Source of the DNA: an uncultured Clostridia bacterium
GTDB taxonomy: Bacteria > Bacillota > Clostridia > Christensenellales > UBA3700
DNA length: 64,000 bases
Reading direction: 5' to 3'
Assembly: GCA_947646415.1 (NCBI GenBank)
Contig: CANSGN010000001.1
Span: 129,945 to 193,944 of the forward strand
The number at the start of each line of letters is the position of its first letter. The first letter of the stretch is position 1. Position numbers and translations under genes: made by a program. Below the pieces are notes generated by a model. It was not told the origin of the DNA and made no database searches. It saw only the letters and a list, made by a program, of their open reading frames with translations. Below, in pieces: positions 1-64,000 of the stretch.

Positions 1-48
1 AATCTCGCCGATAGGTCGCAATTAGCGGAGAAAAAAGAGGATGATATT

Positions 49-726
49 ATGAATGAAATGGTAAATATTTACATAATGGGTAAGTTGTACAGTGTACCGG
101 CAGAGCTTACAATTATGAATGCTATGGAATATGCTGGGTACAAACATATTCGCGGTTGTGGATGCAGAGCAGGTTTTTGCGGTGCTTGTGCCACAATTTA
201 CAGAATTGCAGGAGAAAGTGAATTGAAGTTTGCTTTGGCTTGCCAAACTAAGGTTGAAAATAATATGTATATTGCAAATATCCCTTATTTTCCAACTCAA
301 AAGGCTCAATATGACATTAACGAGATTAAGCCAACCGAGCAAATTATGATGCAATTATATCCTGAAATATACAGTTGTATCGGTTGCAATGCTTGTACTA
401 AAGCTTGCCCTCAAAACTTGAAAGTTATGCAATATATTGCTTACGCTCAAAGAGCTGAATTTGCAAAATGTGCGGAAGAGTCTTTTGACTGCGTATCTTG
501 CGGTATGTGCTCAAACAGATGCCCTGCAGGTATTTCTCATAGACTTGTTTCATTGCTTGCAAGACGTCTTAATGGTAAGTACATTATGCCAAAGAGTGAG
601 CATTTGGAAAAGAGAGTAAACGATATTTTAAACGGCGAATATCTTGATATGCTTGAGAAAATCGCAAATAAGCCTTTAGCCGAAATTGAAGAGCTTTACA
701 ATAACCGTGATATGGAACAAAAATAA
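49..726 (+). CDS. Fumarate reductase/succinate dehydrogenase-like iron-sulfur subunit
   Basis: Predicted electron-transfer subunit for the flavoprotein encoded 12 bp downstream. Residues 1-75 look like a plant-type [2Fe-2S] domain (Cys39, Cys44, Cys47, Cys65). Residues 108-160 carry two four-cysteine ferredoxin motifs (Cys110/113/116/120-Pro and Cys148/151/154/158-Pro). That is the FrdB/SdhB order of domains, except that canonical FrdB has a three-iron cluster, whereas here both C-terminal motifs look complete. At 225 aa it is a little short. GAGG at 37-40 lies 8 nt before the ATG. The frame is open back to base 1 but contains no other start codon. No membrane-anchor subunit is visible, so how it meets its electron donor is unknown. 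Confidence 0.85.
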   Translation: MNEMVNIYIMGKLYSVPAELTIMNAMEYAGYKHIRGCGCRAGFCGACATIYRIAGESELKFALACQTKVENNMYIANIPYFPTQKAQYDINEIKPTEQIMMQLYPEIYSCIGCNACTKACPQNLKVMQYIAYAQRAEFAKCAEESFDCVSCGMCSNRCPAGISHRLVSLLARRLNGKYIMPKSEHLEKRVNDILNGEYLDMLEKIANKPLAEIEELYNNRDMEQK

Positions 727-738
727 GGAGAGTGGCGT

Positions 739-2343
739 ATGTATACTGATGAAATGTTAGAATCTATGAAGAAAGTTGAACTTTCTCGTAAGGCAAGAAT
801 AGGACAAGTTCCAAGACGTATGACTGCGGAAGAAAAAGATATTCTTCTTGCGGAAAATCATCCCGACTATATTGAAAGTGCGTTCACAACCCTTAGCGTT
901 GGTGCAAACAAAGGTCAAAAAGTACCTTGTGCTTTGGCAGACTTATTACAAGGCAAAAGCCGTGTTTTGGGCAAGAAAATCGACCTTAAAAAGCCTAAGT
1001 ACGAGTCAGATGTGTTGATTATCGGTGGCGGTGGCTCAGGTGCGAGTGCTGCAATCGAGGCTTACAATGCAGGTTGTAAAGTTGTTATGGTAACAAAACT
1101 TAGAATCGGCGATGCAAACACAATGATGGCAGAGGGTGGTATTCAAGCTGCTGATAAGGAAAATGACAGCCCTGCTACTCACTATTTGGATGCTTTCGGT
1201 GGCGGACACTTTACAAACAAACCTGAACTTTTGAAAAAGTTGGTTTACAAAGCACCTGAGGCTATAAAATGGCTTAACGATATGGGTGTAATGTTTGATA
1301 AAGACGAAAACGGCGTAATGGCTACTACTCCGGGCGGCGGTACTTCAAGAAACAGAATGCACGCTTGTGCAGACTATTCCGGTGCGGAGATTATGCGTGT
1401 TTTGCGTGACGAAGTTTGGAATGACAATATCGAGGTTGTAGAGTTTACTTCCGCAATCGAAATTTTGAAAGACGACAACGGTAATGCTGCAGGTGCTATT
1501 TTGTTAAATATGGAAACAGGCGAGGTTACTGTTGCAAAAGCAAAAACAGTTGTTATTTGTACAGGTGGTGCGGGTAGACTTCACTATCAAGATTTCCCAA
1601 CTTCAAACCACTATGGTGCAACTGCAGACGGTTTGGTTTTGGCATACAGAGCAGGTGCGGTTTTACGTGATGCGGACTCTATCCAATATCATCCAACAGG
1701 CGTTGCTTATCCTGCACAAATGCGTGGTGCTTTGGTTACTGAAAAGGTAAGAAGTATCGGTGCAATGCTTGTAAATGTAAACGGCGAGGCGTTTATGAAT
1801 CCGCTTGAGTGCCGTGACGTTACAGCATCTTCTATCATTCGTGAGTGCAGACGCGGTAATGGTGTAAAAACTCCTCTTGGCGAAGCAATTTGGCTTGATA
1901 GCCCGATGATTGATATGATTCATGGCGAAGGTTACCTTGAAAAGAAATTACCGGGAATGTTAAGAATGTATCAAAAAATGGGTATTGATATGAGAAAAGA
2001 GCCGATTTTGATTTATCCTACACTTCACTATCAAAATGGTGGTGTGGATGTAACTGCGGATAGTATGACTACTACTGTAAATAACCTTTATGTTGCAGGC
2101 GAGGCAGCAGGCGGCGTTCATGGTAGAAACAGACTTATGGGTAACAGCTTGCTAGACGTTATCGTATTTGGTAGAAATGCAGGTCAATATGCAGCAGCTA
2201 AGGCTAAGCAAATCCCAATGCCAGGTAAGTTGAACTATAATCACGTTAAAGATTTTGATAAAGAGTGCAAGGATGCAGGTGTAACTTACAAAGAGCTTTC
2301 TCCAAAGTTGCTACCAAATTATAATAATATTAAAACAATTTAA
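739..2343 (+). CDS. Fumarate reductase/succinate dehydrogenase-like FAD subunit
   Basis: Flavoprotein of the FrdA/SdhA superfamily, probably reducing fumarate made by the fumarase encoded next. A Rossmann FAD motif (GGGGSG) is at residues 96-101 after an unusual 85-90-residue N-terminal extension. The substrate-domain signatures QYHPTG (about 316-321) and the RDV-containing segment (about 359) are present, and a C-terminal HGRNR-MGNSLLD block closes the FAD site. With 534 aa including the extension, the C-terminal helical domain of classical FrdA (570-600 aa) seems to be missing. GGAGAG precedes the ATG. It is co-directional and closely spaced with its neighbours, so one operon is likely. Whether it works as fumarate reductase or on another enoate cannot be told from sequence. 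Confidence 0.82.
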   Translation: MYTDEMLESMKKVELSRKARIGQVPRRMTAEEKDILLAENHPDYIESAFTTLSVGANKGQKVPCALADLLQGKSRVLGKKIDLKKPKYESDVLIIGGGGSGASAAIEAYNAGCKVVMVTKLRIGDANTMMAEGGIQAADKENDSPATHYLDAFGGGHFTNKPELLKKLVYKAPEAIKWLNDMGVMFDKDENGVMATTPGGGTSRNRMHACADYSGAEIMRVLRDEVWNDNIEVVEFTSAIEILKDDNGNAAGAILLNMETGEVTVAKAKTVVICTGGAGRLHYQDFPTSNHYGATADGLVLAYRAGAVLRDADSIQYHPTGVAYPAQMRGALVTEKVRSIGAMLVNVNGEAFMNPLECRDVTASSIIRECRRGNGVKTPLGEAIWLDSPMIDMIHGEGYLEKKLPGMLRMYQKMGIDMRKEPILIYPTLHYQNGGVDVTADSMTTTVNNLYVAGEAAGGVHGRNRLMGNSLLDVIVFGRNAGQYAAAKAKQIPMPGKLNYNHVKDFDKECKDAGVTYKELSPKLLPNYNNIKTI

Positions 2344-2355
2344 TCGGAGTGTAGT

Positions 2356-3198
2356 ATGAGAGAGTTAGATGTTAAAGAAATTACTTGCGCATTAAGAGAG
2401 ATGGCAATAAGTATCAATCACGAATTATCGCCTGATATGTGCGAACTACTTAATAATTCGGATAAAAAAGAAGAGTCTCCTTTAGGCAAACAAATTTTAG
2501 GTCAACTAAAAGAGAATATGCAAATTGCTAAAGACGAGATGATTCCTATCTGTCAAGATACAGGTATGGCAGTTGTATTTGCAGAAATCGGTCAGGATGT
2601 TCACTTGGTGGGCGGAAATATCGAGGATGCAATCAATGAGGGCATAAGACAAGGCTATGTTGAAGGATTTTTGAGGAAGTCCGTAGTAGCAGACCCTATT
2701 CAAAGGGTAAATACCAAGGACAATACGCCTGCTGTTATACACTATTCAATAGTTGCGGGAGATAAAGTTAAGCTTACTTTATCCCCAAAAGGCTTTGGTA
2801 GCGAAAATATGAGTAAAGTATATATGTTAAAACCTGCACAAGGCATAGAAGGAGTTAAAGAGGCTGTTTTGACCGCTGTTAAAGAGGCAGGTCCTAACGC
2901 TTGTCCTCCAATCGTTGTCGGTGTAGGTATTGGCGGTACATTTGAAAAATGTGCAATTCTTGCTAAAAAAGCACTTACAAGAAACGCTCTTTCTCACAAC
3001 GAAATTCCTTACGTAAAAGAGCTTGAAATTGAGCTTTTGGAAAAAATCAACAACTTAGGTATCGGACCTGCGGGCTTAGGTGGCAGAATTACCGCACTTG
3101 CTGTAAATGTGGAAACTTATCCTACTCATATAGCGGGACTTCCTGTTGGCATTAACATTTGTTGCCATGTTAACAGACACATTTCACGCGAATTATAA
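2356..3198 (+). CDS. Class I fumarate hydratase, alpha subunit
   Basis: N-terminal (iron-sulfur) half of the two-subunit, oxygen-sensitive fumarase that interconverts malate and fumarate. The 280-aa protein has the family cysteine segments: PICQDTG near residue 66, GSENMSK near 149 and PNACPPIVVGVGIGG near 180, plus the C-terminal GPAGLGG and CCHVNRH blocks. It lies 12 bp after the flavoprotein and 12 bp before the beta subunit. Together these four genes would form a malate to fumarate to succinate branch, the reductive arm of the TCA cycle used by anaerobes. L(+)-tartrate dehydratase is the usual confusable relative; the fumarate-reductase-like neighbours favour fumarase. Confidence 0.9.
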   Translation: MRELDVKEITCALREMAISINHELSPDMCELLNNSDKKEESPLGKQILGQLKENMQIAKDEMIPICQDTGMAVVFAEIGQDVHLVGGNIEDAINEGIRQGYVEGFLRKSVVADPIQRVNTKDNTPAVIHYSIVAGDKVKLTLSPKGFGSENMSKVYMLKPAQGIEGVKEAVLTAVKEAGPNACPPIVVGVGIGGTFEKCAILAKKALTRNALSHNEIPYVKELEIELLEKINNLGIGPAGLGGRITALAVNVETYPTHIAGLPVGINICCHVNRHISREL

Positions 3199-3210
3199 GG
3201 AGAAACAAGT

Positions 3211-3759
3211 ATGGATATTAAATTGAATACTCCTCTTACTCGTGAGGATACAAACAAATTGACTGCAGGCGATTACGTATACTTGAGTGGTACTATTTAC
3301 ACAGCAAGAGATGCAGCTCATGCAAGAATGAACGAGACATTGGATAAAGGCGAGAGTTTGCCTGTTGATTGGAAAAACAATATAGTATATTATTTAGGAC
3401 CTACTCCTGCAAGACCCGGTAAAGTTATCGGCTCGGCAGGACCTACTACAGCAAGCCGTATGGATAAATACGCTCCTAGACTTTTGGATATGGGCTTGAT
3501 TGGTATGATAGGTAAAGGTAAAAGAACAAAAGAAGTACTTGATGCAGTTGTAAGAAACGGTGGCGTTTATTTTGCGGCTGTTGGCGGTGCAGGCGCACTT
3601 TTGTCAAAATGTATTAAAAATGCGGAAGTTGTGGCTTATGACGATTTAGGCACGGAGGCTATCCGTAAACTTACAGTGGAAAACTTACCTGTTATAGTTG
3701 TAGCAGACAGTAAAGGCAACAATCTTTATGAAACTGCAACAGAAAAATACAAAAAATAA
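3211..3759 (+). CDS. Class I fumarate hydratase, beta subunit
   Basis: C-terminal half of the two-subunit class I fumarase, 182 aa. It has the characteristic segment around residues 65-85 (YLGPTPARPG then SAGPTTASRMD) and the GMIGKG / AAVGGAGAL blocks of the beta domain. AAGGAG ends 8 nt before the ATG. It is the last gene of the operon; the next gene starts 39 bp later behind its own ribosome site and encodes an unrelated lipoprotein, with no clear terminator between them, so some readthrough is possible. Confidence 0.9.
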   Translation: MDIKLNTPLTREDTNKLTAGDYVYLSGTIYTARDAAHARMNETLDKGESLPVDWKNNIVYYLGPTPARPGKVIGSAGPTTASRMDKYAPRLLDMGLIGMIGKGKRTKEVLDAVVRNGGVYFAAVGGAGALLSKCIKNAEVVAYDDLGTEAIRKLTVENLPVIVVADSKGNNLYETATEKYKK

Positions 3760-3798
3760 TAAAAATTTTAATTTTAAATATTTAATTTAGGAGATTTT

Positions 3799-5220
3799 AT
3801 GAAAAAGTTATTATCTATATTATTATGCTGTATACTTGTGGCATCTTGCTGTTTATTGTTTGTAGGCTGTAGTAATAATAAGGGGAAAGCAACTTTATAT
3901 TCGGATAACCTTGTTCAAGAGGTTGAAAATAAAGGCGATATTTACACTGTTACTTTAAAGGGCAAACAACGTGTCGACACAATGATTTTGGAAGAAAATA
4001 CAGATAATGTAACTTCTTTTGGTGTTTACGGAAAAGAAGATGATGGTAGTTATACTTTGATTTATAAACAAAACAGAATTGACAAGTATAGGGTTTGTTC
4101 TTTGGACGAAATTGTTACCGATGAATTGCGCATTGAAATATACAACAAACAAGGTAATGTGAAAATCAACAATATAGAAGCTTATGACAGCGAGGCTGTT
4201 AAAAGAGAAACTCCTTTCAGAGTAGTGGACTACATTCTTTCCACCGACCAAAAATTGCAAAACAATCAAAATAAAAAAGATTTTTACAATCATTTTAAAG
4301 TAGTTGATGATTTGCTTTTGTTTGGCGATATAAGTATGGGTACAGATGCCAATGTAATTTACAATGAAGGAAAGGAAGATTTTGTAAGCGATATTGAGAC
4401 AATTAATTTGTTAAAAGGCGAGACAAAAGCTAATAATCCTGACATGAAGATAGTTGTAAATGTGGATATTAGGTCAAATTCGGTATCTAGTGACGAAAAG
4501 AAACCTAATAAAGCCGTTTACAAATGGATAAAAGCAAATATGAACACTATTGTATCAAATTTGGTTGCGTTTGCAAACGAGCACAATGTTGATGGTTTAA
4601 ATCTTGATTGGAATTATCCTGAAAACGGTACACAATGGAATTGGTTTTCTAAATTGATTGTTGAGCTTGATAAACAGTTGGATAGTGCAGGAAAATATGT
4701 TACTGTTTCCCTAACACCAAATAGTTGCAGTTTGTCTAAAAAAGCAAGAAATGCTATCGACTATGTAAACTTGCAAACTTACGATATGTTTGACGAAAGA
4801 GGCGAACATTCATCAAATTACGAAACTTGCATACATTCTGTTCAAACATTTATGCAAAAATCTAAATTTACCGCAGATAAAATAATGCTAGGTTTACCTT
4901 TTTACGGAAGAACAACTAACCAATCGACAATTATCATAGGTTATGAAGCATATTACGAAAAAAATACCAATAGCATCAATAAATGGATAAATAAAAGAGA
5001 AAACTACAACTATGTAGGAGATGACGGAGTAGAAAAGTATAGTTACTTATACTACAACGGATACGCTATGATTCGTGATAAAACAACTTATGCAATAGCT
5101 AGTGGTTTAGGTGGAGTATCGGTATTTAAATTTGATTTTGACATCGGCGAGGACAAAGAATTATCTTTACATAATGCTATAAAAGATGCAATATCAAGAG
5201 GAGTTAAAGTTACTCAATAA
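3799..5220 (+). CDS. GH18-fold lipoprotein with altered catalytic motif
   Basis: Surface lipoprotein: Lys-rich start, hydrophobic core and lipobox-like FVGC at residues 21-24 (VASC at 14-17 is an alternative). Residues 30-130 resemble an F5/8-type (discoidin-like) carbohydrate-binding domain. Residues about 140-460 have the glycoside hydrolase 18 barrel signatures: DYVNLQTYD at 321-329 and IMLGLPFYGR at 362-371. The catalytic strand, normally D-G-x-D-x-D-W-E-Y, reads D265-G-L-N268-L-D270-W-N272-Y, so the general acid Glu is Asn. I infer a binding protein (lectin-like, as seen in other GH18 pseudo-enzymes) or an altered activity. GGAG lies 6-7 nt before the ATG, and a strong terminator follows. 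Confidence 0.8.
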   Translation: MKKLLSILLCCILVASCCLLFVGCSNNKGKATLYSDNLVQEVENKGDIYTVTLKGKQRVDTMILEENTDNVTSFGVYGKEDDGSYTLIYKQNRIDKYRVCSLDEIVTDELRIEIYNKQGNVKINNIEAYDSEAVKRETPFRVVDYILSTDQKLQNNQNKKDFYNHFKVVDDLLLFGDISMGTDANVIYNEGKEDFVSDIETINLLKGETKANNPDMKIVVNVDIRSNSVSSDEKKPNKAVYKWIKANMNTIVSNLVAFANEHNVDGLNLDWNYPENGTQWNWFSKLIVELDKQLDSAGKYVTVSLTPNSCSLSKKARNAIDYVNLQTYDMFDERGEHSSNYETCIHSVQTFMQKSKFTADKIMLGLPFYGRTTNQSTIIIGYEAYYEKNTNSINKWINKRENYNYVGDDGVEKYSYLYYNGYAMIRDKTTYAIASGLGGVSVFKFDFDIGEDKELSLHNAIKDAISRGVKVTQ

Positions 5221-5232
5221 TTAATGATTACA

Positions 5233-5262
5233 AAAGGTCGGGTATCCGACCTTTGTGTTTTT
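5233..5262 (+). terminator. Rho-independent terminator after the GH18-like gene
   Basis: Perfect 9-bp stem AAAGGTCGG / CCGACCTTT with a 4-nt loop, followed by GTGTTTTT. It begins 12 nt past the stop codon. Confidence 0.85.
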
Positions 5263-5371
5263 ATCTGAATTGAAATTTATGACATTTATATTTTTATATA
5301 TTAGCAAAGCTTTTAACAGCCTGATTATGGCTAATATTTTTACTGTAATCTAAATTATTTTTAATTAAATT

Positions 5372-5408
5372 CACCCTCAAACAACTTGGTTTGAGGGTGT
5401 TACTTTTT
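5372..5408 (+). terminator. Second strong hairpin, terminator-like
   Basis: Perfect 11-bp stem CACCCTCAAAC / GTTTGAGGGTG with a 6-nt loop, followed by TTACTTTTT. It stands alone 150 bp after the gene's own terminator and 100 bp before the invertible segment, so it may insulate that segment from upstream readthrough. In the other direction the flank is A/T mixed rather than a clean U tract. Confidence 0.6.
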
Positions 5409-5509
5409 GTGTAAAGTTTAAAGTAGGCAAAAAGTGGTGTTCACTGCAATAATCCTATCAAAAATCGGGACTATCGGGGTTAAAAATTTGCCTTTAATGT
5501 AAAGTTTGG

Positions 5510-5536
5510 GTACATGGAATAAGTATATCTATGTAC
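5510..5536 (+). repeat. Candidate recombination site A (upstream half of invertible promoter 1)
   Basis: 27-bp site of three 9-bp parts: arm GTACATGGA, spacer ATAAGTATA, arm TCTATGTAC. The arms are inverted repeats of each other (one mismatch). The whole site matches the reverse complement of site B at 5659-5686 in 26 of 27 positions, and the spacers are exact reverse complements. Arms plus an asymmetric central spacer is the form of a tyrosine-recombinase crossover site. Confidence 0.7.
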
Positions 5537-5549
5537 ATATTATATATAT

Positions 5550-5579
5550 ATTATAGGGTCAAAAGTAAACTTTTGTCAA
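5550..5579 (-). promoter_or_regulatory. Consensus promoter inside invertible segment 1, pointing away from the gene at 5708 (OFF)
   Basis: On the minus strand TTGACA (5579-5574) and TATAAT (5555-5550) are separated by 18 bp; both hexamers are perfect. The -10 box is 13 bp from site A. No minus-strand gene lies downstream, so in this orientation the promoter has no coding target. If the segment between sites A and B were inverted it would point at the surface protein gene at 5708. I found no comparable plus-strand promoter in front of that gene. Confidence 0.7.
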
Positions 5580-5659
5580 CGTTTAATTAAACATTTTGTA
5601 ATTGCTTTACAAAAAGAGTACAAAAACTTTAAAAAACTTTTCCGAAAAACCGCGATTTT

Positions 5660-5686
5660 GTACATAGATATACTTATTCTATGTAA
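5660..5686 (-). repeat. Candidate recombination site B (gene-proximal half of invertible promoter 1)
   Basis: 27-bp site: arm GTACATAGA, spacer TATACTTAT, arm TCTATGTAA. It faces site A. It sits 21 bp before the ATG at 5708, so after inversion it would lie in the mRNA leader just before the ACGGAGG ribosome site. A dimeric-repressor operator is the main alternative reading of either site alone, but does not explain the inverted spacers. Confidence 0.7.
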
Positions 5687-5707
5687 GGAAAAAACGGAGG
5701 TTTTATT

Positions 5708-7900
5708 ATGGCAAAGATTATTAAAAGAGCGGGAATCGTATTTTTTGCATTAGCAATTTCTTGTCTAATGATAATCGGTTTGACAACAACTGCAAATGTT
5801 AACGGAAAGAATAATTCTAGTAATTCAAACAGTGTGATTGCAGATAATAAGGAAACACCTGATTTGGATGAGTCTAAGTATGATTATAAATTGGCAGGTA
5901 CATGTGAGCGAATGGCACAAGAATGGTCTAAAGCTGTTCAACAATCTGTTGATAATGGCGGGGCGAATGTAAATGTTGTTCTTATGAATTATTGGACGGC
6001 ACAAGTTGTGGAAAGCACAACAAAATTTGGTGATGCTGTTGGGTTTGAGGCGGGAATGTTAATAATTCCGGCTAATGCCACAATAACTTTGGAACTAAAC
6101 GGTATGACAATCAATCGTGCACTGACATCGGGTGTAACAGGCGGTAGAATTTTTAAAATTTACGGGACGCTTAATATCTATGATAGATTTTATAACGATG
6201 ACAAAGTTAAAGAAATTTTGGAAATTACTCCCAATGCATTAAAGCATTTGGCAGGATTTGGAAAACTTATTGGAGGAAACTGTTCAGCATCTAGCCCCGG
6301 TGGTGCAATAACAGTGGAGCCGACAGGTACTTTAAATATGTATGGCGGAATTATTTGCGACAATAAGACTTTAGATACAGGCGGCGGAATATTAAACCAA
6401 AATATCTTTAACTTGTACAACGGTGTAATTTGTGATAACTATGCCGAGCGCTTTGGCGGAGGAGTTGCAACATTAGGTGGCAAAACAAATATATATGATG
6501 GTGTGATTGCAAATAATATTTGTAATATTCATGGCGGAGGAATAAGTTTTGATGCTCGCGTGGCCGATTCCGGGAAAATAAGGAGCACAGGTACCATTTA
6601 CAATACAATAGTACAAAATAATTTTTCAAGTTACTACGCTGGTGGAGTAGCATGTTATGATTCGGATATTGAAATTATTGATATTCAAGTAAAAAATAAT
6701 CAAAGCACAAATAATTCAGCTGGTATTTTGGTTTGGAACAATTCCACTCTTGTTATGAAAAACGGAACAGTAACGGGAAATCGTATGCTCGACCGAGGTC
6801 TTAATGGCGAAAATGGTGGAGGCGGAATGCTGGTCGGACTTAATAGTGAAGTTACTATCGAAGATATTTTAATTGCGGACAATGTTATAACAACAAATAT
6901 AGAAAGAGATGTAACAGGTGGGGGAATATTGCTTTTATCGGCCGGAATATTAAATTTGTATGGAGGCGTGATAAAAAATAATTTGGTATATGATATCTCA
7001 AATAAGTATTCTTATGGTGCAGGAGTTTGCGTAAGAGATAAGAATTGCACTTTCAATCTTGGTGGTAATGTACAAATTTACGATAACAAGGCGAATGATG
7101 TGGCAGAGGATTTGTTTGTTAACAAAGATATAAAAGTACATATTGATAAACCTTTGGTAAACGCACACATAGGTGTTAAACTTGCAAAAAGTTATGGAGA
7201 CGGTGTATTTACCGATGGGTATGAGACTTATAATCCCGAAAAACCGAATGCATATTTCTTTGCTAATGACGGGGTTAAAATAGCAACGCTTAATAATAAT
7301 GAAGTGTCTTTTGAGAGTACTTTGGAAAGTGATATTTACGATTACATTTATTTAGAGGACGGATATAGGAAAAACTATAAGGACAACAATCTTGTACACG
7401 CCGTTAATGACTATAAAAAGAGCGTTGCTGTAAATAACGGGGATTTAATACTTGGAAATATAAAGCCAAACACAAGTGTAAATGAGTTTATTTCAAATAT
7501 CAATTTTGCCGGCAGTAGCGTGAAAATGTATAACAGCAAAGGACAAATAGTTTATAACAAAGGTAATGCGGTTAGCGGCATTGATACAAGCAAGTATGAT
7601 AATGGTATTGAGTTTGCAATAGGTACAGGTTGGAAGTTGGAAACTTACAATGATAGCGGTGTATTGATTGAAACATTGTTTTTATCTGTATTAGGGGATA
7701 TAAACGGAGACGGCAGAATAAGCGCAAGCGATTGTACATATTTAAGGCAACTTGCAAGTGAAAAATCGACTTTTGAGAGTATGCTAATAGTCAGAAAACT
7801 TGCAGGTATAATAGATAACAAAGGTAAATTTACAAGTGCGGATAGCGAAATATTAAGAGCAATAATAAATAAAGAAAACTTTATCGAGTTTTATTATTGA
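5708..7900 (+). CDS. Secreted beta-helix surface protein with dockerin-like C terminus
   Basis: 730-aa exported protein of unknown binding target. The signal peptide or anchor is within residues 1-32. Residues about 125-490 form a right-handed parallel beta-helix, with repeated short strands of the type NLYNGVICDN and GGG turns, as in pectate-lyase-like adhesins. The C terminus (661-728) is dockerin-like: a first calcium loop D664-x-N666-x-D668-G with D675, and a degenerate second repeat around D703-D712. Dockerins bind cohesins on scaffolds or the cell wall; no cohesin gene is visible here. ACGGAGG lies 7-8 nt before the ATG. Expression is probably governed by the invertible promoter directly upstream, which is in the OFF orientation in this sequence. 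Confidence 0.8.
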   Translation: MAKIIKRAGIVFFALAISCLMIIGLTTTANVNGKNNSSNSNSVIADNKETPDLDESKYDYKLAGTCERMAQEWSKAVQQSVDNGGANVNVVLMNYWTAQVVESTTKFGDAVGFEAGMLIIPANATITLELNGMTINRALTSGVTGGRIFKIYGTLNIYDRFYNDDKVKEILEITPNALKHLAGFGKLIGGNCSASSPGGAITVEPTGTLNMYGGIICDNKTLDTGGGILNQNIFNLYNGVICDNYAERFGGGVATLGGKTNIYDGVIANNICNIHGGGISFDARVADSGKIRSTGTIYNTIVQNNFSSYYAGGVACYDSDIEIIDIQVKNNQSTNNSAGILVWNNSTLVMKNGTVTGNRMLDRGLNGENGGGGMLVGLNSEVTIEDILIADNVITTNIERDVTGGGILLLSAGILNLYGGVIKNNLVYDISNKYSYGAGVCVRDKNCTFNLGGNVQIYDNKANDVAEDLFVNKDIKVHIDKPLVNAHIGVKLAKSYGDGVFTDGYETYNPEKPNAYFFANDGVKIATLNNNEVSFESTLESDIYDYIYLEDGYRKNYKDNNLVHAVNDYKKSVAVNNGDLILGNIKPNTSVNEFISNINFAGSSVKMYNSKGQIVYNKGNAVSGIDTSKYDNGIEFAIGTGWKLETYNDSGVLIETLFLSVLGDINGDGRISASDCTYLRQLASEKSTFESMLIVRKLAGIIDNKGKFTSADSEILRAIINKENFIEFYY

Positions 7901-7920
7901 TTAATTAAAGAACAACAAAG

Positions 7921-7944
7921 TAAGGCAAATTTTTGCCTTATTTT
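7921..7944 (+). terminator. Terminator after the dockerin protein gene
   Basis: 8-bp stem TAAGGCAA / TTGCCTTA with a 4-nt loop, followed by TTTT. The remaining bases to 8117 are very AT-rich with nothing recognisable. Confidence 0.8.
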
Positions 7945-8117
7945 GCTGTTTAAAGATACTTTTAAATAAGACACAAATAAATTTGTTTATAGACGAATAT
8001 TTGCTAAATATAGTCACAAAATATAAAAGAAATAAATATATTTGAAGTAGAATAGGCAAAAAAAGCAATATAAATATAAAAAAATGTATTTTTTTTAAAT
8101 TTTTTTATAAAAAAGTA

Positions 8118-8146
8118 TTGACATTTACGCTTAAGTGATATAATAT
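8118..8146 (+). promoter_or_regulatory. Sigma-A promoter for the zinc-ribbon gene
   Basis: TTGACA at 8118-8123. The -10 is TAATAT at 8141-8146 (17-bp spacing) or the overlapping perfect TATAAT at 8139-8144 (15 bp). Confidence 0.75.
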
Positions 8147-8177
8147 ATTGCAATGAAGTATAACGAGGGGGGTTAAT

Positions 8178-8705
8178 ATGCCAAGATACAAAAAATGTCC
8201 CAGATGCGAATTGAATTATATTTTAGAAGAGGATGATTATTGCGAAGTTTGCAAAGCCGAATTGAAAGGTATTGATACAAATTTCGAAGAAGAGGAAGAT
8301 GTTATTTGCCCTAAGTGTAAACAAAACTATGTAGAGCCCGGCGAGAAATACTGCTTGACTTGTTTGCAAAAAATGCAAGGTAATTGGGATGATAGTAAAC
8401 CTGATGTTGAAGAGGACGATGAACTTACTTCTTTATCCGAAATGGAAGAACAAGAGTGGGAAGATGAAGATATGGATTCATTTGACGACAATGATAGTTT
8501 TGGTAACGAAGCTGACTTTATCGATATAGACGAAGACTTTGACGGTAAGGAAGAGGATGAGGACTTTGAGGAAGAAGAGGAAGAAGACCTTATCGAGGAC
8601 GAACTTGAAAAAGATTTTGAAGAGGTAGAGCAACTTGGCGATTTGGACGATTTCGACGAGGATGACGAAGACGAAGAAGATTTTGAAGAGGAAAGTGACC
8701 TTTAA
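8178..8705 (+). CDS. Small double zinc-ribbon protein with long acidic tail
   Basis: I do not recognise a named family. The N terminus has two CxxC...CxxC ribbons (Cys8/Cys11 with Cys22/Cys25, and Cys44/Cys47 with Cys58/Cys61), each likely to bind one zinc. From about residue 75 to 175 the chain is almost entirely Asp/Glu with few hydrophobics and should be disordered and strongly negative. It is cytoplasmic by prediction (no signal or membrane segment). Such a charge pattern suggests protein-protein contact, nucleic-acid mimicry or binding of a basic partner, but this is speculation. It is monocistronic with its own consensus promoter, a GAGGGGGG ribosome site and a terminator, suggesting strong independent expression. 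Confidence 0.75.
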   Translation: MPRYKKCPRCELNYILEEDDYCEVCKAELKGIDTNFEEEEDVICPKCKQNYVEPGEKYCLTCLQKMQGNWDDSKPDVEEDDELTSLSEMEEQEWEDEDMDSFDDNDSFGNEADFIDIDEDFDGKEEDEDFEEEEEEDLIEDELEKDFEEVEQLGDLDDFDEDDEDEEDFEEESDL

Positions 8706-8712
8706 TTTATTT

Positions 8713-8749
8713 GAATGATTTTGGATTTATCCAAGGTCATTCTTTTTTT
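8713..8749 (+). terminator. Terminator after the zinc-ribbon gene
   Basis: Stem GAATGA-TT-TTGGA / TCCAA-GG-TCATTC (two G-U pairs) with a 4-nt loop, then seven T. Confidence 0.8.
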
Positions 8750-8801
8750 GTAATTTTTATTATTTTTGTGTTGTAATATGTTGTATTTTGCAAAATTAAT
8801 T

Positions 8802-8832
8802 GGGAGTAAATTTGTTTTACCCCCGATTTTTA
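8802..8832 (+). other. Second hairpin in the spacer before veg
   Basis: Stem GGG-A-GTAAA / TTTAC-C-CCC (one mismatch) followed by GATTTTTAAT. It could be a weak terminator or a leader structure; the rest of 8750-8980 shows nothing definite, apart from a TATAAT at 8913-8918 without a good -35 box. Confidence 0.4.
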
Positions 8833-8981
8833 ATAGGATTTTTGTGTAAAATGCAGTATTTTAGGTAATAATCATTAAGAAAAAATGTAATTTTTGAGAA
8901 TAAGTAAATAAATATAATATTATGCTGCAACAAGTAAAATAAAATATCTATTTACAATCAAATACATTTGGAGGAGTGCGT

Positions 8982-9236
8982 ATGAATAGAATGGATATTG
9001 CAAAAAAAAGGGCAGAACTATTACAAAATAAAGATGTAAAATTGCAAGTTAATGAAGGCCGAAACAGGTTTGTTTGCTATGAAGGGAAAATAAAAGATTT
9101 ATATCCTTATGTATTTACCTTTGAAGCCTTTTTGTTTGGAGAAAACAGGTTGATGTCATTTAGCTATGTGGATTTAATGACCAAAAGGATAAAAATATTT
9201 CCTCCGGACGAAAAAAGTCAAAATGTTTTGTCATAA
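8982..9236 (+). CDS. veg: Veg family protein
   Basis: 84-aa member of the Veg family (DUF1021), small proteins of Firmicutes linked in Bacillus subtilis to biofilm control. Seen here are the conserved features: a basic start, a G-R-N-R segment near residue 25, the G-K-I...YP-Y-V-F block and the C-terminal SFSYVDLMTKRI strand. I start at the ATG at 8982 because GGAGGAG (8970-8976) is correctly spaced for it; the GTG at 8976 overlaps that ribosome site. The order veg, SPOCS protein, ispE is a recurrent clostridial arrangement, as far as I recall. Confidence 0.82.
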   Translation: MNRMDIAKKRAELLQNKDVKLQVNEGRNRFVCYEGKIKDLYPYVFTFEAFLFGENRLMSFSYVDLMTKRIKIFPPDEKSQNVLS

Positions 9237-9303
9237 TCACGAATTTTCCAAAATATATTTGTATAGGTAAAAGGTGCCGTCAATTAATTATTTTGGAGGA
9301 TTT

Positions 9304-10815
9304 ATGGATAATATGGAAATTTTAATGAATGATTATACTCGCGAGTTCGGTAGTGGCAGTGCTACTGTAGAGTGTAATATCGAAGTTACAGAAAAGGGTG
9401 GAGTGAGCAAACTTTTATCTGTTTCGGCAAATGTAAAAAGTGCTACGGTGGACAAGAATGGCGACACCGCTAAAGTTATGGCGACCTTAAATTGTAAGGT
9501 GGTATTTTTAAATAAAGCAGGCGAATTTGACAGCTGCGATTACCTATGCGACTTTACACAATCTATAAGCAGTAAAGATAGTCAATCTTTGCAAGACTTT
9601 AATCATTTGTGGGCAGTGTGCGGTGTTGCGGATATTGACAGCAGTGTTGTAGGCGAAATGATTAAGTTGCAAAGCGTGGTAAATATAAAAGTTCTGGGCA
9701 TTTATTCCGAAAGTTGCGAAGTTATGGGCGAAATCCCCGAAAATGTAATTTGCAAAAAAGGCAGTATGATTACTCAAAACCTTATTAATATTGTAGACGG
9801 CACATTTGATATGGAAGAGAGTTTTGAAACCGGTTGCACTGTGGACAAAATACTACACTCGGACGTTACTGCAATGGTAAACAATGTAAAGACAATGGAC
9901 GGCAAATGCGTTGTAAGCGGTAATATATGCGGTAGTTTGTGCTATTTGAGCGAGGGTATTGTAACTTCTAAAAACTTTAATACTCCGTTTACGGAAGAGA
10001 TTGAGTGTAACGGTATGTTAGAAGACGATAAAGCAAATGTATTGGTAAAATGTGCAGACTGCAAAATCGTTTTGACAGGCGTAGAAGGCGACAATGTTAT
10101 TTTGATGCAAGTATGTGTAACTGTCAGGGTAGATTGCTTACGTCAAACAAACAAGGATTTTATTTGCGATGCTTTTCTTGCAGATAGTGAGCTAGAATTG
10201 GAAAGCACAATTTGCAAACATTCAGTTTATGACAAAACATACAATATGTTTGACAAAATTGTAGGCAGTGCCTCTATCGGCGACGATGCGATTGCGGCAA
10301 ATAAGGTAGTTTGCACTAGCTTAAGCCGTAACATTTTGGTAAATACATACTATGACGACGGAAAAATCGTTGTGGAAGGTGTTCTTGCTGCCAATGTAGT
10401 TTATATTAATGTGGAAAATAATCCTCAAAGTATTTTGATTGAATTGCCTTACAGCTTGCAATTTGATGAGGTTGTAGAGGGGGCAAACAAAACACTTTGT
10501 GCAGGTGCTATTATCGATAACCTTTATGCAAAGGTAAAAAGAGATAAAGAGTTTGAGATTACTGCCAATATCAGCATTGTAATTACTGCCAGCGACACTA
10601 TTGAGTGTACCGCTATAAAAAATATCATAGTAACGGATATTAAAAAATGCAATAATTTCAGCATTGTAATTTATAACTGTAAGGTCGGCGATGATTTGTG
10701 GGAAGTTGCCAAAGCAATAGGTACATCTATGGAGAATATCGCAAGCCAAAATCCGGATTTGGACGGAGACCTTGCCGGCAGAAAAATTGTTTATTATAGA
10801 CAAATAAACTGCTGA
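9304..10815 (+). CDS. SPOCS (DUF3794) and LysM protein, SipL-like spore coat factor
   Basis: 503-aa protein with repeated SPOCS/DUF3794 beta-domains (roughly residues 25-130, 150-260, 280-430) and a C-terminal LysM-type module (about 450-500: YNCKVGDDLWEVAKAIGTS then NPDLDGDLAGRKI). SipL of Clostridioides difficile, which recruits SpoIVA to the forespore surface, has the same architecture, so a spore-coat morphogenesis role is likely. The ATG at 9304 has GGAGGA 4-5 nt upstream; an in-frame GTG 30 bp earlier has no ribosome site. I could not find a convincing sigma-E promoter in the 67-bp gap. A terminator follows. Confidence 0.8.
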   Translation: MDNMEILMNDYTREFGSGSATVECNIEVTEKGGVSKLLSVSANVKSATVDKNGDTAKVMATLNCKVVFLNKAGEFDSCDYLCDFTQSISSKDSQSLQDFNHLWAVCGVADIDSSVVGEMIKLQSVVNIKVLGIYSESCEVMGEIPENVICKKGSMITQNLINIVDGTFDMEESFETGCTVDKILHSDVTAMVNNVKTMDGKCVVSGNICGSLCYLSEGIVTSKNFNTPFTEEIECNGMLEDDKANVLVKCADCKIVLTGVEGDNVILMQVCVTVRVDCLRQTNKDFICDAFLADSELELESTICKHSVYDKTYNMFDKIVGSASIGDDAIAANKVVCTSLSRNILVNTYYDDGKIVVEGVLAANVVYINVENNPQSILIELPYSLQFDEVVEGANKTLCAGAIIDNLYAKVKRDKEFEITANISIVITASDTIECTAIKNIIVTDIKKCNNFSIVIYNCKVGDDLWEVAKAIGTSMENIASQNPDLDGDLAGRKIVYYRQINC

Positions 10816-10841
10816 AAATCGATGGTAAATTGAAAAATAGT

Positions 10842-10870
10842 AAAAAGCAAGGCACAAACCTTGCTTTTTT
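10842..10870 (+). terminator. Terminator after the SPOCS/LysM gene
   Basis: Perfect 11-bp stem AAAAAGCAAGG / CCTTGCTTTTT with a 6-nt loop; the U tract overlaps the right arm. Confidence 0.85.
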
Positions 10871-10988
10871 ATTTTGATTTTTGCCTGAACAATACGACTG
10901 AAAATTAGGCAAAAAGTTATTTTGTGTATTTTGATTTTTCTATTGATTATTTTGCTATTAAATGGTAAAATGTTAAAAAGGAGTATAA

Positions 10989-11816
10989 ATGAAAGTTCGT
11001 GTAAATGGAAAAATAAATTTGACGCTTGATGTTGTTGGCAGTTTTGGTGAAGGATATCATAAGCTTGATACAGTCATGGCATCTATAGGGATATTTGACA
11101 TTGTCGAAGTAAATTTATCCGATAAAATTTGCGTGTTTATGGATGCAAGAGAGTGTGATGAAAGCAATACAGCTTTTAAGGTTGCCAAAATTTGCCACGA
11201 ACAGTACAGTATCCCACCGCTAAAAATTGAAATAACTAAAGGAATACCTTTTTGCGGAGGTTTGGGCGGTTCGTCTGCGGATGCAAGTGCCGTTTTGTAC
11301 TGCGTGCAAAAAATGTTCGGCTTAGCTGCTAAGGAAATTGCAAGAGTAGCGGAAAAAGTCGGCTCGGACGTTAGTTTTATTTTGCAAGGCGGATTGTGCA
11401 GGGCAGGCGGCAAAGGGGATAATTTGGAAAGTTTGCCGTTTAAGGAATACAGCTTGGTGGTTGCACGTGGAAAGGCTGTTGCAAGTACTAAAGAAGTGTT
11501 TAATAAATTTGACGAAATTGGCTCAACAAGCAATCATACCGAGCAGTTTTTGTCCGCGTTTGATAATGGGAATGAACTTGCATTTATCGGCAATGGACTT
11601 GAGACGAGCGCAATCAGTTTATGCACGGATATGGAAAAAATAATATCTTTGCTTGCAAGATATAGTAATCATGTTTGTATGAGCGGTAGCGGTGCGTGCG
11701 TTTTTGCTGTTATGGAAAATATGTCCGATGCAAATTTGGTTGCTGACAAACTAAAAAATAACATTCCTTTTGTAAAGGCTTGCACAACTTTGCCGTACGG
11801 TATCAAGGAAATTTAA
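10989..11816 (+). CDS. ispE: 4-diphosphocytidyl-2-C-methyl-D-erythritol kinase
   Basis: Kinase of the MEP isoprenoid pathway that phosphorylates the 2-hydroxyl of CDP-methylerythritol. The 275-aa chain begins with the typical KVNGKINLTLDV-type strand and K8 region, carries the GHMP phosphate-binding loop PFCGGLGGSSADAS (about residues 86-99) and ends with the GHMP C-terminal motif MSGSGACVFA. AAAAAGGAG precedes the ATG. The neighbouring veg and SPOCS genes are its usual companions but give no metabolic hint. Confidence 0.93.
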   Translation: MKVRVNGKINLTLDVVGSFGEGYHKLDTVMASIGIFDIVEVNLSDKICVFMDARECDESNTAFKVAKICHEQYSIPPLKIEITKGIPFCGGLGGSSADASAVLYCVQKMFGLAAKEIARVAEKVGSDVSFILQGGLCRAGGKGDNLESLPFKEYSLVVARGKAVASTKEVFNKFDEIGSTSNHTEQFLSAFDNGNELAFIGNGLETSAISLCTDMEKIISLLARYSNHVCMSGSGACVFAVMENMSDANLVADKLKNNIPFVKACTTLPYGIKEI

Positions 11817-11896
11817 CTTTATTGTTATATTAGCCTAAAAATTGCTAGCCTTTAAAATAATTTTTGTAATAATTTAACTATTTTTTTATAAAACAC

Positions 11897-11925
11897 TTGA
11901 TTTATACTTTATTTTATATTATAAT
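11897..11925 (+). promoter_or_regulatory. Sigma-A promoter for the SCIFF operon
   Basis: TTGATT (11897-11902), 17 bp, TATAAT (11920-11925), 39 nt before the peptide start codon. Confidence 0.75.
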
Positions 11926-11964
11926 GCTAATATGTCAAAATCAAAATAATGGAGGAGTATGTTT

Positions 11965-12138
11965 ATGAAACATATTAATACTATTGTAAATAACGGAATG
12001 AAAAAGTCCGGTAATATCGGTTGCGGTGAGTGCCAATCAAGTTGCCAATCTGCTTGCAAAACAAGCTGTACTGTAGGCAACCAATCTTGCAGACACCAAG
12101 ACGAAAGAATTAATACAACTAAAAAACCTTTACTATAA
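11965..12138 (+). CDS. SCIFF ranthipeptide precursor (six cysteines in forty-five residues)
   Basis: 57-aa RiPP precursor. Six cysteines at 20, 23, 27, 31, 35 and 42 are interleaved with Ser/Thr/Gln/Asn; the maturase encoded next would install thioether bonds from Cys sulfur to backbone or side-chain carbons, as established for SCIFF peptides. The leader is residues 1-18. The ATG at 11965 is preferred over the one at 11959 because GGAGGAG (11951-11957) lies 7 nt upstream of it. Only 6 bp separate it from the maturase gene. SCIFF is nearly universal in Clostridia; its biological role is still not settled. Confidence 0.92.
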   Translation: MKHINTIVNNGMKKSGNIGCGECQSSCQSACKTSCTVGNQSCRHQDERINTTKKPLL

Positions 12139-12144
12139 TTTAAA

Positions 12145-13506
12145 ATGGTACATTGCTTTAAATATAACCATAAGGGCAGAGATTATCATTTCCTTTGGGA
12201 TGTGGAAAGCGGAAGTTTGCACAATGTAGATAAAGATGCTTATCTTGTTGCCAAAAATAGATACGGCGTTTTGGATGGTGTGGATTTGCAGGATTTTTCC
12301 GCTATGCAAGATAATTTGGTAGCTGAAATAGACAAAGAGTTTGAAGAACTTGAACATAACGGAAGTTTGAATGTTCCTGCAAAAATTATGGCTACTCAAA
12401 AACAAATCGGAGAGATTAAAGCATTGTGCTTGCATATCTGTCACGATTGCAATTTAAGGTGTAAATACTGTTTTGCCGACGAAGGTACATACCACTCTAA
12501 ATGTAAAGAGTATATGTCCTTTGAGGTAGGTAAAAAAGCGATTGACTTTTTGATTGAAAAAAGCGGTAGGCGTCAAAATTTGGAAGTAGACTTTTTCGGC
12601 GGCGAGCCGTTAATGAACTTAGAGGTTGTTAAGAAAATTGTCGAGTATGCGAGAGAGCAAGGCAAAACTTATGGTAAAAACTTTAATTTTACTTTAACAA
12701 CAAATTGTTTGCTTTTAAATGACGAGACTATAGATTGGCTTAATAAGGAAATGTACAATGTCGTGCTATCTATTGACGGCAGGGAAGAAGTGCATGACAG
12801 ATTGCGAAAGACTGCAAACGGAAAAGGCTCACAAGCATTGGTTTTAAAGGCTGCTAAAAAGTTTGCCGAAAAGCGTGAAGATAAGTCCTATTACGTAAGA
12901 GGTACATTTACCGCATACAATCTTGATTTCGTACAAGATATATTGTATTTGCGTGACCAAGGCTTTGAACAAATAAGTATAGAGCCTGTTGTATTGCCTG
13001 ACGATAGCCCTATGGCTATAAAACCCGAACATTTGCCTCAAATTGCGGCAGAGTACGAAAGGCTTGCTAAAGAGTACCTTGATTCACGAGCAAACGGAAA
13101 ATGGTTTAACTTTTTCCATTTTATGCTTGATTTGGAGGGCGGTCCTTGCATTAAAAAAAGGCTTACAGGTTGCGGTGCAGGGTGTGAATATTTGGCGGTT
13201 ACGCCTTACGGAGATATTTATCCTTGTCATCAATTTGCGGGAGAGACAGACTACAAGCTAGGCAATGTTTTGAATGACGATTTCAGTTTGGAAATAAGTA
13301 AAAAGTTTGCAACAAATATCGTTACAAACAAGCCGCAGTGTCAAAATTGTCCTGCAAAATATTATTGCAGCGGCGGATGTTGTGCAAATAATATTCATTT
13401 TTGCGGGGATATAAGCACGCCTTATTCCATAAGTTGTGAAATGATGAAAAAAAGATTTGAACTTTCGCTTGCAATAAGTGCGATTGAAGCTACAGGCACA
13501 AAATGA
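12145..13506 (+). CDS. SCIFF peptide radical SAM maturase (SPASM)
   Basis: 453-aa radical S-adenosylmethionine thioether synthase (CteB type). Residues 1-85 form a recognition-like N-terminal domain. The SAM cluster motif is C102-x3-C106-x2-C109. The C-terminal SPASM domain (about 325-430) has the cysteine clusters around CGAGCEY, YPCHQFAGE, CQNCPAKYYCSGGCC. It matures the 57-aa peptide encoded immediately upstream. No good ribosome site lies in the 6-bp gap, so translation may be coupled or use the GG/GA-poor end of the peptide gene. secD and secF follow after 124 bp, an association often seen for SCIFF loci. Confidence 0.92.
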   Translation: MVHCFKYNHKGRDYHFLWDVESGSLHNVDKDAYLVAKNRYGVLDGVDLQDFSAMQDNLVAEIDKEFEELEHNGSLNVPAKIMATQKQIGEIKALCLHICHDCNLRCKYCFADEGTYHSKCKEYMSFEVGKKAIDFLIEKSGRRQNLEVDFFGGEPLMNLEVVKKIVEYAREQGKTYGKNFNFTLTTNCLLLNDETIDWLNKEMYNVVLSIDGREEVHDRLRKTANGKGSQALVLKAAKKFAEKREDKSYYVRGTFTAYNLDFVQDILYLRDQGFEQISIEPVVLPDDSPMAIKPEHLPQIAAEYERLAKEYLDSRANGKWFNFFHFMLDLEGGPCIKKRLTGCGAGCEYLAVTPYGDIYPCHQFAGETDYKLGNVLNDDFSLEISKKFATNIVTNKPQCQNCPAKYYCSGGCCANNIHFCGDISTPYSISCEMMKKRFELSLAISAIEATGTK

Positions 13507-13630
13507 TAATTATATTAAAGCGATTGAAATAAAATAAATAATTTATGTTAAAATGCGATTTAACTTTGACTATAATAATATATATTGTTTTAAAGTATAT
13601 TTATAGTGGGTTGATGATAGGAGGCATACG

Positions 13631-15136
13631 GTGAAAAATAATAGTAAATTAAAATCCAAAGGGCTTACAAAAGGTTGGAGTATTGCTATTCTGACTATTT
13701 TTGCTTTGCTTGTGATTTTAGGTGCAGTCTTTGCCTTTGTTCCACTTCAAGACGGACAGCTTGGTATTGTTGATTACAACAACTTTGCTAGCAACATTAA
13801 ACTTGGATTGGATTTGAAAGGCGGTGTGTACGCAGTTTTCGATGTTGACAAGGAAGACTTTATACAAAATAAATATGAAGGAGATACAAGTAAAACGGAC
13901 GAAGTGAACTATGCTTTTGACAGTGCAGTTCAAGGTACGGTGTCTCGTTTGACTGACCTTTTGACTAGCAGAGGCTACACAGAGGCTCAAGTAACTGTAA
14001 ATGGTAGCGGCGATAATCAAAAAATTCGTGTAGAAGTTCCTGATGTTGACGACCCTGACGAATTGTTTGCGTTGATTGCAAAACCTGCTACTCTTACTAT
14101 GTATGAAGCTAATGTCGATAGTCAAGGTAATATAACCAAAGCTAACAATGATTTACTTGTAAGCGGCTCGGACATTCAAATGGCTAGTGTCGGTATGCAA
14201 GAGGGTAAATACGTTATTCAACTTAAATTTAACAGAAACGGTACCAAAAAATTCTCGGAGGCAACTACCAACTTAAATGGTAAGTATTTGGGCATTTTCT
14301 TGGACGGCAGACCTTTGATGGCTCCTAAAGTAAACAGCGCAATTACAAATGGACAAGCAGTTATCACAGGCGACTATACCTATGAAACTGCAAATCAATA
14401 TGCTATTCAAATTCAATCAGGTGCTTTGGGTGTTAAACTTAGTATGGATAGTTCAAATGTAATTTCCGCAACGCTAGGTAAAAATGCAATCAATCATGGT
14501 TTGATTGCCGGCGGCGTAGGACTTTTGATTATCTTTATCATTATGATTGCAAGATACAGAATGTTAGGTTTAGCGGCATCATTGTCATTGATTTTCTTTG
14601 CATTGACTTATGTATTTATCCTATCTATATTCCCATGGGTACAGTTGACACTTCCCGGTATTGCGGGTATTTTGCTGTCGATAGGTATGGCGGTAGATGC
14701 GAACGTAATTATATTTGAGAGAATAAGAGAACTTATGGCAGGTAACAACCAAAGAGATATCCGTGCAAGCGTGACTCAAGGTTTTAAAAATTCATTATCT
14801 GCAATTATCGACGGTAACGTAACAACTTTGATTGGTGCTATCGTACTTGCAATCGTGGCTATCAGCTCAATTAAAGGATTTGCTATTACACTGCTAATAG
14901 GTATCATTATATCTTTGATAAGCTCGTTGCTTGTTTGCCGTTTAATGATTAAATGTTTCCTTGCATTCAATGACAATTCTACAAAACTTTATGGTTTGAA
15001 TGTTAAGGATGTAGATTATTCAATAGATTATAAAAATAATACTAAACAAATTGCCGAACCTGTTCAAGATAAAAATGCAGATAAAGCAGTTGTAAATGAC
15101 AACAATAAGACTGAAACAGCGGAGGTAAATGCATAA
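13631..15136 (+). CDS. secD: Protein translocase subunit SecD
   Basis: Membrane component that uses the proton gradient to help SecYEG export proteins. 501 aa: first membrane segment at about residues 18-38, the conserved GLDLKGGVYAVF block near 58-69, a large periplasm-type domain, then five C-terminal membrane helices with the RND-type motifs (SIGMAVDANVIIFERI at about 353-368). The start is GTG, with AGGAGG 6 nt upstream. The last ~45 residues are a charged cytoplasmic tail. Its stop codon overlaps the start of secF by one base. A promoter in the gap after the maturase gene is not clear. Confidence 0.95.
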   Translation: MKNNSKLKSKGLTKGWSIAILTIFALLVILGAVFAFVPLQDGQLGIVDYNNFASNIKLGLDLKGGVYAVFDVDKEDFIQNKYEGDTSKTDEVNYAFDSAVQGTVSRLTDLLTSRGYTEAQVTVNGSGDNQKIRVEVPDVDDPDELFALIAKPATLTMYEANVDSQGNITKANNDLLVSGSDIQMASVGMQEGKYVIQLKFNRNGTKKFSEATTNLNGKYLGIFLDGRPLMAPKVNSAITNGQAVITGDYTYETANQYAIQIQSGALGVKLSMDSSNVISATLGKNAINHGLIAGGVGLLIIFIIMIARYRMLGLAASLSLIFFALTYVFILSIFPWVQLTLPGIAGILLSIGMAVDANVIIFERIRELMAGNNQRDIRASVTQGFKNSLSAIIDGNVTTLIGAIVLAIVAISSIKGFAITLLIGIIISLISSLLVCRLMIKCFLAFNDNSTKLYGLNVKDVDYSIDYKNNTKQIAEPVQDKNADKAVVNDNNKTETAEVNA

Positions 15137-16197
15137 TGAAAAAGATTAATTTTACATTGGCTGGTAAAAAAGTCGTAGAAAAATGGAAGTATTGGATATC
15201 TGTTCCGTTGGCTATTTTCTTAATCGCATTAATCGCTTTTGGTATTTATGCGGGTGTTAATAAAGATGCTGCTTTGGGTGTTAATATAGGTATTGACTTT
15301 GCGGGCGGTAACATTATTACAATTCAAACAAAGTACGATGCAAACGCAAGTGACGTAAATGCAAAATACAACGAGACTTTAAATGTAGTTAAAGATGTGC
15401 TTGCAGAAAAAAATGCAAAAATAAGCTACGACCAAATGGCGGGCGATACAACATTGGATGTGGTAGTAAGATTTAATTCGCTATCAAAAGATGCGGAAGT
15501 CAACAACCAAATTACCGATGAGATAGTTGAAACGCTAAATGCGAAACTTAGTAGCGATGTTGTAAACAACATTACAATAGAACGTAATGGTCCAAGTGTT
15601 CAAAAGGAATTGATTTTGACGGCATTCTTGTCAGTATTGATTTCGACCTTGTTGATTTTGGTTTATATCGTAATAAGATTTAGAAATGTGTTTACAGGTT
15701 TGTCTGCGGTTATTGCATTGATACACGACGTTTTGATAGTTTTTGCTTTGACGATTATATTCCATATTCAAATTAACTCGTCATTTATTGCGGCAATTAT
15801 TACGATTATTGCGTACTCAATCAATAATACTATCGTATTGTTTGACAGAGTGAGAGAAAATTATAAATCTTTGCCTGTGGGCGAAAGTGTAAATAATAAT
15901 ATGGTCGTAAACAAATCCATCGCACAAACTTTATCTAGAAGTATTTTGACAACTATTACAACTATGGCTGCGATTGTTATTTTGGCAATTATAGGTGTTT
16001 CTTCAATTAGAGAGTTTGCTCTTCCTGTATTGTTCGGTTTGATTGCAGGTACTTTCTCTTCTATATTCATTGCACCATCTTTGTATTGCTTAATGAAAAA
16101 TGCAAGCGATGTTTCTGCAGTTAAAAATAAAAACAAAGTAGCAAAGCCTAAAAAAGTAAAAGAGAAAAAAGAAGTTAAAGATACTGCGGTTGTATAA
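15136..16197 (+). CDS. secF: Protein translocase subunit SecF
   Basis: Partner of SecD, 353 aa. One N-terminal helix (about 18-41), the GIDFAGG signature near residue 53, and five C-terminal helices with the paired motif ending in NNTIVLFDRVREN (about 229-241). The ATG overlaps the secD stop (TAATG); GGAGGT lies 9 nt upstream inside secD. A Lys-rich tail ends the protein and a perfect terminator follows, closing the SCIFF-secDF region. Confidence 0.95.
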   Translation: MKKINFTLAGKKVVEKWKYWISVPLAIFLIALIAFGIYAGVNKDAALGVNIGIDFAGGNIITIQTKYDANASDVNAKYNETLNVVKDVLAEKNAKISYDQMAGDTTLDVVVRFNSLSKDAEVNNQITDEIVETLNAKLSSDVVNNITIERNGPSVQKELILTAFLSVLISTLLILVYIVIRFRNVFTGLSAVIALIHDVLIVFALTIIFHIQINSSFIAAIITIIAYSINNTIVLFDRVRENYKSLPVGESVNNNMVVNKSIAQTLSRSILTTITTMAAIVILAIIGVSSIREFALPVLFGLIAGTFSSIFIAPSLYCLMKNASDVSAVKNKNKVAKPKKVKEKKEVKDTAVV

Positions 16198-16215
16198 TAA
16201 AATTAAATTAGATTG

Positions 16216-16246
16216 AAAAAGTCTGCCAAACGGCAGACTTTTTTTG
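16216..16246 (+). terminator. Terminator after secF
   Basis: Perfect 12-bp stem AAAAAGTCTGCC / GGCAGACTTTTT with an AAAC loop and a T tract. Confidence 0.9.
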
Positions 16247-16411
16247 TTATGAAACTGTTATGGATTTTTTACAACTATGAAATTAAATACAAAATTTGCA
16301 ATCAAATGTATAATTCCATAGGTGTAATTTTGTGTTTATTTTAATTAATTTGTCATAAAAATATTGCCATTTGCAAAATCAATGTTAGCATAAAAATAAA
16401 AAGGAGTTTTT

Positions 16412-17575
16412 ATGATAAAATATTTTAAAAACGGTGTTTTGGAAGTTGAGACTCTCGATTTGCCGCAAGATTGTGGAGAAATTAAAGTCTCGGTAATTTT
16501 AGAGGAAGAGAGAAATGATGCGAATTATTATTTGGAGTTTGCTTGTCCGCGTAATGTCAAATATATAAGTCAAAAACTGACTCGTACTGCCGATAAGGAA
16601 TATGAGATAATTTTGCCGCGCGGGATATCCGAGTATATCGGGGAAGTTTATGTACAAATGATAATAATGTCTAATGAAGATGCTGCACTTATCAGCCGTT
16701 CGTTGATAGCAAGTAACCCATTGTTTGTAATTAAGGAATCAATACTTGCAAGTAATGCTTTGGATAGTAGCGAGAGACGCGATTTTTTTGAATATGCCCA
16801 AAATGTCGTGACAAGTGTGTCGGATAAAATTGATATTATTGATAAAATGATAGAAAGCGTGCCTGCTCAAATTACCGACATTGTAGAGGAACAACTTGAA
16901 GCGGTAGATGAAAAACTTGCAGAGTATCAAACTGTTATAGACGGAAAAATCGAAAATGTTGCCGATAATTTAAAAAATCAACTTGTTGGAGTAGAGGGGA
17001 GCATAGGCAGCAATACAATCAAAATAGAAGAAAATAAAAGTTTGATTGCCGAAGTGCAAAATGATTTGAAAGGAGATATAAGCAGTTTAAGTGGCAGTAT
17101 TACTCAATTAAGTGGTAATGTTACAAGTGTGGAAAACGGGCTAAGTGGTAAACTTAGTACCTCAGCTGTCAAAAATGAATATTCTTCAAGTACTAGCGAA
17201 GTCTATTCTACCCAATATTTTAATAATAATTTGAAAAAATTCCATAAAGATTCTGGAGAATTTACATTTACTTCCTCCACAACTTACTCGGAGGTTAGTA
17301 CAATTACCACCCCTGCAAAAGGTTATTTGGTTGTGTTTTTTGGCAGTTGTAATAGTGGCGCAGCAGTGTCTAAAGTTGGCATTTTGCCTGTGAAAAATGC
17401 AGGAAATACAACGGGTGCGGTAAGCAATATCGGACATACATTATCGCCTGCCGCTATGGGTGTAGTTTTGTGTGATTATTTGGATGCAAATACAACCGTA
17501 AAGTTTTATTGCCAATGCCAAACATCGGGTAAGAGGACTACGGGATATTATAGATATATTTTATTGGAGGGATGA
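16412..17575 (+). CDS. Phage tail fibre/baseplate-like protein
   Basis: 387 aa. Residues 1-115 resemble the N-terminal domain of phage baseplate upper proteins (BppU-like): a compact beta fold describing a measured quantity in a siphovirus tail. Residues about 125-260 form heptad-rich coiled coil (VPAQITDIVEEQLEAV and the later SSLSGSITQLSGNV stretch), typical of trimeric fibres. Residues 285-387 form a beta-rich, Ser/Thr/Gly-rich tip. GGAG precedes the ATG. It forms a two-gene unit with the next small gene, isolated from any other phage gene. It may be a prophage remnant or a domesticated fibre or surface protein; no signal peptide is visible. Confidence 0.6.
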   Translation: MIKYFKNGVLEVETLDLPQDCGEIKVSVILEEERNDANYYLEFACPRNVKYISQKLTRTADKEYEIILPRGISEYIGEVYVQMIIMSNEDAALISRSLIASNPLFVIKESILASNALDSSERRDFFEYAQNVVTSVSDKIDIIDKMIESVPAQITDIVEEQLEAVDEKLAEYQTVIDGKIENVADNLKNQLVGVEGSIGSNTIKIEENKSLIAEVQNDLKGDISSLSGSITQLSGNVTSVENGLSGKLSTSAVKNEYSSSTSEVYSTQYFNNNLKKFHKDSGEFTFTSSTTYSEVSTITTPAKGYLVVFFGSCNSGAAVSKVGILPVKNAGNTTGAVSNIGHTLSPAAMGVVLCDYLDANTTVKFYCQCQTSGKRTTGYYRYILLEG

Positions 17576-17577
17576 AA

Positions 17578-17949
17578 ATGTATATAAAAATTGACAAAGA
17601 CGGAAATTTGACGGAAGTAGTAGAAAATTTTAAAGCAGGTTGTTTGGAAGATAATTTTGAGGTTGATACCGATAAATTGCTTTTTGCAAAATATGTGGAC
17701 GGGAGGATAGTATATGATGATAAAAGTTATAAGAAACACGTCAAAAATCGTACTATTTTAAATAATTTGGTTACTGAAAAAATGGAAATTGAAGAATGGC
17801 TAGATAATTATGACAGAATATGCAATGAAAAAATGAGATGTGACAGACTGCAAATAGAGTGTCATCATAATATTGCGGATATGGATAAAATAGCGCTGGA
17901 TAAAATCCGCAAGCTTTCCGAAATAAACACTGCTATGGCAAATTTATAA
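17578..17949 (+). CDS. Small tail-fibre-associated protein
   Basis: 123 aa, not recognised beyond its position. The first 50 residues look like the short fibre-linked proteins of siphoviruses that start MYIKIDKDG; the rest is helical and charged with an amphipathic coil (residues about 60-120). It begins 2 nt after the fibre gene's stop. I choose the ATG at 17578 because GGAGG (17566-17570) is correctly spaced; the overlapping ATG at 17572 is too close. No terminator was seen after it. Confidence 0.6.
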   Translation: MYIKIDKDGNLTEVVENFKAGCLEDNFEVDTDKLLFAKYVDGRIVYDDKSYKKHVKNRTILNNLVTEKMEIEEWLDNYDRICNEKMRCDRLQIECHHNIADMDKIALDKIRKLSEINTAMANL

Positions 17950-17993
17950 TTTGGCATTGGTGTAAAATATACAATTTGAGACAATATTTGCTC

Positions 17994-18022
17994 TTGCCAA
18001 AATCTTTATTTTATGCTATAAT
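17994..18022 (+). promoter_or_regulatory. Sigma-A promoter for gpsA
   Basis: TTGCCA (17994-17999), 17 bp, TATAAT (18017-18022) with an extended TG dinucleotide at 18014-18015. Confidence 0.75.
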
Positions 18023-18079
18023 ATTATTTAGATTAATTTGTTGACAAAAACAGCAATAATTTTATAAAAGGATTGTAGT

Positions 18080-19051
18080 ATGAAATTTTCGGTATTGGGT
18101 TGTGGACGATGGGGGTCCTTTATAAGTTGGTATTTATCGGATATAAAGAAGTATGATACTTGTCTTTACGGAAGAGCTACAAGTACTAACTATTTGCAAC
18201 TTAAAAATACAAGACAAAATGAATATGTCAAATTAAATGACAATATAACTTTAACAAGTGATTTATCCGTTGCTTTAAACTTTGCGGATATAGTCATTAT
18301 TAGTATTTCCGCGCAAAATTTACGTGAATTTATAAGAAATATTAAAACAAACTATGATATTTGCGATAAAAAATTTGTGCTTTGTATGAAAGGGCTAGAG
18401 ACTCCGAGTGGAAAGAGACTTACAGAGGTTTGTATTGAAGAGGGTATCGAAAAAAATAATTTGGCAGTTTGGCTTGGACCGGGACATATACAAGATTTTA
18501 CTCGCGGCATACCTAATTGCATGACGATAGATAGCTACAATAAAGATTTAACCTGTTATTTGGCAGATAACTTGGCGAGCGAACTTATCAGATTTTATTA
18601 TGGAAACGACATAATAGGTAACGAGATAGGTGCTGCTTGTAAAAATATTATGGGAATTTGCGCTGGAGTGCTTGACGGCTTGGGTTACGGCGCAATGAAA
18701 GGTCCGCTTATGGTAAGAGGTGCTTTTGAAGTTTCCAAATTTATAACCGCAATGGGCGGCGACGGATATACTGCTTACGGACTAACTCATTTAGGGGACT
18801 ATGAAACCACTTTGTTTTCAAAGTATTCAAACAACCGTAATTTTGGCGAAAAATTGGCTTTGGGACAACCTTTCGAAAAATTGGCAGAGGGGGTCAAAAC
18901 ATCCGAGGCAGTTTATAAAAAAGCAAAAACTTTGAATGTTGATATGCCTATTACGGAAGCAGTTTATAAAGTTTTGTTTGAAAAAGCCGATTTAAAAGAT
19001 ACTTTATCTTCTTTGTTTAGTCGGTCGGTGAAAACAGAAAAGTATAGCTGA
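18080..19051 (+). CDS. gpsA: Glycerol-3-phosphate dehydrogenase [NAD(P)+]
   Basis: Cytoplasmic enzyme that reduces dihydroxyacetone phosphate to sn-glycerol 3-phosphate for phospholipid synthesis. 323 aa: N-terminal dinucleotide loop GCGRWGS (residues 7-13), the WLGPGH segment near 137, the catalytic-lysine region NEIGAACKNIMG near 184-195 and the C-terminal LGDYETTLFSKYSNNRNFG block (GDL-T-S-RN in the family). The sequence is divergent, for instance GDY in place of GDL. Own promoter; AAAGGA 9 nt upstream of the ATG. A pgsA-type gene at 58.4 kb uses the same lipid pathway. Confidence 0.87.
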   Translation: MKFSVLGCGRWGSFISWYLSDIKKYDTCLYGRATSTNYLQLKNTRQNEYVKLNDNITLTSDLSVALNFADIVIISISAQNLREFIRNIKTNYDICDKKFVLCMKGLETPSGKRLTEVCIEEGIEKNNLAVWLGPGHIQDFTRGIPNCMTIDSYNKDLTCYLADNLASELIRFYYGNDIIGNEIGAACKNIMGICAGVLDGLGYGAMKGPLMVRGAFEVSKFITAMGGDGYTAYGLTHLGDYETTLFSKYSNNRNFGEKLALGQPFEKLAEGVKTSEAVYKKAKTLNVDMPITEAVYKVLFEKADLKDTLSSLFSRSVKTEKYS

Positions 19052-19128
19052 TAAATACTTAATATGTTTAAATTTTTGCAATTTAATTGCGATTTTCGAT
19101 AGAAATTTGTTGAAATTATGTAAAATAA

Positions 19129-19163
19129 AAAATGCTTTTGTTATTTGCCGAAAGCATTTTTTT
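19129..19163 (+). terminator. Bidirectional terminator between convergent gpsA and the O-antigen-ligase-like gene
   Basis: 10-bp stem AAAATGCTTT / AAAGCATTTT with a 12-nt loop; T tract on the right and A tract on the left serve both strands. Confidence 0.75.
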
Positions 19164-19205
19164 ATTAAAAGTTGATTAATATATTGTTATTTTTTGTATT
19201 TATGC

Positions 19206-20600
19206 CTAGCAAACATCAATGTTGTTTACGTCAATAGATTTCATAAATGTTTTACTTTCCTTAGTGTTGTTAAACTCAAGTATAGCAGTAAGTATAACAA
19301 CTATCAAAACATAAGGCACCGGTAAAAAGCTGCCTGCATCCATTAAAGACTGTATTTCAAACGCTATTATACCAAGTGAGATTGAAATGTTAAATCTTTT
19401 AAAATTGCTAAACATTATTTTGCCGCGTACAAAGTAATAATAGCAATAGGCAAGTACTCCGATAATACCCATACTTGCAAGTGCCTGCAAAAGTGTATTA
19501 TGAAACCAATATATACAAAAATCCGCTAAATGCAAATTAGGGCCAACATACCCCATTCCCACGCCGAACATAGGATTTTTAATAAAGCAAACCAAAGCTT
19601 CTTCGTATAAATTGCTTCGACCACTTGTAGTGAATGATAAGTCAGAAATATGTTCAAAAGCTTTTAATATAAACTCTTTTTTTATCAATACAAAAATAGA
19701 TATTAAAATAGCAAGTACACATATTGAAATTAAAAGCTGCGAGCGGTTTGCACCCTTTGTAAATGAATAAATTAATAAAACCGGAAAAGTAATCAATATG
19801 GATAATATACCGCTACGGCAAAAAGTAATAAATATAAATCCGTAAAAAATCAGTCCGATTGTATAGAACAGCCAAGCAAATTTTTTATCGCTATATCCCA
19901 AATAAAAACCGCAAGGAGCAATAATTGCAAGCAGTGTAGCTATTCCGTTTCTGTTACCCCAACCTAAATTTATTACGTCAAGTCGAAGCATTTCCACAAA
20001 CGGCTCATCCGATCGCAAAAAATGAGTTAGCATTTCTGCAACTATTATAAAGCCCAACGTAATCATAATATAGCATACGTACTTTTTATAATCGACATCC
20101 TTAGGAGGTTTTGTATAGGTCATAATTAAGTAATATAGTATTAGCATTACAGGACCGAGAGTTAATATAAACATTATACCATTTAAGTATTGTTTTAAAC
20201 TTAAAAAACCTATACCTCCTGCAAAAAGCGCTATTGTTATCGCAAAAAACGGTAATGTCAATTTGTAGTTTTTAAATTTTACAGGATAACTAATTAAATG
20301 AGATATAAATGCCCCGATTAATAATATTGCTAACACAAACATAACAGGCCATGTTTTATCTTCGTTTAAAATGTTGTTGTTTGAAGTGTTAAAAATCATA
20401 TATATCAAACAAGGCAATACAGGCAAAATATCTTCGTTGATAATCAATACTACGCAAGTGATTAATAACAAAATAGTCATGCCAAGCAAACTATTGCCTG
20501 TCATCCAACAAAAAAATGTGACAAACCCGCAAATCATTGGAAAAATAGGTGTATACAATGACAATCGGGAAGTATTTTTGAGGTATTCAAAAAATTTCAT
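19206..20600 (-). CDS. O-antigen ligase/polymerase-like membrane protein
   Basis: 464-aa integral membrane protein with about 11-12 hydrophobic segments. The extracytoplasmic loop signature near residues 327-370 (GRSNLYEEALVCF, NPMFGVGMG, then FHNTLLQALASMG) matches the O-antigen ligase/Wzy family, enzymes that polymerise or attach surface polysaccharide units using lipid-linked donors. No glycosyltransferases or flippase lie nearby, so its polymer is unknown; similar proteins in Gram-positives act on teichoic-acid or exopolysaccharide precursors. The only consensus promoter puts the transcript start at or next to the ATG, with no ribosome site, suggesting leaderless translation. Confidence 0.72.
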   Translation of the reverse strand: MKFFEYLKNTSRLSLYTPIFPMICGFVTFFCWMTGNSLLGMTILLLITCVVLIINEDILPVLPCLIYMIFNTSNNNILNEDKTWPVMFVLAILLIGAFISHLISYPVKFKNYKLTLPFFAITIALFAGGIGFLSLKQYLNGIMFILTLGPVMLILYYLIMTYTKPPKDVDYKKYVCYIMITLGFIIVAEMLTHFLRSDEPFVEMLRLDVINLGWGNRNGIATLLAIIAPCGFYLGYSDKKFAWLFYTIGLIFYGFIFITFCRSGILSILITFPVLLIYSFTKGANRSQLLISICVLAILISIFVLIKKEFILKAFEHISDLSFTTSGRSNLYEEALVCFIKNPMFGVGMGYVGPNLHLADFCIYWFHNTLLQALASMGIIGVLAYCYYYFVRGKIMFSNFKRFNISISLGIIAFEIQSLMDAGSFLPVPYVLIVVILTAILEFNNTKESKTFMKSIDVNNIDVC

Positions 20601-20607
20601 ATATTAA

Positions 20608-20636
20608 ATTATATCACAATAGAATGATAATGTAAA
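20608..20636 (-). promoter_or_regulatory. Sigma-A promoter for the O-antigen-ligase-like gene
   Basis: Minus strand TTTACA (20636-20631), 17 bp, TATAAT (20613-20608). The -10 box ends only 7 nt before the ATG. Confidence 0.7.
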
Positions 20637-20674
20637 GATATTTATTTTAAGAGAGTTATATTTTTGATTAGCTA

Positions 20675-20703
20675 TTGCAAATTTAATTTAAATATGATAT
20701 AAT
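20675..20703 (+). promoter_or_regulatory. Sigma-A promoter for the 689-aa lipoprotein
   Basis: TTGCAA (20675-20680), 17 bp, TATAAT (20698-20703) with extended TG at 20695-20696. The transcript leader is about 100 nt. Confidence 0.7.
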
Positions 20704-20812
20704 AATATAAATAAATCTGCGGTATATTCTCTAAAATAATCGTTATAAGTTGAGGGGCAACTTGATCATTGAAAGAGTTTATTTTTGCGCTAATTTATAT
20801 AGAGGTGAAAGT

Positions 20813-22882
20813 ATGAAAAAGAAATTTAGTTTTGTTATTGTAATTGTACTGCTAGTAAGTATGCTTGCTTTAGTGCTTGTTGCATGTGACCCTAAAGACC
20901 CAGAGTCATTTTCGGCTGTAAACAATATGACAGTGCTTGAGGAAATTTGGGATGCTTGGTCGGTTGATAATTTTCAGACTGCAACGGATACGTTGGGTAT
21001 TGATGTAAATGTCAATCTGAAAGGCGACGGCAAAGATATCAATTTTATTTTGCAAGGCGGTATTTCCAGCAATACAAGTGTCAAAGAGGGCTTACGCTTA
21101 GCCATAGTAAATAATTTAGCAAGTAAAACTGTCGCAGAGGTTATATCAAATAGCGACGGCACTTTTGTTTATGCTGACGGGCTTAAAGATAAACCGTTAA
21201 AAATAAATGAAATAAAATTTCAAGGCATAGGCTCTTTTATAGATGAAACATTGGGGCTTAACTTAGGGGATATAGCAGGGCTTTTGAAATTGCCTTTAAT
21301 TAATATGGTAAATGACGCAATCAATAATGATGGCGGCAGTATTACCATAAGACCTGTGCTTAAAGAAAAAAATTCTTATGATGTAAATTACACATTTGCT
21401 TTTAAACTTAATAGTTTGATTGATGAACTAATGTTGTTTGTCCCAGGCCTTGAAGAAATATTTGAGAGTGTAAAAGCGGAGCTTAATGATATTAGCATAG
21501 ATTTTGATATAAAAACAACAGGTAATCAAAGAGAAAAAGTTGCAAAACCTGCCAAAGGCGCACCAAAGTATAACTATATCGGCGGCAAATTAACTGATAT
21601 GAAAATTACCGCAAAAGTTGGCACAAGTGAAATGACTGTTAATTGCGGTGTTGGTGGATTTAGGTTGTTAAACAGTATACCTGCAATCAACGCTCCTACG
21701 GAATTTATTGATTTTGACAACTTTTTATTGCCAAGCAATTTGAACGGCACTTTTAATTTGAAAGATAAAAATGGCGATATTTTAGGAAAGTATGAATACA
21801 CTGCTAATTTTGATTTTAGCAAAACACAGTTGCTTTCCAGCTTGTTTGAATGTGCCGTAAAACAAAGTGCAATGCCGATTGTAGATAAATTATTTAAGGA
21901 CGAGTGCGGTAAAATTTATATAGAGGTAAAACACATTTGCGACAATACATGCAAAATCAATCATTTGAGCAATGACTCTCGTCCGTTATTGACTATTGCT
22001 TATGACCCTAATTCGTTTGGGACTAATAGAGTATATTTTGCTTTGAATATGAGAGGCAGTGTGAGTGCAGATTTTGGAGAAAAAATATCCGAAATGATAA
22101 ATGACGGCACATTGGTTTCCGCACAAGAGATATTAGACCTTTTGCCAAAGGAAGATTTGATTTTTAGTATTGACCCGTCTGCTTATATTAAAAAAGCTGA
22201 GGTAAGTAGTAGCGATAATATTATCTTGCCACAAGTTATGGTTGTAAACGAAAGCAATACTATTGATTTTGCTGAAATAGTAAACAGCATTTTACAAGCA
22301 GATATTTTTGCGGAGTATAAAGATACAATCGCAAAAGTTATGGATATAGTATTTCCTAATGTGGATAGTATAGATTACACTATTGTTCACACTAACGAGC
22401 ATATAACCGATTGGGATATAAAAGCAAAGTTTTTGGAAAACAGGGAGTTTTGCTATAGTGAAACAGACGGCATAAAAGAAATTTTTGCTCCTATTAATAG
22501 TAAAATCGAATATACATTAAATGAGCAAAATATCATTAAAATAAAGACAACTAAAGATATCTATAATGCTGACGGCACTCTTAAGCATTTGACAGCTCAG
22601 GATGTGAATGCTTTAATCGGTGCTAGTGTAGAAGGCAGATATTTTGATATGCTAAACAATCAAATTACCGAAAACTTAACTATACTTGACATTGTAGGGG
22701 TAGATATTACACAAACTCAAACAACTCAAACGGTATACTTGGTTGTAGGAGGAAATGTAAATAACAACATTTATAAATTTTTGGATAATTTGAATGATTG
22801 GTTTAGCACAGAGGATGAAAAATTAATTAATTATATTTATCCTATTTGTGATGTTATTGAATTGGAAATAAAATTGATATAA
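20813..22882 (+). CDS. Large lipoprotein of unknown function
   Basis: 689 aa, no family recognised. A Lys-rich signal and lipobox LVAC (Cys at residue 26) predict anchoring to the outer face of the membrane. The body is beta-rich with alternating amphipathic strands and several Asp/Asn-rich turns, and has a CNDTCKINH-like Cys/His patch near residue 380 (two Cys in HICDNTCKINH). There may be two repeats of an LppX/LolA-like lipid-sheet fold, but I cannot show it. The ATG at 20813 is chosen because GAGGTG (20802-20807) precedes it and it begins a classical signal; an upstream TTG would add 21 residues that spoil it. Monocistronic with a strong terminator. Confidence 0.7.
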   Translation: MKKKFSFVIVIVLLVSMLALVLVACDPKDPESFSAVNNMTVLEEIWDAWSVDNFQTATDTLGIDVNVNLKGDGKDINFILQGGISSNTSVKEGLRLAIVNNLASKTVAEVISNSDGTFVYADGLKDKPLKINEIKFQGIGSFIDETLGLNLGDIAGLLKLPLINMVNDAINNDGGSITIRPVLKEKNSYDVNYTFAFKLNSLIDELMLFVPGLEEIFESVKAELNDISIDFDIKTTGNQREKVAKPAKGAPKYNYIGGKLTDMKITAKVGTSEMTVNCGVGGFRLLNSIPAINAPTEFIDFDNFLLPSNLNGTFNLKDKNGDILGKYEYTANFDFSKTQLLSSLFECAVKQSAMPIVDKLFKDECGKIYIEVKHICDNTCKINHLSNDSRPLLTIAYDPNSFGTNRVYFALNMRGSVSADFGEKISEMINDGTLVSAQEILDLLPKEDLIFSIDPSAYIKKAEVSSSDNIILPQVMVVNESNTIDFAEIVNSILQADIFAEYKDTIAKVMDIVFPNVDSIDYTIVHTNEHITDWDIKAKFLENREFCYSETDGIKEIFAPINSKIEYTLNEQNIIKIKTTKDIYNADGTLKHLTAQDVNALIGASVEGRYFDMLNNQITENLTILDIVGVDITQTQTTQTVYLVVGGNVNNNIYKFLDNLNDWFSTEDEKLINYIYPICDVIELEIKLI

Positions 22883-22887
22883 AGTAA

Positions 22888-22926
22888 TAAAAAACAGCAG
22901 ACATAAAATTGTCTGCTGTTTTTTTA
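22888..22926 (+). terminator. Bidirectional terminator
   Basis: Perfect 13-bp stem AAAACAGCAGACA / TGTCTGCTGTTTT with a 6-nt loop; serves the lipoprotein gene and the convergent DUF1540 gene. Confidence 0.9.
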
Positions 22927-22957
22927 TCTTTTATTTGCAAATTATTTAAAATTACTT

Positions 22958-23269
22958 TTAGTCTTTAGTTCTTGTTTTACATTTGGTAGAAAGCAATTTT
23001 TCTCCAACATTTATAAAATCGGCAGCACATTTGAAACATTTATTGTAACTGCAATCTGTACTATTGCACTTTATTAAAGTGTCCTCGTTGTCAGAATAGT
23101 TAAATTCGCTTGAAACTTCCATATTGACAAATTCTTGCTCGATTACGCCGTTTTCTCTTTTTATTCTTGTAATGCAGTTGCCTCTTTTATCAATGTTTAC
23201 AACGCCGGCTTTACAGTGAAATCCCTCATTAAACTCACAGTTGCTTGTAGTGCATTTTAAACCTTTCAT
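22958..23269 (-). CDS. DUF1540 protein with two Cys-rich repeats
   Basis: 103-aa soluble protein with two copies of the DUF1540 motif: residues 5-27 (CTTSNCEFNEGFHCKAG) and 68-98 (CNSTDCSYNKCFKCAAD, then STKC). The conserved cysteines probably bind a metal. Such proteins are common in Clostridia, some linked to sporulation, but have no established biochemical role. TAGGAGG lies 5 nt before the ATG. Its start region faces the kinase-like gene divergently. Confidence 0.82.
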   Translation of the reverse strand: MKGLKCTTSNCEFNEGFHCKAGVVNIDKRGNCITRIKRENGVIEQEFVNMEVSSEFNYSDNEDTLIKCNSTDCSYNKCFKCAADFINVGEKLLSTKCKTRTKD

Positions 23270-23471
23270 AAATCCTCCTAATAATCTTTTGTTTATATTA
23301 GTATTTACTATTATTTATCAATTATTCGCTGTATTTTTAGCTAAAATGTGTTTATTTTTTAAAATTGATAGCTTTTTTGCTTGCTATACTAAAAAATATT
23401 TGATAGAATACTACATAGTGCGGATTGTGTTGGAAATAATATTTTTCACGACAATTCAGTATAGGGAACTT

Positions 23472-24134
23472 ATGAATTTACAAATAATAAAACAATTAAG
23501 TCGTACAAGTAATAAAGTATGTCTTGCAAAAAATGACAAAGGTATGTCGGTAGTGGTAAAAAAATATCAAGATATAAATACTTTGAGTATTGAAACTACT
23601 ATTTTAAATCAACTTTCAGTTTCTGGCTATGCTCCCAAAATAATTGAAATGGGGGAAGATTTTATCATTTACGAGTATATCGAGGGAGATTTGCTAAAAG
23701 ACAAATTTTTATTGTATACTATGAGCGATAATATTGATGGACTTGTAAGACTTGCCAATGAACTTTCGATTTTTTTGCAAATCTTTTATACACTTGCGGA
23801 TAATTACATTTTAAAAGATATTTCTTTTGATAATTTTATTATAAAAGACGGAAGATGTTATGGTATTGATTACGACAGTGTGGAAGAAGGTATGCAGTAT
23901 ACCGATATTGCTGGCGTTATCGCTTATGCAGTAACAAATTGTGCAGGCAGTATTTACTCGGCTTTTCCGTTTATCAAAAGGATACTTGTCAATTTTCGTT
24001 ATCAAATGATAGATGTAATCAACGAAGTGAGAGTTTGCTTGAATAACAGTAAAAAAATAATAAATATAGATAGTGTTTTAAATGACTTATTGATGATAGA
24101 CGACAAAAAAAATGAGAAATTTTTACAAAAATAA
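23472..24134 (+). CDS. Small protein-kinase/aminoglycoside-phosphotransferase-like protein
   Basis: 220 aa with a minimal kinase fold: VVVKKY with candidate ATP lysine at 30, Glu41 of helix C, hinge YEYIEGDLL (67-75), catalytic loop D116-ISFD-N121 and metal-binding D133 in GIDYDS. The HRD/HGD His is replaced by Lys115. It resembles small Kae1/Bud32- or APH-like kinases in length, but the substrate is unknown. I use the ATG at 23472, with TAGGGA upstream; the frame stays open 231 bp further left, but that part lies over the opposite DUF1540 gene start and includes no better ribosome site. Confidence 0.6.
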   Translation: MNLQIIKQLSRTSNKVCLAKNDKGMSVVVKKYQDINTLSIETTILNQLSVSGYAPKIIEMGEDFIIYEYIEGDLLKDKFLLYTMSDNIDGLVRLANELSIFLQIFYTLADNYILKDISFDNFIIKDGRCYGIDYDSVEEGMQYTDIAGVIAYAVTNCAGSIYSAFPFIKRILVNFRYQMIDVINEVRVCLNNSKKIINIDSVLNDLLMIDDKKNEKFLQK

Positions 24135-24162
24135 TTGTAAACATATTGAAATAAAAAAATAT

Positions 24163-24190
24163 TTGTGTTACAATTATATTGTATTATAAT
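24163..24190 (+). promoter_or_regulatory. Likely promoter for the Xre-type regulator
   Basis: TTGTGT (24163-24168), 16 bp, TATAAT (24185-24190). The leader to the ATG at 24345 is about 148 nt and contains two GGTAAAT copies (24260s and 24270s) and an ATGCC...GGCAT pairing, which may be regulatory. Confidence 0.5.
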
Positions 24191-24344
24191 ATTATATAAT
24201 AAATTTAAAAATTGTTATCTTAAAGGGTGGTTGCATATAGCAAATGAGTTTATCTAAAGGTAAATTTATTTGGTAAATGCCGCTTAAAGACTTTAAATGA
24301 TGGGGCATCTAAGTATTAATGTTTTTAGATTAATAGGAGAAAGT

Positions 24345-24554
24345 ATGAAGTTTTGTGAGAGATTATCTGAACTGAGAAAAGAAAGAGGTTTTAATCAACA
24401 ATATGTTGCAGGCTATATGGGTGTTACTCAAGTTAGCATTAGTAATTGGGAAAGAGGGTTTAAAGAGCCTAACTTCCAAGCGCTTATTGATTTAGCGAAT
24501 TTGTTTGATGTTACAAGCGATTATTTGCTTGGCATTTCGGATAAACGCAAATAA
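24345..24554 (+). CDS. Xre/Cro-type helix-turn-helix regulator
   Basis: 69-aa DNA-binding protein consisting of little more than one HTH_3 domain (residues 4-60): recognition region QYVAGYMGVTQVSISNWERG, then the FDVTSDYLLG helix typical of Xre regulators. Probably a dimeric repressor; its targets could include the genes downstream. AGGAGA lies 4-5 nt before the ATG at 24345; an in-frame ATG 48 bp upstream has no ribosome site and adds residues outside the domain. Confidence 0.83.
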   Translation: MKFCERLSELRKERGFNQQYVAGYMGVTQVSISNWERGFKEPNFQALIDLANLFDVTSDYLLGISDKRK

Positions 24555-24645
24555 TTTTGTACATATCTATTTTAAATTAAATATATCATTATGGTATATT
24601 TATTTAAACAAATATAATATAGATATTAAAAGATAGGGGATATAT

Positions 24646-25554
24646 ATGGTTACTATTAAAAATGTAAATTTCAGCACTTTTGGTAATTGTTTGGAAATTT
24701 CAAACGGTGTTGTTGTGCTACGTGTTACTACTGATTTAGGTCCGCGTATTATTTATTACGGAACAACTGATGAAGATAACATGATGCACACTGATGACCT
24801 TGGATTAAATAAGCGTCCAAGCGAGTTCCTTGACAAAAACTATAAAAAAGGCGAAGTTTGGAAAATTTATGGCGGTCACAGACTTTGGAAATCTCCTGAG
24901 GATGAGGCAAGCTATCAACCCGACCATAATAAGGTAGATGTTACCTTGCTTGATAACGGTGCTGCATTTTTTAGCGGAAACGATAAAGTTACCGGTATCG
25001 GAAAGACAATAAAGGTTACCATGGCAGAAAATGGCGACGTAACTGTTGAGCATGCTTTTTATAATTGCGGAGACAAACCGCTTAATGTTGCATTATGGGC
25101 ATTGTCCGTTATGAACAAATACGGTACGGCAGTTATCCCTATGTCAAAGGAAGATACGGGACTTCTTGCAAACCGCAATTTAGTCATTTGGCCATATACG
25201 GATATTGCTGATGATAGGTTGCAAATAAAACAAGATTACATAAGTATGAGGCAAGACCCTGATTGCAAAGGACCTATGAAAATAGGAACTTTAAATACAG
25301 AAGGTATTGTTTACTATATTCGTGGCGACAAATTAGTGGAAAAGATTTTCCCAAAAGCAAAGAGGGACGGCAATTACGCAGACTATTCTTCTTCTACAGA
25401 GCTTTATACTTGCAAAGATTTTATTGAAGTGGAAAGTTTGTCAGAGTTGCAAAACATTCCTATCGGAGGGACTGCCACTCATACAGAAATTTGGAAATTA
25501 CATATCGCAGATAAACTATACGGCGATATAAAGGCATTGATAAATGAAAATTAA
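24646..25554 (+). CDS. DUF4380 (aldose-epimerase-fold) protein
   Basis: 302-aa protein of the DUF4380 group, a galactose-mutarotase-like beta-sandwich. Seen here: the early GPRIIYYG strand (residues 32-39), YGGHRLWKSPED near 75-86, and the NVALWALSVM segment near 140. The catalytic His/Glu arrangement of true mutarotases is not obvious, and the substrate is unknown, presumably a sugar. Its end overlaps the start of the next gene by 11 bp, so it probably shares a transcript with the protease-like pair. No signal peptide. Confidence 0.75.
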   Translation: MVTIKNVNFSTFGNCLEISNGVVVLRVTTDLGPRIIYYGTTDEDNMMHTDDLGLNKRPSEFLDKNYKKGEVWKIYGGHRLWKSPEDEASYQPDHNKVDVTLLDNGAAFFSGNDKVTGIGKTIKVTMAENGDVTVEHAFYNCGDKPLNVALWALSVMNKYGTAVIPMSKEDTGLLANRNLVIWPYTDIADDRLQIKQDYISMRQDPDCKGPMKIGTLNTEGIVYYIRGDKLVEKIFPKAKRDGNYADYSSSTELYTCKDFIEVESLSELQNIPIGGTATHTEIWKLHIADKLYGDIKALINEN

Positions 25555-26482
25555 GTTTAAATTGTTTGTATCGCTAGCGATTTTATTAACGCTAGCTTTA
25601 CTTGCCTTTACGGGGTGCAAACCGGAGGAGAGAAACTATAATTTAGACGGCATCGGAAGTGTCGTAATTTCCGATGCTATGGAAGATGTTTTGTCTTCCT
25701 GTGTTGTGGTGGAAGTTGTTCCCGGCAATTTTACATTCTATTATTCAATGGGAGTTGCTATTTCCGAAGATAAAATAATTGTTCCAAGGCAAACGATTCC
25801 GTTAAATAAACTTAATTTGCCGGAAACAAACTATTATAAGGGCAGAGTTTATAATACAAAAGGCAGATTTGACTTTGTCTACAAGACTGAAGATAACAAT
25901 TTTGCAAGGAATAATGATTATGGTTTTAATGTATTAACGCTTAAGGACAAAAACAGTGTAAAACTAAAACCTGTCAAATTTGCAAAAAATAACGATACTA
26001 CCGATATTATCAAACTTGGACAAATGATTTTTGGGGTGGAAGTTATTGTACCTGACAGCAGGGTGTATAACAAAAATTCTTCTGTAGATATCCCTACTCA
26101 GGAATATTATAAGGCAATTCCTGTTTTGGTTTCTTCTAAATCTATGATGACGGGTGCGGACATTATGAGCAATCATCCTAACGGAATACCTGATGAAATG
26201 ATAGCAGCTTCATTTACTACACAAGGCTATTTCAACAAGTCGGATTACGATACTTATGTTACAGGGGTGGATTTGAAACATGGTTTTGAGGCAATAGATA
26301 AAAACGAGAACTATGTTTTGACAAACAACATGTTATTTAATACTGCGGGAGAATTTGTTGGAATCAACTACTTACGAAGGGTTGACGGTACGGATTCAAA
26401 CGAACATATAGTAGCGGGTATAGGTTATGCCGTACGCAGCAGCAACATAAAAGCTGTTTTGCAAAATAAGCAAATTATATAG
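25544..26482 (+). CDS. Lipoprotein with trypsin/HtrA-like fold lacking the catalytic triad
   Basis: 312-aa lipoprotein (lipobox FTGC, Cys25). By position it parallels the HtrA-like protein encoded next: SMGVAISEDKIIVPRQTI matches the strand that carries the catalytic His (here Arg82/Gln83), GFNVLTLK matches the Asp strand (Asn129), and NMLFNTAGEFVGI follows the Ser position (Thr260). All three triad residues are therefore changed. I infer a pseudoprotease that binds peptides or the neighbouring enzyme. It starts within the DUF4380 gene (11-bp overlap) and ends 12 bp before the active paralogue. Confidence 0.68.
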   Translation: MKIKFKLFVSLAILLTLALLAFTGCKPEERNYNLDGIGSVVISDAMEDVLSSCVVVEVVPGNFTFYYSMGVAISEDKIIVPRQTIPLNKLNLPETNYYKGRVYNTKGRFDFVYKTEDNNFARNNDYGFNVLTLKDKNSVKLKPVKFAKNNDTTDIIKLGQMIFGVEVIVPDSRVYNKNSSVDIPTQEYYKAIPVLVSSKSMMTGADIMSNHPNGIPDEMIAASFTTQGYFNKSDYDTYVTGVDLKHGFEAIDKNENYVLTNNMLFNTAGEFVGINYLRRVDGTDSNEHIVAGIGYAVRSSNIKAVLQNKQII

Positions 26483-26494
26483 GAGGGTGATATA

Positions 26495-27253
26495 ATGAAA
26501 AAGAAAAGTATAATTATATTAATAGCTTTAATCTTAGTTGTGATTTGTGTCACCGCAAGCGGTTGTTTTACTCAAAAAGTGACAGAGGAAGTTACATTAA
26601 CTTCCGCAAACTTTATATTTGAAAAAGTAGTTGGAGAAGTTATCGACTCAACAGTTACAATAAGCTGTACAACTAGTAGCGGAACTTCGGGCGGTGCAGG
26701 AGTTGTGGTATCTGCCGATGGATATGTTTTGACAAATAACCATGTTGTAAAAGATTCTACAACAAAAACTGCGGATATTAGGTTTGCAAATGGCGAGTAT
26801 TGCCAAGCGATTATTTTGTCCGAGAAAAATACGGGTAATTTGGCAAGTTTGGATTTGACGCTTTTAAAAATAACCGACAGAATCAAAAATGATTTTAAAC
26901 CTGTTAAATTGAAAGATGAAGACGTTAAATGGGGAGAGTACGGCGTAATTATCGGAAACCCTAAACAACTTGGTACTTTGTGTGCACATGCAATGGTTTC
27001 TAACCCAAAAAGGTTAATGCAACACTCAATCAAAACCACTCACTCTACGGAGTTTATAACATTGGATGCACCTGTTAATCCCGGTAATAGTGGCGGCGGA
27101 TTTTTTGATGCGTCGGGTAAGCTTGCAGGAATTGTTACCTTAAGACAATACGATAATTCAAATTCTAATCAAAATGTCACATTCGGAATTGCTTATGCTA
27201 TGCCGGCAAGTACTGTAAGAGATTACGTTAAAGCTTATGGTATAAATTTATAA
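26495..27253 (+). CDS. HtrA-like serine protease, lipoprotein, no PDZ domain
   Basis: 252-aa trypsin-like protease of the S1C/HtrA type, anchored by a lipid at Cys24 (ASGC). The triad is intact: His83 in TNNHVV, Asp120 in DLTLLK, Ser199 in GNSGGGF. The chain ends right after the protease domain, so the PDZ domains that normally regulate HtrA are absent. It likely degrades misfolded or specific proteins outside the membrane. GGAGGGTGAT lies directly upstream of the ATG. It belongs to the DUF4380-pseudoprotease-protease cluster. Confidence 0.85.
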   Translation: MKKKSIIILIALILVVICVTASGCFTQKVTEEVTLTSANFIFEKVVGEVIDSTVTISCTTSSGTSGGAGVVVSADGYVLTNNHVVKDSTTKTADIRFANGEYCQAIILSEKNTGNLASLDLTLLKITDRIKNDFKPVKLKDEDVKWGEYGVIIGNPKQLGTLCAHAMVSNPKRLMQHSIKTTHSTEFITLDAPVNPGNSGGGFFDASGKLAGIVTLRQYDNSNSNQNVTFGIAYAMPASTVRDYVKAYGINL

Positions 27254-27312
27254 AAAACCATTTGAAAATCGTAAGTAAAATTTATAATTATTTAAAGCAA
27301 AAAAGGAAGAAT

Positions 27313-27906
27313 ATGTTTATTGCAATCGGTGGCGGTAGCATGAGGGAAATGACTGCCGTAAATGATTATATAGTATCCAAACTTGAGCATATAAGACATG
27401 AAATGGGCAGAAAACCAAAAATAATGTTTTTGCCACAGGCAAGCTTTGAGTCTAAACCGTACGTAAATTCTTTTACAAGGGAATTTGGTACAAGACTAAA
27501 ATGTAAAACCACTTGTGCTTTGTGGGCAAACGGCGAAATGGACTTTGAGCATATAAAACAAAAGTTCGATATAGTAGACTGCATTTATATTGGCGGCGGA
27601 AGATATGACGTGCTTTGCGACGAATTTGAAAAAATGGGTTTAAAGCAGCTTATCTGTGATTTTTATAAACGAGGCGGACTAATCGTCGGCAACAGTGCAG
27701 GAGCAATGCTAATGTTTGAGCAAAGTGTTTCCGACTACAAAATAATGGCGGGCATAAGCGAGGAGTACGAAATCGCAGACGGATATGGTTTGATAAAAGG
27801 GTGTTTTTGCCCTCATTCAAACGAAAGCAGCAGGCAAGAGTATATCAAACAAAACAATTTACAACCTATTTTGCTTGCGGAAAATGAATTTTTGGAGTTT
27901 GAATAA
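27313..27906 (+). CDS. Peptidase S51 family protein
   Basis: 197-aa class I glutamine-amidotransferase-like peptidase (dipeptidase E family). The nucleophile elbow is GNSAGAM with Ser128; YIGGGRY (92-98) and His168 in CPHSN are the other family marks. It is shorter than PepE (about 230 aa) and stops soon after the strand that usually precedes the last helices, so it may be C-terminally reduced. I use the ATG at 27313 with AAGGAAG upstream; an in-frame TTG 51 bp earlier would add a basic extension not typical of the family. A terminator follows. Confidence 0.75.
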   Translation: MFIAIGGGSMREMTAVNDYIVSKLEHIRHEMGRKPKIMFLPQASFESKPYVNSFTREFGTRLKCKTTCALWANGEMDFEHIKQKFDIVDCIYIGGGRYDVLCDEFEKMGLKQLICDFYKRGGLIVGNSAGAMLMFEQSVSDYKIMAGISEEYEIADGYGLIKGCFCPHSNESSRQEYIKQNNLQPILLAENEFLEFE

Positions 27907-27913
27907 TTATTGT

Positions 27914-27937
27914 AAAAGCGATTTATATCGCTTTTTT
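27914..27937 (+). terminator. Terminator after the S51 peptidase gene
   Basis: 9-bp stem AAAAGCGAT / ATCGCTTTT with a 4-nt loop, then TT. Confidence 0.8.
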
Positions 27938-27970
27938 AATGGAAAAATATAAATTAGGAGTACTAAAAGT

Positions 27971-29248
27971 ATGGCAAAAATTATCGGAGTGGATAAGGGT
28001 AGTATATCTTATCAGCTTGGCATTAAGTCAGGCGATATTTTGCTTAGCTTTGATGGAAATCCTGTAAAAGATATTTTGGACTATCATTACTATGATGGTA
28101 TGGAAGAATTTGTGATGACCGTAAGCCGCGGAGAACAAATAACCGACTATGAGATTGAAAAAGATTATGACGAGAGTTTGGGACTTGAACTTGACGAAAG
28201 TATGGAACTTACACCTCTACGCTGTAAAAACAAATGTAAATTTTGTTTTGTAGACCAGCTGCCAAAAGGCATGAGGGAAAGTTTATATGTCAAAGACGAC
28301 GACTATCGTTTGTCCTTTGTATCGGGCAATTACATAACATTAACAAATGTGTTCAAGGAAGAGCTTGATAGGATAGTAAGGTTGCATTTATCTCCTTTGT
28401 ATGTTTCGGTACACACTACCGATAATAATATAAAAAATCAACTTGTAACAAATCCCGAGGGTAGCAAAACTTTTGAAAAATTAAAGTTTTTGACGGATAA
28501 CGGCATACAAGTTAATACGCAGATAGTAATGTGCCCAAACGAAAATGACGGGGAAGTGCTGTTGCGTACATTAGAAGATTTGCAAAGTTTGCGACCTTTG
28601 TTAAAATCCGTTGCAGTCGTGCCCGTAGGACTTACTAAACATAGGGAGGGATTATATCCTTTAATGCCTGTGGATAAGGAAAAAGCAAGACAAACAATTA
28701 CTTTGATAGATAGTATAAATAAAAAATACGGTGTGTTTGTTTATCCGTCAGACGAGTTTTATATAAAAGCGGAATTGCCTTTGCCAAATTATGAGGATTA
28801 CGGCGATTTTGAGCAAATTGAAAACGGCGTAGGACTTGTGAAAATGTTTGAATACGAAGTAGACTGCGCATTAAACGAAGTTAAGAAAAACAAGTCAAAA
28901 GCAAAGGTAAGTTTGATTACAGGGGAGTCTTTTGGGGACTTTTTGCAAGACTACTGCGGTAGGATAGAAAGCAAATTTAAAGGATTGCAAACACAAGTAA
29001 TAAAAATCAAAAACGAGTTTTTTGGAGAGACTGTTACTGTTGCGGGATTGATTACTGCGGGAGATATTATCAAACAATGCAAAGGTAAGCTTTATAAAAA
29101 TGTAATTATACCAAGCACAATGCTAAAGGAATTTACAACTACTTTTTTGGACGGAATGAGTGTTAAAGAAGTGGAAAAAGAGCTTGGAGTAAAACTTCAT
29201 ATTTGTCGTAACGGAGAGCATTTAGTGCAAATTATCGCTAAGTTATAG
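27971..29248 (+). CDS. DUF512 radical SAM protein with PDZ-like N terminus
   Basis: 425 aa. Residues 1-75 are PDZ-like (GSISYQLGIKSGDILLSFDG), then the radical SAM cluster C85-x3-C89-x2-C92 followed by FVDQLP, and a C-terminal DUF512 domain with ITGESFGDFLQ and VAGLITAGDI. The family is conserved in Clostridia next to der, as here (37 bp gap), and is essential-gene-neighbour in character, but its reaction is unknown. TAGGAG lies 10 nt before the ATG. Confidence 0.87.
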   Translation: MAKIIGVDKGSISYQLGIKSGDILLSFDGNPVKDILDYHYYDGMEEFVMTVSRGEQITDYEIEKDYDESLGLELDESMELTPLRCKNKCKFCFVDQLPKGMRESLYVKDDDYRLSFVSGNYITLTNVFKEELDRIVRLHLSPLYVSVHTTDNNIKNQLVTNPEGSKTFEKLKFLTDNGIQVNTQIVMCPNENDGEVLLRTLEDLQSLRPLLKSVAVVPVGLTKHREGLYPLMPVDKEKARQTITLIDSINKKYGVFVYPSDEFYIKAELPLPNYEDYGDFEQIENGVGLVKMFEYEVDCALNEVKKNKSKAKVSLITGESFGDFLQDYCGRIESKFKGLQTQVIKIKNEFFGETVTVAGLITAGDIIKQCKGKLYKNVIIPSTMLKEFTTTFLDGMSVKEVEKELGVKLHICRNGEHLVQIIAKL

Positions 29249-29285
29249 ACAAAGTAAAATAAAAAACAATAAAGTAGGTGGATAT

Positions 29286-30611
29286 ATGGCAAAGCCGTTA
29301 GTTGCGATTGTCGGTAGACCCAATGTAGGTAAATCGACATTTTTTAATAAAGTAGTAGGAAAAAGAGTGTCTATTGTGGAGGATAAACCTGGTGTCACTC
29401 GCGATAGATTGTATTTTGATGCCGAGTGGTGCGGATATAATTTTACAATGATAGATACAGGCGGTATTGAACTTAAAAGCGAAGATAAAATGTGGCAACA
29501 TATAAAAGCACAGGCGGAAATCGCAGTGGAGGTTGCAGATGTTATCGTGCTTTTTGTGGACGGAAAACAAGGAATAATTTCCGACGATATAGATATTGCA
29601 AATTTTTTGAGAAAAAGCAAAAAGCCTATCGTTTTGGCTGTAAACAAGCTAGATAATAACGAGGTGGAAAAGACTTACGAGTTTTACGAGTTGGGACTTG
29701 GCGAGCCTTATGCTGTTTCGGGGGAACAGGGTAAAGGTATTGGCGATTTGTTGGATGCAATATGCAATTATCTGCCGAAAATCGATACTAATGCGGATAA
29801 TGATGTAATTAATATTGCAGTTGTAGGTAAACCAAATGCAGGTAAAAGCAGTTTGGTAAACAGGTTGTTAGGCTATGACAGAGTAATTGTTAGCAATGTG
29901 GCGGGAACTACCCGTGATGCTATTGATACTGCATTTACTTACGAGGGACAAAAGTATAATTTGATTGATACTGCGGGTATAAGACGCAAACGTAGTATTG
30001 ACGAAAGTGTGGAAAGCTATAGCGTTATGAGAAGCCTTGCTGCAATACGAAGAGCAGATATCTGCCTTGTTGTTATCGATGCGGGGGAAGAACTTAGCGA
30101 ACAAGATATTCGCATTTGCGGATATGTTCATGAACAAGGTAAACCATCCGTAATTATAATGAATAAGTGGGACATTGTCGAAAAGGATACTCATACAATA
30201 AATAAGTACAATGCAAGGCTTGACGAGCAACTGAAATTTATGGACTATTACGATAGCTTATATGTAAGTGCCAAAACGGGACAAAGAACGGATAAGATTA
30301 TGCGTGAGGTAAATTTTGTTTACAGTGAGGCAAGCAAACGTATAACTACAGGATTGTTGAACGATATTATTCAAGATGCGGTAAGTTTGGTAGAGCCACC
30401 TGCACACAACGGCAAGAGATTGAAAGTTTTCTTTGCAACTCAAAACAGCAGTAATCCGCCTACATTCGTCTTTTTTGTAAATGACAGTGAATTGTTGCAT
30501 TTTTCGTATAAAAGGTATTTGGAAAATTGTTTGAGAAAATCGTTCGAGTTTAAAGGTACTCCGATAAGACTTGTATTTCGCAATAAAAACGAAGATGATA
30601 GCTTTGTTTGA
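29286..30611 (+). CDS. der: Ribosome-assembly GTPase Der (EngA)
   Basis: 441-aa double GTPase that helps mature the 50S subunit. Two complete G domains: first P loop GRPNVGKST (residues 11-19), DTGG and NKLD; second P loop GKPNAGKSS (near 182-190), DTAG and NKWD; then the C-terminal KH-like domain. It follows the DUF512 gene with AAGTAGGTGG before the ATG. In related genomes plsY and gpsA often follow; here an aminotransferase does. Confidence 0.95.
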   Translation: MAKPLVAIVGRPNVGKSTFFNKVVGKRVSIVEDKPGVTRDRLYFDAEWCGYNFTMIDTGGIELKSEDKMWQHIKAQAEIAVEVADVIVLFVDGKQGIISDDIDIANFLRKSKKPIVLAVNKLDNNEVEKTYEFYELGLGEPYAVSGEQGKGIGDLLDAICNYLPKIDTNADNDVINIAVVGKPNAGKSSLVNRLLGYDRVIVSNVAGTTRDAIDTAFTYEGQKYNLIDTAGIRRKRSIDESVESYSVMRSLAAIRRADICLVVIDAGEELSEQDIRICGYVHEQGKPSVIIMNKWDIVEKDTHTINKYNARLDEQLKFMDYYDSLYVSAKTGQRTDKIMREVNFVYSEASKRITTGLLNDIIQDAVSLVEPPAHNGKRLKVFFATQNSSNPPTFVFFVNDSELLHFSYKRYLENCLRKSFEFKGTPIRLVFRNKNEDDSFV

Positions 30612-30681
30612 TAATAAATTTTGCATTAATTGAGGTTATAATTAATATAAAAAATTTTAATCGAATCATTTATTTATATAA

Positions 30682-30711
30682 TTGACTAATTTAATGCGTA
30701 TGTGATAAAAT
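30682..30711 (+). promoter_or_regulatory. Sigma-A promoter for the aminotransferase
   Basis: TTGACT (30682-30687), 18 bp, TAAAAT (30706-30711), with TGTG just upstream. Confidence 0.7.
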
Positions 30712-30732
30712 AGGAAAAACGGAGGTTTGTAT

Positions 30733-32013
30733 ATGATTTATCGCGATAAAACAAAAGATTTTTTGGAAAAAGAACTTGCCAAAGAAAAAGCAAATTATGA
30801 AGAAATTCTTAAACAAAATGTGAAGATTGATATTTCCAGAGGTAAGCCTTGCAAAGAGCAACTTGACCTTTCTATGGAAATGTTGAATATGATAAATAGC
30901 GTAGCCGATTTGCCTGCTGAGGGTGCGGATATCCGTAACTACGGCGGTATTGAGGGACTTTATGGTTTACGTCAGTTGTTTGGCGAAATGTTGGGCGTTA
31001 AAGCGGAAAATGTTTTAGTAGGCGGCAACAGTAGCTTAAATATGATGTATGATACTATTCAAAGATGTATGCAATTTGGTGTTAACGGCAGTACTCCTTG
31101 GAATAAGCTTGAAAAAGTTAAATTTTTGTGCCCGGCACCGGGTTATGACAGACATTTCAGCTTGACAGCTGTTTTCGGAATCGAATTGATTACTATCCCA
31201 ATGGACGAAAACGGTCCAATTATGGATGTTGTGGAAAAATTAGTTGCAGATGACGAGGCAATAAAAGGTATTTGGTGTGTTCCTAAATATTCAAACCCTA
31301 CAGGTATTGTGTTTAGCGATGAAGTAGTTGACAGACTTGCTAAAATGCCTACAAAAGCACAAGATTTTAGAATTTTTTGGGATAATGCTTACGTTGTGCA
31401 TGATTTGTATGACAGTACAGTACCGCTAAAGAATATTTATACAGCCTGCCTTGCAAACGGCAACCCTAACAGAGTGTTTATTTTTGCAAGTACTTCGAAA
31501 ATCACTTTCCCGGGTGCGGGCGTTGCATGTTTTGCATCCTCTGAAGAAAATTTGAAAGATGCACTTAAAACAATAAAGTTCCAAACTATCGGACCGGATA
31601 AAGTCAATCAGTATTTACACTTAAAGTTTTTGCAAAATATGGACGGTGTACGTGCTATTATGAAAAAACACGCAGCTATTATCAGACCTAAGTTTGATAC
31701 CATTTTAAATGTGCTTGAGGATGAGTTTGGTACAGATAGTGATATTGCAAATTGGAGCAATCCAAAAGGTGGATATTTTATCAGCTACAATGTACTTAAC
31801 GGTTGCGCGAAAAAAGTTTACGAACTTTGCAAAAACGCAGGTCTTGTAATCACTACGGTTGGCGATACTTTCCCTTATGGTAAAGACGATAATGACAGCA
31901 ATATTCGTATTGCACCTACTTTTACAAACACCAATCAGTTGGATACAGCTTGCAAAATTTTAGTATGCAGCACAAAAATTGCTTGCATTGAAAAATTGAT
32001 AAGCGAAAAATAA
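30733..32013 (+). CDS. PLP-dependent aminotransferase, aspartate subgroup Ic
   Basis: 426-aa fold-type I enzyme of the Asp_aminotransf (PF12897) group, close to actinobacterial AspT. Seen: ISRGKPCKEQLDLS near the N terminus, IRNYGGIEGLYGLR, the PLP-contact segment CVPKYSNPTG, the Schiff-base lysine region STSKITFPGAG and a C-terminal IRIAPTFTN with the substrate-binding Arg. Probably glutamate-oxaloacetate or related amino transfer in the cytoplasm. I start at the ATG at 30733 because ACGGAGG (30719-30725) fits it; the TTG at 30727 is too near. Own promoter and terminator. Confidence 0.87.
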   Translation: MIYRDKTKDFLEKELAKEKANYEEILKQNVKIDISRGKPCKEQLDLSMEMLNMINSVADLPAEGADIRNYGGIEGLYGLRQLFGEMLGVKAENVLVGGNSSLNMMYDTIQRCMQFGVNGSTPWNKLEKVKFLCPAPGYDRHFSLTAVFGIELITIPMDENGPIMDVVEKLVADDEAIKGIWCVPKYSNPTGIVFSDEVVDRLAKMPTKAQDFRIFWDNAYVVHDLYDSTVPLKNIYTACLANGNPNRVFIFASTSKITFPGAGVACFASSEENLKDALKTIKFQTIGPDKVNQYLHLKFLQNMDGVRAIMKKHAAIIRPKFDTILNVLEDEFGTDSDIANWSNPKGGYFISYNVLNGCAKKVYELCKNAGLVITTVGDTFPYGKDDNDSNIRIAPTFTNTNQLDTACKILVCSTKIACIEKLISEK

Positions 32014-32055
32014 TAATAAAATGGAATGCCTCCTTTGGGTGTATTTCAATGGTAT

Positions 32056-32094
32056 AAAAACAAGGAATTAATCAAATGTTTTCCTTGTTTTTTA
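32056..32094 (+). terminator. Terminator after the aminotransferase gene
   Basis: Perfect 12-bp stem AAAAACAAGGAA / TTCCTTGTTTTT with a 13-nt loop and T tract. Confidence 0.85.
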
Positions 32095-32145
32095 ATTAAA
32101 TTTTATAATTAATGCTACAGCAAACATTAATTGAACGGAGTATTT

Positions 32146-32861
32146 ATGAAAATAGTAGTAATTAACGGTACTGAAAAACAAGGCGTTACATTTCGTTTGA
32201 AAGAACTTTTTTACAGCGTTTTCAAGGTGCGGATATAATTGAGTATTATCTGCCCAAAGATTGTCCGTCTTTTTGCGTGGGCTGTACAAATTGCTTTTTT
32301 TAAAAGCGAAAACAAATGTAAAGACTTTGCTTACATAAGTAAAATTGAACAATCAATTATTCAAGCTGATTTAATTGTAATGACTTCGCCTGTATACGTT
32401 ATGCACGCAACGGGTGCAATGAAAGCATTGTTGGACCATTTTGCATATCGTTGGCTTTCGCATAGACCTGCCCTGAAATGTTTGGGAAACGTGCTGTTAT
32501 AATCACGCAATGTGTTGGCTCGAGAGCAAAATCTACAACAAAAGATATGAAACACAGTTTATCGTGGTGGGGTATCTCAAAAATAGGTGTATTTAACGGT
32601 GTACTTATGAGCGATATTATATGGGATAAACTTCCCGAAAATAAGCGCAAACATCTAACTAATAAAATAAACAGACTTGCTTGTCGGTTTGCAAAAATCA
32701 ATTATGCAAAACCTGCACATACAAAGTTTAATACAAAAATCAAATTTCAGCTTTGCCGTTTTATTAAAAAACAACTAGAAAAAAACGGCGATAAAGGACT
32801 TGATAAACAATATTGGCATGAAAATGGTTGGATTAATAAAAGCCGTCCGTGGAAAAAATGA
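32146..32861 (+). pseudogene. Frameshifted flavodoxin-fold NAD(P)H oxidoreductase
   Basis: Reads as one ~235-residue FMN-reductase-like protein only if three frame changes are allowed. The start MKIVVINGTEKQGVT is normal, behind ACGGAG. The frame shifts at the T run 32207-32212, continues as IIEYYLPKDCPSFCVGCTNCF in a second frame, shifts back at the T run 32295-32301 (KSENKCKDF, then LIVMTSPVYVMHATGAMKALLDHF), and shifts again near 32465-32480 into GKRAVIITQCVGS through to a normal C terminus. The C-x2-C-x2-C...C cluster is that of flavoprotein reductases. Each breakpoint is at or near a homopolymer. True decay or repeated base-call error are both possible. Confidence 0.8.
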
Positions 32862-32916
32862 TGCAATATAATTAATTGACAAATTTTTGTTTATCGTTAT
32901 AAATGTTAAAAAGCAT

Positions 32917-33058
32917 AGCCCGCTATATTTCGCTTGCGAAGTTAGCGGACTTTTTATTTGCCCTTTATCTATCCACAAAAAAATCTATGACAAGCACCTT
33001 TTAAGGTGCCTTTTTTATGCACTGAAAGCACTCTTTGCAATGCGGACGGTGCTTTTTT
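32917..33058 (+). terminator. Array of three terminator-like hairpins
   Basis: Hairpin 1 at 32917-32955 (AGCCCGCTA / TAGCGGACT, one mismatch, inner TTCGC/GCGAA stem, then TTTTT). Hairpin 2 at 32992-33016 (GCACCTT / AAGGTGC, then CTTTTTT). Hairpin 3 at 33025-33058 (AAAGCAC / GTGCTTT, long loop, then TTT). They insulate the sporulation-like gene pair from the pseudogene. The rest of 32862-33300 shows no gene. Confidence 0.6.
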
Positions 33059-33301
33059 GTTTTGTAGTAGTATTTAAAATAAAAAGGGGGACAAAAGTTC
33101 GCCTTTTATACAATATTGTTCGGTGAGAGATATCAATATTAAGGCAAAATAAAATAAATGTCATTAAATTATGTTTTTTTATAGCAATCATATCAAATAA
33201 ATATTTTTTATTTACATTACACTTGCCGTGTATATATTTTTGCTATAAGGAAATATTTATTTATGCAAGTATTTTTTTAAATCAAAAATTTGAAATTGCA
33301 T

Positions 33302-33331
33302 GTATACATGGGAAATAATGTGGCAAGAATA
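33302..33331 (+). promoter_or_regulatory. Sigma-F-like sporulation promoter
   Basis: GTATA (33302-33306), 15 bp, GGCAAGAATA (33322-33331). As I recall the Bacillus subtilis sigma-F consensus (GYWTA, 15 bp, GGnRAnAHTR), every defined position matches. It lies 19 bp before the first gene of the YwmB-like/SpoIIQ-like pair; spoIIQ is a known sigma-F target. Confidence 0.65.
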
Positions 33332-33350
33332 GAATTGTGAGGATTGAAAA

Positions 33351-33800
33351 ATGAAGAAAGCTTTGATTGTTTTATCATTATGTTTATTGTTGTTTGTTAC
33401 ATATTCTTTGCCCGTAATTCTACCTAAATCGGACAAGGATATTACTATCAATTATTTTACTAAGGGTAGATATAGCGAAAACGCTATATACCTATACGAT
33501 GACATTTTTATGGTTACGAGCGACTATAAGGAAGGACAAAAGACTGCAGATAATTTAGTGAACATAGTTGGGATAAGTGCTACATTTAACGGCGATTTTG
33601 ACGATATGAAAAGTGTTGTCAAAAAGTGCAAAGTGGCAGTCCTAAGCGAGGAAACTGTAGGGAATGTACATATCATTTATGGTATATCTGAAAGTTGTGG
33701 CAAGCCGATTTCAGCAAACGGTATGAATATCAATTTTCAAATCGCTATAAGGGATAATGTAATCACAGTAGGCACCCCTTTGATAATGGGGAGTTATTAA
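33351..33800 (+). CDS. YwmB-like exported protein, short form
   Basis: 149 aa with an N-terminal signal or anchor (residues 3-23). The C-terminal 45 residues (HIIYGISESCGKPI, MNINFQIAIRD, ITVGTPLIMGSY) resemble the end of YwmB, a predicted exported protein encoded near spoIID/spoIIQ in Firmicutes; YwmB is about 240 aa, so this would be a short relative. Function unknown. Its position behind a sigma-F-like promoter and 18 bp before a SpoIIQ-like gene suggests a forespore-expressed envelope role. GTGAGGA precedes the ATG. Confidence 0.55.
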   Translation: MKKALIVLSLCLLLFVTYSLPVILPKSDKDITINYFTKGRYSENAIYLYDDIFMVTSDYKEGQKTADNLVNIVGISATFNGDFDDMKSVVKKCKVAVLSEETVGNVHIIYGISESCGKPISANGMNINFQIAIRDNVITVGTPLIMGSY

Positions 33801-33818
33801 GAATATTTGGAGGTAAAT

Positions 33819-34457
33819 ATGCAAAAAAAAGATGCAAAGGCTATCGGCAGCAGATTAATGGCTTTTTTAAAAAAGAATATTCATTATATCCTGATGATTC
33901 TATGCGTGATAGCGATTGGAGTAGTGGTAACAGTAGTTGCAGTGCTTAACACAACAAAGACAAACGATGTCGATGTAAACAAACCTAGTGAGCCGACAAT
34001 AGAAGCTCCGGATGACGAAAAACCGGTTGTTGTTGAAAAGAAATTTGCTTTGATTATGCCTGTTGAGGGTGGAGTACAAGGTAGAGCTTTTTCGGATACA
34101 GCTTTAAGTTATAATCCGACTTTGTCAAGATACGACGCACACTTGGCTGTTGATATCGTAGGTAGCGAAGGTGCTAATGTGTATGCGGGTTTTGAGGGAA
34201 CAGTAACAAATGTTACTACCGATGCTTACTATGGCGGTAGCGTAACTATCGATTACGGCAAGGGTTATGTAGCTACAATCAGATTGATTAATGATGTTAA
34301 AGTTAGCAAAGGCGATAAGGTTGACGAAAAAACCGTGCTTGGTACAGTAGGCAAATTTCAATTTGAGTGTAAGCAAGATGCACATATCCATTATGAGTTA
34401 ACCCAAAACAACAAATTGGTTGACCCAATGCAATATGTTGTAGGCGACAACAAATAA
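33819..34457 (+). CDS. SpoIIQ-like M23 (LytM) membrane peptidase
   Basis: 212 aa: one membrane helix (about residues 22-44), an acidic/Pro linker and a LytM domain (75-205). The zinc ligands H108-x3-D112 and H189-x-H191 are intact, so unlike Bacillus SpoIIQ, which lost a ligand, and like the clostridial form, it should bind zinc and may cleave peptidoglycan cross-links. SpoIIQ on the forespore side binds SpoIIIAH and supports engulfment. The ATG at 33819 follows GGAGGT by 4 nt. A septal or housekeeping LytM protein is the alternative; the sigma-F-like promoter supports sporulation. Confidence 0.75.
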   Translation: MQKKDAKAIGSRLMAFLKKNIHYILMILCVIAIGVVVTVVAVLNTTKTNDVDVNKPSEPTIEAPDDEKPVVVEKKFALIMPVEGGVQGRAFSDTALSYNPTLSRYDAHLAVDIVGSEGANVYAGFEGTVTNVTTDAYYGGSVTIDYGKGYVATIRLINDVKVSKGDKVDEKTVLGTVGKFQFECKQDAHIHYELTQNNKLVDPMQYVVGDNK

Positions 34458-34463
34458 ATAACT

Positions 34464-34491
34464 AAGGGTGCTGACTTAAGCACTCTTTTTA
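34464..34491 (+). terminator. Terminator after the SpoIIQ-like gene
   Basis: 7-bp stem GGGTGCT / AGCACTC (one G-U pair) extended by AA/TT, 6-nt loop, then TTTTT. Confidence 0.8.
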
Positions 34492-34600
34492 ATACATAAA
34501 GTTTTGTAAAAAACTTTTAAAAATCGGTACTAATTTGTATTTAAGACTGCTTTTAATCAACTTTTAAAAATGCTTTCCGTAAAAAAAATTATCTTTATTT

Positions 34601-34629
34601 TTTACAAAAAAAGTATAGCAAAATATACT
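34601..34629 (+). promoter_or_regulatory. Promoter for the YtqA-type radical SAM gene
   Basis: TTTACA (34601-34606), 17 bp, TATACT (34624-34629). Confidence 0.65.
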
Positions 34630-34650
34630 TAAATGTGTTAAAATAATTGT

Positions 34651-35553
34651 ATGGATAACGGAATGAAATATAATAGTATAACCGAATATTATAAACAAAC
34701 TTTCGGCGGCAGAGTGTATAAACTTGCATTGGATATAGGGGCGACTTGCCCAAACCGAGACGGAAGTAAAGGCATAGGAGGTTGCATATATTGCAGCGGC
34801 GCAGGCAGCGGGGATTATGCAACTGTTTTTACGCAATTAGACTTTGCAAAAAGCAAATTGAAAGATAAAAAGTGCGGTAAATACATAGCTTATTTTCAGT
34901 CGTTCAGCAATACTTATATGCCTGTTTCCAAGCTTAAAGACTGCGCTCAAGAGGTGTTGCAAGACAGCGAGATTTGCGGGATAAGCATTGCAACCAGACC
35001 CGATTGCATATCTGCCGAAATGCTTGAGTATTTAACCCAACTTAACAATACAACACATTTGGTTGTAGAGCTTGGGTTGCAGTCTGTATCTGACAAAACA
35101 CTTAAGGTTATCGGACGCGGGCATACTTTTGAGCAGTTTAAAGAGTGTTTTGACAAGCTTAAGGCAAATAATATCAAAGTTTGCGTGCATATTATGGATG
35201 GCTTGCCTTACGAGACAGAAAGCGATATGTTAAAAACAGCTCAAATTGTAAGTAGTATGAAACCCCATTCGGTAAAAATACATTGCACTTATGTGCCTTT
35301 TGGAACTAAGCTGCACGAAATGTACGAAAGAGTGGAGTACAAACCTTTGGAAATGGATGAGTACATTGACATTTTAGTTAAGCAACTTTTTATTTTGGAT
35401 AAGGAAATTTATATAGAAAGATTGACAGGGGACGGGGATAGGAAAACTTTGGTCGCTCCTAAATGGACTTTACATAAAAGATATTTTTTGAATATGTTAA
35501 ACAAGCATTTGTCAAAAATAATTGATTTATGTAAGGTTATTTTAAAAGAATAG
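34651..35553 (+). CDS. YtqA/TIGR01212-type radical SAM protein
   Basis: 300-aa radical SAM enzyme of the TIGR01212 (YtqA) family, Elp3-like in its cluster motif: C33-PNRDG...GGC45-IY-C48. Also seen: YFQSFSNTYMP, SIATRPDC, LVVELGLQS and HIMDGLPYET. The reaction is unknown. No ribosome site precedes the ATG at 34651; the ATG at 34663 (giving MKYNSITEYY, a common family N terminus) is equally plausible and has only a weak ACGGA before it. Confidence 0.87.
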   Translation: MDNGMKYNSITEYYKQTFGGRVYKLALDIGATCPNRDGSKGIGGCIYCSGAGSGDYATVFTQLDFAKSKLKDKKCGKYIAYFQSFSNTYMPVSKLKDCAQEVLQDSEICGISIATRPDCISAEMLEYLTQLNNTTHLVVELGLQSVSDKTLKVIGRGHTFEQFKECFDKLKANNIKVCVHIMDGLPYETESDMLKTAQIVSSMKPHSVKIHCTYVPFGTKLHEMYERVEYKPLEMDEYIDILVKQLFILDKEIYIERLTGDGDRKTLVAPKWTLHKRYFLNMLNKHLSKIIDLCKVILKE

Positions 35554-35811
35554 ATATATCATCATATCACAATATGTAGATATGAAAATATGAAATAGTA
35601 CCGATTTTTGCAATGTATTTAAACGTGTAGATATGCCGATTATTAAATAATTAATGTATAATCATATTGTCATATATTGATAAATGGACTTTTGAATATA
35701 TGATAATACCATCATTTATGAACAAATTGACATAAGTTGATATCTATCCTATCAACGTATGATAATATGCCGATATGCTCAAAAAATATAATATATTGTA
35801 TATGTTGCTTG
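35554..35811 (+). repeat. Non-coding AT-rich spacer with degenerate repeats and dyads
   Basis: No gene is seen. The words CATAT/ATATG/GATATG recur about a dozen times. ATATGCCGAT occurs twice (35632 and 35766), TATGATAATA twice (35699, 35758). A perfect dyad GTTGATA-N7-TATCAAC lies at 35736-35756. It may be a decayed palindromic repeat element or a multi-site operator region. Confidence 0.5.
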
Positions 35812-35848
35812 CCAAAAGTTAAATTGCTTGACTTTTGGTATTTTTTTT
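35812..35848 (+). terminator. Terminator whose right arm overlaps the ychF promoter
   Basis: 8-bp stem CCAAAAGT / ACTTTTGG, 11-nt loop, then TATTTTTTTT. The loop and right arm contain the TTGACT -35 box of the next promoter. Confidence 0.75.
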
Positions 35849-35856
35849 ATTATAAT
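35828..35856 (+). promoter_or_regulatory. Sigma-A promoter for ychF-argS
   Basis: TTGACT (35828-35833), 17 bp made largely of the terminator's U-tract, TATAAT (35851-35856). Confidence 0.75.
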
Positions 35857-35917
35857 TATTTGGTAAAAATAATTATTAGTTATCTGTAGTAAATATTGCG
35901 GATTTTAGGAGATAAAT

Positions 35918-37009
35918 ATGAAATTAGGTGTTGTAGGTTTACCTAACGTTGGCAAAAGTACATTGTTTAATGCAATAACCAAGGCTGGTGCTGAAAGTGC
36001 AAACTACCCTTTCTGCACTATCGAGCCAAATGTTGGTGTTGTTGCCGTGCCTGATAAAAGGCTTGATGCACTTGCTAAACTTTATAACAGCAAAAAAATT
36101 ACTCCCACCTATCTTGAGTTCGTAGATATTGCGGGATTGGTTAAAGGTGCATCCCGCGGCGAAGGATTGGGAAATAAGTTTTTGTCGCATATACGTGAGG
36201 TAGATGCAATAACCCATGTTGTAAGGTGCTTTGACGATGACAATATCACACATGTGGACGGAAACGTAAACCCGCTTAGAGATATAGAAACAATAAATTT
36301 GGAACTTATTTTTGCGGATATGGAGTCGGTAAGCAAAAGAATTGCCAAAGCACGCAGCAGTGCAAAGGGCGGGGATAAAAAATTTGTTGCCGAAGCTGAG
36401 TTTTTGGAGAAAATCTATGCTCATTTGGAAAGCGGAAAGCCTGTTCGCTCTATGCAGTTTGATGAGGAACAAGCAGTTGCCGTAAAAGAAATGTTTTTGC
36501 TTACGACAAAACCCGTTATTTATGTTGCAAACATTAGTGAGGGGGAAATCGGTACGGAAAATGACTATGTTAAGCAAGTTAAGGAATTTGCAAAAGGCGA
36601 CAATGCCGGCGTAGTTGTTTTATGCGCAAAGATAGAAGAAGACCTTGCATCCATAGACGATGAGGAAGAAAGAAATATGTTCGCGGAGGAATTGGGATTA
36701 TCCGAAAGCGGACTTGATATTTTGGTAACAGAGTGTTATTCGTTATTGGGATTAATCTCTTACCTTACTGCGGGCGAAAAGGAAACTCGTGCTTGGACAA
36801 TAGAAAAAGGCACAAAAGCTCCGCAAGCGGCAGGTAAAATACACAGTGACTTTGAGCGTGGTTTTATAAGAGCGGAAATCGTTGACTACAAAATTTTACT
36901 TGAGCTTGGCTCGTATACTATAGCAAAAGAAAAAGGCAAAGTAAGAAGCGAGGGCAAAGACTATGTCGTACAAGACGGCGATGTGGTGTTGTTCAGATTT
37001 AATGTTTAA
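35918..37009 (+). CDS. ychF: Redox-regulated ATPase/GTPase YchF (Obg family)
   Basis: 363-aa member of the YchF/OLA1 group, ribosome-associated and ATP-preferring. P loop GLPNVGKST (residues 7-15), the NYPFCTIEPNVG switch region, DIAGLVKGAS, a helical insert, and the C-terminal TGS domain (about 278-360) ending with QDGDVVLFRFNV. TAGGAG lies 9 nt before the ATG. It is followed after 10 bp by argS, probably in one transcript. Confidence 0.95.
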   Translation: MKLGVVGLPNVGKSTLFNAITKAGAESANYPFCTIEPNVGVVAVPDKRLDALAKLYNSKKITPTYLEFVDIAGLVKGASRGEGLGNKFLSHIREVDAITHVVRCFDDDNITHVDGNVNPLRDIETINLELIFADMESVSKRIAKARSSAKGGDKKFVAEAEFLEKIYAHLESGKPVRSMQFDEEQAVAVKEMFLLTTKPVIYVANISEGEIGTENDYVKQVKEFAKGDNAGVVVLCAKIEEDLASIDDEEERNMFAEELGLSESGLDILVTECYSLLGLISYLTAGEKETRAWTIEKGTKAPQAAGKIHSDFERGFIRAEIVDYKILLELGSYTIAKEKGKVRSEGKDYVVQDGDVVLFRFNV

Positions 37010-37019
37010 GGGGCATAAA

Positions 37020-38708
37020 ATGGATTATAAAGTTGAGATAGCAAAACTAATAAAAATAGATGATGTAAGCTTTGACGAAATTTTGTCGCTAGTTGTGGCG
37101 GCAAAAGATAGTGCTTTGGCGGATTTTGCTTTTCCTTGTTTTAAATTTGCAAAAACCCTACGAAAATCGCCTGTAATTATCGCAAATGAAATAGTATCAA
37201 GCATAGAAAAACCTGCTTTTATCGAGAGTATCGAAGCAGTAAACGGATATGTAAACTTCAAATTATCCAAACTAAATTTCGTTAAAGAGACTGTGGATAA
37301 GACATTGGCTTTAGGGGAAAGTTTTGGTAAGAGTACCGAGGGTGCAGGCAAAACAATTTGCATTGACTACTCTAGCATTAATATTGCAAAACCTTTTCAC
37401 ATGGGACATTTATCCACTACCGTTATCGGTGCGGCTTTGTACAGAATTTATAAAAAACTTGGATATTCGGTTGTAGGTATCAATCATTTGGGCGATTGGG
37501 GTACACAGTTTGGTAAGTTGATTGTTGCCTATAAAATGTGGGGAGATAAAGAGGATATAAACAATAGGGGCATAAACGCTCTGCTTGAAATTTACGTAAA
37601 ATTTCATAAAGAGGCGGAAAGCAACCCTGAGCTGAATGATACTGCGAGAAATTGGTTTAAAAAGATAGAAGACGGCGACAGTGAAGCAATGGAATTATTC
37701 CTTTGGTTTAAAGAGGTTACACTTCGCGATGTGCAAAAAATATATGACAGATTGGATGTGCATTTTGATAGCTACAACGGCGAAAGCTTTTATAATGACA
37801 AAATGCAACCTGTTATTGATGAGCTAGAGGCAAAAGGGCTTACCAAAATAAGCAATGGTGCTACAATCGTAGAGTTTGACCAAAGCGAAGATATGCCGCC
37901 GTGCCTTATAAAAAAAGCAGATGGAGCTACTTTGTATGCAACCCGTGATATGGCTGCGGCATTTTACAGGAAAAACACTTATGATTTTTATAAATCGCTT
38001 TATGTAGTGGCATACCAACAAAATTTGCATTTTAAACAGCTTTTTAAAGTTATTGAAATGATGGGCTATGATTGGGCAAAGGATATGATTCACGTTCCTT
38101 TTGGTATGGTAAGCATTGAGGGAGGAAAACTTTCCACCCGTGACGGCAATGTGGTATTTTTGGAAGATGTTTTGAACACCGCAAGGGACAAAGCACTTGA
38201 GATAATTAACGAAAAAAATCCCGATTTGGAAAATAAGCAGGATGTTGCTGAAATGGTCGGAACGGGAGCAGTTGTTTTTGGTGCATTGGTCGGTAGCCGT
38301 ATAAAAGATATTAGCTTTAGTTACGATAAAGTATTAAATTTTGAGGGAGAGACAGGCCCTTACGTACAATATACTTATGCAAGATGTTGTTCGCTTTTAA
38401 ACAAAATCGAAAGCAGTGGCAGTATCAATTATGATAATTTAACAAGTACGGAGAGCTATGAACTAATCAAATTGATAGATAAATACCCTGACATAGTTGA
38501 GGATGCGGGTGCAAAGTACGAGCCGTCTATCGTGACAAGGTATATTTATAATTTGGCTGTACAGTTTAATAAATTTTATTTGGAACAAAATATTTCCAAT
38601 TCAAACGAGCAGGACAAATGTGCACGTCTTGCAGTTGTAAAGATTGTACAAAATATTATAAAAGACGGCATGTCATTGCTTGGCATAAAGTGTCCTACAA
38701 AAATGTAA
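37020..38708 (+). CDS. argS: Arginyl-tRNA synthetase
   Basis: 562-aa class I synthetase charging tRNA-Arg. N-terminal ADD1 domain (residues 1-85), then the HIGH-type motif HMGH in KPFHMGHLS, NHLGDWGTQFGKL, SIEGGKLSTRDGNVV (KMSKS replaced by the KLSTR form common in ArgS), and a DALR anticodon-binding domain ending in GIKCPTKM. The start at 37020 follows AAGGGG; longer in-frame readings run into the end of ychF and lack a ribosome site. Confidence 0.95.
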   Translation: MDYKVEIAKLIKIDDVSFDEILSLVVAAKDSALADFAFPCFKFAKTLRKSPVIIANEIVSSIEKPAFIESIEAVNGYVNFKLSKLNFVKETVDKTLALGESFGKSTEGAGKTICIDYSSINIAKPFHMGHLSTTVIGAALYRIYKKLGYSVVGINHLGDWGTQFGKLIVAYKMWGDKEDINNRGINALLEIYVKFHKEAESNPELNDTARNWFKKIEDGDSEAMELFLWFKEVTLRDVQKIYDRLDVHFDSYNGESFYNDKMQPVIDELEAKGLTKISNGATIVEFDQSEDMPPCLIKKADGATLYATRDMAAAFYRKNTYDFYKSLYVVAYQQNLHFKQLFKVIEMMGYDWAKDMIHVPFGMVSIEGGKLSTRDGNVVFLEDVLNTARDKALEIINEKNPDLENKQDVAEMVGTGAVVFGALVGSRIKDISFSYDKVLNFEGETGPYVQYTYARCCSLLNKIESSGSINYDNLTSTESYELIKLIDKYPDIVEDAGAKYEPSIVTRYIYNLAVQFNKFYLEQNISNSNEQDKCARLAVVKIVQNIIKDGMSLLGIKCPTKM

Positions 38709-38716
38709 AAATTGTT

Positions 38717-38749
38717 TGTACCGTAAGCTTATTTACGGTACAATTTTTA
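38717..38749 (+). terminator. Terminator after argS
   Basis: Perfect 11-bp stem TTGTACCGTAA / TTACGGTACAA, 6-nt loop, then TTTTT. Confidence 0.88.
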
Positions 38750-38810
38750 TCGGTATTATTTTACTTATATCAATATTAAGATTTCATTATATTGAAATTT
38801 TTGTAATTAA

Positions 38811-38839
38811 TTGCAAAAAAAATTGTTTTGTTGTATAAT
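38811..38839 (+). promoter_or_regulatory. Sigma-A promoter for the CofE-like gene
   Basis: TTGCAA (38811-38816), 17 bp, TATAAT (38834-38839). Confidence 0.75.
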
Positions 38840-38872
38840 ATGAGAGGTCAAGGAAAACAGGAGGTTTTTGTT

Positions 38873-40051
38873 ATGAAAACTATTGGTACAATTTCAAGAG
38901 GTATTAAAGCACCTATTATTAAAAAAGGCGACAATTTGGTTGACATCGTTGTTGACAGCGTACTTGCAGCAAGCGAGGAAGGCAAATTTGAATTGCAAGA
39001 TAAGGATGTTGTTGCAATGACCGAGGCTATTGTTGCAAGAGCACAAGGTAACTATGCAACGCTTGAGCAAATTGCCAAAGATGTAAGACGCAAAACCGGT
39101 GGCGGTACTGTCGGTTTGGTATTCCCTATTATGTCAAGAAACAGATTTTCTATGATTTTAAAGGGTATTGCAATGGGTGTTGACAAATTGATTATTCAAT
39201 TATCTTATCCAAGTGACGAGGTAGGAAACCCACTTATCCCAATGGATATTATCGACGAAAAAGGCGTAAATCCTTATACTGACGTGTTTACTGAAGAGCA
39301 ATACTATGCTACTTTTGGTAAAATTCTTCATCCTTTTACAGGTCTTGATTATATTGAACTTTATAAGAGCTTTGGCGGCGATAATTGCGAAATTATTCTT
39401 GCAAACAATCCAAAGGAAATTTTGAAATATACCGATAAAGTTATCAATGCAGATATTCATACAAGAAACCGCACAAAACGCATTTTAAAGGAAGCAGGTG
39501 CTAAAGTTTGCTTGAATTTGACTGATATCATGAACGAAAGTGTTGACGGCAGCGGTTACAATCAATATGGTTTGTATGGTAGCAACTTGGCAACAGATAA
39601 CTCTGTTAAATTGTTCCCTCGCGACGGACAAAAATTGGTTGATGCTATTGCCGAAAAATTAAAAAACATTACAGGTAAAAATATCGAAGTTATGATTTAC
39701 GGCGACGGTGCGTTTAAAGACCCTGTAGGCGGAATTTGGGAACTTGCAGACCCTGTTGTATCTCCGGCATATACAAAAGGCTTGGAAGGTACTCCTAACG
39801 AATTGAAACTTAAATATCTAGCAGACAATGCTATTGGCGATTTGTCTGGAGAAGAGGCTAAAAAAGCTATGAAAGCGCTAATAAAGGAGAAAAAGGCAAA
39901 CCTAGTTGCAGACCAATCGTCTCAAGGTACAACTCCAAGAAGACTTACCGATTTGCTTGGCAGCCTTTGTGATTTGACTTCCGGTAGCGGCGATAAAGGT
40001 ACTCCAATCATTTTAATTCAAAATTACTTTACAAACTATAGTATTGACTAA
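38873..40051 (+). CDS. CofE-like (coenzyme F420-0:L-glutamate ligase family) protein
   Basis: 392 aa. Resembles the F420 ligase fold (PF01996) that adds glutamates to F420-0 in archaea and actinobacteria: early GTISRGIKAPIIKKGD, an RNRFSMILKGIAMG stretch, NIEVMIYGDGAFKDPVGGIWELADP and a C-terminal DQSSQGTTPRRLTDLLGSLCDLTSGSGDKGTP block. Clostridia are not known to make F420 and no other F420 gene is here, so the substrate is likely something else. The start at 38873 has AGGAGG 8 nt upstream; a longer reading is not supported. Monocistronic. Confidence 0.75.
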   Translation: MKTIGTISRGIKAPIIKKGDNLVDIVVDSVLAASEEGKFELQDKDVVAMTEAIVARAQGNYATLEQIAKDVRRKTGGGTVGLVFPIMSRNRFSMILKGIAMGVDKLIIQLSYPSDEVGNPLIPMDIIDEKGVNPYTDVFTEEQYYATFGKILHPFTGLDYIELYKSFGGDNCEIILANNPKEILKYTDKVINADIHTRNRTKRILKEAGAKVCLNLTDIMNESVDGSGYNQYGLYGSNLATDNSVKLFPRDGQKLVDAIAEKLKNITGKNIEVMIYGDGAFKDPVGGIWELADPVVSPAYTKGLEGTPNELKLKYLADNAIGDLSGEEAKKAMKALIKEKKANLVADQSSQGTTPRRLTDLLGSLCDLTSGSGDKGTPIILIQNYFTNYSID

Positions 40052-40086
40052 TTAAATAATTGCTAAATTTTTATATTATAGTATAA

Positions 40087-40111
40087 AAAGGACAGCGTTT
40101 CGCTGTCCTTT
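40087..40111 (+). terminator. Terminator after the CofE-like gene
   Basis: Perfect 11-bp stem AAAGGACAGCG / CGCTGTCCTTT with a TTT loop; weak U tract. Confidence 0.75.
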
Positions 40112-40153
40112 AGTTATTAAAAAATGTATTTAAGTTATGCGCTTAAAAATAAT

Positions 40154-40189
40154 AAAAACAACGATTGATGTTTTTCAATCGTTGTTTTT
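40154..40189 (-). terminator. Bidirectional terminator at the end of the LRR lipoprotein gene
   Basis: Perfect 15-bp stem AAAAACAACGATTGA / TCAATCGTTGTTTTT with a 6-nt loop; usable from both sides. Confidence 0.9.
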
Positions 40190-40198
40190 GAATTTTAT

Positions 40199-41644
40199 TT
40201 AATTGACAACAAGGTCACCATATTCCTCTAGTTCGCCATCGGTACAAATTACTTTGTATTCATAAACGGCATTGTTCCAGCAATAATCTTTTGCTATACG
40301 ATTTGTCCACTCATATTTTGTTCCTTGAAAATTAATTGTGTCAAGATATACGCAAGATTCAAAAGCAGACTTGCCAATATAACCTAAGTTATTTGATATA
40401 AATATACTTGCAAGGTCAAGGCAATAAGAAAAAGCATTATTGCTTATATAATTAACATTATTAAAAATGGCAGTGGTGATTTCTTTGCAATTCATAAATG
40501 CGCCATATCCAATATCTGTTACTTTATTAAGGTCTAAACTAGTAAGTCCGTTACAATTACTAAATGCACATGCACCAATATCTGTTACACTGTCGGAAAA
40601 AGTAACACTTGTTAGGCTATTGCAGCCATTAAATGCATAATTTCCTATTTTGGTTACATTGTCGGGTATTACTAATTCAGTAATTTTTTCGCCGTTTAAA
40701 ATTAAATTGTCAGCTATTGTTAGTGGGTTTGAATCAATTTCAGTAAAAAATATATCGCACCAAGCTGCAATGTCAGATATATGAACCTCTTTTAAATTAT
40801 CGCAATTCATAAATGCTGAGTCTTCTATTTTTGTTACACTGTTGCCGATAGTTATGCTTGTTAAACTGTGGCAACTTGCAAATGCTCTTTTCCCAATATA
40901 TGTTACACTATTTGGAATTACAATGTTTGTAAGATTACCACAATTATGAAAGGCGTATGAATTTATATTTTTAATGCTATCGCCAATAGTTACACTAGTT
41001 ATTTTGTATTCTCCATCAAATAAATGTTGATAAATTTCTGTACCGCCATTTATTATAACAGTGGTTAAACTTTCTTTTGGAATTAAATATAGCTTATCTG
41101 CAGAAAGTGTTACACTTTGTATTTTATTGCAACCATAAAATGCATTGTTTTCTATACTTGTCAATTCATTTGTAATTATCAAACTTGTTAAGTTCTTACA
41201 ATATTCAAAAGCTTGATGGTCAATATAGACCACATTATTTGGTATTGTTACACTCGTTAGATTGCTGCAATAGCCAAATGCTAACCTTGAAATAGTAATT
41301 ATACTGTCAGGTATTGTAATGCTTGTTATACTATCGCAATTATAAAAAACATCGTTTCCTATTTCAATTACAGGTTTATTGTTGCATGTTGACGGTATTA
41401 TTATTTCTGTTTCGGTTGTTAAATTGGCCTTAGTAAGAATATAGCCGTCAGTTGATTCGGTAAACTCAAATGCTCCGATAGTAACTATATTTTTTTGATT
41501 GTTACCACCATTATTGTCGCTGCCATTGTTTCCGTCATTGCCGTCACTGTTATCGTTGTCACCAGAACAAGCAATCAAAGCCAAAGACATAAAGCAAGCA
41601 AGTAAAACTACCAAAACTACAAGTAATATCTTTGATTTTTTCAT
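40199..41644 (-). CDS. BspA-like leucine-rich-repeat lipoprotein (phase-variable candidate)
   Basis: 481-aa surface lipoprotein. Lipobox LIAC with Cys26, an Asn/Gly/Asp linker (27-52), then about 13 LRR_5 (BspA/TpLRR) repeats of the form NAF-x2-C-x2-LTSVTIP-x-SVT-x-IG. Such proteins in gut and oral bacteria bind host or bacterial surfaces. AAGGAG lies 8-9 nt before the ATG. The only consensus promoter upstream sits in a 119-bp segment bounded by inverted recombination-like sites and currently points at this gene (ON). Readthrough from the recombinase gene upstream is also possible because no minus-strand terminator separates them. Confidence 0.87.
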   Translation of the reverse strand: MKKSKILLVVLVVLLACFMSLALIACSGDNDNSDGNDGNNGSDNNGGNNQKNIVTIGAFEFTESTDGYILTKANLTTETEIIIPSTCNNKPVIEIGNDVFYNCDSITSITIPDSIITISRLAFGYCSNLTSVTIPNNVVYIDHQAFEYCKNLTSLIITNELTSIENNAFYGCNKIQSVTLSADKLYLIPKESLTTVIINGGTEIYQHLFDGEYKITSVTIGDSIKNINSYAFHNCGNLTNIVIPNSVTYIGKRAFASCHSLTSITIGNSVTKIEDSAFMNCDNLKEVHISDIAAWCDIFFTEIDSNPLTIADNLILNGEKITELVIPDNVTKIGNYAFNGCNSLTSVTFSDSVTDIGACAFSNCNGLTSLDLNKVTDIGYGAFMNCKEITTAIFNNVNYISNNAFSYCLDLASIFISNNLGYIGKSAFESCVYLDTINFQGTKYEWTNRIAKDYCWNNAVYEYKVICTDGELEEYGDLVVN

Positions 41645-41697
41645 TCCTTTAACTCCTTAAATATTTAATATTTTTATGAACAAATCATAAACAATTA

Positions 41698-41724
41698 GTT
41701 CATCAAATATTATGATTGATGAAC
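41698..41724 (+). repeat. Candidate recombination site L of invertible promoter 2 (gene-proximal)
   Basis: 27-bp site: arm GTTCATCAA, spacer ATATTATGA, arm TTGATGAAC. Arms are perfect inverted repeats. The site matches the reverse complement of site R in 26 of 27 positions. Directly repeated short flanks (CAATTA before, ATTTT after) accompany both sites. Confidence 0.75.
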
Positions 41725-41737
41725 ATTTTATATTATT

Positions 41738-41766
41738 AATATATCAAATTTATAAAATAATGTCAA
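41738..41766 (-). promoter_or_regulatory. Promoter inside invertible segment 2, pointing at the LRR gene (ON)
   Basis: Minus strand TTGACA (41766-41761), 17 bp, TATATT (41743-41738). The -10 box is 13 bp from site L, the same distance as in switch 1. The mRNA would start near 41731, run through site L, and reach the ribosome site. Confidence 0.75.
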
Positions 41767-41843
41767 TAAAAATGCTATTTATATATCAATTTTTCTAACT
41801 TAACGCTTTTTTATAAACATAATGGTCTTAACTCTTGCAATTA

Positions 41844-41870
41844 GTTCATCAATCATAATAATTGATGAAC
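41844..41870 (-). repeat. Candidate recombination site R of invertible promoter 2
   Basis: 27-bp site: arm GTTCATCAA, spacer TCATAATAA, arm TTGATGAAC; its central 7 bp (CATAATA) are the exact reverse complement of those in site L. On the plus strand the arms form a hairpin followed by a long T-rich run (41872-41890), so it can double as a plus-strand terminator shielding the recombinase gene. Confidence 0.75.
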
Positions 41871-41897
41871 ATTTTTTGTTTTTGTTTTTTTATATTT

Positions 41898-42824
41898 TTA
41901 TAGCAATTTTCCCAATTTGTCCATCATATTTGCTTTGTGCTCCCAAAGGGAATGGGCGTAACGATTTAATGTTATAGTTGTGTTTTTGTGTCCCAAAATT
42001 TCGGACAATGATTTTACATCCATACCACACTCTAACGCTCTTGTTGCAAAAGTATGTCTTAATGCGTGAAAGCCTTTATGTTGAATATTTAATTTTTTAA
42101 GTAACAGCTCGAAAGTTCGTTGGTAACTTCTTACAAGTATTGGTTTGTTATTGTGCGAAATAACATATTTGCTTTGGGTGTTTTTTCTTAATTGTTTTAA
42201 CAAATTAATTAATGGTTTTGAAAGTGGTATTTGTCTTGTTGAATTTTGCGTTTTTGGGGTGTCGATTATAACACAGTGTTTGCTATTAATATAACCATCA
42301 TGGCACGATTTTGTAACAGATAATGTGTTTTTTGCAAAATCAATATCATTCCAAGTAAGTGCAAGCAGTTCCCCAATGCGAAGTCCTGTATAAAGGCAAA
42401 GTATAATCCCTTTGAGTTTTTGGCGGTGGCTATTGGCAATATGTTTTTCTATCTTTTTCTGTTCGCAAATTGTAAAACATACTATTTGTTTTTCAACAAG
42501 TTTTGGGCGTTTTATCTTGTCAGCGTTGTAGTCAGTAACTAATCCCAAAATATGAGCTTTTTTAAGTGAGCTTTGAATGATAGAAACAATGCCATTGATA
42601 TAATTTGATGATAAACCTTTGTTTGTTCGTTTGTTTCCGTTTTGCGAAAGATTGCTGATAAACTTTTGCAGTATTATAGGGGATAAATCTTCTATATTGT
42701 AATCGCCTAAATGTGGCAAGATATGCAAAGATATAATGTTTTTGTAACGCTCAAAAGTTCGTTGTTTGTTTGAAATTTTAATGAAATTATTTAGCCATTC
42801 TTCTAGCCAATTTTTGTATGTCAT
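41898..42824 (-). CDS. Tyrosine recombinase (integrase/invertase type)
   Basis: 308-aa site-specific recombinase. Core-binding SAM-like domain at residues 2-105 and catalytic domain at 115-300 with every active residue: Arg149 (TGLRIGE), Lys191, His253-x2-Arg256, His279 (LGHKN) and Tyr289 (NRYAHS). No AP2-like arm-binding domain precedes the core, unlike most phage and ICE integrases, which fits an invertase with simple sites. AAGGAG (minus strand) lies 8 nt before the ATG at 42824; a longer frame to 42872 has no ribosome site. Its 3' end is 27 bp from site R. No excisionase or cargo genes flank it. Confidence 0.9.
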   Translation of the reverse strand: MTYKNWLEEWLNNFIKISNKQRTFERYKNIISLHILPHLGDYNIEDLSPIILQKFISNLSQNGNKRTNKGLSSNYINGIVSIIQSSLKKAHILGLVTDYNADKIKRPKLVEKQIVCFTICEQKKIEKHIANSHRQKLKGIILCLYTGLRIGELLALTWNDIDFAKNTLSVTKSCHDGYINSKHCVIIDTPKTQNSTRQIPLSKPLINLLKQLRKNTQSKYVISHNNKPILVRSYQRTFELLLKKLNIQHKGFHALRHTFATRALECGMDVKSLSEILGHKNTTITLNRYAHSLWEHKANMMDKLGKLL

Positions 42825-42842
42825 AATCAGTCTCCTTACGTT

Positions 42843-42859
42843 ATATTCTACTAGAATAT
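42843..42859 (-). promoter_or_regulatory. Palindrome over the recombinase promoter
   Basis: Perfect 8-bp dyad ATATTCTA-C-TAGAATAT. The likely minus-strand promoter (TTGCAA, 16 bp, TAGAAT) runs through it, so it is a candidate operator that limits recombinase expression. Confidence 0.5.
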
Positions 42860-42996
42860 TTAAAGTTTGCAATAAAAAATGATAGTATAGTTTTAGCTAA
42901 GTTTTGATAAAAAGAATGCAAATTAATATTTCGTAGTCTATCTTGTTTGATACAAATTAAAGAATGAGTATTTTTTTTAAAAATTACATTAAAATC

Positions 42997-43025
42997 TTGT
43001 ATATTTTTGTTTAATGTGTTAAAAT
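42997..43025 (+). promoter_or_regulatory. Promoter for the acetolactate synthase gene
   Basis: TTGTAT (42997-43002), 17 bp, TAAAAT (43020-43025). Confidence 0.6.
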
Positions 43026-43055
43026 AACTTTAATAAAATAATTAGTGGTGTTGTT

Positions 43056-44684
43056 ATGAGATATACCGGTGCAAAAATAATATTGGAAAGCTTACAAAGA
43101 CTTGGTGTCGAATGTATATTCGGATATCCGGGCGGTAGCATTTTGGATATTTATGAGGAAATATATAAAGCTCGCGGAAAGGTTAAGCATTACCTTATGT
43201 CGTCTGAACAAGGCGCGACTTTTGCAGCAGACGGATATGCTAGGTCAAGCGGAAAAGTAGGAGTCGTGCTTGCAACTTCGGGTCCCGGGGCAACCAATTT
43301 GGTAACGGGGATAGCAAACAGTTTTTTGGATTCCGTACCTATAGTAGTTTTTACAGGTAATGTTTCAAACAGCAAACTTGGACAGGACAGCTTTCAGGAA
43401 GTAGATATTTACGGTATTACAATGCCTGTAGTTAAATACAGCTATTTGTGCAGAAATGTGGAAGATTTGGAACAAACTATCGTGGATGCGTTCGAGATTG
43501 CAAAAAGCGGCAGACCAGGACCTGTGCTTATAGATATGCCAAAAGATATCCTTACCAAAAAATGTGAATATATCGGCAATCTTACTGCCAAAATTCATAA
43601 AAAAGTGCTAAACTATAAACCTGACTACGAAAAGGTGGCTGAACTTATAAATAGTAGCCAAAAACCGCTTATTTATTGTGGTGGGGGTGTGGTAAGTGAC
43701 AATGCAGGGGAAAAGGTGTTGGAACTTGCAAAACTTATCGATGCACCTGTTGCATGTACAATGATGGGAAAAACTGCAATTCCTTATGATTCACAATATA
43801 ATATCGGTATGACGGGTATGCATGGTAATGTTTGTGCAAATTCAATAAAAAATGATGCCGATTTGGTGTTGGCGTTGGGTGTTAGGTTTAATGATAGGGC
43901 AAATGTACAGGAAAAACTTTGCAGTCAAAAAATAGTGCAAGTTGATATCGATTTGGTGGAGCTTAATAAAAATGTCGAGTGCGACTGCTTGATAAAAAGC
44001 TCAGTGACCGAATTTTTAGGGCAAATTTTGCCTATGGTTAAAAAACGTCATAATAGTGATTGGTGGGATTTTATTAATAGTCAAAAGCAAAAAGACTATG
44101 TGTACGATAATCAAGGTTTTTCGCCTAATAATATTATAAAATTATTGGCAAATGGTTTGCGTGAGGATGACATAATTTCTACCGATGTGGGGCAGCATCA
44201 ATTATGGACTGCTCAAACATATCCGTTTAAAAAGCCAAGGACATTTTTAACTTCTTGCGGGCTTGGCGCAATGGGGTACGGCTTGGGTAGTTGTATTGGC
44301 GGTGTTATTGCTACAAACAAAAGAGGAGTGCTTATAACAGGCGACGGAAGTTTTTTGATGAACAATAATGAGCTTGCGGTTGCCGTGGAAAATAAATTGC
44401 CAATTATGATTGTAGTCATGAATAACGGTGCTTTGGGTATGGTTAAACAATGGCAAACGGAGTTTTATAAAAAACATTACGAGGGAGTAAACATAAGCGG
44501 CAGGGTAGACTTTGAAATGCTTGCAAAAGCTTATGGCGTTAAACACAGCTATACGATAGACTGTGCTAGCAAATTGACGGAAATAATTGAAAAACATCGC
44601 GACTTTAAAGAGCCTCTTTTGCTAAATTGCATTATAGACGGAGATGCACAAGTTTTGCCGTTTGTGCATCCTGACAAATTGTAG
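43056..44684 (+). CDS. ilvB: Acetolactate synthase large subunit
   Basis: 542-aa thiamine-diphosphate enzyme that condenses two pyruvates (or pyruvate and 2-oxobutyrate) in branched-chain amino acid synthesis. N-terminal FGYPGGSILDIYE with the catalytic Glu in SSEQGA (residue 50), the ATSGPGATNLVTG block, the FAD-contact region, and the C-terminal ThDP/metal motif GDGSFLMNNNELAVAVENKLPI split around 430-460. No ilvN regulatory subunit lies next to it and no T-box or leader attenuator is visible, which is unusual for a biosynthetic enzyme. Ribosome site weak (GTGGTG). Confidence 0.88.
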   Translation: MRYTGAKIILESLQRLGVECIFGYPGGSILDIYEEIYKARGKVKHYLMSSEQGATFAADGYARSSGKVGVVLATSGPGATNLVTGIANSFLDSVPIVVFTGNVSNSKLGQDSFQEVDIYGITMPVVKYSYLCRNVEDLEQTIVDAFEIAKSGRPGPVLIDMPKDILTKKCEYIGNLTAKIHKKVLNYKPDYEKVAELINSSQKPLIYCGGGVVSDNAGEKVLELAKLIDAPVACTMMGKTAIPYDSQYNIGMTGMHGNVCANSIKNDADLVLALGVRFNDRANVQEKLCSQKIVQVDIDLVELNKNVECDCLIKSSVTEFLGQILPMVKKRHNSDWWDFINSQKQKDYVYDNQGFSPNNIIKLLANGLREDDIISTDVGQHQLWTAQTYPFKKPRTFLTSCGLGAMGYGLGSCIGGVIATNKRGVLITGDGSFLMNNNELAVAVENKLPIMIVVMNNGALGMVKQWQTEFYKKHYEGVNISGRVDFEMLAKAYGVKHSYTIDCASKLTEIIEKHRDFKEPLLLNCIIDGDAQVLPFVHPDKL

Positions 44685-44714
44685 GAATTAAATGGTAAAT
44701 AAATAATTTTAGTT

Positions 44715-44744
44715 TTGTATATTATGTTTACTCTTGCTTAAAAT
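44715..44744 (+). promoter_or_regulatory. Promoter for the 41-aa peptide
   Basis: TTGTAT (44715-44720), 18 bp, TAAAAT (44739-44744). Confidence 0.5.
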
Positions 44745-44780
44745 ATTATTGTAGCAGTAGATGCTACAGAGGAGAAAATT

Positions 44781-44906
44781 ATGGCAAGAAGTCAACAAAA
44801 CAGTGCCGGAAACAAGACTGCAACTAAGTCTAAGAAATCAACTCAAACTAAAAGCGTAAGTAAATCCGGTGCAAAAAATTGCTCAAATTGTTCTAATTGC
44901 AAATAA
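44781..44906 (+). CDS. 41-aa basic peptide with C-terminal Cys motif
   Basis: Short gene with a strong ribosome site (GAGGAGAA, 4 nt before ATG), own promoter and own perfect terminator, so probably real. The peptide is Lys/Ser/Thr-rich (about 11 Lys) and ends in CSNCSNCK, three cysteines two residues apart. No signal peptide, no neighbouring modification enzyme. It could be a small nucleic-acid-binding or metal-binding protein; a RiPP precursor is conceivable but unsupported. I do not recognise a family. Confidence 0.6.
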   Translation: MARSQQNSAGNKTATKSKKSTQTKSVSKSGAKNCSNCSNCK

Positions 44907-44930
44907 AGTATATTAGCATTTAGCAAACTC

Positions 44931-44980
44931 AAAAACAAACACTCTCTTTGATGTAGAATTAAAGAGAGTGTTTGTTTTTA
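44931..44980 (+). terminator. Perfect bidirectional terminator
   Basis: 19-bp perfect inverted repeat (44931-44949 with 44961-44979; core CACTCTCTTT / AAAGAGAGTG) with an 11-nt loop; A and T tracts on the two sides serve the peptide gene and the convergent PRC-barrel gene. Confidence 0.9.
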
Positions 44981-45052
44981 TAAGTCCTATTTGAGTGGAG
45001 AACTGCTATAGTTATATGTATACTTTTTTCCTTAAAATAACGCTTAATATGC

Positions 45053-45688
45053 TTATAAATTTTCTATATTATAAAATTTGGAATATACCGTCAAGTCGAT
45101 AAGTTTGCCGTGTTTTTGAACATTATCTATATCTTGCTTGGTTATTTTTTTACCGGCGGGAACTATTATGGTGCTACCTGCGGTTATATTTTTTTGAGTT
45201 ATTCTGCCTATCAAAAAACCGTAATTGCATATTGTGGTAACAAGCCCTACGGGAGCGACGGTTGCTATTTTATCTGTTTTTACTTCTTTCTTTTTTGCTT
45301 TTGGCATACGTTTAAATACTAGCCCGTCATCGGAAATAGAAATAATTTCTACATTAAGAAGATTTTTGTTGTCAGTAATTATCTTTTTTATATCAAAATC
45401 TTTGGTTATCATAAGGTCAACCAATCTGCCGTGTATTTTACCTTTGTCGTCTGTGACAAGTTGTCCGCCTACTCTAAAAAATTTAAAATTAGGGTAGTTC
45501 CTGTATTCGGACTTGTACATAATAGCATCATTAATTTGATAAATGTTTTTTACGTCAATTTTTACATTTCTGCTAGTTTCGATATAATCGATTTTTTTGT
45601 AATTGACATGTATCTTGCTTATTGTACCTAAATTTTGTGCTTGGTTGCAGTCTATAATGGTTTTGTTGTATAAAAATGATAATAGCAT
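45053..45688 (-). CDS. PRC-barrel domain protein
   Basis: 211 aa with an N-terminal PRC-barrel-like fold (residues 1-80, strands around LGTISKIHVNYKKI and FFRVGGQLVTDD-KGKIHGRLVDLMI) followed by a Lys-rich linker and a second barrel-like half (about 135-205). PRC barrels occur in photosynthetic reaction centre H subunits, RimM and many bacterial proteins of unknown role; here probably a cytoplasmic RNA- or protein-binding factor. AAGGAG precedes the ATG. Confidence 0.65.
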   Translation of the reverse strand: MLLSFLYNKTIIDCNQAQNLGTISKIHVNYKKIDYIETSRNVKIDVKNIYQINDAIMYKSEYRNYPNFKFFRVGGQLVTDDKGKIHGRLVDLMITKDFDIKKIITDNKNLLNVEIISISDDGLVFKRMPKAKKKEVKTDKIATVAPVGLVTTICNYGFLIGRITQKNITAGSTIIVPAGKKITKQDIDNVQKHGKLIDLTVYSKFYNIENL

Positions 45689-45774
45689 ATAATTACTCCT
45701 TTGTTTATCTTTATAAGTAAATATATGCTATAAAATTTAAAATAATGACTTGTCCTGTAAAACTTGTCCGATAT

Positions 45775-46665
45775 TTATTTTTCTAACAATTCGTCGTTTG
45801 GCTCTATCTTGTCTTTTCCAACAAAGCCTACAGCTATTGTGCCTGCGCCTGTGTGTGAGCCGATAATAGGTCCTACATAATTTGTAAGTATATTTGTAAT
45901 ACCTGTTTTTTCTATTATTTTTTCCTTTAAAAATTCTGCATCGTCCGGGCAGTCTGCGTGAAGAATAATAATTACATCATTTTCTTCAAGAATAATTTTG
46001 TCTTGCAAATGGTCGATTAGCTCCAAAATAGCTTTTTTTCTACCTTTTATTTTATCTATTGTTGAAAGCTTGCCGTCTTTATTGACATAAAGCATTGGTT
46101 TGATTTTAAGCAATGAGCCGGCTATAGCAGCCGTTTTGCTTACTCTGCCGCCTCTCATCAAGTGGAAAAGGTCGTCAGGAGTAAAATAAACACAAATTTT
46201 ATCGCGACGAATAAGAGTCTCGTTGTAATTATCTTCAATGCTCATACCATTATCACGGGCTTTTAAAGCATAATAGGCAAGTAAACCTTCGCCTGTTGTT
46301 GCACATTTTGAGTCAAGCATATAAAATTTACGCTCAGGAAATTCTTGCTTCAATTCTTCCACTGCGGCAAGCACATTTTGATAAGTGCTGCTTAAGCTTG
46401 AGGAAAAACAAATATGCAATATATCGTTTCCTGCTTTTAATATCGGTCTAAAAAATTCTTCGGCAAAATAGCTTGTGATAAGCGAGGTTGTTGGCATTGC
46501 GCCATTTCTTATCGCATCAAAAAATTCCTTGCCTGAAAGATTTTTATCAATACCATACTCGGTATCTCCGATTGTGTATGTCATTGGTATAATTTTAAAG
46601 TTTTCAAAATACGACCATTCTTGCGGAAAATCGCAAGTCGCATCGGTTGTAATGTAATAAGACAT
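45775..46665 (-). CDS. DegV family fatty-acid-binding protein (copy 2)
   Basis: 296 aa. DegV/FakB-type fold that binds a single fatty acid, in FakAB systems presenting it to the FakA kinase for phosphorylation. Seen: TTDATCDFP start, the PTTSLIT segment with the family's threonine/serine at 60-66, CFSSSLSSTY (90s), DSKCATTGEG, GGRVSK and IGSHTGAGTIAVGF near the end. It lies 26 bp after a close paralogue and is likely co-transcribed. No fakA-type kinase is in this window. Confidence 0.92.
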   Translation of the reverse strand: MSYYITTDATCDFPQEWSYFENFKIIPMTYTIGDTEYGIDKNLSGKEFFDAIRNGAMPTTSLITSYFAEEFFRPILKAGNDILHICFSSSLSSTYQNVLAAVEELKQEFPERKFYMLDSKCATTGEGLLAYYALKARDNGMSIEDNYNETLIRRDKICVYFTPDDLFHLMRGGRVSKTAAIAGSLLKIKPMLYVNKDGKLSTIDKIKGRKKAILELIDHLQDKIILEENDVIIILHADCPDDAEFLKEKIIEKTGITNILTNYVGPIIGSHTGAGTIAVGFVGKDKIEPNDELLEK

Positions 46666-46691
46666 AATCCCTCCGTTGTGTCTGTTTTTTA

Positions 46692-47582
46692 TTATTTTAA
46701 TAAATCGTCAGTAGCTTCGATTTTGTCTTTTCCGACAAAGAATAGCGCTACTGTGCCTTGTCCTGTGTGTGAGCCGATAACCGGACCGATATAATCGATT
46801 ATAATATTAGTAAGTCCTGTTTTTTCGATTATTTTTTCTTTAACAAATTCCGCATCTTCAAGGCAGTCTGCGTGAGCAATAAAAATAATTTCGTTTTTAT
46901 CCGCTATCATTTTGTCTTGCATATATTCAACAAGTCCCAAAAGAGCTTTTTTCCTGCCTTTAACTTTGCCTATTGTAGAAAGTTTTCCGTCTACATTTGC
47001 ATAAAGCATAGGTTTAATTTGAAGTAAAGTACCTGCAACAGCAGCTGTTTTGCTTACTCTGCCGCCACGCATTAAATGATATAAGTCGTTTGGTGTAAAG
47101 TAATGGCAAATATGGTCGCGCCTTTCAACTGTTTCGTTAAAGTTGCTTTCAATATCCATACCGTTATCGCGTGCCTTTAGTGAATAGTAAACAAGTAAAG
47201 CTTCGCCAGAGCATGCAGCCTTAGAGTCTAGCATAAATATTTTCCTGTTCGGAAATTCCTTTTTTAGTTCCTCAACAGCCAAAGTAACGCTTTGGTAAGT
47301 GCTGCTTAAATTTGAGGAAAAGCAAATATGAAGAATATCATTGCCGTCTTCTAGGATAGGTCTAAAAAACTCGCTTGCTGTGTAAGTAGTAATAAGGGAT
47401 GTGGTAGGCATTGCTCCATTTCTTACCTTATCGTAAAATTCTTTACCCGAAAGCTGTTTATCGATACCATATTCTATATCGTCAATGGTGTATGCCATTG
47501 GAATGATTTTAAAATTTGTAAAATTATTTAATAGTTCCTGTGGGAAGTCGCAAGTAGCATCAGTGGTTATAAAATAAGACAT
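46692..47582 (-). CDS. DegV family fatty-acid-binding protein (copy 1)
   Basis: 296 aa, strongly similar to the downstream copy along its whole length, with the same motifs (TTDATCDFP, PTTSLIT, CFSSNLSSTY, GGRVSK, IGSHTGQGTVALFF). A tandem duplication is evident; differences cluster in the lipid-lining segments, which could give different acyl-chain preference. CAAGGAG lies 5 nt before the ATG. The 590-bp upstream spacer holds no consensus minus-strand promoter that I can assign with confidence. Confidence 0.92.
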   Translation of the reverse strand: MSYFITTDATCDFPQELLNNFTNFKIIPMAYTIDDIEYGIDKQLSGKEFYDKVRNGAMPTTSLITTYTASEFFRPILEDGNDILHICFSSNLSSTYQSVTLAVEELKKEFPNRKIFMLDSKAACSGEALLVYYSLKARDNGMDIESNFNETVERRDHICHYFTPNDLYHLMRGGRVSKTAAVAGTLLQIKPMLYANVDGKLSTIGKVKGRKKALLGLVEYMQDKMIADKNEIIFIAHADCLEDAEFVKEKIIEKTGLTNIIIDYIGPVIGSHTGQGTVALFFVGKDKIEATDDLLK

Positions 47583-48101
47583 AAGTACTCCTTGAATTAA
47601 TTTTTCTTAATTAGTATGTAAATAATCAAAATAGCATATTTGTTTTAATTTAATCATATCATATAGTAGCATATTACAGTGATAATAATAAAATAATGTA
47701 TTTTTAATTAAAATACTGTTGTTTACTCAAATATGCAACTTAACTATTTATATATGTATATATTTTAGGGTATATGTGTATAAATGTCAATCTATTACAC
47801 AAAAAATTTAACAAATTTACATTTTCATTTTACAATTAATATATAATAGTAAACAAATAACCCATTTAATTGTTTATATTATGACCATATAGGCAGATAT
47901 CGGTTAAAATTTAGCAAGTTAATGGCTGAAAAACTGAGAAGGACAGCTTCAAAAATTAAATTTTGCTAAATCAATGTAAAGTTGTGTATAATTTTTGCAT
48001 AAAATATCTGCAAATCGTACAATTTTCAATTAAAATTTGAGTAAAAACATTGAAAAAACGCGTTGTTTACGTAAAATTTACACAAAGCGCCCTTTGAAAT
48101 A
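47583..48101 (+). other. Long AT-rich spacer without a gene
   Basis: Divergent intergenic region. No ORF with a ribosome site. Its only notable structure is the hairpin at 47909-47971, described separately. Confidence 0.6.
47909..47971 (+). ncRNA. Possible structured RNA or hairpin of unknown type
   Basis: Outer perfect 9-bp stem ATTTAGCAA / TTGCTAAAT (47909-47917, 47963-47971) enclosing an inner GGCTG / CAGCT stem and a purine-rich loop (ACTGAGAAGGA). It matches no riboswitch class that I know. A TATAAT-like TGTGTATAAT follows at 47985-47990. Low confidence as an RNA gene. Confidence 0.3.
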
Positions 48102-48130
48102 TTGATTTTTGTCAGATTATGTAGTATGCT
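48102..48130 (+). promoter_or_regulatory. Promoter for the 301-aa lipoprotein
   Basis: TTGATT (48102-48107), 17 bp, TATGCT (48125-48130). A small TGTGTG/CACACA hairpin (48144-48160) lies in the leader just before the ribosome site. Confidence 0.6.
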
Positions 48131-48175
48131 AAGTGTATAGAGATGTGTGTATTCCACACAAAAAAGGAGTTTATA

Positions 48176-49081
48176 ATGAAAAGAACATTAAAAAGCTTCT
48201 TTGTATCAGCTCTAATGGTTTTAGTTTGTTTAACTTTGGTTGCTTGCGCGCAAGATATTGAGACAGATGTTGAAGTGACAGCACCATTCGGTGAAAAGTA
48301 TCCTGAAAATGTGACTGCACAATTTAAGATTAATAAATCTATGACAGCACTTCAAATGTACGAGGCAGGAGTTAAAAATTTTAAAGCAGCAAGCTTTGTT
48401 GCTTCAAGTCAACTAGGAAATATAACTACCAACAACAAGCTTACGGGAGATATGACCCAAAAACTTGATTGTTTAAAAATAAAAGAAGATAATAGATATT
48501 ATTTGGGCTCTAGCAGCTATACTATTAAAGGTGGCCCGGCAATAAAAATGAGTGACCAAAGTATTTACGAAAATGGTAAATATAGAGTAAGGTCAGCTAA
48601 TTCAAAAGACATTAAAGTTGAAAAAGATGGGACAATGAGTGTATCCAAGTGGCCTGCAGTCGAGGTTTTTGAAAGCTTAGGACAAGGTTTGCAAGTATAC
48701 CCTGATGACCTAACTAAAATTAACATGTTTATTGTTAATAGCAAAACTTTAAAAACATCAACAAAACCAGTTTATGATGCAAAGAATAAAACGTATAAAT
48801 TTAATATTACTTTAGATTTAGAAACTGCAACTAAGGATTATATAAGAGTAATGGAATATAAGACTAAAAAGGGCGGTGTAACTCCAAAGGGTATTAATTT
48901 TACAAAACTTAGACTTACTGTAGTAATGTGGGAAAACGGTCTAATCAAATCTATCGGAAATGAAGAGTCATATATTGTAAATGCATTGGGATTTGAAAAC
49001 AGAACGTCTTTACTTGCTACTACCTATTTTACTTATGATAGAGCAGAAGTAAATACAGGTAACTATTTTAATCAATTTTAA
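48176..49081 (+). CDS. Lipoprotein of unknown function
   Basis: 301 aa. Signal and lipobox LVAC with Cys24. The body is beta-rich and basic; the early segment MTALQMYEAGVKNFKAASFVASSQLGN is followed by strands resembling LppX/LolA-like or DUF-type substrate-carrying lipoproteins, but I cannot assign a family. AAAGGAG is 6 nt before the ATG at 48176; an in-frame ATG 33 bp earlier adds a polar stretch before the signal. Monocistronic. Confidence 0.7.
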   Translation: MKRTLKSFFVSALMVLVCLTLVACAQDIETDVEVTAPFGEKYPENVTAQFKINKSMTALQMYEAGVKNFKAASFVASSQLGNITTNNKLTGDMTQKLDCLKIKEDNRYYLGSSSYTIKGGPAIKMSDQSIYENGKYRVRSANSKDIKVEKDGTMSVSKWPAVEVFESLGQGLQVYPDDLTKINMFIVNSKTLKTSTKPVYDAKNKTYKFNITLDLETATKDYIRVMEYKTKKGGVTPKGINFTKLRLTVVMWENGLIKSIGNEESYIVNALGFENRTSLLATTYFTYDRAEVNTGNYFNQF

Positions 49082-49102
49082 TTAAAAACTATTAAAAATC
49101 TT

Positions 49103-49131
49103 AAATGCAGCTTTTAGCTGCATTTATTTTT
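49103..49131 (+). terminator. Terminator after the 301-aa lipoprotein gene
   Basis: Perfect 10-bp stem AAATGCAGCT / AGCTGCATTT with a 3-nt loop, then ATTTTT. Confidence 0.85.
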
Positions 49132-49537
49132 GTGCAATATTCTACAAAGCGTGGATAAAATAAGAAAAAAAAATAAACTAATTTCTTATAAAATTGCATG
49201 TGCATTAAAATATTAAAATGTTTGTAATAAAGTAAATCAAATCAAAAATTTTAATGACTTGAAGTTTATATTTTTAAACTGAAATAAAGTTTGCAATAAA
49301 GCTTGATTAATATATTTTATATTTATCTACATTGTGTAGATATCTAGTCTAATTATTAATAAACAAATATATTTATATATGGAGTTTATAATTACAAATT
49401 AAGTGTTATAAAAGCAGTTTTTTTATTTTGTATAAAATAATTAGTAAAGTTTACAAAAAGCTTTTAAATAATATCAAGTTTTTAAGCTTTTCCAATAATT
49501 AAAAATTTGCCTAAATTGTAATTTAAAATTTTCAAAT
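49132..49537 (+). other. AT-rich spacer between convergent units
   Basis: About 400 bp, no ORF with a ribosome site, no consensus promoter and no strong hairpin. Nothing recognised. Confidence 0.6.
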
Positions 49538-49573
49538 AAAAAAGGATTTGCAAAAACTGCAAACCCTTTTTTA
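49538..49573 (-). terminator. Terminator of the asd-dapA-dapB operon
   Basis: Stem AAAAAAGG-TTTGCA / TGCAAA-CCTTTTTT (one A/C mismatch) with a 5-nt loop; A tract on the left gives a U tail on the minus-strand RNA. Confidence 0.8.
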
Positions 49574-49590
49574 AAGTGATTGATTTGTAA

Positions 49591-50361
49591 TTAATTTTCA
49601 GTTGCTTGAATTAAATCATTCATATTGTAAATACCCGGAGTTTTTATGCTTGCCATAAAAATACTTGCCTTTACAGCACCTTCGGCAAAAACTGCTTTTG
49701 AGCTTGCCTCGTGTTTAATTGTAATAATTTCGTCATTTCCAAGGAATAGTACTTCGTGTCTGCCGACAACTGTTCCACCTCTTACAGCATGAATACCCAA
49801 TTCATTTTTTTTGCGTCTTTCGTTGTTATCGTGTCTGCCAAACTTGAACTCCAAAGTGTTGTTCATTTCTTCATTAATGGCGTTAGCGATTGAAAGCGCA
49901 GTGCCTGAAGGACTATCAACTTTTACATTGTGGTGTTGCTCAATAAGTTCGATATCAAAGTTTTCGCCAAGAAGGTTAGTTGCTTTTTTGACTAAATCAA
50001 TAAGCAAGTTAATACCTATTGACATATTGCTGGATTTAAATAGCGGTATTTCTTTTGACATTTCGGAAATATAGTCCAAGTCAAGCTCACTATAACCTGT
50101 GGTACATAGTACTACCGGAATTTTGTTTTCCTTAGCGTATGGCAAAAAATCGTAAATTGCTTCCGCACGTGAAAAATCGATAATTACGTCCGCTTTTACA
50201 TTGATTTCGGAAACACTATTGAAGATTGGGATATTAAAATCTGCTTTATTTGCAAATTTATCTACGCCGCCTATAGCGTTTGCATTGCTGCTTTTGTTAA
50301 GGCATTCAAGCAAAGTTCGACCCATTCTGCCGCCAATACCCCATATTAATACATTAGTCAT
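49591..50361 (-). CDS. dapB: 4-hydroxy-tetrahydrodipicolinate reductase
   Basis: 256-aa NAD(P)H-dependent enzyme of the diaminopimelate/lysine pathway. N-terminal nucleotide loop GIGGRMG (8-14), the EQHHNVKVDSPSGTAL substrate block (about 140-155, with catalytic His and Lys), and RGGTVVGRHEV near 195. GGAGGAG precedes the ATG. Last gene of the lysine-riboswitch operon, 23 bp after dapA. Confidence 0.95.
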   Translation of the reverse strand: MTNVLIWGIGGRMGRTLLECLNKSSNANAIGGVDKFANKADFNIPIFNSVSEINVKADVIIDFSRAEAIYDFLPYAKENKIPVVLCTTGYSELDLDYISEMSKEIPLFKSSNMSIGINLLIDLVKKATNLLGENFDIELIEQHHNVKVDSPSGTALSIANAINEEMNNTLEFKFGRHDNNERRKKNELGIHAVRGGTVVGRHEVLFLGNDEIITIKHEASSKAVFAEGAVKASIFMASIKTPGIYNMNDLIQATEN

Positions 50362-50384
50362 AAACTCCTCCGAGAGTAATTTTG

Positions 50385-51263
50385 TTATTTTATCAATCCG
50401 ACGTTATACATTTCGTCCAATACTTTTATTTTTCCTGTCTCCGAAATAGGTGTCAAAGGCAGTCTTGGCAAGTTTTCGCCGTAACCCAACTTTGAACAAG
50501 CGAATTTTACAGGGATAGGATTGGTTTCGCAAAACATAATTTCCATCAAAGGACGATATTTAAAAAACAAATCTTGTGCTGTTTTTAAATCTCCTTCTTT
50601 AGCAGCTTTTACCATATCTACCATTTGTTTAGGGATGACATTGCTTGCAACGCTTATTAAACCATCTGCACCTAAGCTCATTACAGGCAAAATGATGCCG
50701 TCGTCGCCGCTGTAAACTTTAAAGTCACTGCCGCGTACTTCAGCAACAACGCTTGCAATTTGGCTTATGTTACCGCTTGCTTCCTTTACTGCGACAATAT
50801 TAGGAATGTTTGCTAGGGCTTTGATTGTCTTTGGCAAAATGTTTACGCCCGTTCTGCCGGGAACATTGTATGCGATGATAGGAGTGTTTACTGCACTTGC
50901 TATTTGTGCATAGTGTGCAATAAGCCCTTCTTGTGTGCATTTGTTATAGTATGGTGTAACTACAAGCAACATATCTGCGCCCAATTTTTCGGCCTCGATA
51001 CTGTTTTCAACAGCAGTTGCGGTGCAGTTGGAACCTGTACCTACTATAACAGGTACTCTTTTGTTTATTTTTTCGATTGCAAATTTGATAGTAGCCACTT
51101 TTTCGTCGTGAGACATTGTGGATGCCTCGCCTGTTGTGCCAAGCACAACCAAGGCATCTATTCCGTTTGCAATTTGGTCTTCTATTAGTCTGCCGTAAGC
51201 TTCAAAATCCACACCTTTAAAGTTGAACGGTGTGATAAGAGCAGTAGCAACGCCTGAAAACAT
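50385..51263 (-). CDS. dapA: 4-hydroxy-tetrahydrodipicolinate synthase
   Basis: 292-aa aldolase-fold enzyme that condenses pyruvate with aspartate semialdehyde. Seen: GVATALITPF start, GTTGEASTM loop with catalytic Thr, Tyr in YYNKCTQEG, AYNVPGRTGVN, and the Schiff-base lysine in VAVKEASGN (about residue 160). It uses the product of asd, encoded 17 bp upstream, and feeds DapB. GGAGG lies before the ATG. Confidence 0.95.
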   Translation of the reverse strand: MFSGVATALITPFNFKGVDFEAYGRLIEDQIANGIDALVVLGTTGEASTMSHDEKVATIKFAIEKINKRVPVIVGTGSNCTATAVENSIEAEKLGADMLLVVTPYYNKCTQEGLIAHYAQIASAVNTPIIAYNVPGRTGVNILPKTIKALANIPNIVAVKEASGNISQIASVVAEVRGSDFKVYSGDDGIILPVMSLGADGLISVASNVIPKQMVDMVKAAKEGDLKTAQDLFFKYRPLMEIMFCETNPIPVKFACSKLGYGENLPRLPLTPISETGKIKVLDEMYNVGLIK

Positions 51264-51280
51264 AATAGTACCTCCGATTA

Positions 51281-52279
51281 TTATTTAGATTTCTTTTCCA
51301 TTAATTTTTGCATAATTTGAACGGCATTTGTTGCAGCACCTTTACGAATATTATCTGCAACTACCCATAGGTTACAACCGCTTGGAACAGTCTCGTCAAT
51401 TCTTACTCTTCCTACATAAGTCTCGTCGTGTCCGCTAGAGATAATAGGCATAGGGTATTTCAAATTAGCAGTATCGTCATACAATACAACGTTTTCTGCA
51501 TTTCTCAAAGCATCGTAAATACCTTCCAAAGTACAAGGTTTTTCAAACTCTACATTGATAGATTCGCTGTGGCTGTTTAATACAGGCACTCTTACAGTTG
51601 TAGCTGTAACTTTGATGTTTTTGTCAAGAATCTTTTGAGTTTCTTTCATCATTTTTTCTTCTTCTTTAGTGTAGCCGTTTGGCAAGAATACATCTATATG
51701 AGGTAGCACGTTGTTAAAGATAGGGTATGGGAATTTTTTAGGCTCTGCACCTTTTACACCCTCAACCAAATCATTGTATCCTGCAACACCTGCACCGGAT
51801 ACGGCTTGATATGTACTGTAAACAATACGTTTAATAGTATATTTATCGTGAAGAGGTTTTAAGGCAACCATAGCTTGAATAGTAGAGCAATTAGGGTTTG
51901 CGATAATACCTTCGTTCCAATCTATATCGTCCGGATTAACCTCTGGAACTACTAGCGGAACATTGTCATACATACGCCATTGGCTAGAGTTATCTACAAC
52001 GATAGCACCGCATTTTACAAATTCTGGTGCGAATTTTGCAGAAGTAGAGCCGCCTGCAGAGAACAAAGCAAAATCTACAGGGTATTTTGCGATATTTTCG
52101 TTGGTAAGTTCGATAACAGTGTGAGGTTTGCCCATAAAATCGATAACTTTACCCGCACTTTTGCTTGAAGCAAAAAGATAGTAATTTTCCACAGGAAGTT
52201 TTCTTTCAGTTAAAACTTCCAAAAATTTGTTGCCTACCATACCGGTAGCACCAACAACTGCAACATTAAATTTTTTCAT
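51281..52279 (-). CDS. asd: Aspartate-semialdehyde dehydrogenase
   Basis: 332-aa enzyme that reduces aspartyl phosphate to aspartate semialdehyde. NADP loop GATGMVGN (residues 9-16), SAGGSTSAKFAPE, the catalytic Cys in NPNCSTIQ, and the C-terminal R-V-R-I-D-E-T segment. The start at 52279 has GGAGG 5 nt upstream; an in-frame ATG 12 bp earlier overlaps that site. First gene of the operon, behind the lysine riboswitch and its terminator, so lysine represses entry to DAP/lysine synthesis at this step. Confidence 0.95.
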   Translation of the reverse strand: MKKFNVAVVGATGMVGNKFLEVLTERKLPVENYYLFASSKSAGKVIDFMGKPHTVIELTNENIAKYPVDFALFSAGGSTSAKFAPEFVKCGAIVVDNSSQWRMYDNVPLVVPEVNPDDIDWNEGIIANPNCSTIQAMVALKPLHDKYTIKRIVYSTYQAVSGAGVAGYNDLVEGVKGAEPKKFPYPIFNNVLPHIDVFLPNGYTKEEEKMMKETQKILDKNIKVTATTVRVPVLNSHSESINVEFEKPCTLEGIYDALRNAENVVLYDDTANLKYPMPIISSGHDETYVGRVRIDETVPSGCNLWVVADNIRKGAATNAVQIMQKLMEKKSK

Positions 52280-52408
52280 ATATGCCTCCATGAATAAAAA
52301 TAAAAATCTAATTTATAACGGATAAATAATTTTTTGCTTTATCCGATTGTAACATGCTTGTAAAACTGCTTATACATATAATTTGCTTGAAATTTATGTT
52401 TGAATATT

Positions 52409-52436
52409 AAAAAAGCAGTACGACTATCGTACTGCA
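52409..52436 (-). terminator. Riboswitch-controlled terminator upstream of asd
   Basis: On the minus strand: perfect 9-bp stem GCAGTACGA / TCGTACTGC, 3-nt loop, then six U. It follows the lysine aptamer by about 20 nt and is the expression platform. Confidence 0.88.
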
Positions 52437-52454
52437 ATAAAAAGCATTTTTACC

Positions 52455-52624
52455 GCTAGCATAATAGTACTCCATCTAAGATGACAGTTATAAGGATTTA
52501 GCCTTATACCCAACCTTAACCACTGCAATATGATTAAGACCTCGGCAATCATACCCTTTCTGGCCGTCGGTAATTGCATACCATTTGGCGGACATACTAT
52601 TGCTGATTGCTCCTCTATTAGCAT
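52455..52624 (-). ncRNA. Lysine riboswitch (L box)
   Basis: Minus-strand aptamer read 5' to 3': TAATAGAGGAGCAATC, then AGTATG, GGCCAGAAAGGG, ATTGCCGAGG, a pseudoknot-type pair of arms, AACTGTCATCT, and AGATGGAGTACTATTA. The blocks AGAGG-GC, AGTAUG, GAAAGGG, GCCGA-G, CUGUC and GGAG..CUAU occur in the same order as in the Bacillus subtilis lysC L box, and the ends pair as P1 (TAATAG / CTATTA). A terminator and then asd-dapA-dapB follow, which is the expected gene context. Lysine binding should favour the terminator. Confidence 0.88.
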
Positions 52625-52642
52625 CAAAATTTAATTTACTAA

Positions 52643-52671
52643 ATGATATCATAAAATTTTTAATTTGTCAA
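52643..52671 (-). promoter_or_regulatory. Sigma-A promoter of the lysine riboswitch operon
   Basis: Minus strand TTGACA (52671-52666), 17 bp, TATCAT (52648-52643); start of RNA about 12 nt before the aptamer. The plus-strand region 52672-52914 towards the next gene holds TATAAT-like sequences but no clear -35. Confidence 0.8.
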
Positions 52672-52914
52672 AAGATTTGCTATAATTTAATTGATATTTT
52701 TTTAATTTTAGTGTATAGTTAAATATAGTATAATGAAAAGTAGTGTAATTTTGAGCGAAAATGTCAAAAATTATTAAGTTGTAGGCGGAGTTTTTTTATT
52801 TTGCTATTTGAAATATGATATGTAAAACTTAAAATTTTTGTGAATTTCTTAACAGTACATTTTAGTTTAATTAGTGCGATATTTTCGTTTTTAGATAATT
52901 AGGAGTTTTTTAGT

Positions 52915-53937
52915 ATGGCAAAAACAGTAAACCGACAAAAATCAAACAAACCGTCATTTGCTGCAAAAGTTTTGGATAACATGACTTTGGGCAATGATAT
53001 AAGTATAAACAGAGCACCAATCGAAACAAGTATGATTCGTCATTGGTGGCGTTCATTTAAATTGAATTATAGTTCGCTTGTTATACAAAATATTTTGTGT
53101 ATGTTGCTTGCAGCGCCGTTTATTGCTTTGGTATTTTTTATTATGCCTAATTTGGAACAAAGGTGGATTTTGCAAAATGCCTTTAACTTTGTAGGAGAGT
53201 TGGGACTTGGATTTACAGGCAGTACAACGGATACTATAATGGCAATTAAAGGTATATATTTGTTTAGATTGATGTTTTACTCTTTGATTATACCATGCTT
53301 TAGTTTGATTGGTCTTGGAATGTCGGGTTTGTTTTACTCAAGCAGAAATGTGGCTTGGGGTGCAAAAATCAAATTGCGTCACTTTTTCCGTGGAGTTAAA
53401 AAATATTGGTGGCAATATATGCTTGCATTTACCATAATAGGTATTGCAGTTTATGCAGTTCTTGCCTCAATTTACGGATACTTGTATATGAGCATAGCAG
53501 GTATGACCACTTGGTATATGTATATAGTAATGATTATAGCCGTTCTTATTGCACTTGCGATTGTATACTTTATGATAACATTCTTGCCGATTATAAATAT
53601 GTATAACTTTAAAGCGGTCGATAAAATCAAAAACAGCATTTTGCTTGCGGTTGTGCTTTTGTTACCTTCTACAATGCTTGGCATTTTGTGGATAGGTTTG
53701 CCGATTGCTTTGATTTGGACAAGTTTAACACAAATGATATTGTTGGTTACATTTGTTTTGTTCGGTTTTGCAGCGTATGCAACTGCTATCCAATGTTTCG
53801 GCGTTTATGCTGCGGATAATTATACAACCGTTTTATATCAAAATATGCTGTACACGCAAGAAAAGGAAAGACGCAGACAGGCGAGCGTCAATCGCAAAGG
53901 AACAAATAAAAACAAAAAGAATAAAGGAAAAAGATGA
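52915..53937 (+). CDS. Polytopic membrane protein, YesL/DUF624-like
   Basis: 340 aa with about six hydrophobic segments (near 55-80, 112-135, 165-190, 200-225, 240-262, 268-290), a conserved WWRSFKLNYSSLVIQN start and W-rich FRGVKKYWWQ loop typical of the DUF624/YesL group, and a strongly basic C-terminal tail. Function unknown; some relatives are linked to sugar transport. TTAGGAG lies before the ATG. It overlaps the methyltransferase gene by 4 bp. Confidence 0.65.
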   Translation: MAKTVNRQKSNKPSFAAKVLDNMTLGNDISINRAPIETSMIRHWWRSFKLNYSSLVIQNILCMLLAAPFIALVFFIMPNLEQRWILQNAFNFVGELGLGFTGSTTDTIMAIKGIYLFRLMFYSLIIPCFSLIGLGMSGLFYSSRNVAWGAKIKLRHFFRGVKKYWWQYMLAFTIIGIAVYAVLASIYGYLYMSIAGMTTWYMYIVMIIAVLIALAIVYFMITFLPIINMYNFKAVDKIKNSILLAVVLLLPSTMLGILWIGLPIALIWTSLTQMILLVTFVLFGFAAYATAIQCFGVYAADNYTTVLYQNMLYTQEKERRRQASVNRKGTNKNKKNKGKR

Positions 53938-54650
53938 TGGATGCATATTCAGTTATAGCAAAATTTTATGATAGCGCTAATACTGACTTTGATTACCCAA
54001 AATATTTTGAATTTATAAAGCACTACTTTAGCGGAAAGGTCGTAGAACTTGCATGTGGAAGTGGTGCTTTTACCGATTATTTAGTCAAAGTTTGTGATAG
54101 CGTGATTGCTGTGGATAATTGTAGCGAAATGTTGGATAAAGCTGTGCAAAACAATTTTAAAAACAGAAAATATATTCAATTTGTAAAAGACGATATTTTG
54201 ACTTTTGTACCTCCTTTTAAGGCAAACAACGTTATTGCCGTATGTGACGGATTTAATTACATAACGACTTGCGATTTGCAAAAGGCTTTTGACAAAATAA
54301 GCGGGTATATGAAAAGCGGCGGACATTTTATTTTTGATATAAGCAGTAGCTATAAATTGAAAAATGTTATAGGTAATAATATTTTTTACGAGGACAGGGA
54401 CGATTTGACATATCTATGGACAAATAAACTTACTAATGATTTTGTACAAATGGATATAACCGTTTTTGAAAAAACAGGGGATTTGTACAAAAGAGAAGAT
54501 GAGAGTCATATACAATATATTCATGATAGACAATTTGTGGAAGATTGTTTGAAAAATGCAGGTTTTGGCGTGCAAACATTTGACGGCGAAAAGTTTGATA
54601 GTGTAAAAGACGAAAGTTTAAGGCTTTTATTTATTTGCAAAAAATTATAA
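53934..54650 (+). CDS. Class I SAM-dependent methyltransferase
   Basis: 238 aa. SAM-binding motif I VVELACGSGAFTDYL (about 37-51), acidic motif II VIAVDNCSEML, motif III region DDILTF and a GGHFIFDISS strand. The substrate is unknown. The start overlaps the previous stop (ATGATGG; the ATG at 53937 is an alternative). Co-transcription with the membrane protein and Hsp33 is likely, all on the same strand with short gaps. Confidence 0.82.
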   Translation: MMDAYSVIAKFYDSANTDFDYPKYFEFIKHYFSGKVVELACGSGAFTDYLVKVCDSVIAVDNCSEMLDKAVQNNFKNRKYIQFVKDDILTFVPPFKANNVIAVCDGFNYITTCDLQKAFDKISGYMKSGGHFIFDISSSYKLKNVIGNNIFYEDRDDLTYLWTNKLTNDFVQMDITVFEKTGDLYKREDESHIQYIHDRQFVEDCLKNAGFGVQTFDGEKFDSVKDESLRLLFICKKL

Positions 54651-54690
54651 TAAGCAGTACAATTAATAAAAATCAAATAAAAGGTGAAAA

Positions 54691-55557
54691 ATGGACATTA
54701 TACAAAAAGCTATATTATTTGGCGGAAAAGCTATTGTAAGCGTAGTAAACGGAAAAGATTTGGCACAGGTTGCCGTAGATAAACAACAAACAAATGATGC
54801 TGCAAGCGAAGTGCTTGCAAGGGTACTTTGTATCGGTGCTTTTTTGGGTTGCGGTATCAAAGGAACTAATATAAGGTTGAGTGTGACCGTTGACGGCGGT
54901 GGTAAATGCGGTAAAATAATTGTTGCAGGGGAGACAGGCGGTATAGTTAGAGGATTTGTGGAAAATCGCAATCCTAAAGTTTCAAAGTTGGCAAACGGTA
55001 CATACGATGTTTCCGAATGTATCGGAAAAGTGGGAAGTATAACGGTTATTAAGGATTTCGGACTAAAAAATCCTTATGTGGGCAAAACTCAAATTGTAAA
55101 CGGAAGTATTGACAGCGATTTTGCATATTACTTTACAACTAGTGAGGGACTTCCTACGGCGGTTGCAAGCGGTGCAGTGATTAAGGACGGCAAAGTTGCA
55201 TCCTGCGGGGCAATAATCGTTCAACCAATGCCAAACTGCGAGGAGGAGTATGTAGTTGTTTTACAAGATATTGTCCGCAACTTTACAAATTTTGGCGAAC
55301 TTATACAAAGCAAAACTGCGGAAGAGATTATAGAAGAGAATTTCGGACATTTCGAATGTAAACTTATGCCTCCCGTTTATCCTGAGTTTAAGTGCAAATG
55401 CAGCGAGGAAAGAATGATAAATATCATCAAATCATTGGATAAGGAAGAGATAAAAGATATACTTGCAAAAGAGAATAAAATTGAAATTCATTGCGATTTT
55501 TGTAACAAATATTATGTTTTTGATGCAAAACGCATAAAAGAGATTGCAAATATTTAA
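54691..55557 (+). CDS. hslO: Redox-regulated chaperone Hsp33
   Basis: 288-aa holdase activated by oxidative unfolding. N-terminal domain with GGGKCGKI and the GNPYVG-type turn, and the C-terminal zinc switch intact: CKC near 251-253 and CDFC near 277-280. Zinc release and disulfide formation turn the chaperone on. AAGGTG precedes the ATG. Confidence 0.93.
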   Translation: MDIIQKAILFGGKAIVSVVNGKDLAQVAVDKQQTNDAASEVLARVLCIGAFLGCGIKGTNIRLSVTVDGGGKCGKIIVAGETGGIVRGFVENRNPKVSKLANGTYDVSECIGKVGSITVIKDFGLKNPYVGKTQIVNGSIDSDFAYYFTTSEGLPTAVASGAVIKDGKVASCGAIIVQPMPNCEEEYVVVLQDIVRNFTNFGELIQSKTAEEIIEENFGHFECKLMPPVYPEFKCKCSEERMINIIKSLDKEEIKDILAKENKIEIHCDFCNKYYVFDAKRIKEIANI

Positions 55558-55579
55558 ATGTTAAAATAAGGAATTAGTA

Positions 55580-57310
55580 ATGATAAGTTTTGAAGAATAT
55601 ATGAGTCCGGAAAGAATTTTGCAGCTGGCTACAAAATATTATGAAAAGCAAGACTATGTGGCTGTAGCAAATTTTTTGCAAGACAAATACGATAAATGCC
55701 CATTGGAAATACAATCGCAATTACTTGAGCTGTTAGGTAATGTCTATATAAAGTGGGAGGCGATTGAACAAGCTATATGGGCTTTTAAATATGCGATAAA
55801 ATGCAATCCTTTAAACAGCAATGCGTATCTTGATTTGGCAAACGCATGTAAAAATTGCGGCGAAATTGACGGTTTTAAAGAGGCATTGGTTACTTTTAGC
55901 AATTTGGATTATCAAGGTCTTTCTAAAGCCGAAGAATTGGTGGAGTATTTTAACAGCCTGAGTCAAAATCAACTTGATAACGAATTGTTTTTGGTAGATG
56001 ACGATTTTAAAAGCAACGATATGCTTGATAAAGCTTTTGAACTTTATGGCAAAGGGGAGTTTGATGTTGCTTGCGAATGTCTTGAAAAATTGATTGAAAT
56101 GTACCCTGATTACCAACCTGCGTACGAACTGCTGATTTGTATCTATTTAACTTTATTTGACGAGGAAAAACTTGCAGATGTAAGTGAGCGTAGGTTTAAA
56201 AGATTCCCCGATAATGTCGAGGCAATAGCAATGTATCTTTATACTAAAAGACAGCTGAGTGTTTTTGAGGGTAAAGAACTTACCGAAAAAATGTTGAACA
56301 GTCCTATAGATAATATACTATCGCTAAAAAGGATATGCGAAGTTTTGGATGCCCGCGGCGAGTATGATAAATGCGTAGAATTGATAAATAATTACAGTAA
56401 AAAAAACGAAAATAATTATGATATTTTAATGATGCAAATGATTGCAAGTTTGAAAATAGGCAATTATCAAAATGCAAAGCAGTTGCTTAAAAAAATCAAC
56501 AACTATTACGGAATTATCGGTTTGGGACGTATTTACGGTTATTTGTTTGATTGCAATAAGGACGCTCTTAAAATAGTTAACTACAATAGTATTCCTGATG
56601 AATTGTGGGAAGTTGCAAATACAATGCTATCGGATGTATACAACAAGGCAAAAACAAATCAACCGATTGACGACGATGAATTGTGGAATGTGTTCGAACT
56701 TATCGTAATGACTGCTGACGAAGATATAATAATAAATTTTATGATTGATTTTAAAGATAGCTTTACATTAAAGTGTTCTCAAAAGATTTTGGCTATCAGT
56801 TATTTAAGAGAAATTCCGTCTATTGTAAGAGCGGGTATTTTATATGCAATGCTAAAGTGCGGAATAACGCAATTTACATTTTTTACTGCCGGCGGTTTGA
56901 ATAAGGAAGAATTTTTGCCTATCGAACAGTTAAAAGATTATCCCGAATGTTATAGTGATGCTTACTACTATGCTTTTGCATATTGTGCGTTTTCCACTGA
57001 GGATTTTGCCAAAAATATATATACTTCCACAGTTGAGTTGTTAGATGCAATGAAAGAGTCAAACCGCAAATTCCGTGATGAGTATGCTTTGGCGGCGGCT
57101 ATTATTTGCAATAGTTATGTGCTTGTCAATGACGATATTGTAAAAACTGTTTCTCGTGTTGTTGAGTGCAACGAAAAAAGAGTAAAATCGTATATTTATG
57201 CAATAAAAAAGAATGGAGAGTTTTTTGATTTGGAAGACGATGATATTTTTGAATTGGTTTTAAAAAGAATCCATAACAAAATTTTAAAATCCGAAAATCC
57301 GGGAGAATAA
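55580..57310 (+). CDS. TPR-repeat protein
   Basis: 576-aa helical protein with several tetratricopeptide repeats (clear ones near residues 18-90 and 145-210: A-x2-Y-x-K-x-D-Y and A-F-E-L-Y-G-K-G-E-F patterns; more degenerate ones to about 330). No signal or membrane segment. The C-terminal half is helical without recognised domain. Probably a scaffold; partner unknown. AAGGAATT precedes the ATG; 22 bp after hslO. Confidence 0.75.
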   Translation: MISFEEYMSPERILQLATKYYEKQDYVAVANFLQDKYDKCPLEIQSQLLELLGNVYIKWEAIEQAIWAFKYAIKCNPLNSNAYLDLANACKNCGEIDGFKEALVTFSNLDYQGLSKAEELVEYFNSLSQNQLDNELFLVDDDFKSNDMLDKAFELYGKGEFDVACECLEKLIEMYPDYQPAYELLICIYLTLFDEEKLADVSERRFKRFPDNVEAIAMYLYTKRQLSVFEGKELTEKMLNSPIDNILSLKRICEVLDARGEYDKCVELINNYSKKNENNYDILMMQMIASLKIGNYQNAKQLLKKINNYYGIIGLGRIYGYLFDCNKDALKIVNYNSIPDELWEVANTMLSDVYNKAKTNQPIDDDELWNVFELIVMTADEDIIINFMIDFKDSFTLKCSQKILAISYLREIPSIVRAGILYAMLKCGITQFTFFTAGGLNKEEFLPIEQLKDYPECYSDAYYYAFAYCAFSTEDFAKNIYTSTVELLDAMKESNRKFRDEYALAAAIICNSYVLVNDDIVKTVSRVVECNEKRVKSYIYAIKKNGEFFDLEDDDIFELVLKRIHNKILKSENPGE

Positions 57311-57342
57311 TACAAATTTCTAAAAAAAATTATTAATAATTA

Positions 57343-58341
57343 ATGCGTCGCATACACTTTAGTATGCGACATATTTTTAAATTGGTGTTTTTATTTGTTG
57401 GGGTGGTAATCGGTGCCGGGTTTGCAACGGGTAGCGAAATAGTTTTGTACTTTAAAAACAGCGGGTATATTTCCGTTGTAATATCGGGTATTATAATGGG
57501 GTTGCTAAGCATTGCGTTTTGCTATTTCGGAAAGTTGCAAAGCAAGTATAAAATAATGAAAAACCTTACGAAAATCGTAGTGTTTTTATCTTCAATTATC
57601 ACTTATTGCATTATGATAAGCGGAACGAGTGAGCTTATTTACAATCAGTTTGGTATAAAATATTTCGGCATAATAACGGGGTTTGTTGTTGCTATTCTTA
57701 TGCTTTACGATATGCGAATTATAAAGCTTTTAAACTTGATTATCGTTCCTTTGATTGTGCTTATAATGTTAGTAATTTTGATAATCGGCGGAGGGGAGTT
57801 GTACAGCGGTTTTGACTTTTCGTCCTCGCTGAAATATGCAGGTATGAATATGCTTTTGGGCGGATACTTTATGAGCGAGGAGGGATGTGATTTGTCACAC
57901 AAACAAATAGTCTGCTCAGGCGTATTGGTCGCTTTTGTAATGACGCTTTTAATGAGTATTTGTTATATGATAAGTATGCAATCGCCTGCTGCAGGTATGC
58001 CTGTATTTGAGGTTGCAAGGAGCTATGGTTTGGGTGCGCTTGCCGCAGTTGTCGTATATCTTGCAATTTTTACTACTCTTATCGGCTCGGGAAGAGCGTT
58101 TGCGGATATGATTTTAAAATTTTTGCCGCATAAGTGGATAGTATTTGTGCTATTCTTTACACTTGCTTGTTATTTTGACGGGCTTGATTTTGCTAGTTTG
58201 GTCGCTTTTTGTTATGGGGAAATAGGCGAAATAGGGCTTACTGTGTGCATTTTGATAATTTGCAATTTGATGTATAACTGTATATCGCGTTTTGTTGACA
58301 AGCTAAAAAATAAAAATAATTATTTAAAAAGTTTAATTTAA
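57343..58341 (+). CDS. YkvI-family membrane transporter-like protein
   Basis: 332 aa with about 10 membrane segments. The signature VVIGAGFATGSEIVLYF (near residues 20-36) is that of YkvI proteins, related to the APC/LeuT superfamily; the substrate is unknown. Neither start has a ribosome site: the ATG at 57343 lies just before, and the ATG at 57364 within, a perfect hairpin with a T tract. Family N termini are compatible with either. Translation may be leaderless, coupled or conditionally exposed. Confidence 0.8.
   Translation: MRRIHFSMRHIFKLVFLFVGVVIGAGFATGSEIVLYFKNSGYISVVISGIIMGLLSIAFCYFGKLQSKYKIMKNLTKIVVFLSSIITYCIMISGTSELIYNQFGIKYFGIITGFVVAILMLYDMRIIKLLNLIIVPLIVLIMLVILIIGGGELYSGFDFSSSLKYAGMNMLLGGYFMSEEGCDLSHKQIVCSGVLVAFVMTLLMSICYMISMQSPAAGMPVFEVARSYGLGALAAVVVYLAIFTTLIGSGRAFADMILKFLPHKWIVFVLFFTLACYFDGLDFASLVAFCYGEIGEIGLTVCILIICNLMYNCISRFVDKLKNKNNYLKSLI
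57347..57378 (+). terminator. Perfect hairpin covering the start of the YkvI-type gene
   Basis: 9-bp stem GTCGCATAC / GTATGCGAC, 6-nt loop, then ATATTTTT. It fits a terminator for the TPR gene, but the second possible start codon of the next gene (57364) lies inside its right arm. Confidence 0.75.
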
Positions 58342-58419
58342 TAATTAATAAAAATGTTTACAAATAAATAAAAGTATGATATACTACTTTGTAGTACTGA
58401 TTTACTGAAGGTGAAAAAA

Positions 58420-59199
58420 ATGAAATTTAGCAAAAATGAAATATTTACCATACCTAATATTTTGACATACATAAGGATTGTGTGTGTGCCATTTTTCATT
58501 TGGATTATTTTAGATAAAAGTATTCCCAACAATATCTACATTGCGTTTGGAATATTCATATTTGCTTCGATTACCGATTTGGTGGACGGCTTTATTGCTA
58601 GACATTATCATTTGATTAGTGATATCGGTAAAGTTGCAGACCCTATTGCAGATAAGATGTTGCAGGTTTCCACATTGCTTTGTCTTACTATTTTGGGTAA
58701 GATACATTGGGGATTTCCTGTAGTGTTTTTCATTAAGGAAACATATATGGTGCTTGGCGGTAGTGTGATTGTCAAGTTGTTTAAAAGCGATTATGTGTTG
58801 CAATCTAATATCTTCGGCAAATTCGCAACATGCTTAAATTCATTGGGTATAGTATTGGGATTTTTCGCAAAAGAGGGCAATATGGCGTACGACATAGCCG
58901 TCAATGTGATTTTGACATGTGGTGCAGTTTTTGCAGTCGTCACGGCGGTTATTTATACAGTTCAGTTTTTTAAGTTCAGAAAAAGAGAACTTACCGAAAA
59001 AAGATTGAAATTTGCAGTCGATTCGGACAATCAAAAAAATGAAGATATTATACTTCAAGCCCAAGTCGAGGAAAGTGTCGTAAACGATGTTGCGGTAGAA
59101 AACGTAGGTATCAGTGCAGCAGATTTATGCAAGGAAGAAGAATCGGGAGATATCGTAAGTAGCGGTGCTGTGGTCAGCGACGGGGATAAACAAGTATGA
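58420..59199 (+). CDS. pgsA: CDP-diacylglycerol-glycerol-3-phosphate phosphatidyltransferase-like
   Basis: 259-aa membrane enzyme of the CDP-alcohol phosphatidyltransferase family, probably making phosphatidylglycerol phosphate. Motif D-G-x2-A-R-x8-G-x3-D-x3-D is intact in LVDGFIARHYHLISDIG and ADPIADK (about 52-77). Five to six helices. Residues 190-259 form an acidic cytoplasmic tail not found in short PgsA proteins. The ATG at 58420 has GAAGGTG upstream; the GTG at 58411 is that ribosome site. The 5' leader has a TACTAC/GTAGTA hairpin. Confidence 0.85.
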   Translation: MKFSKNEIFTIPNILTYIRIVCVPFFIWIILDKSIPNNIYIAFGIFIFASITDLVDGFIARHYHLISDIGKVADPIADKMLQVSTLLCLTILGKIHWGFPVVFFIKETYMVLGGSVIVKLFKSDYVLQSNIFGKFATCLNSLGIVLGFFAKEGNMAYDIAVNVILTCGAVFAVVTAVIYTVQFFKFRKRELTEKRLKFAVDSDNQKNEDIILQAQVEESVVNDVAVENVGISAADLCKEEESGDIVSSGAVVSDGDKQV

Positions 59200-59459
59200 T
59201 TAATTTTGCTTACAGTCTTTCCGCAATATTTGCGTGGAGTTGGGAGAGATTTAAAAATCCTTTTGTCATAAGCGGAATAGTCGTAATGTTTATAGGTATA
59301 ATGTTGTTGATATTCAGCAATAAAATTGCCTATCACGTCACGCTTAAAATGAAAGATGCTGACGATAAAAAACTTGCAAATGTGGGCTTGTTATTCAAAG
59401 GCGTTGCTTTTGGAGTAACCTTGATAGGGGCTTTGCTTGCAGTGCTTTTCATTAAATAA
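59196..59459 (+). CDS. Small two-helix membrane protein
   Basis: 87 aa with hydrophobic segments at about 24-42 and 64-85; the rest is short loops. It overlaps the pgsA stop by 4 bp (ATGA), so translation is coupled and a shared membrane-lipid function is plausible. No family recognised. Confidence 0.7.
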   Translation: MINFAYSLSAIFAWSWERFKNPFVISGIVVMFIGIMLLIFSNKIAYHVTLKMKDADDKKLANVGLLFKGVAFGVTLIGALLAVLFIK

Positions 59460-59508
59460 ATTTAGATAAAAATATAAAATGCTTGAGAAAAATAGGAAGG
59501 TGCGGTTT

Positions 59509-62142
59509 ATGGATATGTCAAAAACATATAATCCGAAAGAGTTTGAAGAAAAATTATATAAAGAGTGGGAGAAAAAGGGGTATTTCAGAGCGGAAGCGGA
59601 CAGCAAAAAGCAACCGTTTTCCATTGTTATTCCACCTCCTAATATTACAGGACAATTACACATGGGACATGCCTTGAACAATAGTATTCAAGATACAATC
59701 GTAAGGTTTAAACGTATGCAAGGATATGCTACTTTGTGGCTACCGGGTACAGACCATGCGTCTATTGCAACCGAGGTTAAGATTGTTGAAAAAATGAAAC
59801 AAGACGGTCTTACAAAAGCCGATGTAGGAAGAGACGGCTTTTTGGAGCGTGCTTGGGAGTGGAAAGAACAATACGGTGGAAGAATTATCGAGCAATTAAA
59901 AAGGCTTGGTTCCTCATGCGATTGGAGCAGACTTGCTTTTACAATGGATGATAATCTTACAAAAGCAGTAAAACACGTTTTTGTTAAGCTATACAATAAA
60001 GGTTTGATTTATAAGGCTGACCGCATTATAAATTGGTGTCCGTCCTGCAAAACTGCATTGAGCGATGCGGAAGTTGACTATGAAGAGCAGGACTCTTTCC
60101 TATGGCATATTAGGTATCCGTTTGCAGATGGCAGTGGGGAGCTTGTAGTTGCAACTACAAGACCTGAGACTATGCTTGGGGATAGTGCCGTTGCTGTCAA
60201 TCCAAAGGACGAAAGATATAAAGATATTATCGGCAAAATGCTTATTTTACCGCTTACAGACAAACAAATTCCCGTTATTGCGGATGAATATGTAGAGCTT
60301 GATTTTGGTAGCGGTGCGGTAAAAATTACACCTGCACACGACCCTAACGACTTTGAAGTGGGTTTAAGACACAATTTGGATGTTATCCGCATTATGAACG
60401 ATGACGGAACTATGAACGAACTTGCAGGCAAGTACTGCGGTTTGGATAGGTTGGTTGCAAGAGCTAAAATTGTAGAAGATTTAAAGGCAGGCGGATATCT
60501 TGTTAAGGAAGAGCCATACAAACACAATGTAGGTGTTTGCTACAGGTGTCACAATGTGGTTGAGCCTATTGTCAGCAAACAATGGTTTGTTAAAATGGGA
60601 CCACTTGCAAAACCTGCAGTTAAAGTTGTTAAGGATAAAAAGATTGAATTTATCCCGGGTAGATTTAGCAAAACATACTTTAATTGGATGGAAAATATTA
60701 AAGATTGGTGCATTTCGCGTCAGCTTTGGTGGGGTCACAGGATACCTGCTTACTACTGCGAAGATTGTGGCGAAATGATGGTACAGGAAGATGCACCTAA
60801 AGTATGTAGCAAGTGCGGTAGTACGCATTTAAAACAAGACGAGGATGTTTTGGATACTTGGTTTTCCTCTGCATTGTGGCCGTTTTCTACACTTGGATAT
60901 CCCGAGCAAACAAAAGATTTGCAATATTTTTATCCTACAAGTTTGCTTGTAACTGCTTACGATATAATTTTCTTCTGGGTTGCAAGGATGATTTTCAGTG
61001 GTTTGGAACACATGGGGGATATACCTTTCCCTGAAGTTTTGATACACGGTATTGTTCGTGACAGCCAAGGCAGAAAAATGAGCAAGTCTTTGGGCAATGG
61101 TATTGACCCGCTTGAAGTTATTGACAACTATGGTGCGGACAGCTTAAGACTTAGCTTGCTTATGGGTATTGCTCCGGGTGGAGATACTAGATTTATCGAG
61201 GAAAAAGTGGTAAGTTGCCGTAACTTCCTTAACAAAGTTTGGAACGCATCAAGGTTTGTTATGATGAATACCCAAAATGTTAAATTAAAGGAAATGGGTA
61301 GTTTCCGTTTGACACCTAGCGATAAATGGATATTGTCAAAATTGAACAATACTGTTAAGGAAAGCACTAAATGTATGGAAAAATACGATTTGGGCTTAGC
61401 TTGCAGCAGTATTTACGATTTTGTTTGGAATGATTTTTGCGATTGGTATATAGAGCTTTCAAAGGCTGCTTTGTATGGCGATAATGAGGATAAAAAGTCA
61501 AATACTGTAACCGTTTTAAATTATGTTCTTGACAAAATTTTGAAGTTGTTGCATCCGTTTGTACCTTTCATTACAGATGAAATTTATTCGTTTACTGCTT
61601 CTGCAAAATCTAGCATTATGATTAGCGATTGGCCACAAGTTATCAAAAAGTATAATTACAAAAAGGAAAGGGAAACATTCGAAAAAGTTATGGATATCAT
61701 AAAAGGTATACGTAACTTAAGGGTGGAAATGAATGTAAAACCATCTCAAAAAATCGATTTGATTATTGCACCTAGCGTTGACATAAAAGTTTTGGATACT
61801 ATTATGCCGTATATTATAAAAATGGCTAATATCGGCAGCGTATCATATATTCAAGACAAACAGGAAGTTAGCGAAAAGGTAAGTGTGATTATAAGCGATT
61901 TCGGCGATATTTTGATTCCGCTTGGTAACCTTGTAGACAACGAGAAAGAAATTGCAAGACTTACAAAAGACTTGGAAGACACCAACAGCGAAATTGAGCG
62001 TGCAACCAAAATGCTTAATAACCAAGGTTTTATTGCAAGAGCGCCTAAACAGTTGGTTGATAAGGAAAAGGAAAAACTTGCAAACTACACACAACTTGCG
62101 GAAAAAATTAAAAGTCAAATTGAAGAGTTGAAAAATGCGTGA
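59509..62142 (+). CDS. valS: Valyl-tRNA synthetase
   Basis: 877-aa class Ia synthetase charging tRNA-Val. HIGH motif as HMGH in GQLHMGHALNN (about 45), editing domain with TTRPET and HDPNDFEVG, two zinc-type CxxC pairs (CYRCH; CEDCG with CSKCG), KMSKS in GRKMSKSLGN (about 517), anticodon-binding domain and the C-terminal coiled coil (about 815-877). AGGAAGGTG precedes the ATG at 59509; an earlier in-frame ATG at 59479 lacks one. No T-box leader is present. Its end overlaps the HAD gene by 8 bp. Confidence 0.96.
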   Translation: MDMSKTYNPKEFEEKLYKEWEKKGYFRAEADSKKQPFSIVIPPPNITGQLHMGHALNNSIQDTIVRFKRMQGYATLWLPGTDHASIATEVKIVEKMKQDGLTKADVGRDGFLERAWEWKEQYGGRIIEQLKRLGSSCDWSRLAFTMDDNLTKAVKHVFVKLYNKGLIYKADRIINWCPSCKTALSDAEVDYEEQDSFLWHIRYPFADGSGELVVATTRPETMLGDSAVAVNPKDERYKDIIGKMLILPLTDKQIPVIADEYVELDFGSGAVKITPAHDPNDFEVGLRHNLDVIRIMNDDGTMNELAGKYCGLDRLVARAKIVEDLKAGGYLVKEEPYKHNVGVCYRCHNVVEPIVSKQWFVKMGPLAKPAVKVVKDKKIEFIPGRFSKTYFNWMENIKDWCISRQLWWGHRIPAYYCEDCGEMMVQEDAPKVCSKCGSTHLKQDEDVLDTWFSSALWPFSTLGYPEQTKDLQYFYPTSLLVTAYDIIFFWVARMIFSGLEHMGDIPFPEVLIHGIVRDSQGRKMSKSLGNGIDPLEVIDNYGADSLRLSLLMGIAPGGDTRFIEEKVVSCRNFLNKVWNASRFVMMNTQNVKLKEMGSFRLTPSDKWILSKLNNTVKESTKCMEKYDLGLACSSIYDFVWNDFCDWYIELSKAALYGDNEDKKSNTVTVLNYVLDKILKLLHPFVPFITDEIYSFTASAKSSIMISDWPQVIKKYNYKKERETFEKVMDIIKGIRNLRVEMNVKPSQKIDLIIAPSVDIKVLDTIMPYIIKMANIGSVSYIQDKQEVSEKVSVIISDFGDILIPLGNLVDNEKEIARLTKDLEDTNSEIERATKMLNNQGFIARAPKQLVDKEKEKLANYTQLAEKIKSQIEELKNA

Positions 62143-62782
62143 ATATAAATATTTGTTTTGGGATTTCGATGGTACGATAGTGGACAGTTTTGAGGGCTGC
62201 AGTTTTGCTTTTGGCAAAGTTTTTGAACATTTTGGTGTAAATATCCCGCCCGAGGACAGAAAACAATATATAGGACCTCCGTTAAAAGTTACCTTTACCG
62301 ATATGTTCGGAGCGGATAAAGAGCCGTTTGCTCGCGAGTTGTATAGGGAATACTATATAAACCAAGGCGGACAAAATATGTGCAAGCTATTTGAGGATAT
62401 GCCCCAAATTTTAAACACAATAAAAAGCTTTGGATATAAAATGTTTATTGCGACCAGCAAAAGGGAAGATATTGCAAGCGAAATGCTTAAAGAGTTTGGC
62501 GTGAGAGATTGCTTTGACGGAGTGTTTGGCACTGTGGAAAGCGAGGGCAGGATTGACAAAAAAGATATTTTGGAATATGCTGTTCGAATATCCGGCGGCA
62601 AAAAACATGATTGCCTTATGATTGGGGATTCCATATACGATGCAATGGCGGCAAAACAAGTGGGTATCGACTGCTTGGCAGTAGCTTATGGCTTTGGAAA
62701 TGTGGAAAATATGTCAAAAATCGGTACTATTTTGTGTGTGCAAAAGCCTGTCAATTTGATTGACGTATTTAAAAAACAATAA
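62135..62782 (+). CDS. HAD-superfamily phosphatase (phosphoglycolate-phosphatase-like)
   Basis: 215 aa. HAD motif I DFDGTIVDS (residues 10-18) with nucleophile Asp10 and acid/base Asp12, helical cap (20-80), motif II TSK near 109, Lys in motif III and motif IV GDSIYD. Resembles Gph/PpaX-type phosphatases; substrate not determinable. Starts inside valS. Confidence 0.85.
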   Translation: MREYKYLFWDFDGTIVDSFEGCSFAFGKVFEHFGVNIPPEDRKQYIGPPLKVTFTDMFGADKEPFARELYREYYINQGGQNMCKLFEDMPQILNTIKSFGYKMFIATSKREDIASEMLKEFGVRDCFDGVFGTVESEGRIDKKDILEYAVRISGGKKHDCLMIGDSIYDAMAAKQVGIDCLAVAYGFGNVENMSKIGTILCVQKPVNLIDVFKKQ

Positions 62783-62842
62783 AAATAAAAAAATACAATA
62801 TTGGTATTTTGATAGAAATCAATTTAAAAAAGGAGAAAGGTT

Positions 62843-63664
62843 ATGCGATTTTCAAGACTTGCTCTTCAGTACCTGCGTAAGAATTTTTGGTATTTGGCAC
62901 TTGTAACATTAGTTCCGTCTATTGTAATGGGACTGCTTACAGAGCCATGTACTATGATTCAGTTATTTGTAAACTTTGACCAAAGTAAGCTTGTAACTTT
63001 TGGCGACGTATTTTTTGCGATTAGCGAAATAAATTGGAAGTCAGTAGTTGCGGGATTATTTGCTTTGCCGATTTTTAGTATATTTTTTAGCATTGTGTGC
63101 GGGCTTGAGTCTAAACACATGCGTTGGGGTATATTATCGAGAGAAGATTTGTTAAAGCGTGTAAACAATAACTTTTTGCCTGTATTTAAATTGGTACTTG
63201 TGTTTATTTTTGTTATGGAGTTATACGCTGTTGTTTGCTCGTTGTTTACCTTTTTATGGGTTAAAGCAATCAAAAAAGTGGCAGTTGCTTTGGGAGTTAC
63301 AATCACAATAAATGTATTATTGTTTTTGGTAATGTTGTGTGCAATGGTGCTTTTAAGTTTGACTTTGCCTATTATGTCAATTACAGGTTTAAATTTAAGA
63401 AAAGCTATTGCAGAATCAATAACACTATTAAAAGGCAAGTTCTTTAGGATGTTATTTGCTATTGTAATACCAATGATTATACCTTATATCCTAATGGCAG
63501 TTTTTGCAGCTTATGGTTTTTGGTGGCGAAAAATAATTAATATATTTTTATTTGTTTATATTTTCTCATATTATATAACTTTGATGTATACTACTTATTT
63601 GGATATCGAAGATATTGATAGGGAAGACCTTAAAAATAAATATTTAAAGTTGGTGGAGGATTAA
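62843..63664 (+). CDS. Polytopic membrane protein of unknown function
   Basis: 273 aa with about six hydrophobic segments (near 15-33, 62-86, 112-138, 148-178, 198-222, 228-250), short basic loops and a charged C terminus. The DUF624-like protein at 52.9 kb has a similar build but I see no clear shared motif. AGGAGAAAGG precedes the ATG. It ends 1 bp before the next gene, so both are in one transcript and may form a complex. Confidence 0.65.
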   Translation: MRFSRLALQYLRKNFWYLALVTLVPSIVMGLLTEPCTMIQLFVNFDQSKLVTFGDVFFAISEINWKSVVAGLFALPIFSIFFSIVCGLESKHMRWGILSREDLLKRVNNNFLPVFKLVLVFIFVMELYAVVCSLFTFLWVKAIKKVAVALGVTITINVLLFLVMLCAMVLLSLTLPIMSITGLNLRKAIAESITLLKGKFFRMLFAIVIPMIIPYILMAVFAAYGFWWRKIINIFLFVYIFSYYITLMYTTYLDIEDIDREDLKNKYLKLVED

Positions 63665-63665
63665 T

Positions 63666-64000
63666 ATGTTAGCAAAACATTCTTTTTCGATAACCGTTTC
63701 GAGGTTTTCCTTGTTTTATAAGTTTTTGCTGTATTTAAGTATTGTTATGCTTATATTTGCTGCGGTTTCTATAAGTTCAATGTACTACATTATGAGACCT
63801 ATCATACAAGGCGTACAAAATATGCACTTTTTTGAACATTGTATGGATGCGTTCCGCTCTATGTTTGGTGGCGATTTAGCAGTTCAAAACTCTGCGTTTG
63901 GTATTTTGGGACAAGACTTTGCAAAAATTTCGGAAGTGTTTGCAACTAACAGGAATAATGTAGTAGGTGCTGTTTGTGCATTGTTTGCATTTACTTTTTT
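63666..64000 (+). CDS. Membrane protein, C-terminally cut by the window edge
   Basis: Open frame from an ATG right after the previous stop (GGTGGAGGA upstream) to the last base, 111 codons. Hydrophobic segments near residues 18-42 and 98-111, with a soluble stretch between (QNMHFFEHCMDAFRSMFGG). No family recognised from this part. Confidence 0.7.
   Translation, partial: MLAKHSFSITVSRFSLFYKFLLYLSIVMLIFAAVSISSMYYIMRPIIQGVQNMHFFEHCMDAFRSMFGGDLAVQNSAFGILGQDFAKISEVFATNRNNVVGAVCALFAFTF

Follow-up and report, generated by a model that had tools for sequence, protein, structure and literature searches.

The locus described here is, with a probability of about 90%, a self-contained phase-variation switch with a dedicated tyrosine recombinase. 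It lies in a 64-kb stretch of DNA from an uncultured Clostridia bacterium (the window, which means the whole 64,000 nucleotides that were analysed), and through it, expression of a surface protein can probably be turned on and off by the cell. A single suspected promoter inversion has become a defined, order-wide family of switches that has a recombinase of its own and a site code that can be read, and for which natural inversion is directly documented in one case. (In this code, the arms of the sites follow the recombinase, and the 7-bp core matches within each module.) The features of the locus are:

41898..42824, minus strand: tyrosine recombinase gene (P0001), 308 aa; Pfam matches to Phage_integrase (6.4e-29) and Phage_int_SAM_3 (2.9e-14).
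41844..41870, minus strand: recombination site 1 (recombinase-proximal), 27 bp, GTTCATCAATCATAATAATTGATGAAC, core TATTATG on the minus strand.
41725..41843, minus strand: putative invertible segment between the sites, 119 bp; a homologous segment is found in both orientations (L132 versus L134/L136).
41738..41766, minus strand: predicted sigma-70-type promoter, TTGACA-17-TATATT, which faces the LRR gene and ends 13 bp from site 2.
41698..41724, minus strand: recombination site 2 (gene-proximal), 27 bp, GTTCATCAAATATTATGATTGATGAAC, core CATAATA on the minus strand.
41673..41681, minus strand: putative accessory half-site C, GTTCATAAA, located 16 bp past site 2 and upstream of the ribosome-binding site.
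40199..41644, minus strand: BspA-type leucine-rich-repeat (LRR) lipoprotein gene (P0002), the switched gene, 481 aa; LRR_5, E = 1.9e-81.
41844..41880, plus strand: intrinsic-terminator-like element, in which the hairpin of site 1 on the plus strand is followed by ATTTTTTGTT; the only such element around the locus (0.1 expected).

Both sites are present exactly as a preliminary description of this DNA had them, with identical arms: each consists of a 9-bp arm, a 9-bp middle, and a 9-bp arm, and site 1 begins 27 bp past the stop codon of the recombinase gene. The claim that their 7-bp cores (positions 11-17, TATTATG and CATAATA) are reverse complements is also exact, and this is unlikely to be due to chance, as a general search for 27-bp inverted pairs found two in the window (this pair and the one at 5510/5660) and none in 100 shuffles. 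The site pattern occurs at just two places in the window, both of them at this locus (0.08 expected), and without mismatch it is unique to this locus in the 1.73-Mb genome. In other words, as in known invertons, inverted repeats with compatible crossover cores flank a segment.

The preliminary description also proposed that the adjoining gene encodes a tyrosine recombinase, and it does. P0001 belongs to the Phage_integrase family (PF00589), both by its profile match and by its R-K-H-R-H-Y catalytic residues (R149, K191, H253, R256, H279, and Y289), and all six residues are present in 32/32 homologues. Among proteins of solved structure, the best match to it is Int (6en0). A serine invertase of the Hin/Gin type was considered and rejected, the adjoining recombinase being a member of PF00589. 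The same genome encodes seven other tyrosine recombinases, one of which is 50% identical to P0001. Among viral contigs, we found no close relatives of P0001, and the site pattern gave 13 matches, all to single sites (one site per stretch of DNA). A search of the locus against Rfam gave no match.

The segment between the sites contains the promoter that had been claimed for it, with TTGACA at 41766-41761, a spacer of 17 nt, and TATATT at 41743-41738. It has 11 of the 12 consensus bases, with TG before the -10 element, and by sequence match, it faces the gene in one orientation of the segment, as the promoter of an inverton would. It scores highest among four candidates near the locus. Because shuffled sequences likewise give four, the promoter call leans on the fixed place of the promoter in the family: in most modules, 11-14 bp separate the end of the -10 element from the adjacent site, regardless of the direction of the promoter, and in the window, it is 13 bp. 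The gene that it faces is indeed an LRR lipoprotein gene with BspA-type repeats; in the signal sequence of the product, LIA is followed by Cys, and the ATG is preceded by AAGGAG as a ribosome-binding site. We infer that the promoter is functional and that ON means expressed. These and all other promoter and ON/OFF assignments depend on matching to the consensus.

To place the locus among its relatives, we searched for homologues of P0001, which are present in 20 of 46 genomes of the same family at E ≤ 1e-40 and, across the order, in 82 of 396 genomes and 33 of 142 genera at E ≤ 1e-70. For a first set of about 30 loci, we read the DNA after the stop codon of the recombinase gene, and a 27-bp site with an inverted partner could be placed in 25 modules (counting the window's). 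The recombinases that are paired with such sites are 33-69% identical to P0001. The start of the first site ranges from 13 bp before the stop codon to 36 bp past it in 24 of the 25 modules (the exception is L040, at 386 bp after), and the partner site lies 117-209 bp further along. All but one of the 25 modules have cores (positions 11-17) that are exact reverse complements of each other, while arm positions agree in 40-100%. The consensus half-site of the family is GTWCAYNGAWTA, and the site sequences vary from module to module.

Several of the second sites in this set were placed by hand with help from the core, so we repeated the test fully automatically on new loci. The automatic rule was applied to 22 new loci from the order-wide search, of which 19 had enough downstream DNA. 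It found a site pair in 16 of these 19 testable loci, whereas none turned up in 800 shuffles or at 144 other positions within these loci. Five homologues of P0001 (L094, L100, L102, L104, and L039) have no recognisable site pair downstream; these may have lost the switch or may act elsewhere. Also, the switch and its target gene are nearly identical in L086 and L087, which are from two different genera (g2 and g5), and this suggests recent horizontal transfer of the module.

Across 23 modules, the similarity of the arms tracks the identity of the recombinases (Mantel r = 0.705, 0 of 5,000 permutations), and this co-variation, together with adjacency, suggests that P0001 acts on the window's sites. 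A different recombinase might instead work a real switch in trans; an example would be the paralogue on contig 2 of the same genome, which shares 50% identity with P0001. The genome does have a second family of invertible sites, with 62 site matches, which suggests that some recombinase works in trans. But the arms of that family are different (GTACATAGA instead of GTTCATCAA), mismatch-free GTTCATCAA sites are found only beside P0001, and adjoining recombinases and sites co-vary in those 23 modules, so we consider action in trans to be improbable, and a dedicated recombinase remains our reading.

The most direct evidence for inversion is from a homologous module that three genomes from a single genus of the order share (L132, L134, and L136) and whose recombinase has 62-63% identity to P0001. 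Between its sites lie about 123 nt of almost the same sequence, which runs the opposite way in L132 from L134/L136, with local alignment scores of 121-123 for the reverse orientation and 13-13.5 for the direct orientation. If we invert the segment in silico between the core centres, the identity of the whole region (L132 versus L136) rises from 73.1% to 99.2%. The inner half-sites are swapped as well: site 1 is GTACACTGA...TCTATGAAC in one form of the module and GTACACTGA...TCAGTGTAC in the other, which is the expected outcome of a crossover inside the core. Thus, a member of this family has inverted in nature, and by homology we infer that the window locus inverts as well.

At the window locus, we saw just one orientation, which is ON by the direction of the promoter. 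The preliminary description had called it ON and had proposed looking for the other form in relatives. The call is supported by the promoter's direction and by similarly arranged homologous modules that face either way, and the search did find both forms of a homologous module, but only the ON form of the window locus. Two congeneric genomes lack the locus: in one (G002), the best homologue is 44% identical and has different sites, and in the other (G001), there is only a weak match. The nearest homologues of the flanking genes lie on different contigs in these two genomes, which leaves no empty site to be read there. Going by the highest promoter score, the ON modules of the first set are the window's, L074, L075, and L089, and the other 17 distinct modules are OFF; in the second set, L127, L131, L132, L133, L145, and L146 are ON and the rest are OFF. 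When we aligned the inner segments of distant modules by promoter direction, with the hexamers masked, there was no signal, so the orientation calls across the family rest on the promoter hexamers and on geometry. The close pair (L132 versus L134/L136) is free of this weakness.

These results also bear on whether the dyads are just transcription-factor operators or terminator hairpins, without any inversion. Site 1 on the plus strand with its T-run does score as an intrinsic terminator, and half-site C, just before the ribosome-binding site, is where an operator might be. However, operators would not need an asymmetric 7-bp core to be exactly inverted, as it is in nearly every module of the first set, nor would they explain a module found in both orientations with its half-sites exchanged, or promoters that point both ways across the family. 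We regard this explanation as very unlikely.

The mechanism that we propose is one of inversion. A dimer of the tyrosine recombinase would bind the 9-bp arms of each 27-bp site, the two sites would be paired, and strand exchange within the matching 7-bp cores would invert the promoter segment (about 120 bp). In the ON orientation, the promoter would drive the LRR lipoprotein gene. After inversion (OFF), it would point towards the 3' end of the recombinase gene, and the hairpin of site 1 and a T-run would stop transcription. The same recombinase would probably also bind the extra half-site beyond site 2, which may tune recombination or expression.

The preliminary description pointed out that short flanks of the two sites match in direct orientation, which simple inversion does not explain. 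The match is real: on the plus strand, both sites are preceded by CAATTA and followed by ATTTT. Direct flanks might be the trace of a small excisable element, with the sites as its attachment sites and with recombination deleting 146 bp. But the two sites differ at 1 position when one of them is reversed and at 4 positions when they are read directly, and inverted cores imply inversion; relatives show inversion only; and direct identity of the right flanks is not a trait of the family (p = 0.13), so that candidate trait was rejected. Excision therefore seems extremely improbable to us. As for the flanks themselves, the left flanks, oriented by the promoter, are alike across the family (4.0/6 versus 3.39 in permutations, p = 0.001), while the right flanks are not, and the 6/6 match to TAATTG is particular to the window. 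So, part of the puzzle reflects a property of the family, and the right-flank match remains a peculiarity of this locus.

The similarity of the left flanks implies an A-run on one side of site 1 and a T-run on the other when the module is OFF, which gives a terminator-like hairpin. Across 35 modules, the 8 nt after site 1 contain on average 4.9 T in OFF modules versus 2.1 in ON modules (p = 2e-6), and the predicted hairpin energies are -13.8 versus -6.9 kcal/mol (p = 1.5e-5). The flip probably also makes or breaks the terminator of the recombinase gene, which would shield that gene from antisense transcription in the OFF state. The evidence for this is moderate, because the A-rich ends of the promoters could give part of the T enrichment. 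It is also possible that the flanks affect directional bias, by analogy to FimE.

Beyond site 2, most modules have another copy of the half-site. In a leave-one-out profile scan, the best half-site downstream of site 2 is at an offset of 16-17 bp in 18 of 21 modules (16 bp in the window), and in independent modules, it is 15-17 bp beyond site 2 in 12 of 16. The extra half-site fits the arms of its own module better than the arms of other modules (p = 0.001; for the window, the match to its own arms has p = 0.02). Examples are TTGCGCGGA in L099, GTGCATCAA in L082, and TACATAGATT in L096. As in TnpI/irs-type systems, these are extra copies of the recombinase's own recognition motif at a fixed spacing from the core site. 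Half-site C is probably a further binding site of the recombinase and may serve to adjust recombination or expression. In front of the recombinase gene, where half-sites might point to autoregulation, they were not above chance in any module.

Many modules also have an inner site, whose left half is 14-16 bp from the promoter-distal end of the segment in 14 of 21 modules. Equivalent half-sites are about 43 bp apart, or four helical turns, which suggests that protein is bound on one face of the helix. Pairing of half-site C with site 2 in the RNA seems less likely, as the inner site, with nearly the same spacing, lies across the segment and distant from any ribosome-binding site. We found no recognisable inner site in the window. 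This, and the single orientation, might indicate a former switch that is now locked, with the recombinase or the sites defunct in the window's genome and the gene constitutively on. Yet both sites have perfect arms and exactly matching cores, and the full-length recombinase retains every catalytic residue, so a locked switch is unlikely and we favour a working one.

A broader hypothesis, which we offer tentatively and lean somewhat against, is that the recombinase also regulates the switched gene. Bound to several of its own sites spaced about 43 bp apart (the inner site, site 2, and the half-site ahead of the ribosome-binding site), it would sense or set the orientation and adjust expression, the flip would make or break the recombinase's terminator, and surface and defence genes across the order could share the cassette interchangeably. 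If so, a single protein would control the switch as well as its directional bias and its read-out. The co-varying half-site and a terminator that depends on orientation add concrete, testable elements to the control of tyrosine-recombinase switches.

Invertible promoters with a nearby tyrosine recombinase are already a known kind of switch. The closest report that we found is of inverton group 139, which is linked to invertase group 35 (a tyrosine-type recombinase) in Clostridia from gut isolates (PMC11892184). According to the passages of that report that we draw on, these invertons are nearly all from Clostridia, nearly all have a tyrosine recombinase close by, and their inversion was seen in reads. 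The likeness to our family, with short inverted repeats and a nearby tyrosine recombinase, is one of description, and those passages, unlike our results, make no mention of an accessory half-site or of terminator switching. In E. coli, the promoter segments fimS, hyxS, and ipuS are likewise inverted by tyrosine recombinases encoded alongside (FimB, FimE, IpuA, and IpuB), and sequence just outside the repeats sets the directional bias (PMC6083910). There, repeat lengths are 7-16 bp, ipuS spans 260 bp, and sites are shared by several recombinases, while the window's family has 27-bp sites with palindromic arms and a site sequence of its own in each module. The nearest known parallel to the extra half-site is in Tn4430 and Tn5401, whose irs has a core inverted repeat (IR1-IR2) and two direct-repeat sites, with TnpI binding the DR1 and DR2 motifs; in Tn5401, TnpI binding modulates expression too (PMC7157771). 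But TnpI is a transposon resolvase, while the window's switch is for promoter inversion and its extra site is outside the segment, before the switched gene. A limited literature search turned up no description of a co-varying extra half-site, a terminator switch, or cassette exchange between surface and restriction genes.

That exchange is apparent from the genes that follow the switch. The next gene encodes a surface lipoprotein with BspA-type LRR and/or Listeria-Bacteroides repeats in the window and in L075, L083, L084, L086, L090, L096, L097, and L103. In other modules, it is a DNA methyltransferase or restriction gene, which encodes an EcoRI-type methylase followed by a GmrSD/HNH nuclease (L099 and L073), an N6/N4 methylase (L079, L082, and L129), an MmeI/Eco57I-type protein (L081, L091, and L131), or a C5 methylase (L088 and L138). 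In L130, it encodes a radical-SAM protein, and there are ResIII/helicase genes in L132 and L146. Since recombinases that are 70-90% identical precede unrelated genes (an LRR lipoprotein in L075 and methylases of several kinds in L079, L081, L085, and L088), the switch behaves as an exchangeable cassette. With the same cassette before surface lipoproteins and several restriction-modification or defence-like genes, the switching of surface display and phage defence in uncultured gut Clostridia becomes testable. In L143 (2625-3917), the switch is ahead of a gene for a protein with TIR and TPR domains, which could be a phase-variable defence gene.

The second type of site, GTACATAGA-N9-TCTATGTAC, is present in the window at 5510-5536 and 5660-5686, and it has 62 forward matches across the genome, mostly in pairs 150 bp apart. 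In the roughly 26 cassettes of this type that we read, the inner segment is in one orientation, with the promoter pointing away from the gene, in all but L122 (contig 14, 26274-26450), where the inner segment is reversed and the outer flank is the common one. The paralogue on contig 2 of this genome (G000, 61328-62233; L039:10329-11243) has no sites of its own and is flanked by cassettes of the second type. Among its closest relatives are the L096 and L097 recombinases, whose arms are likewise GTACATAGA, so it is a candidate for the trans-acting invertase of these sites. Mycoplasma penetrans, with its invertible promoters, and Bacteroides fragilis, with Mpi, have many near-identical invertible promoters before surface genes; this second site family resembles those systems, while the switch at 41698-41870 is a single-copy one with a dedicated recombinase. 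Elsewhere in the window, at 45775-47582, there are two adjacent and similar genes of 296 aa each, whose products look by eye like DegV-family fatty-acid-binding proteins.
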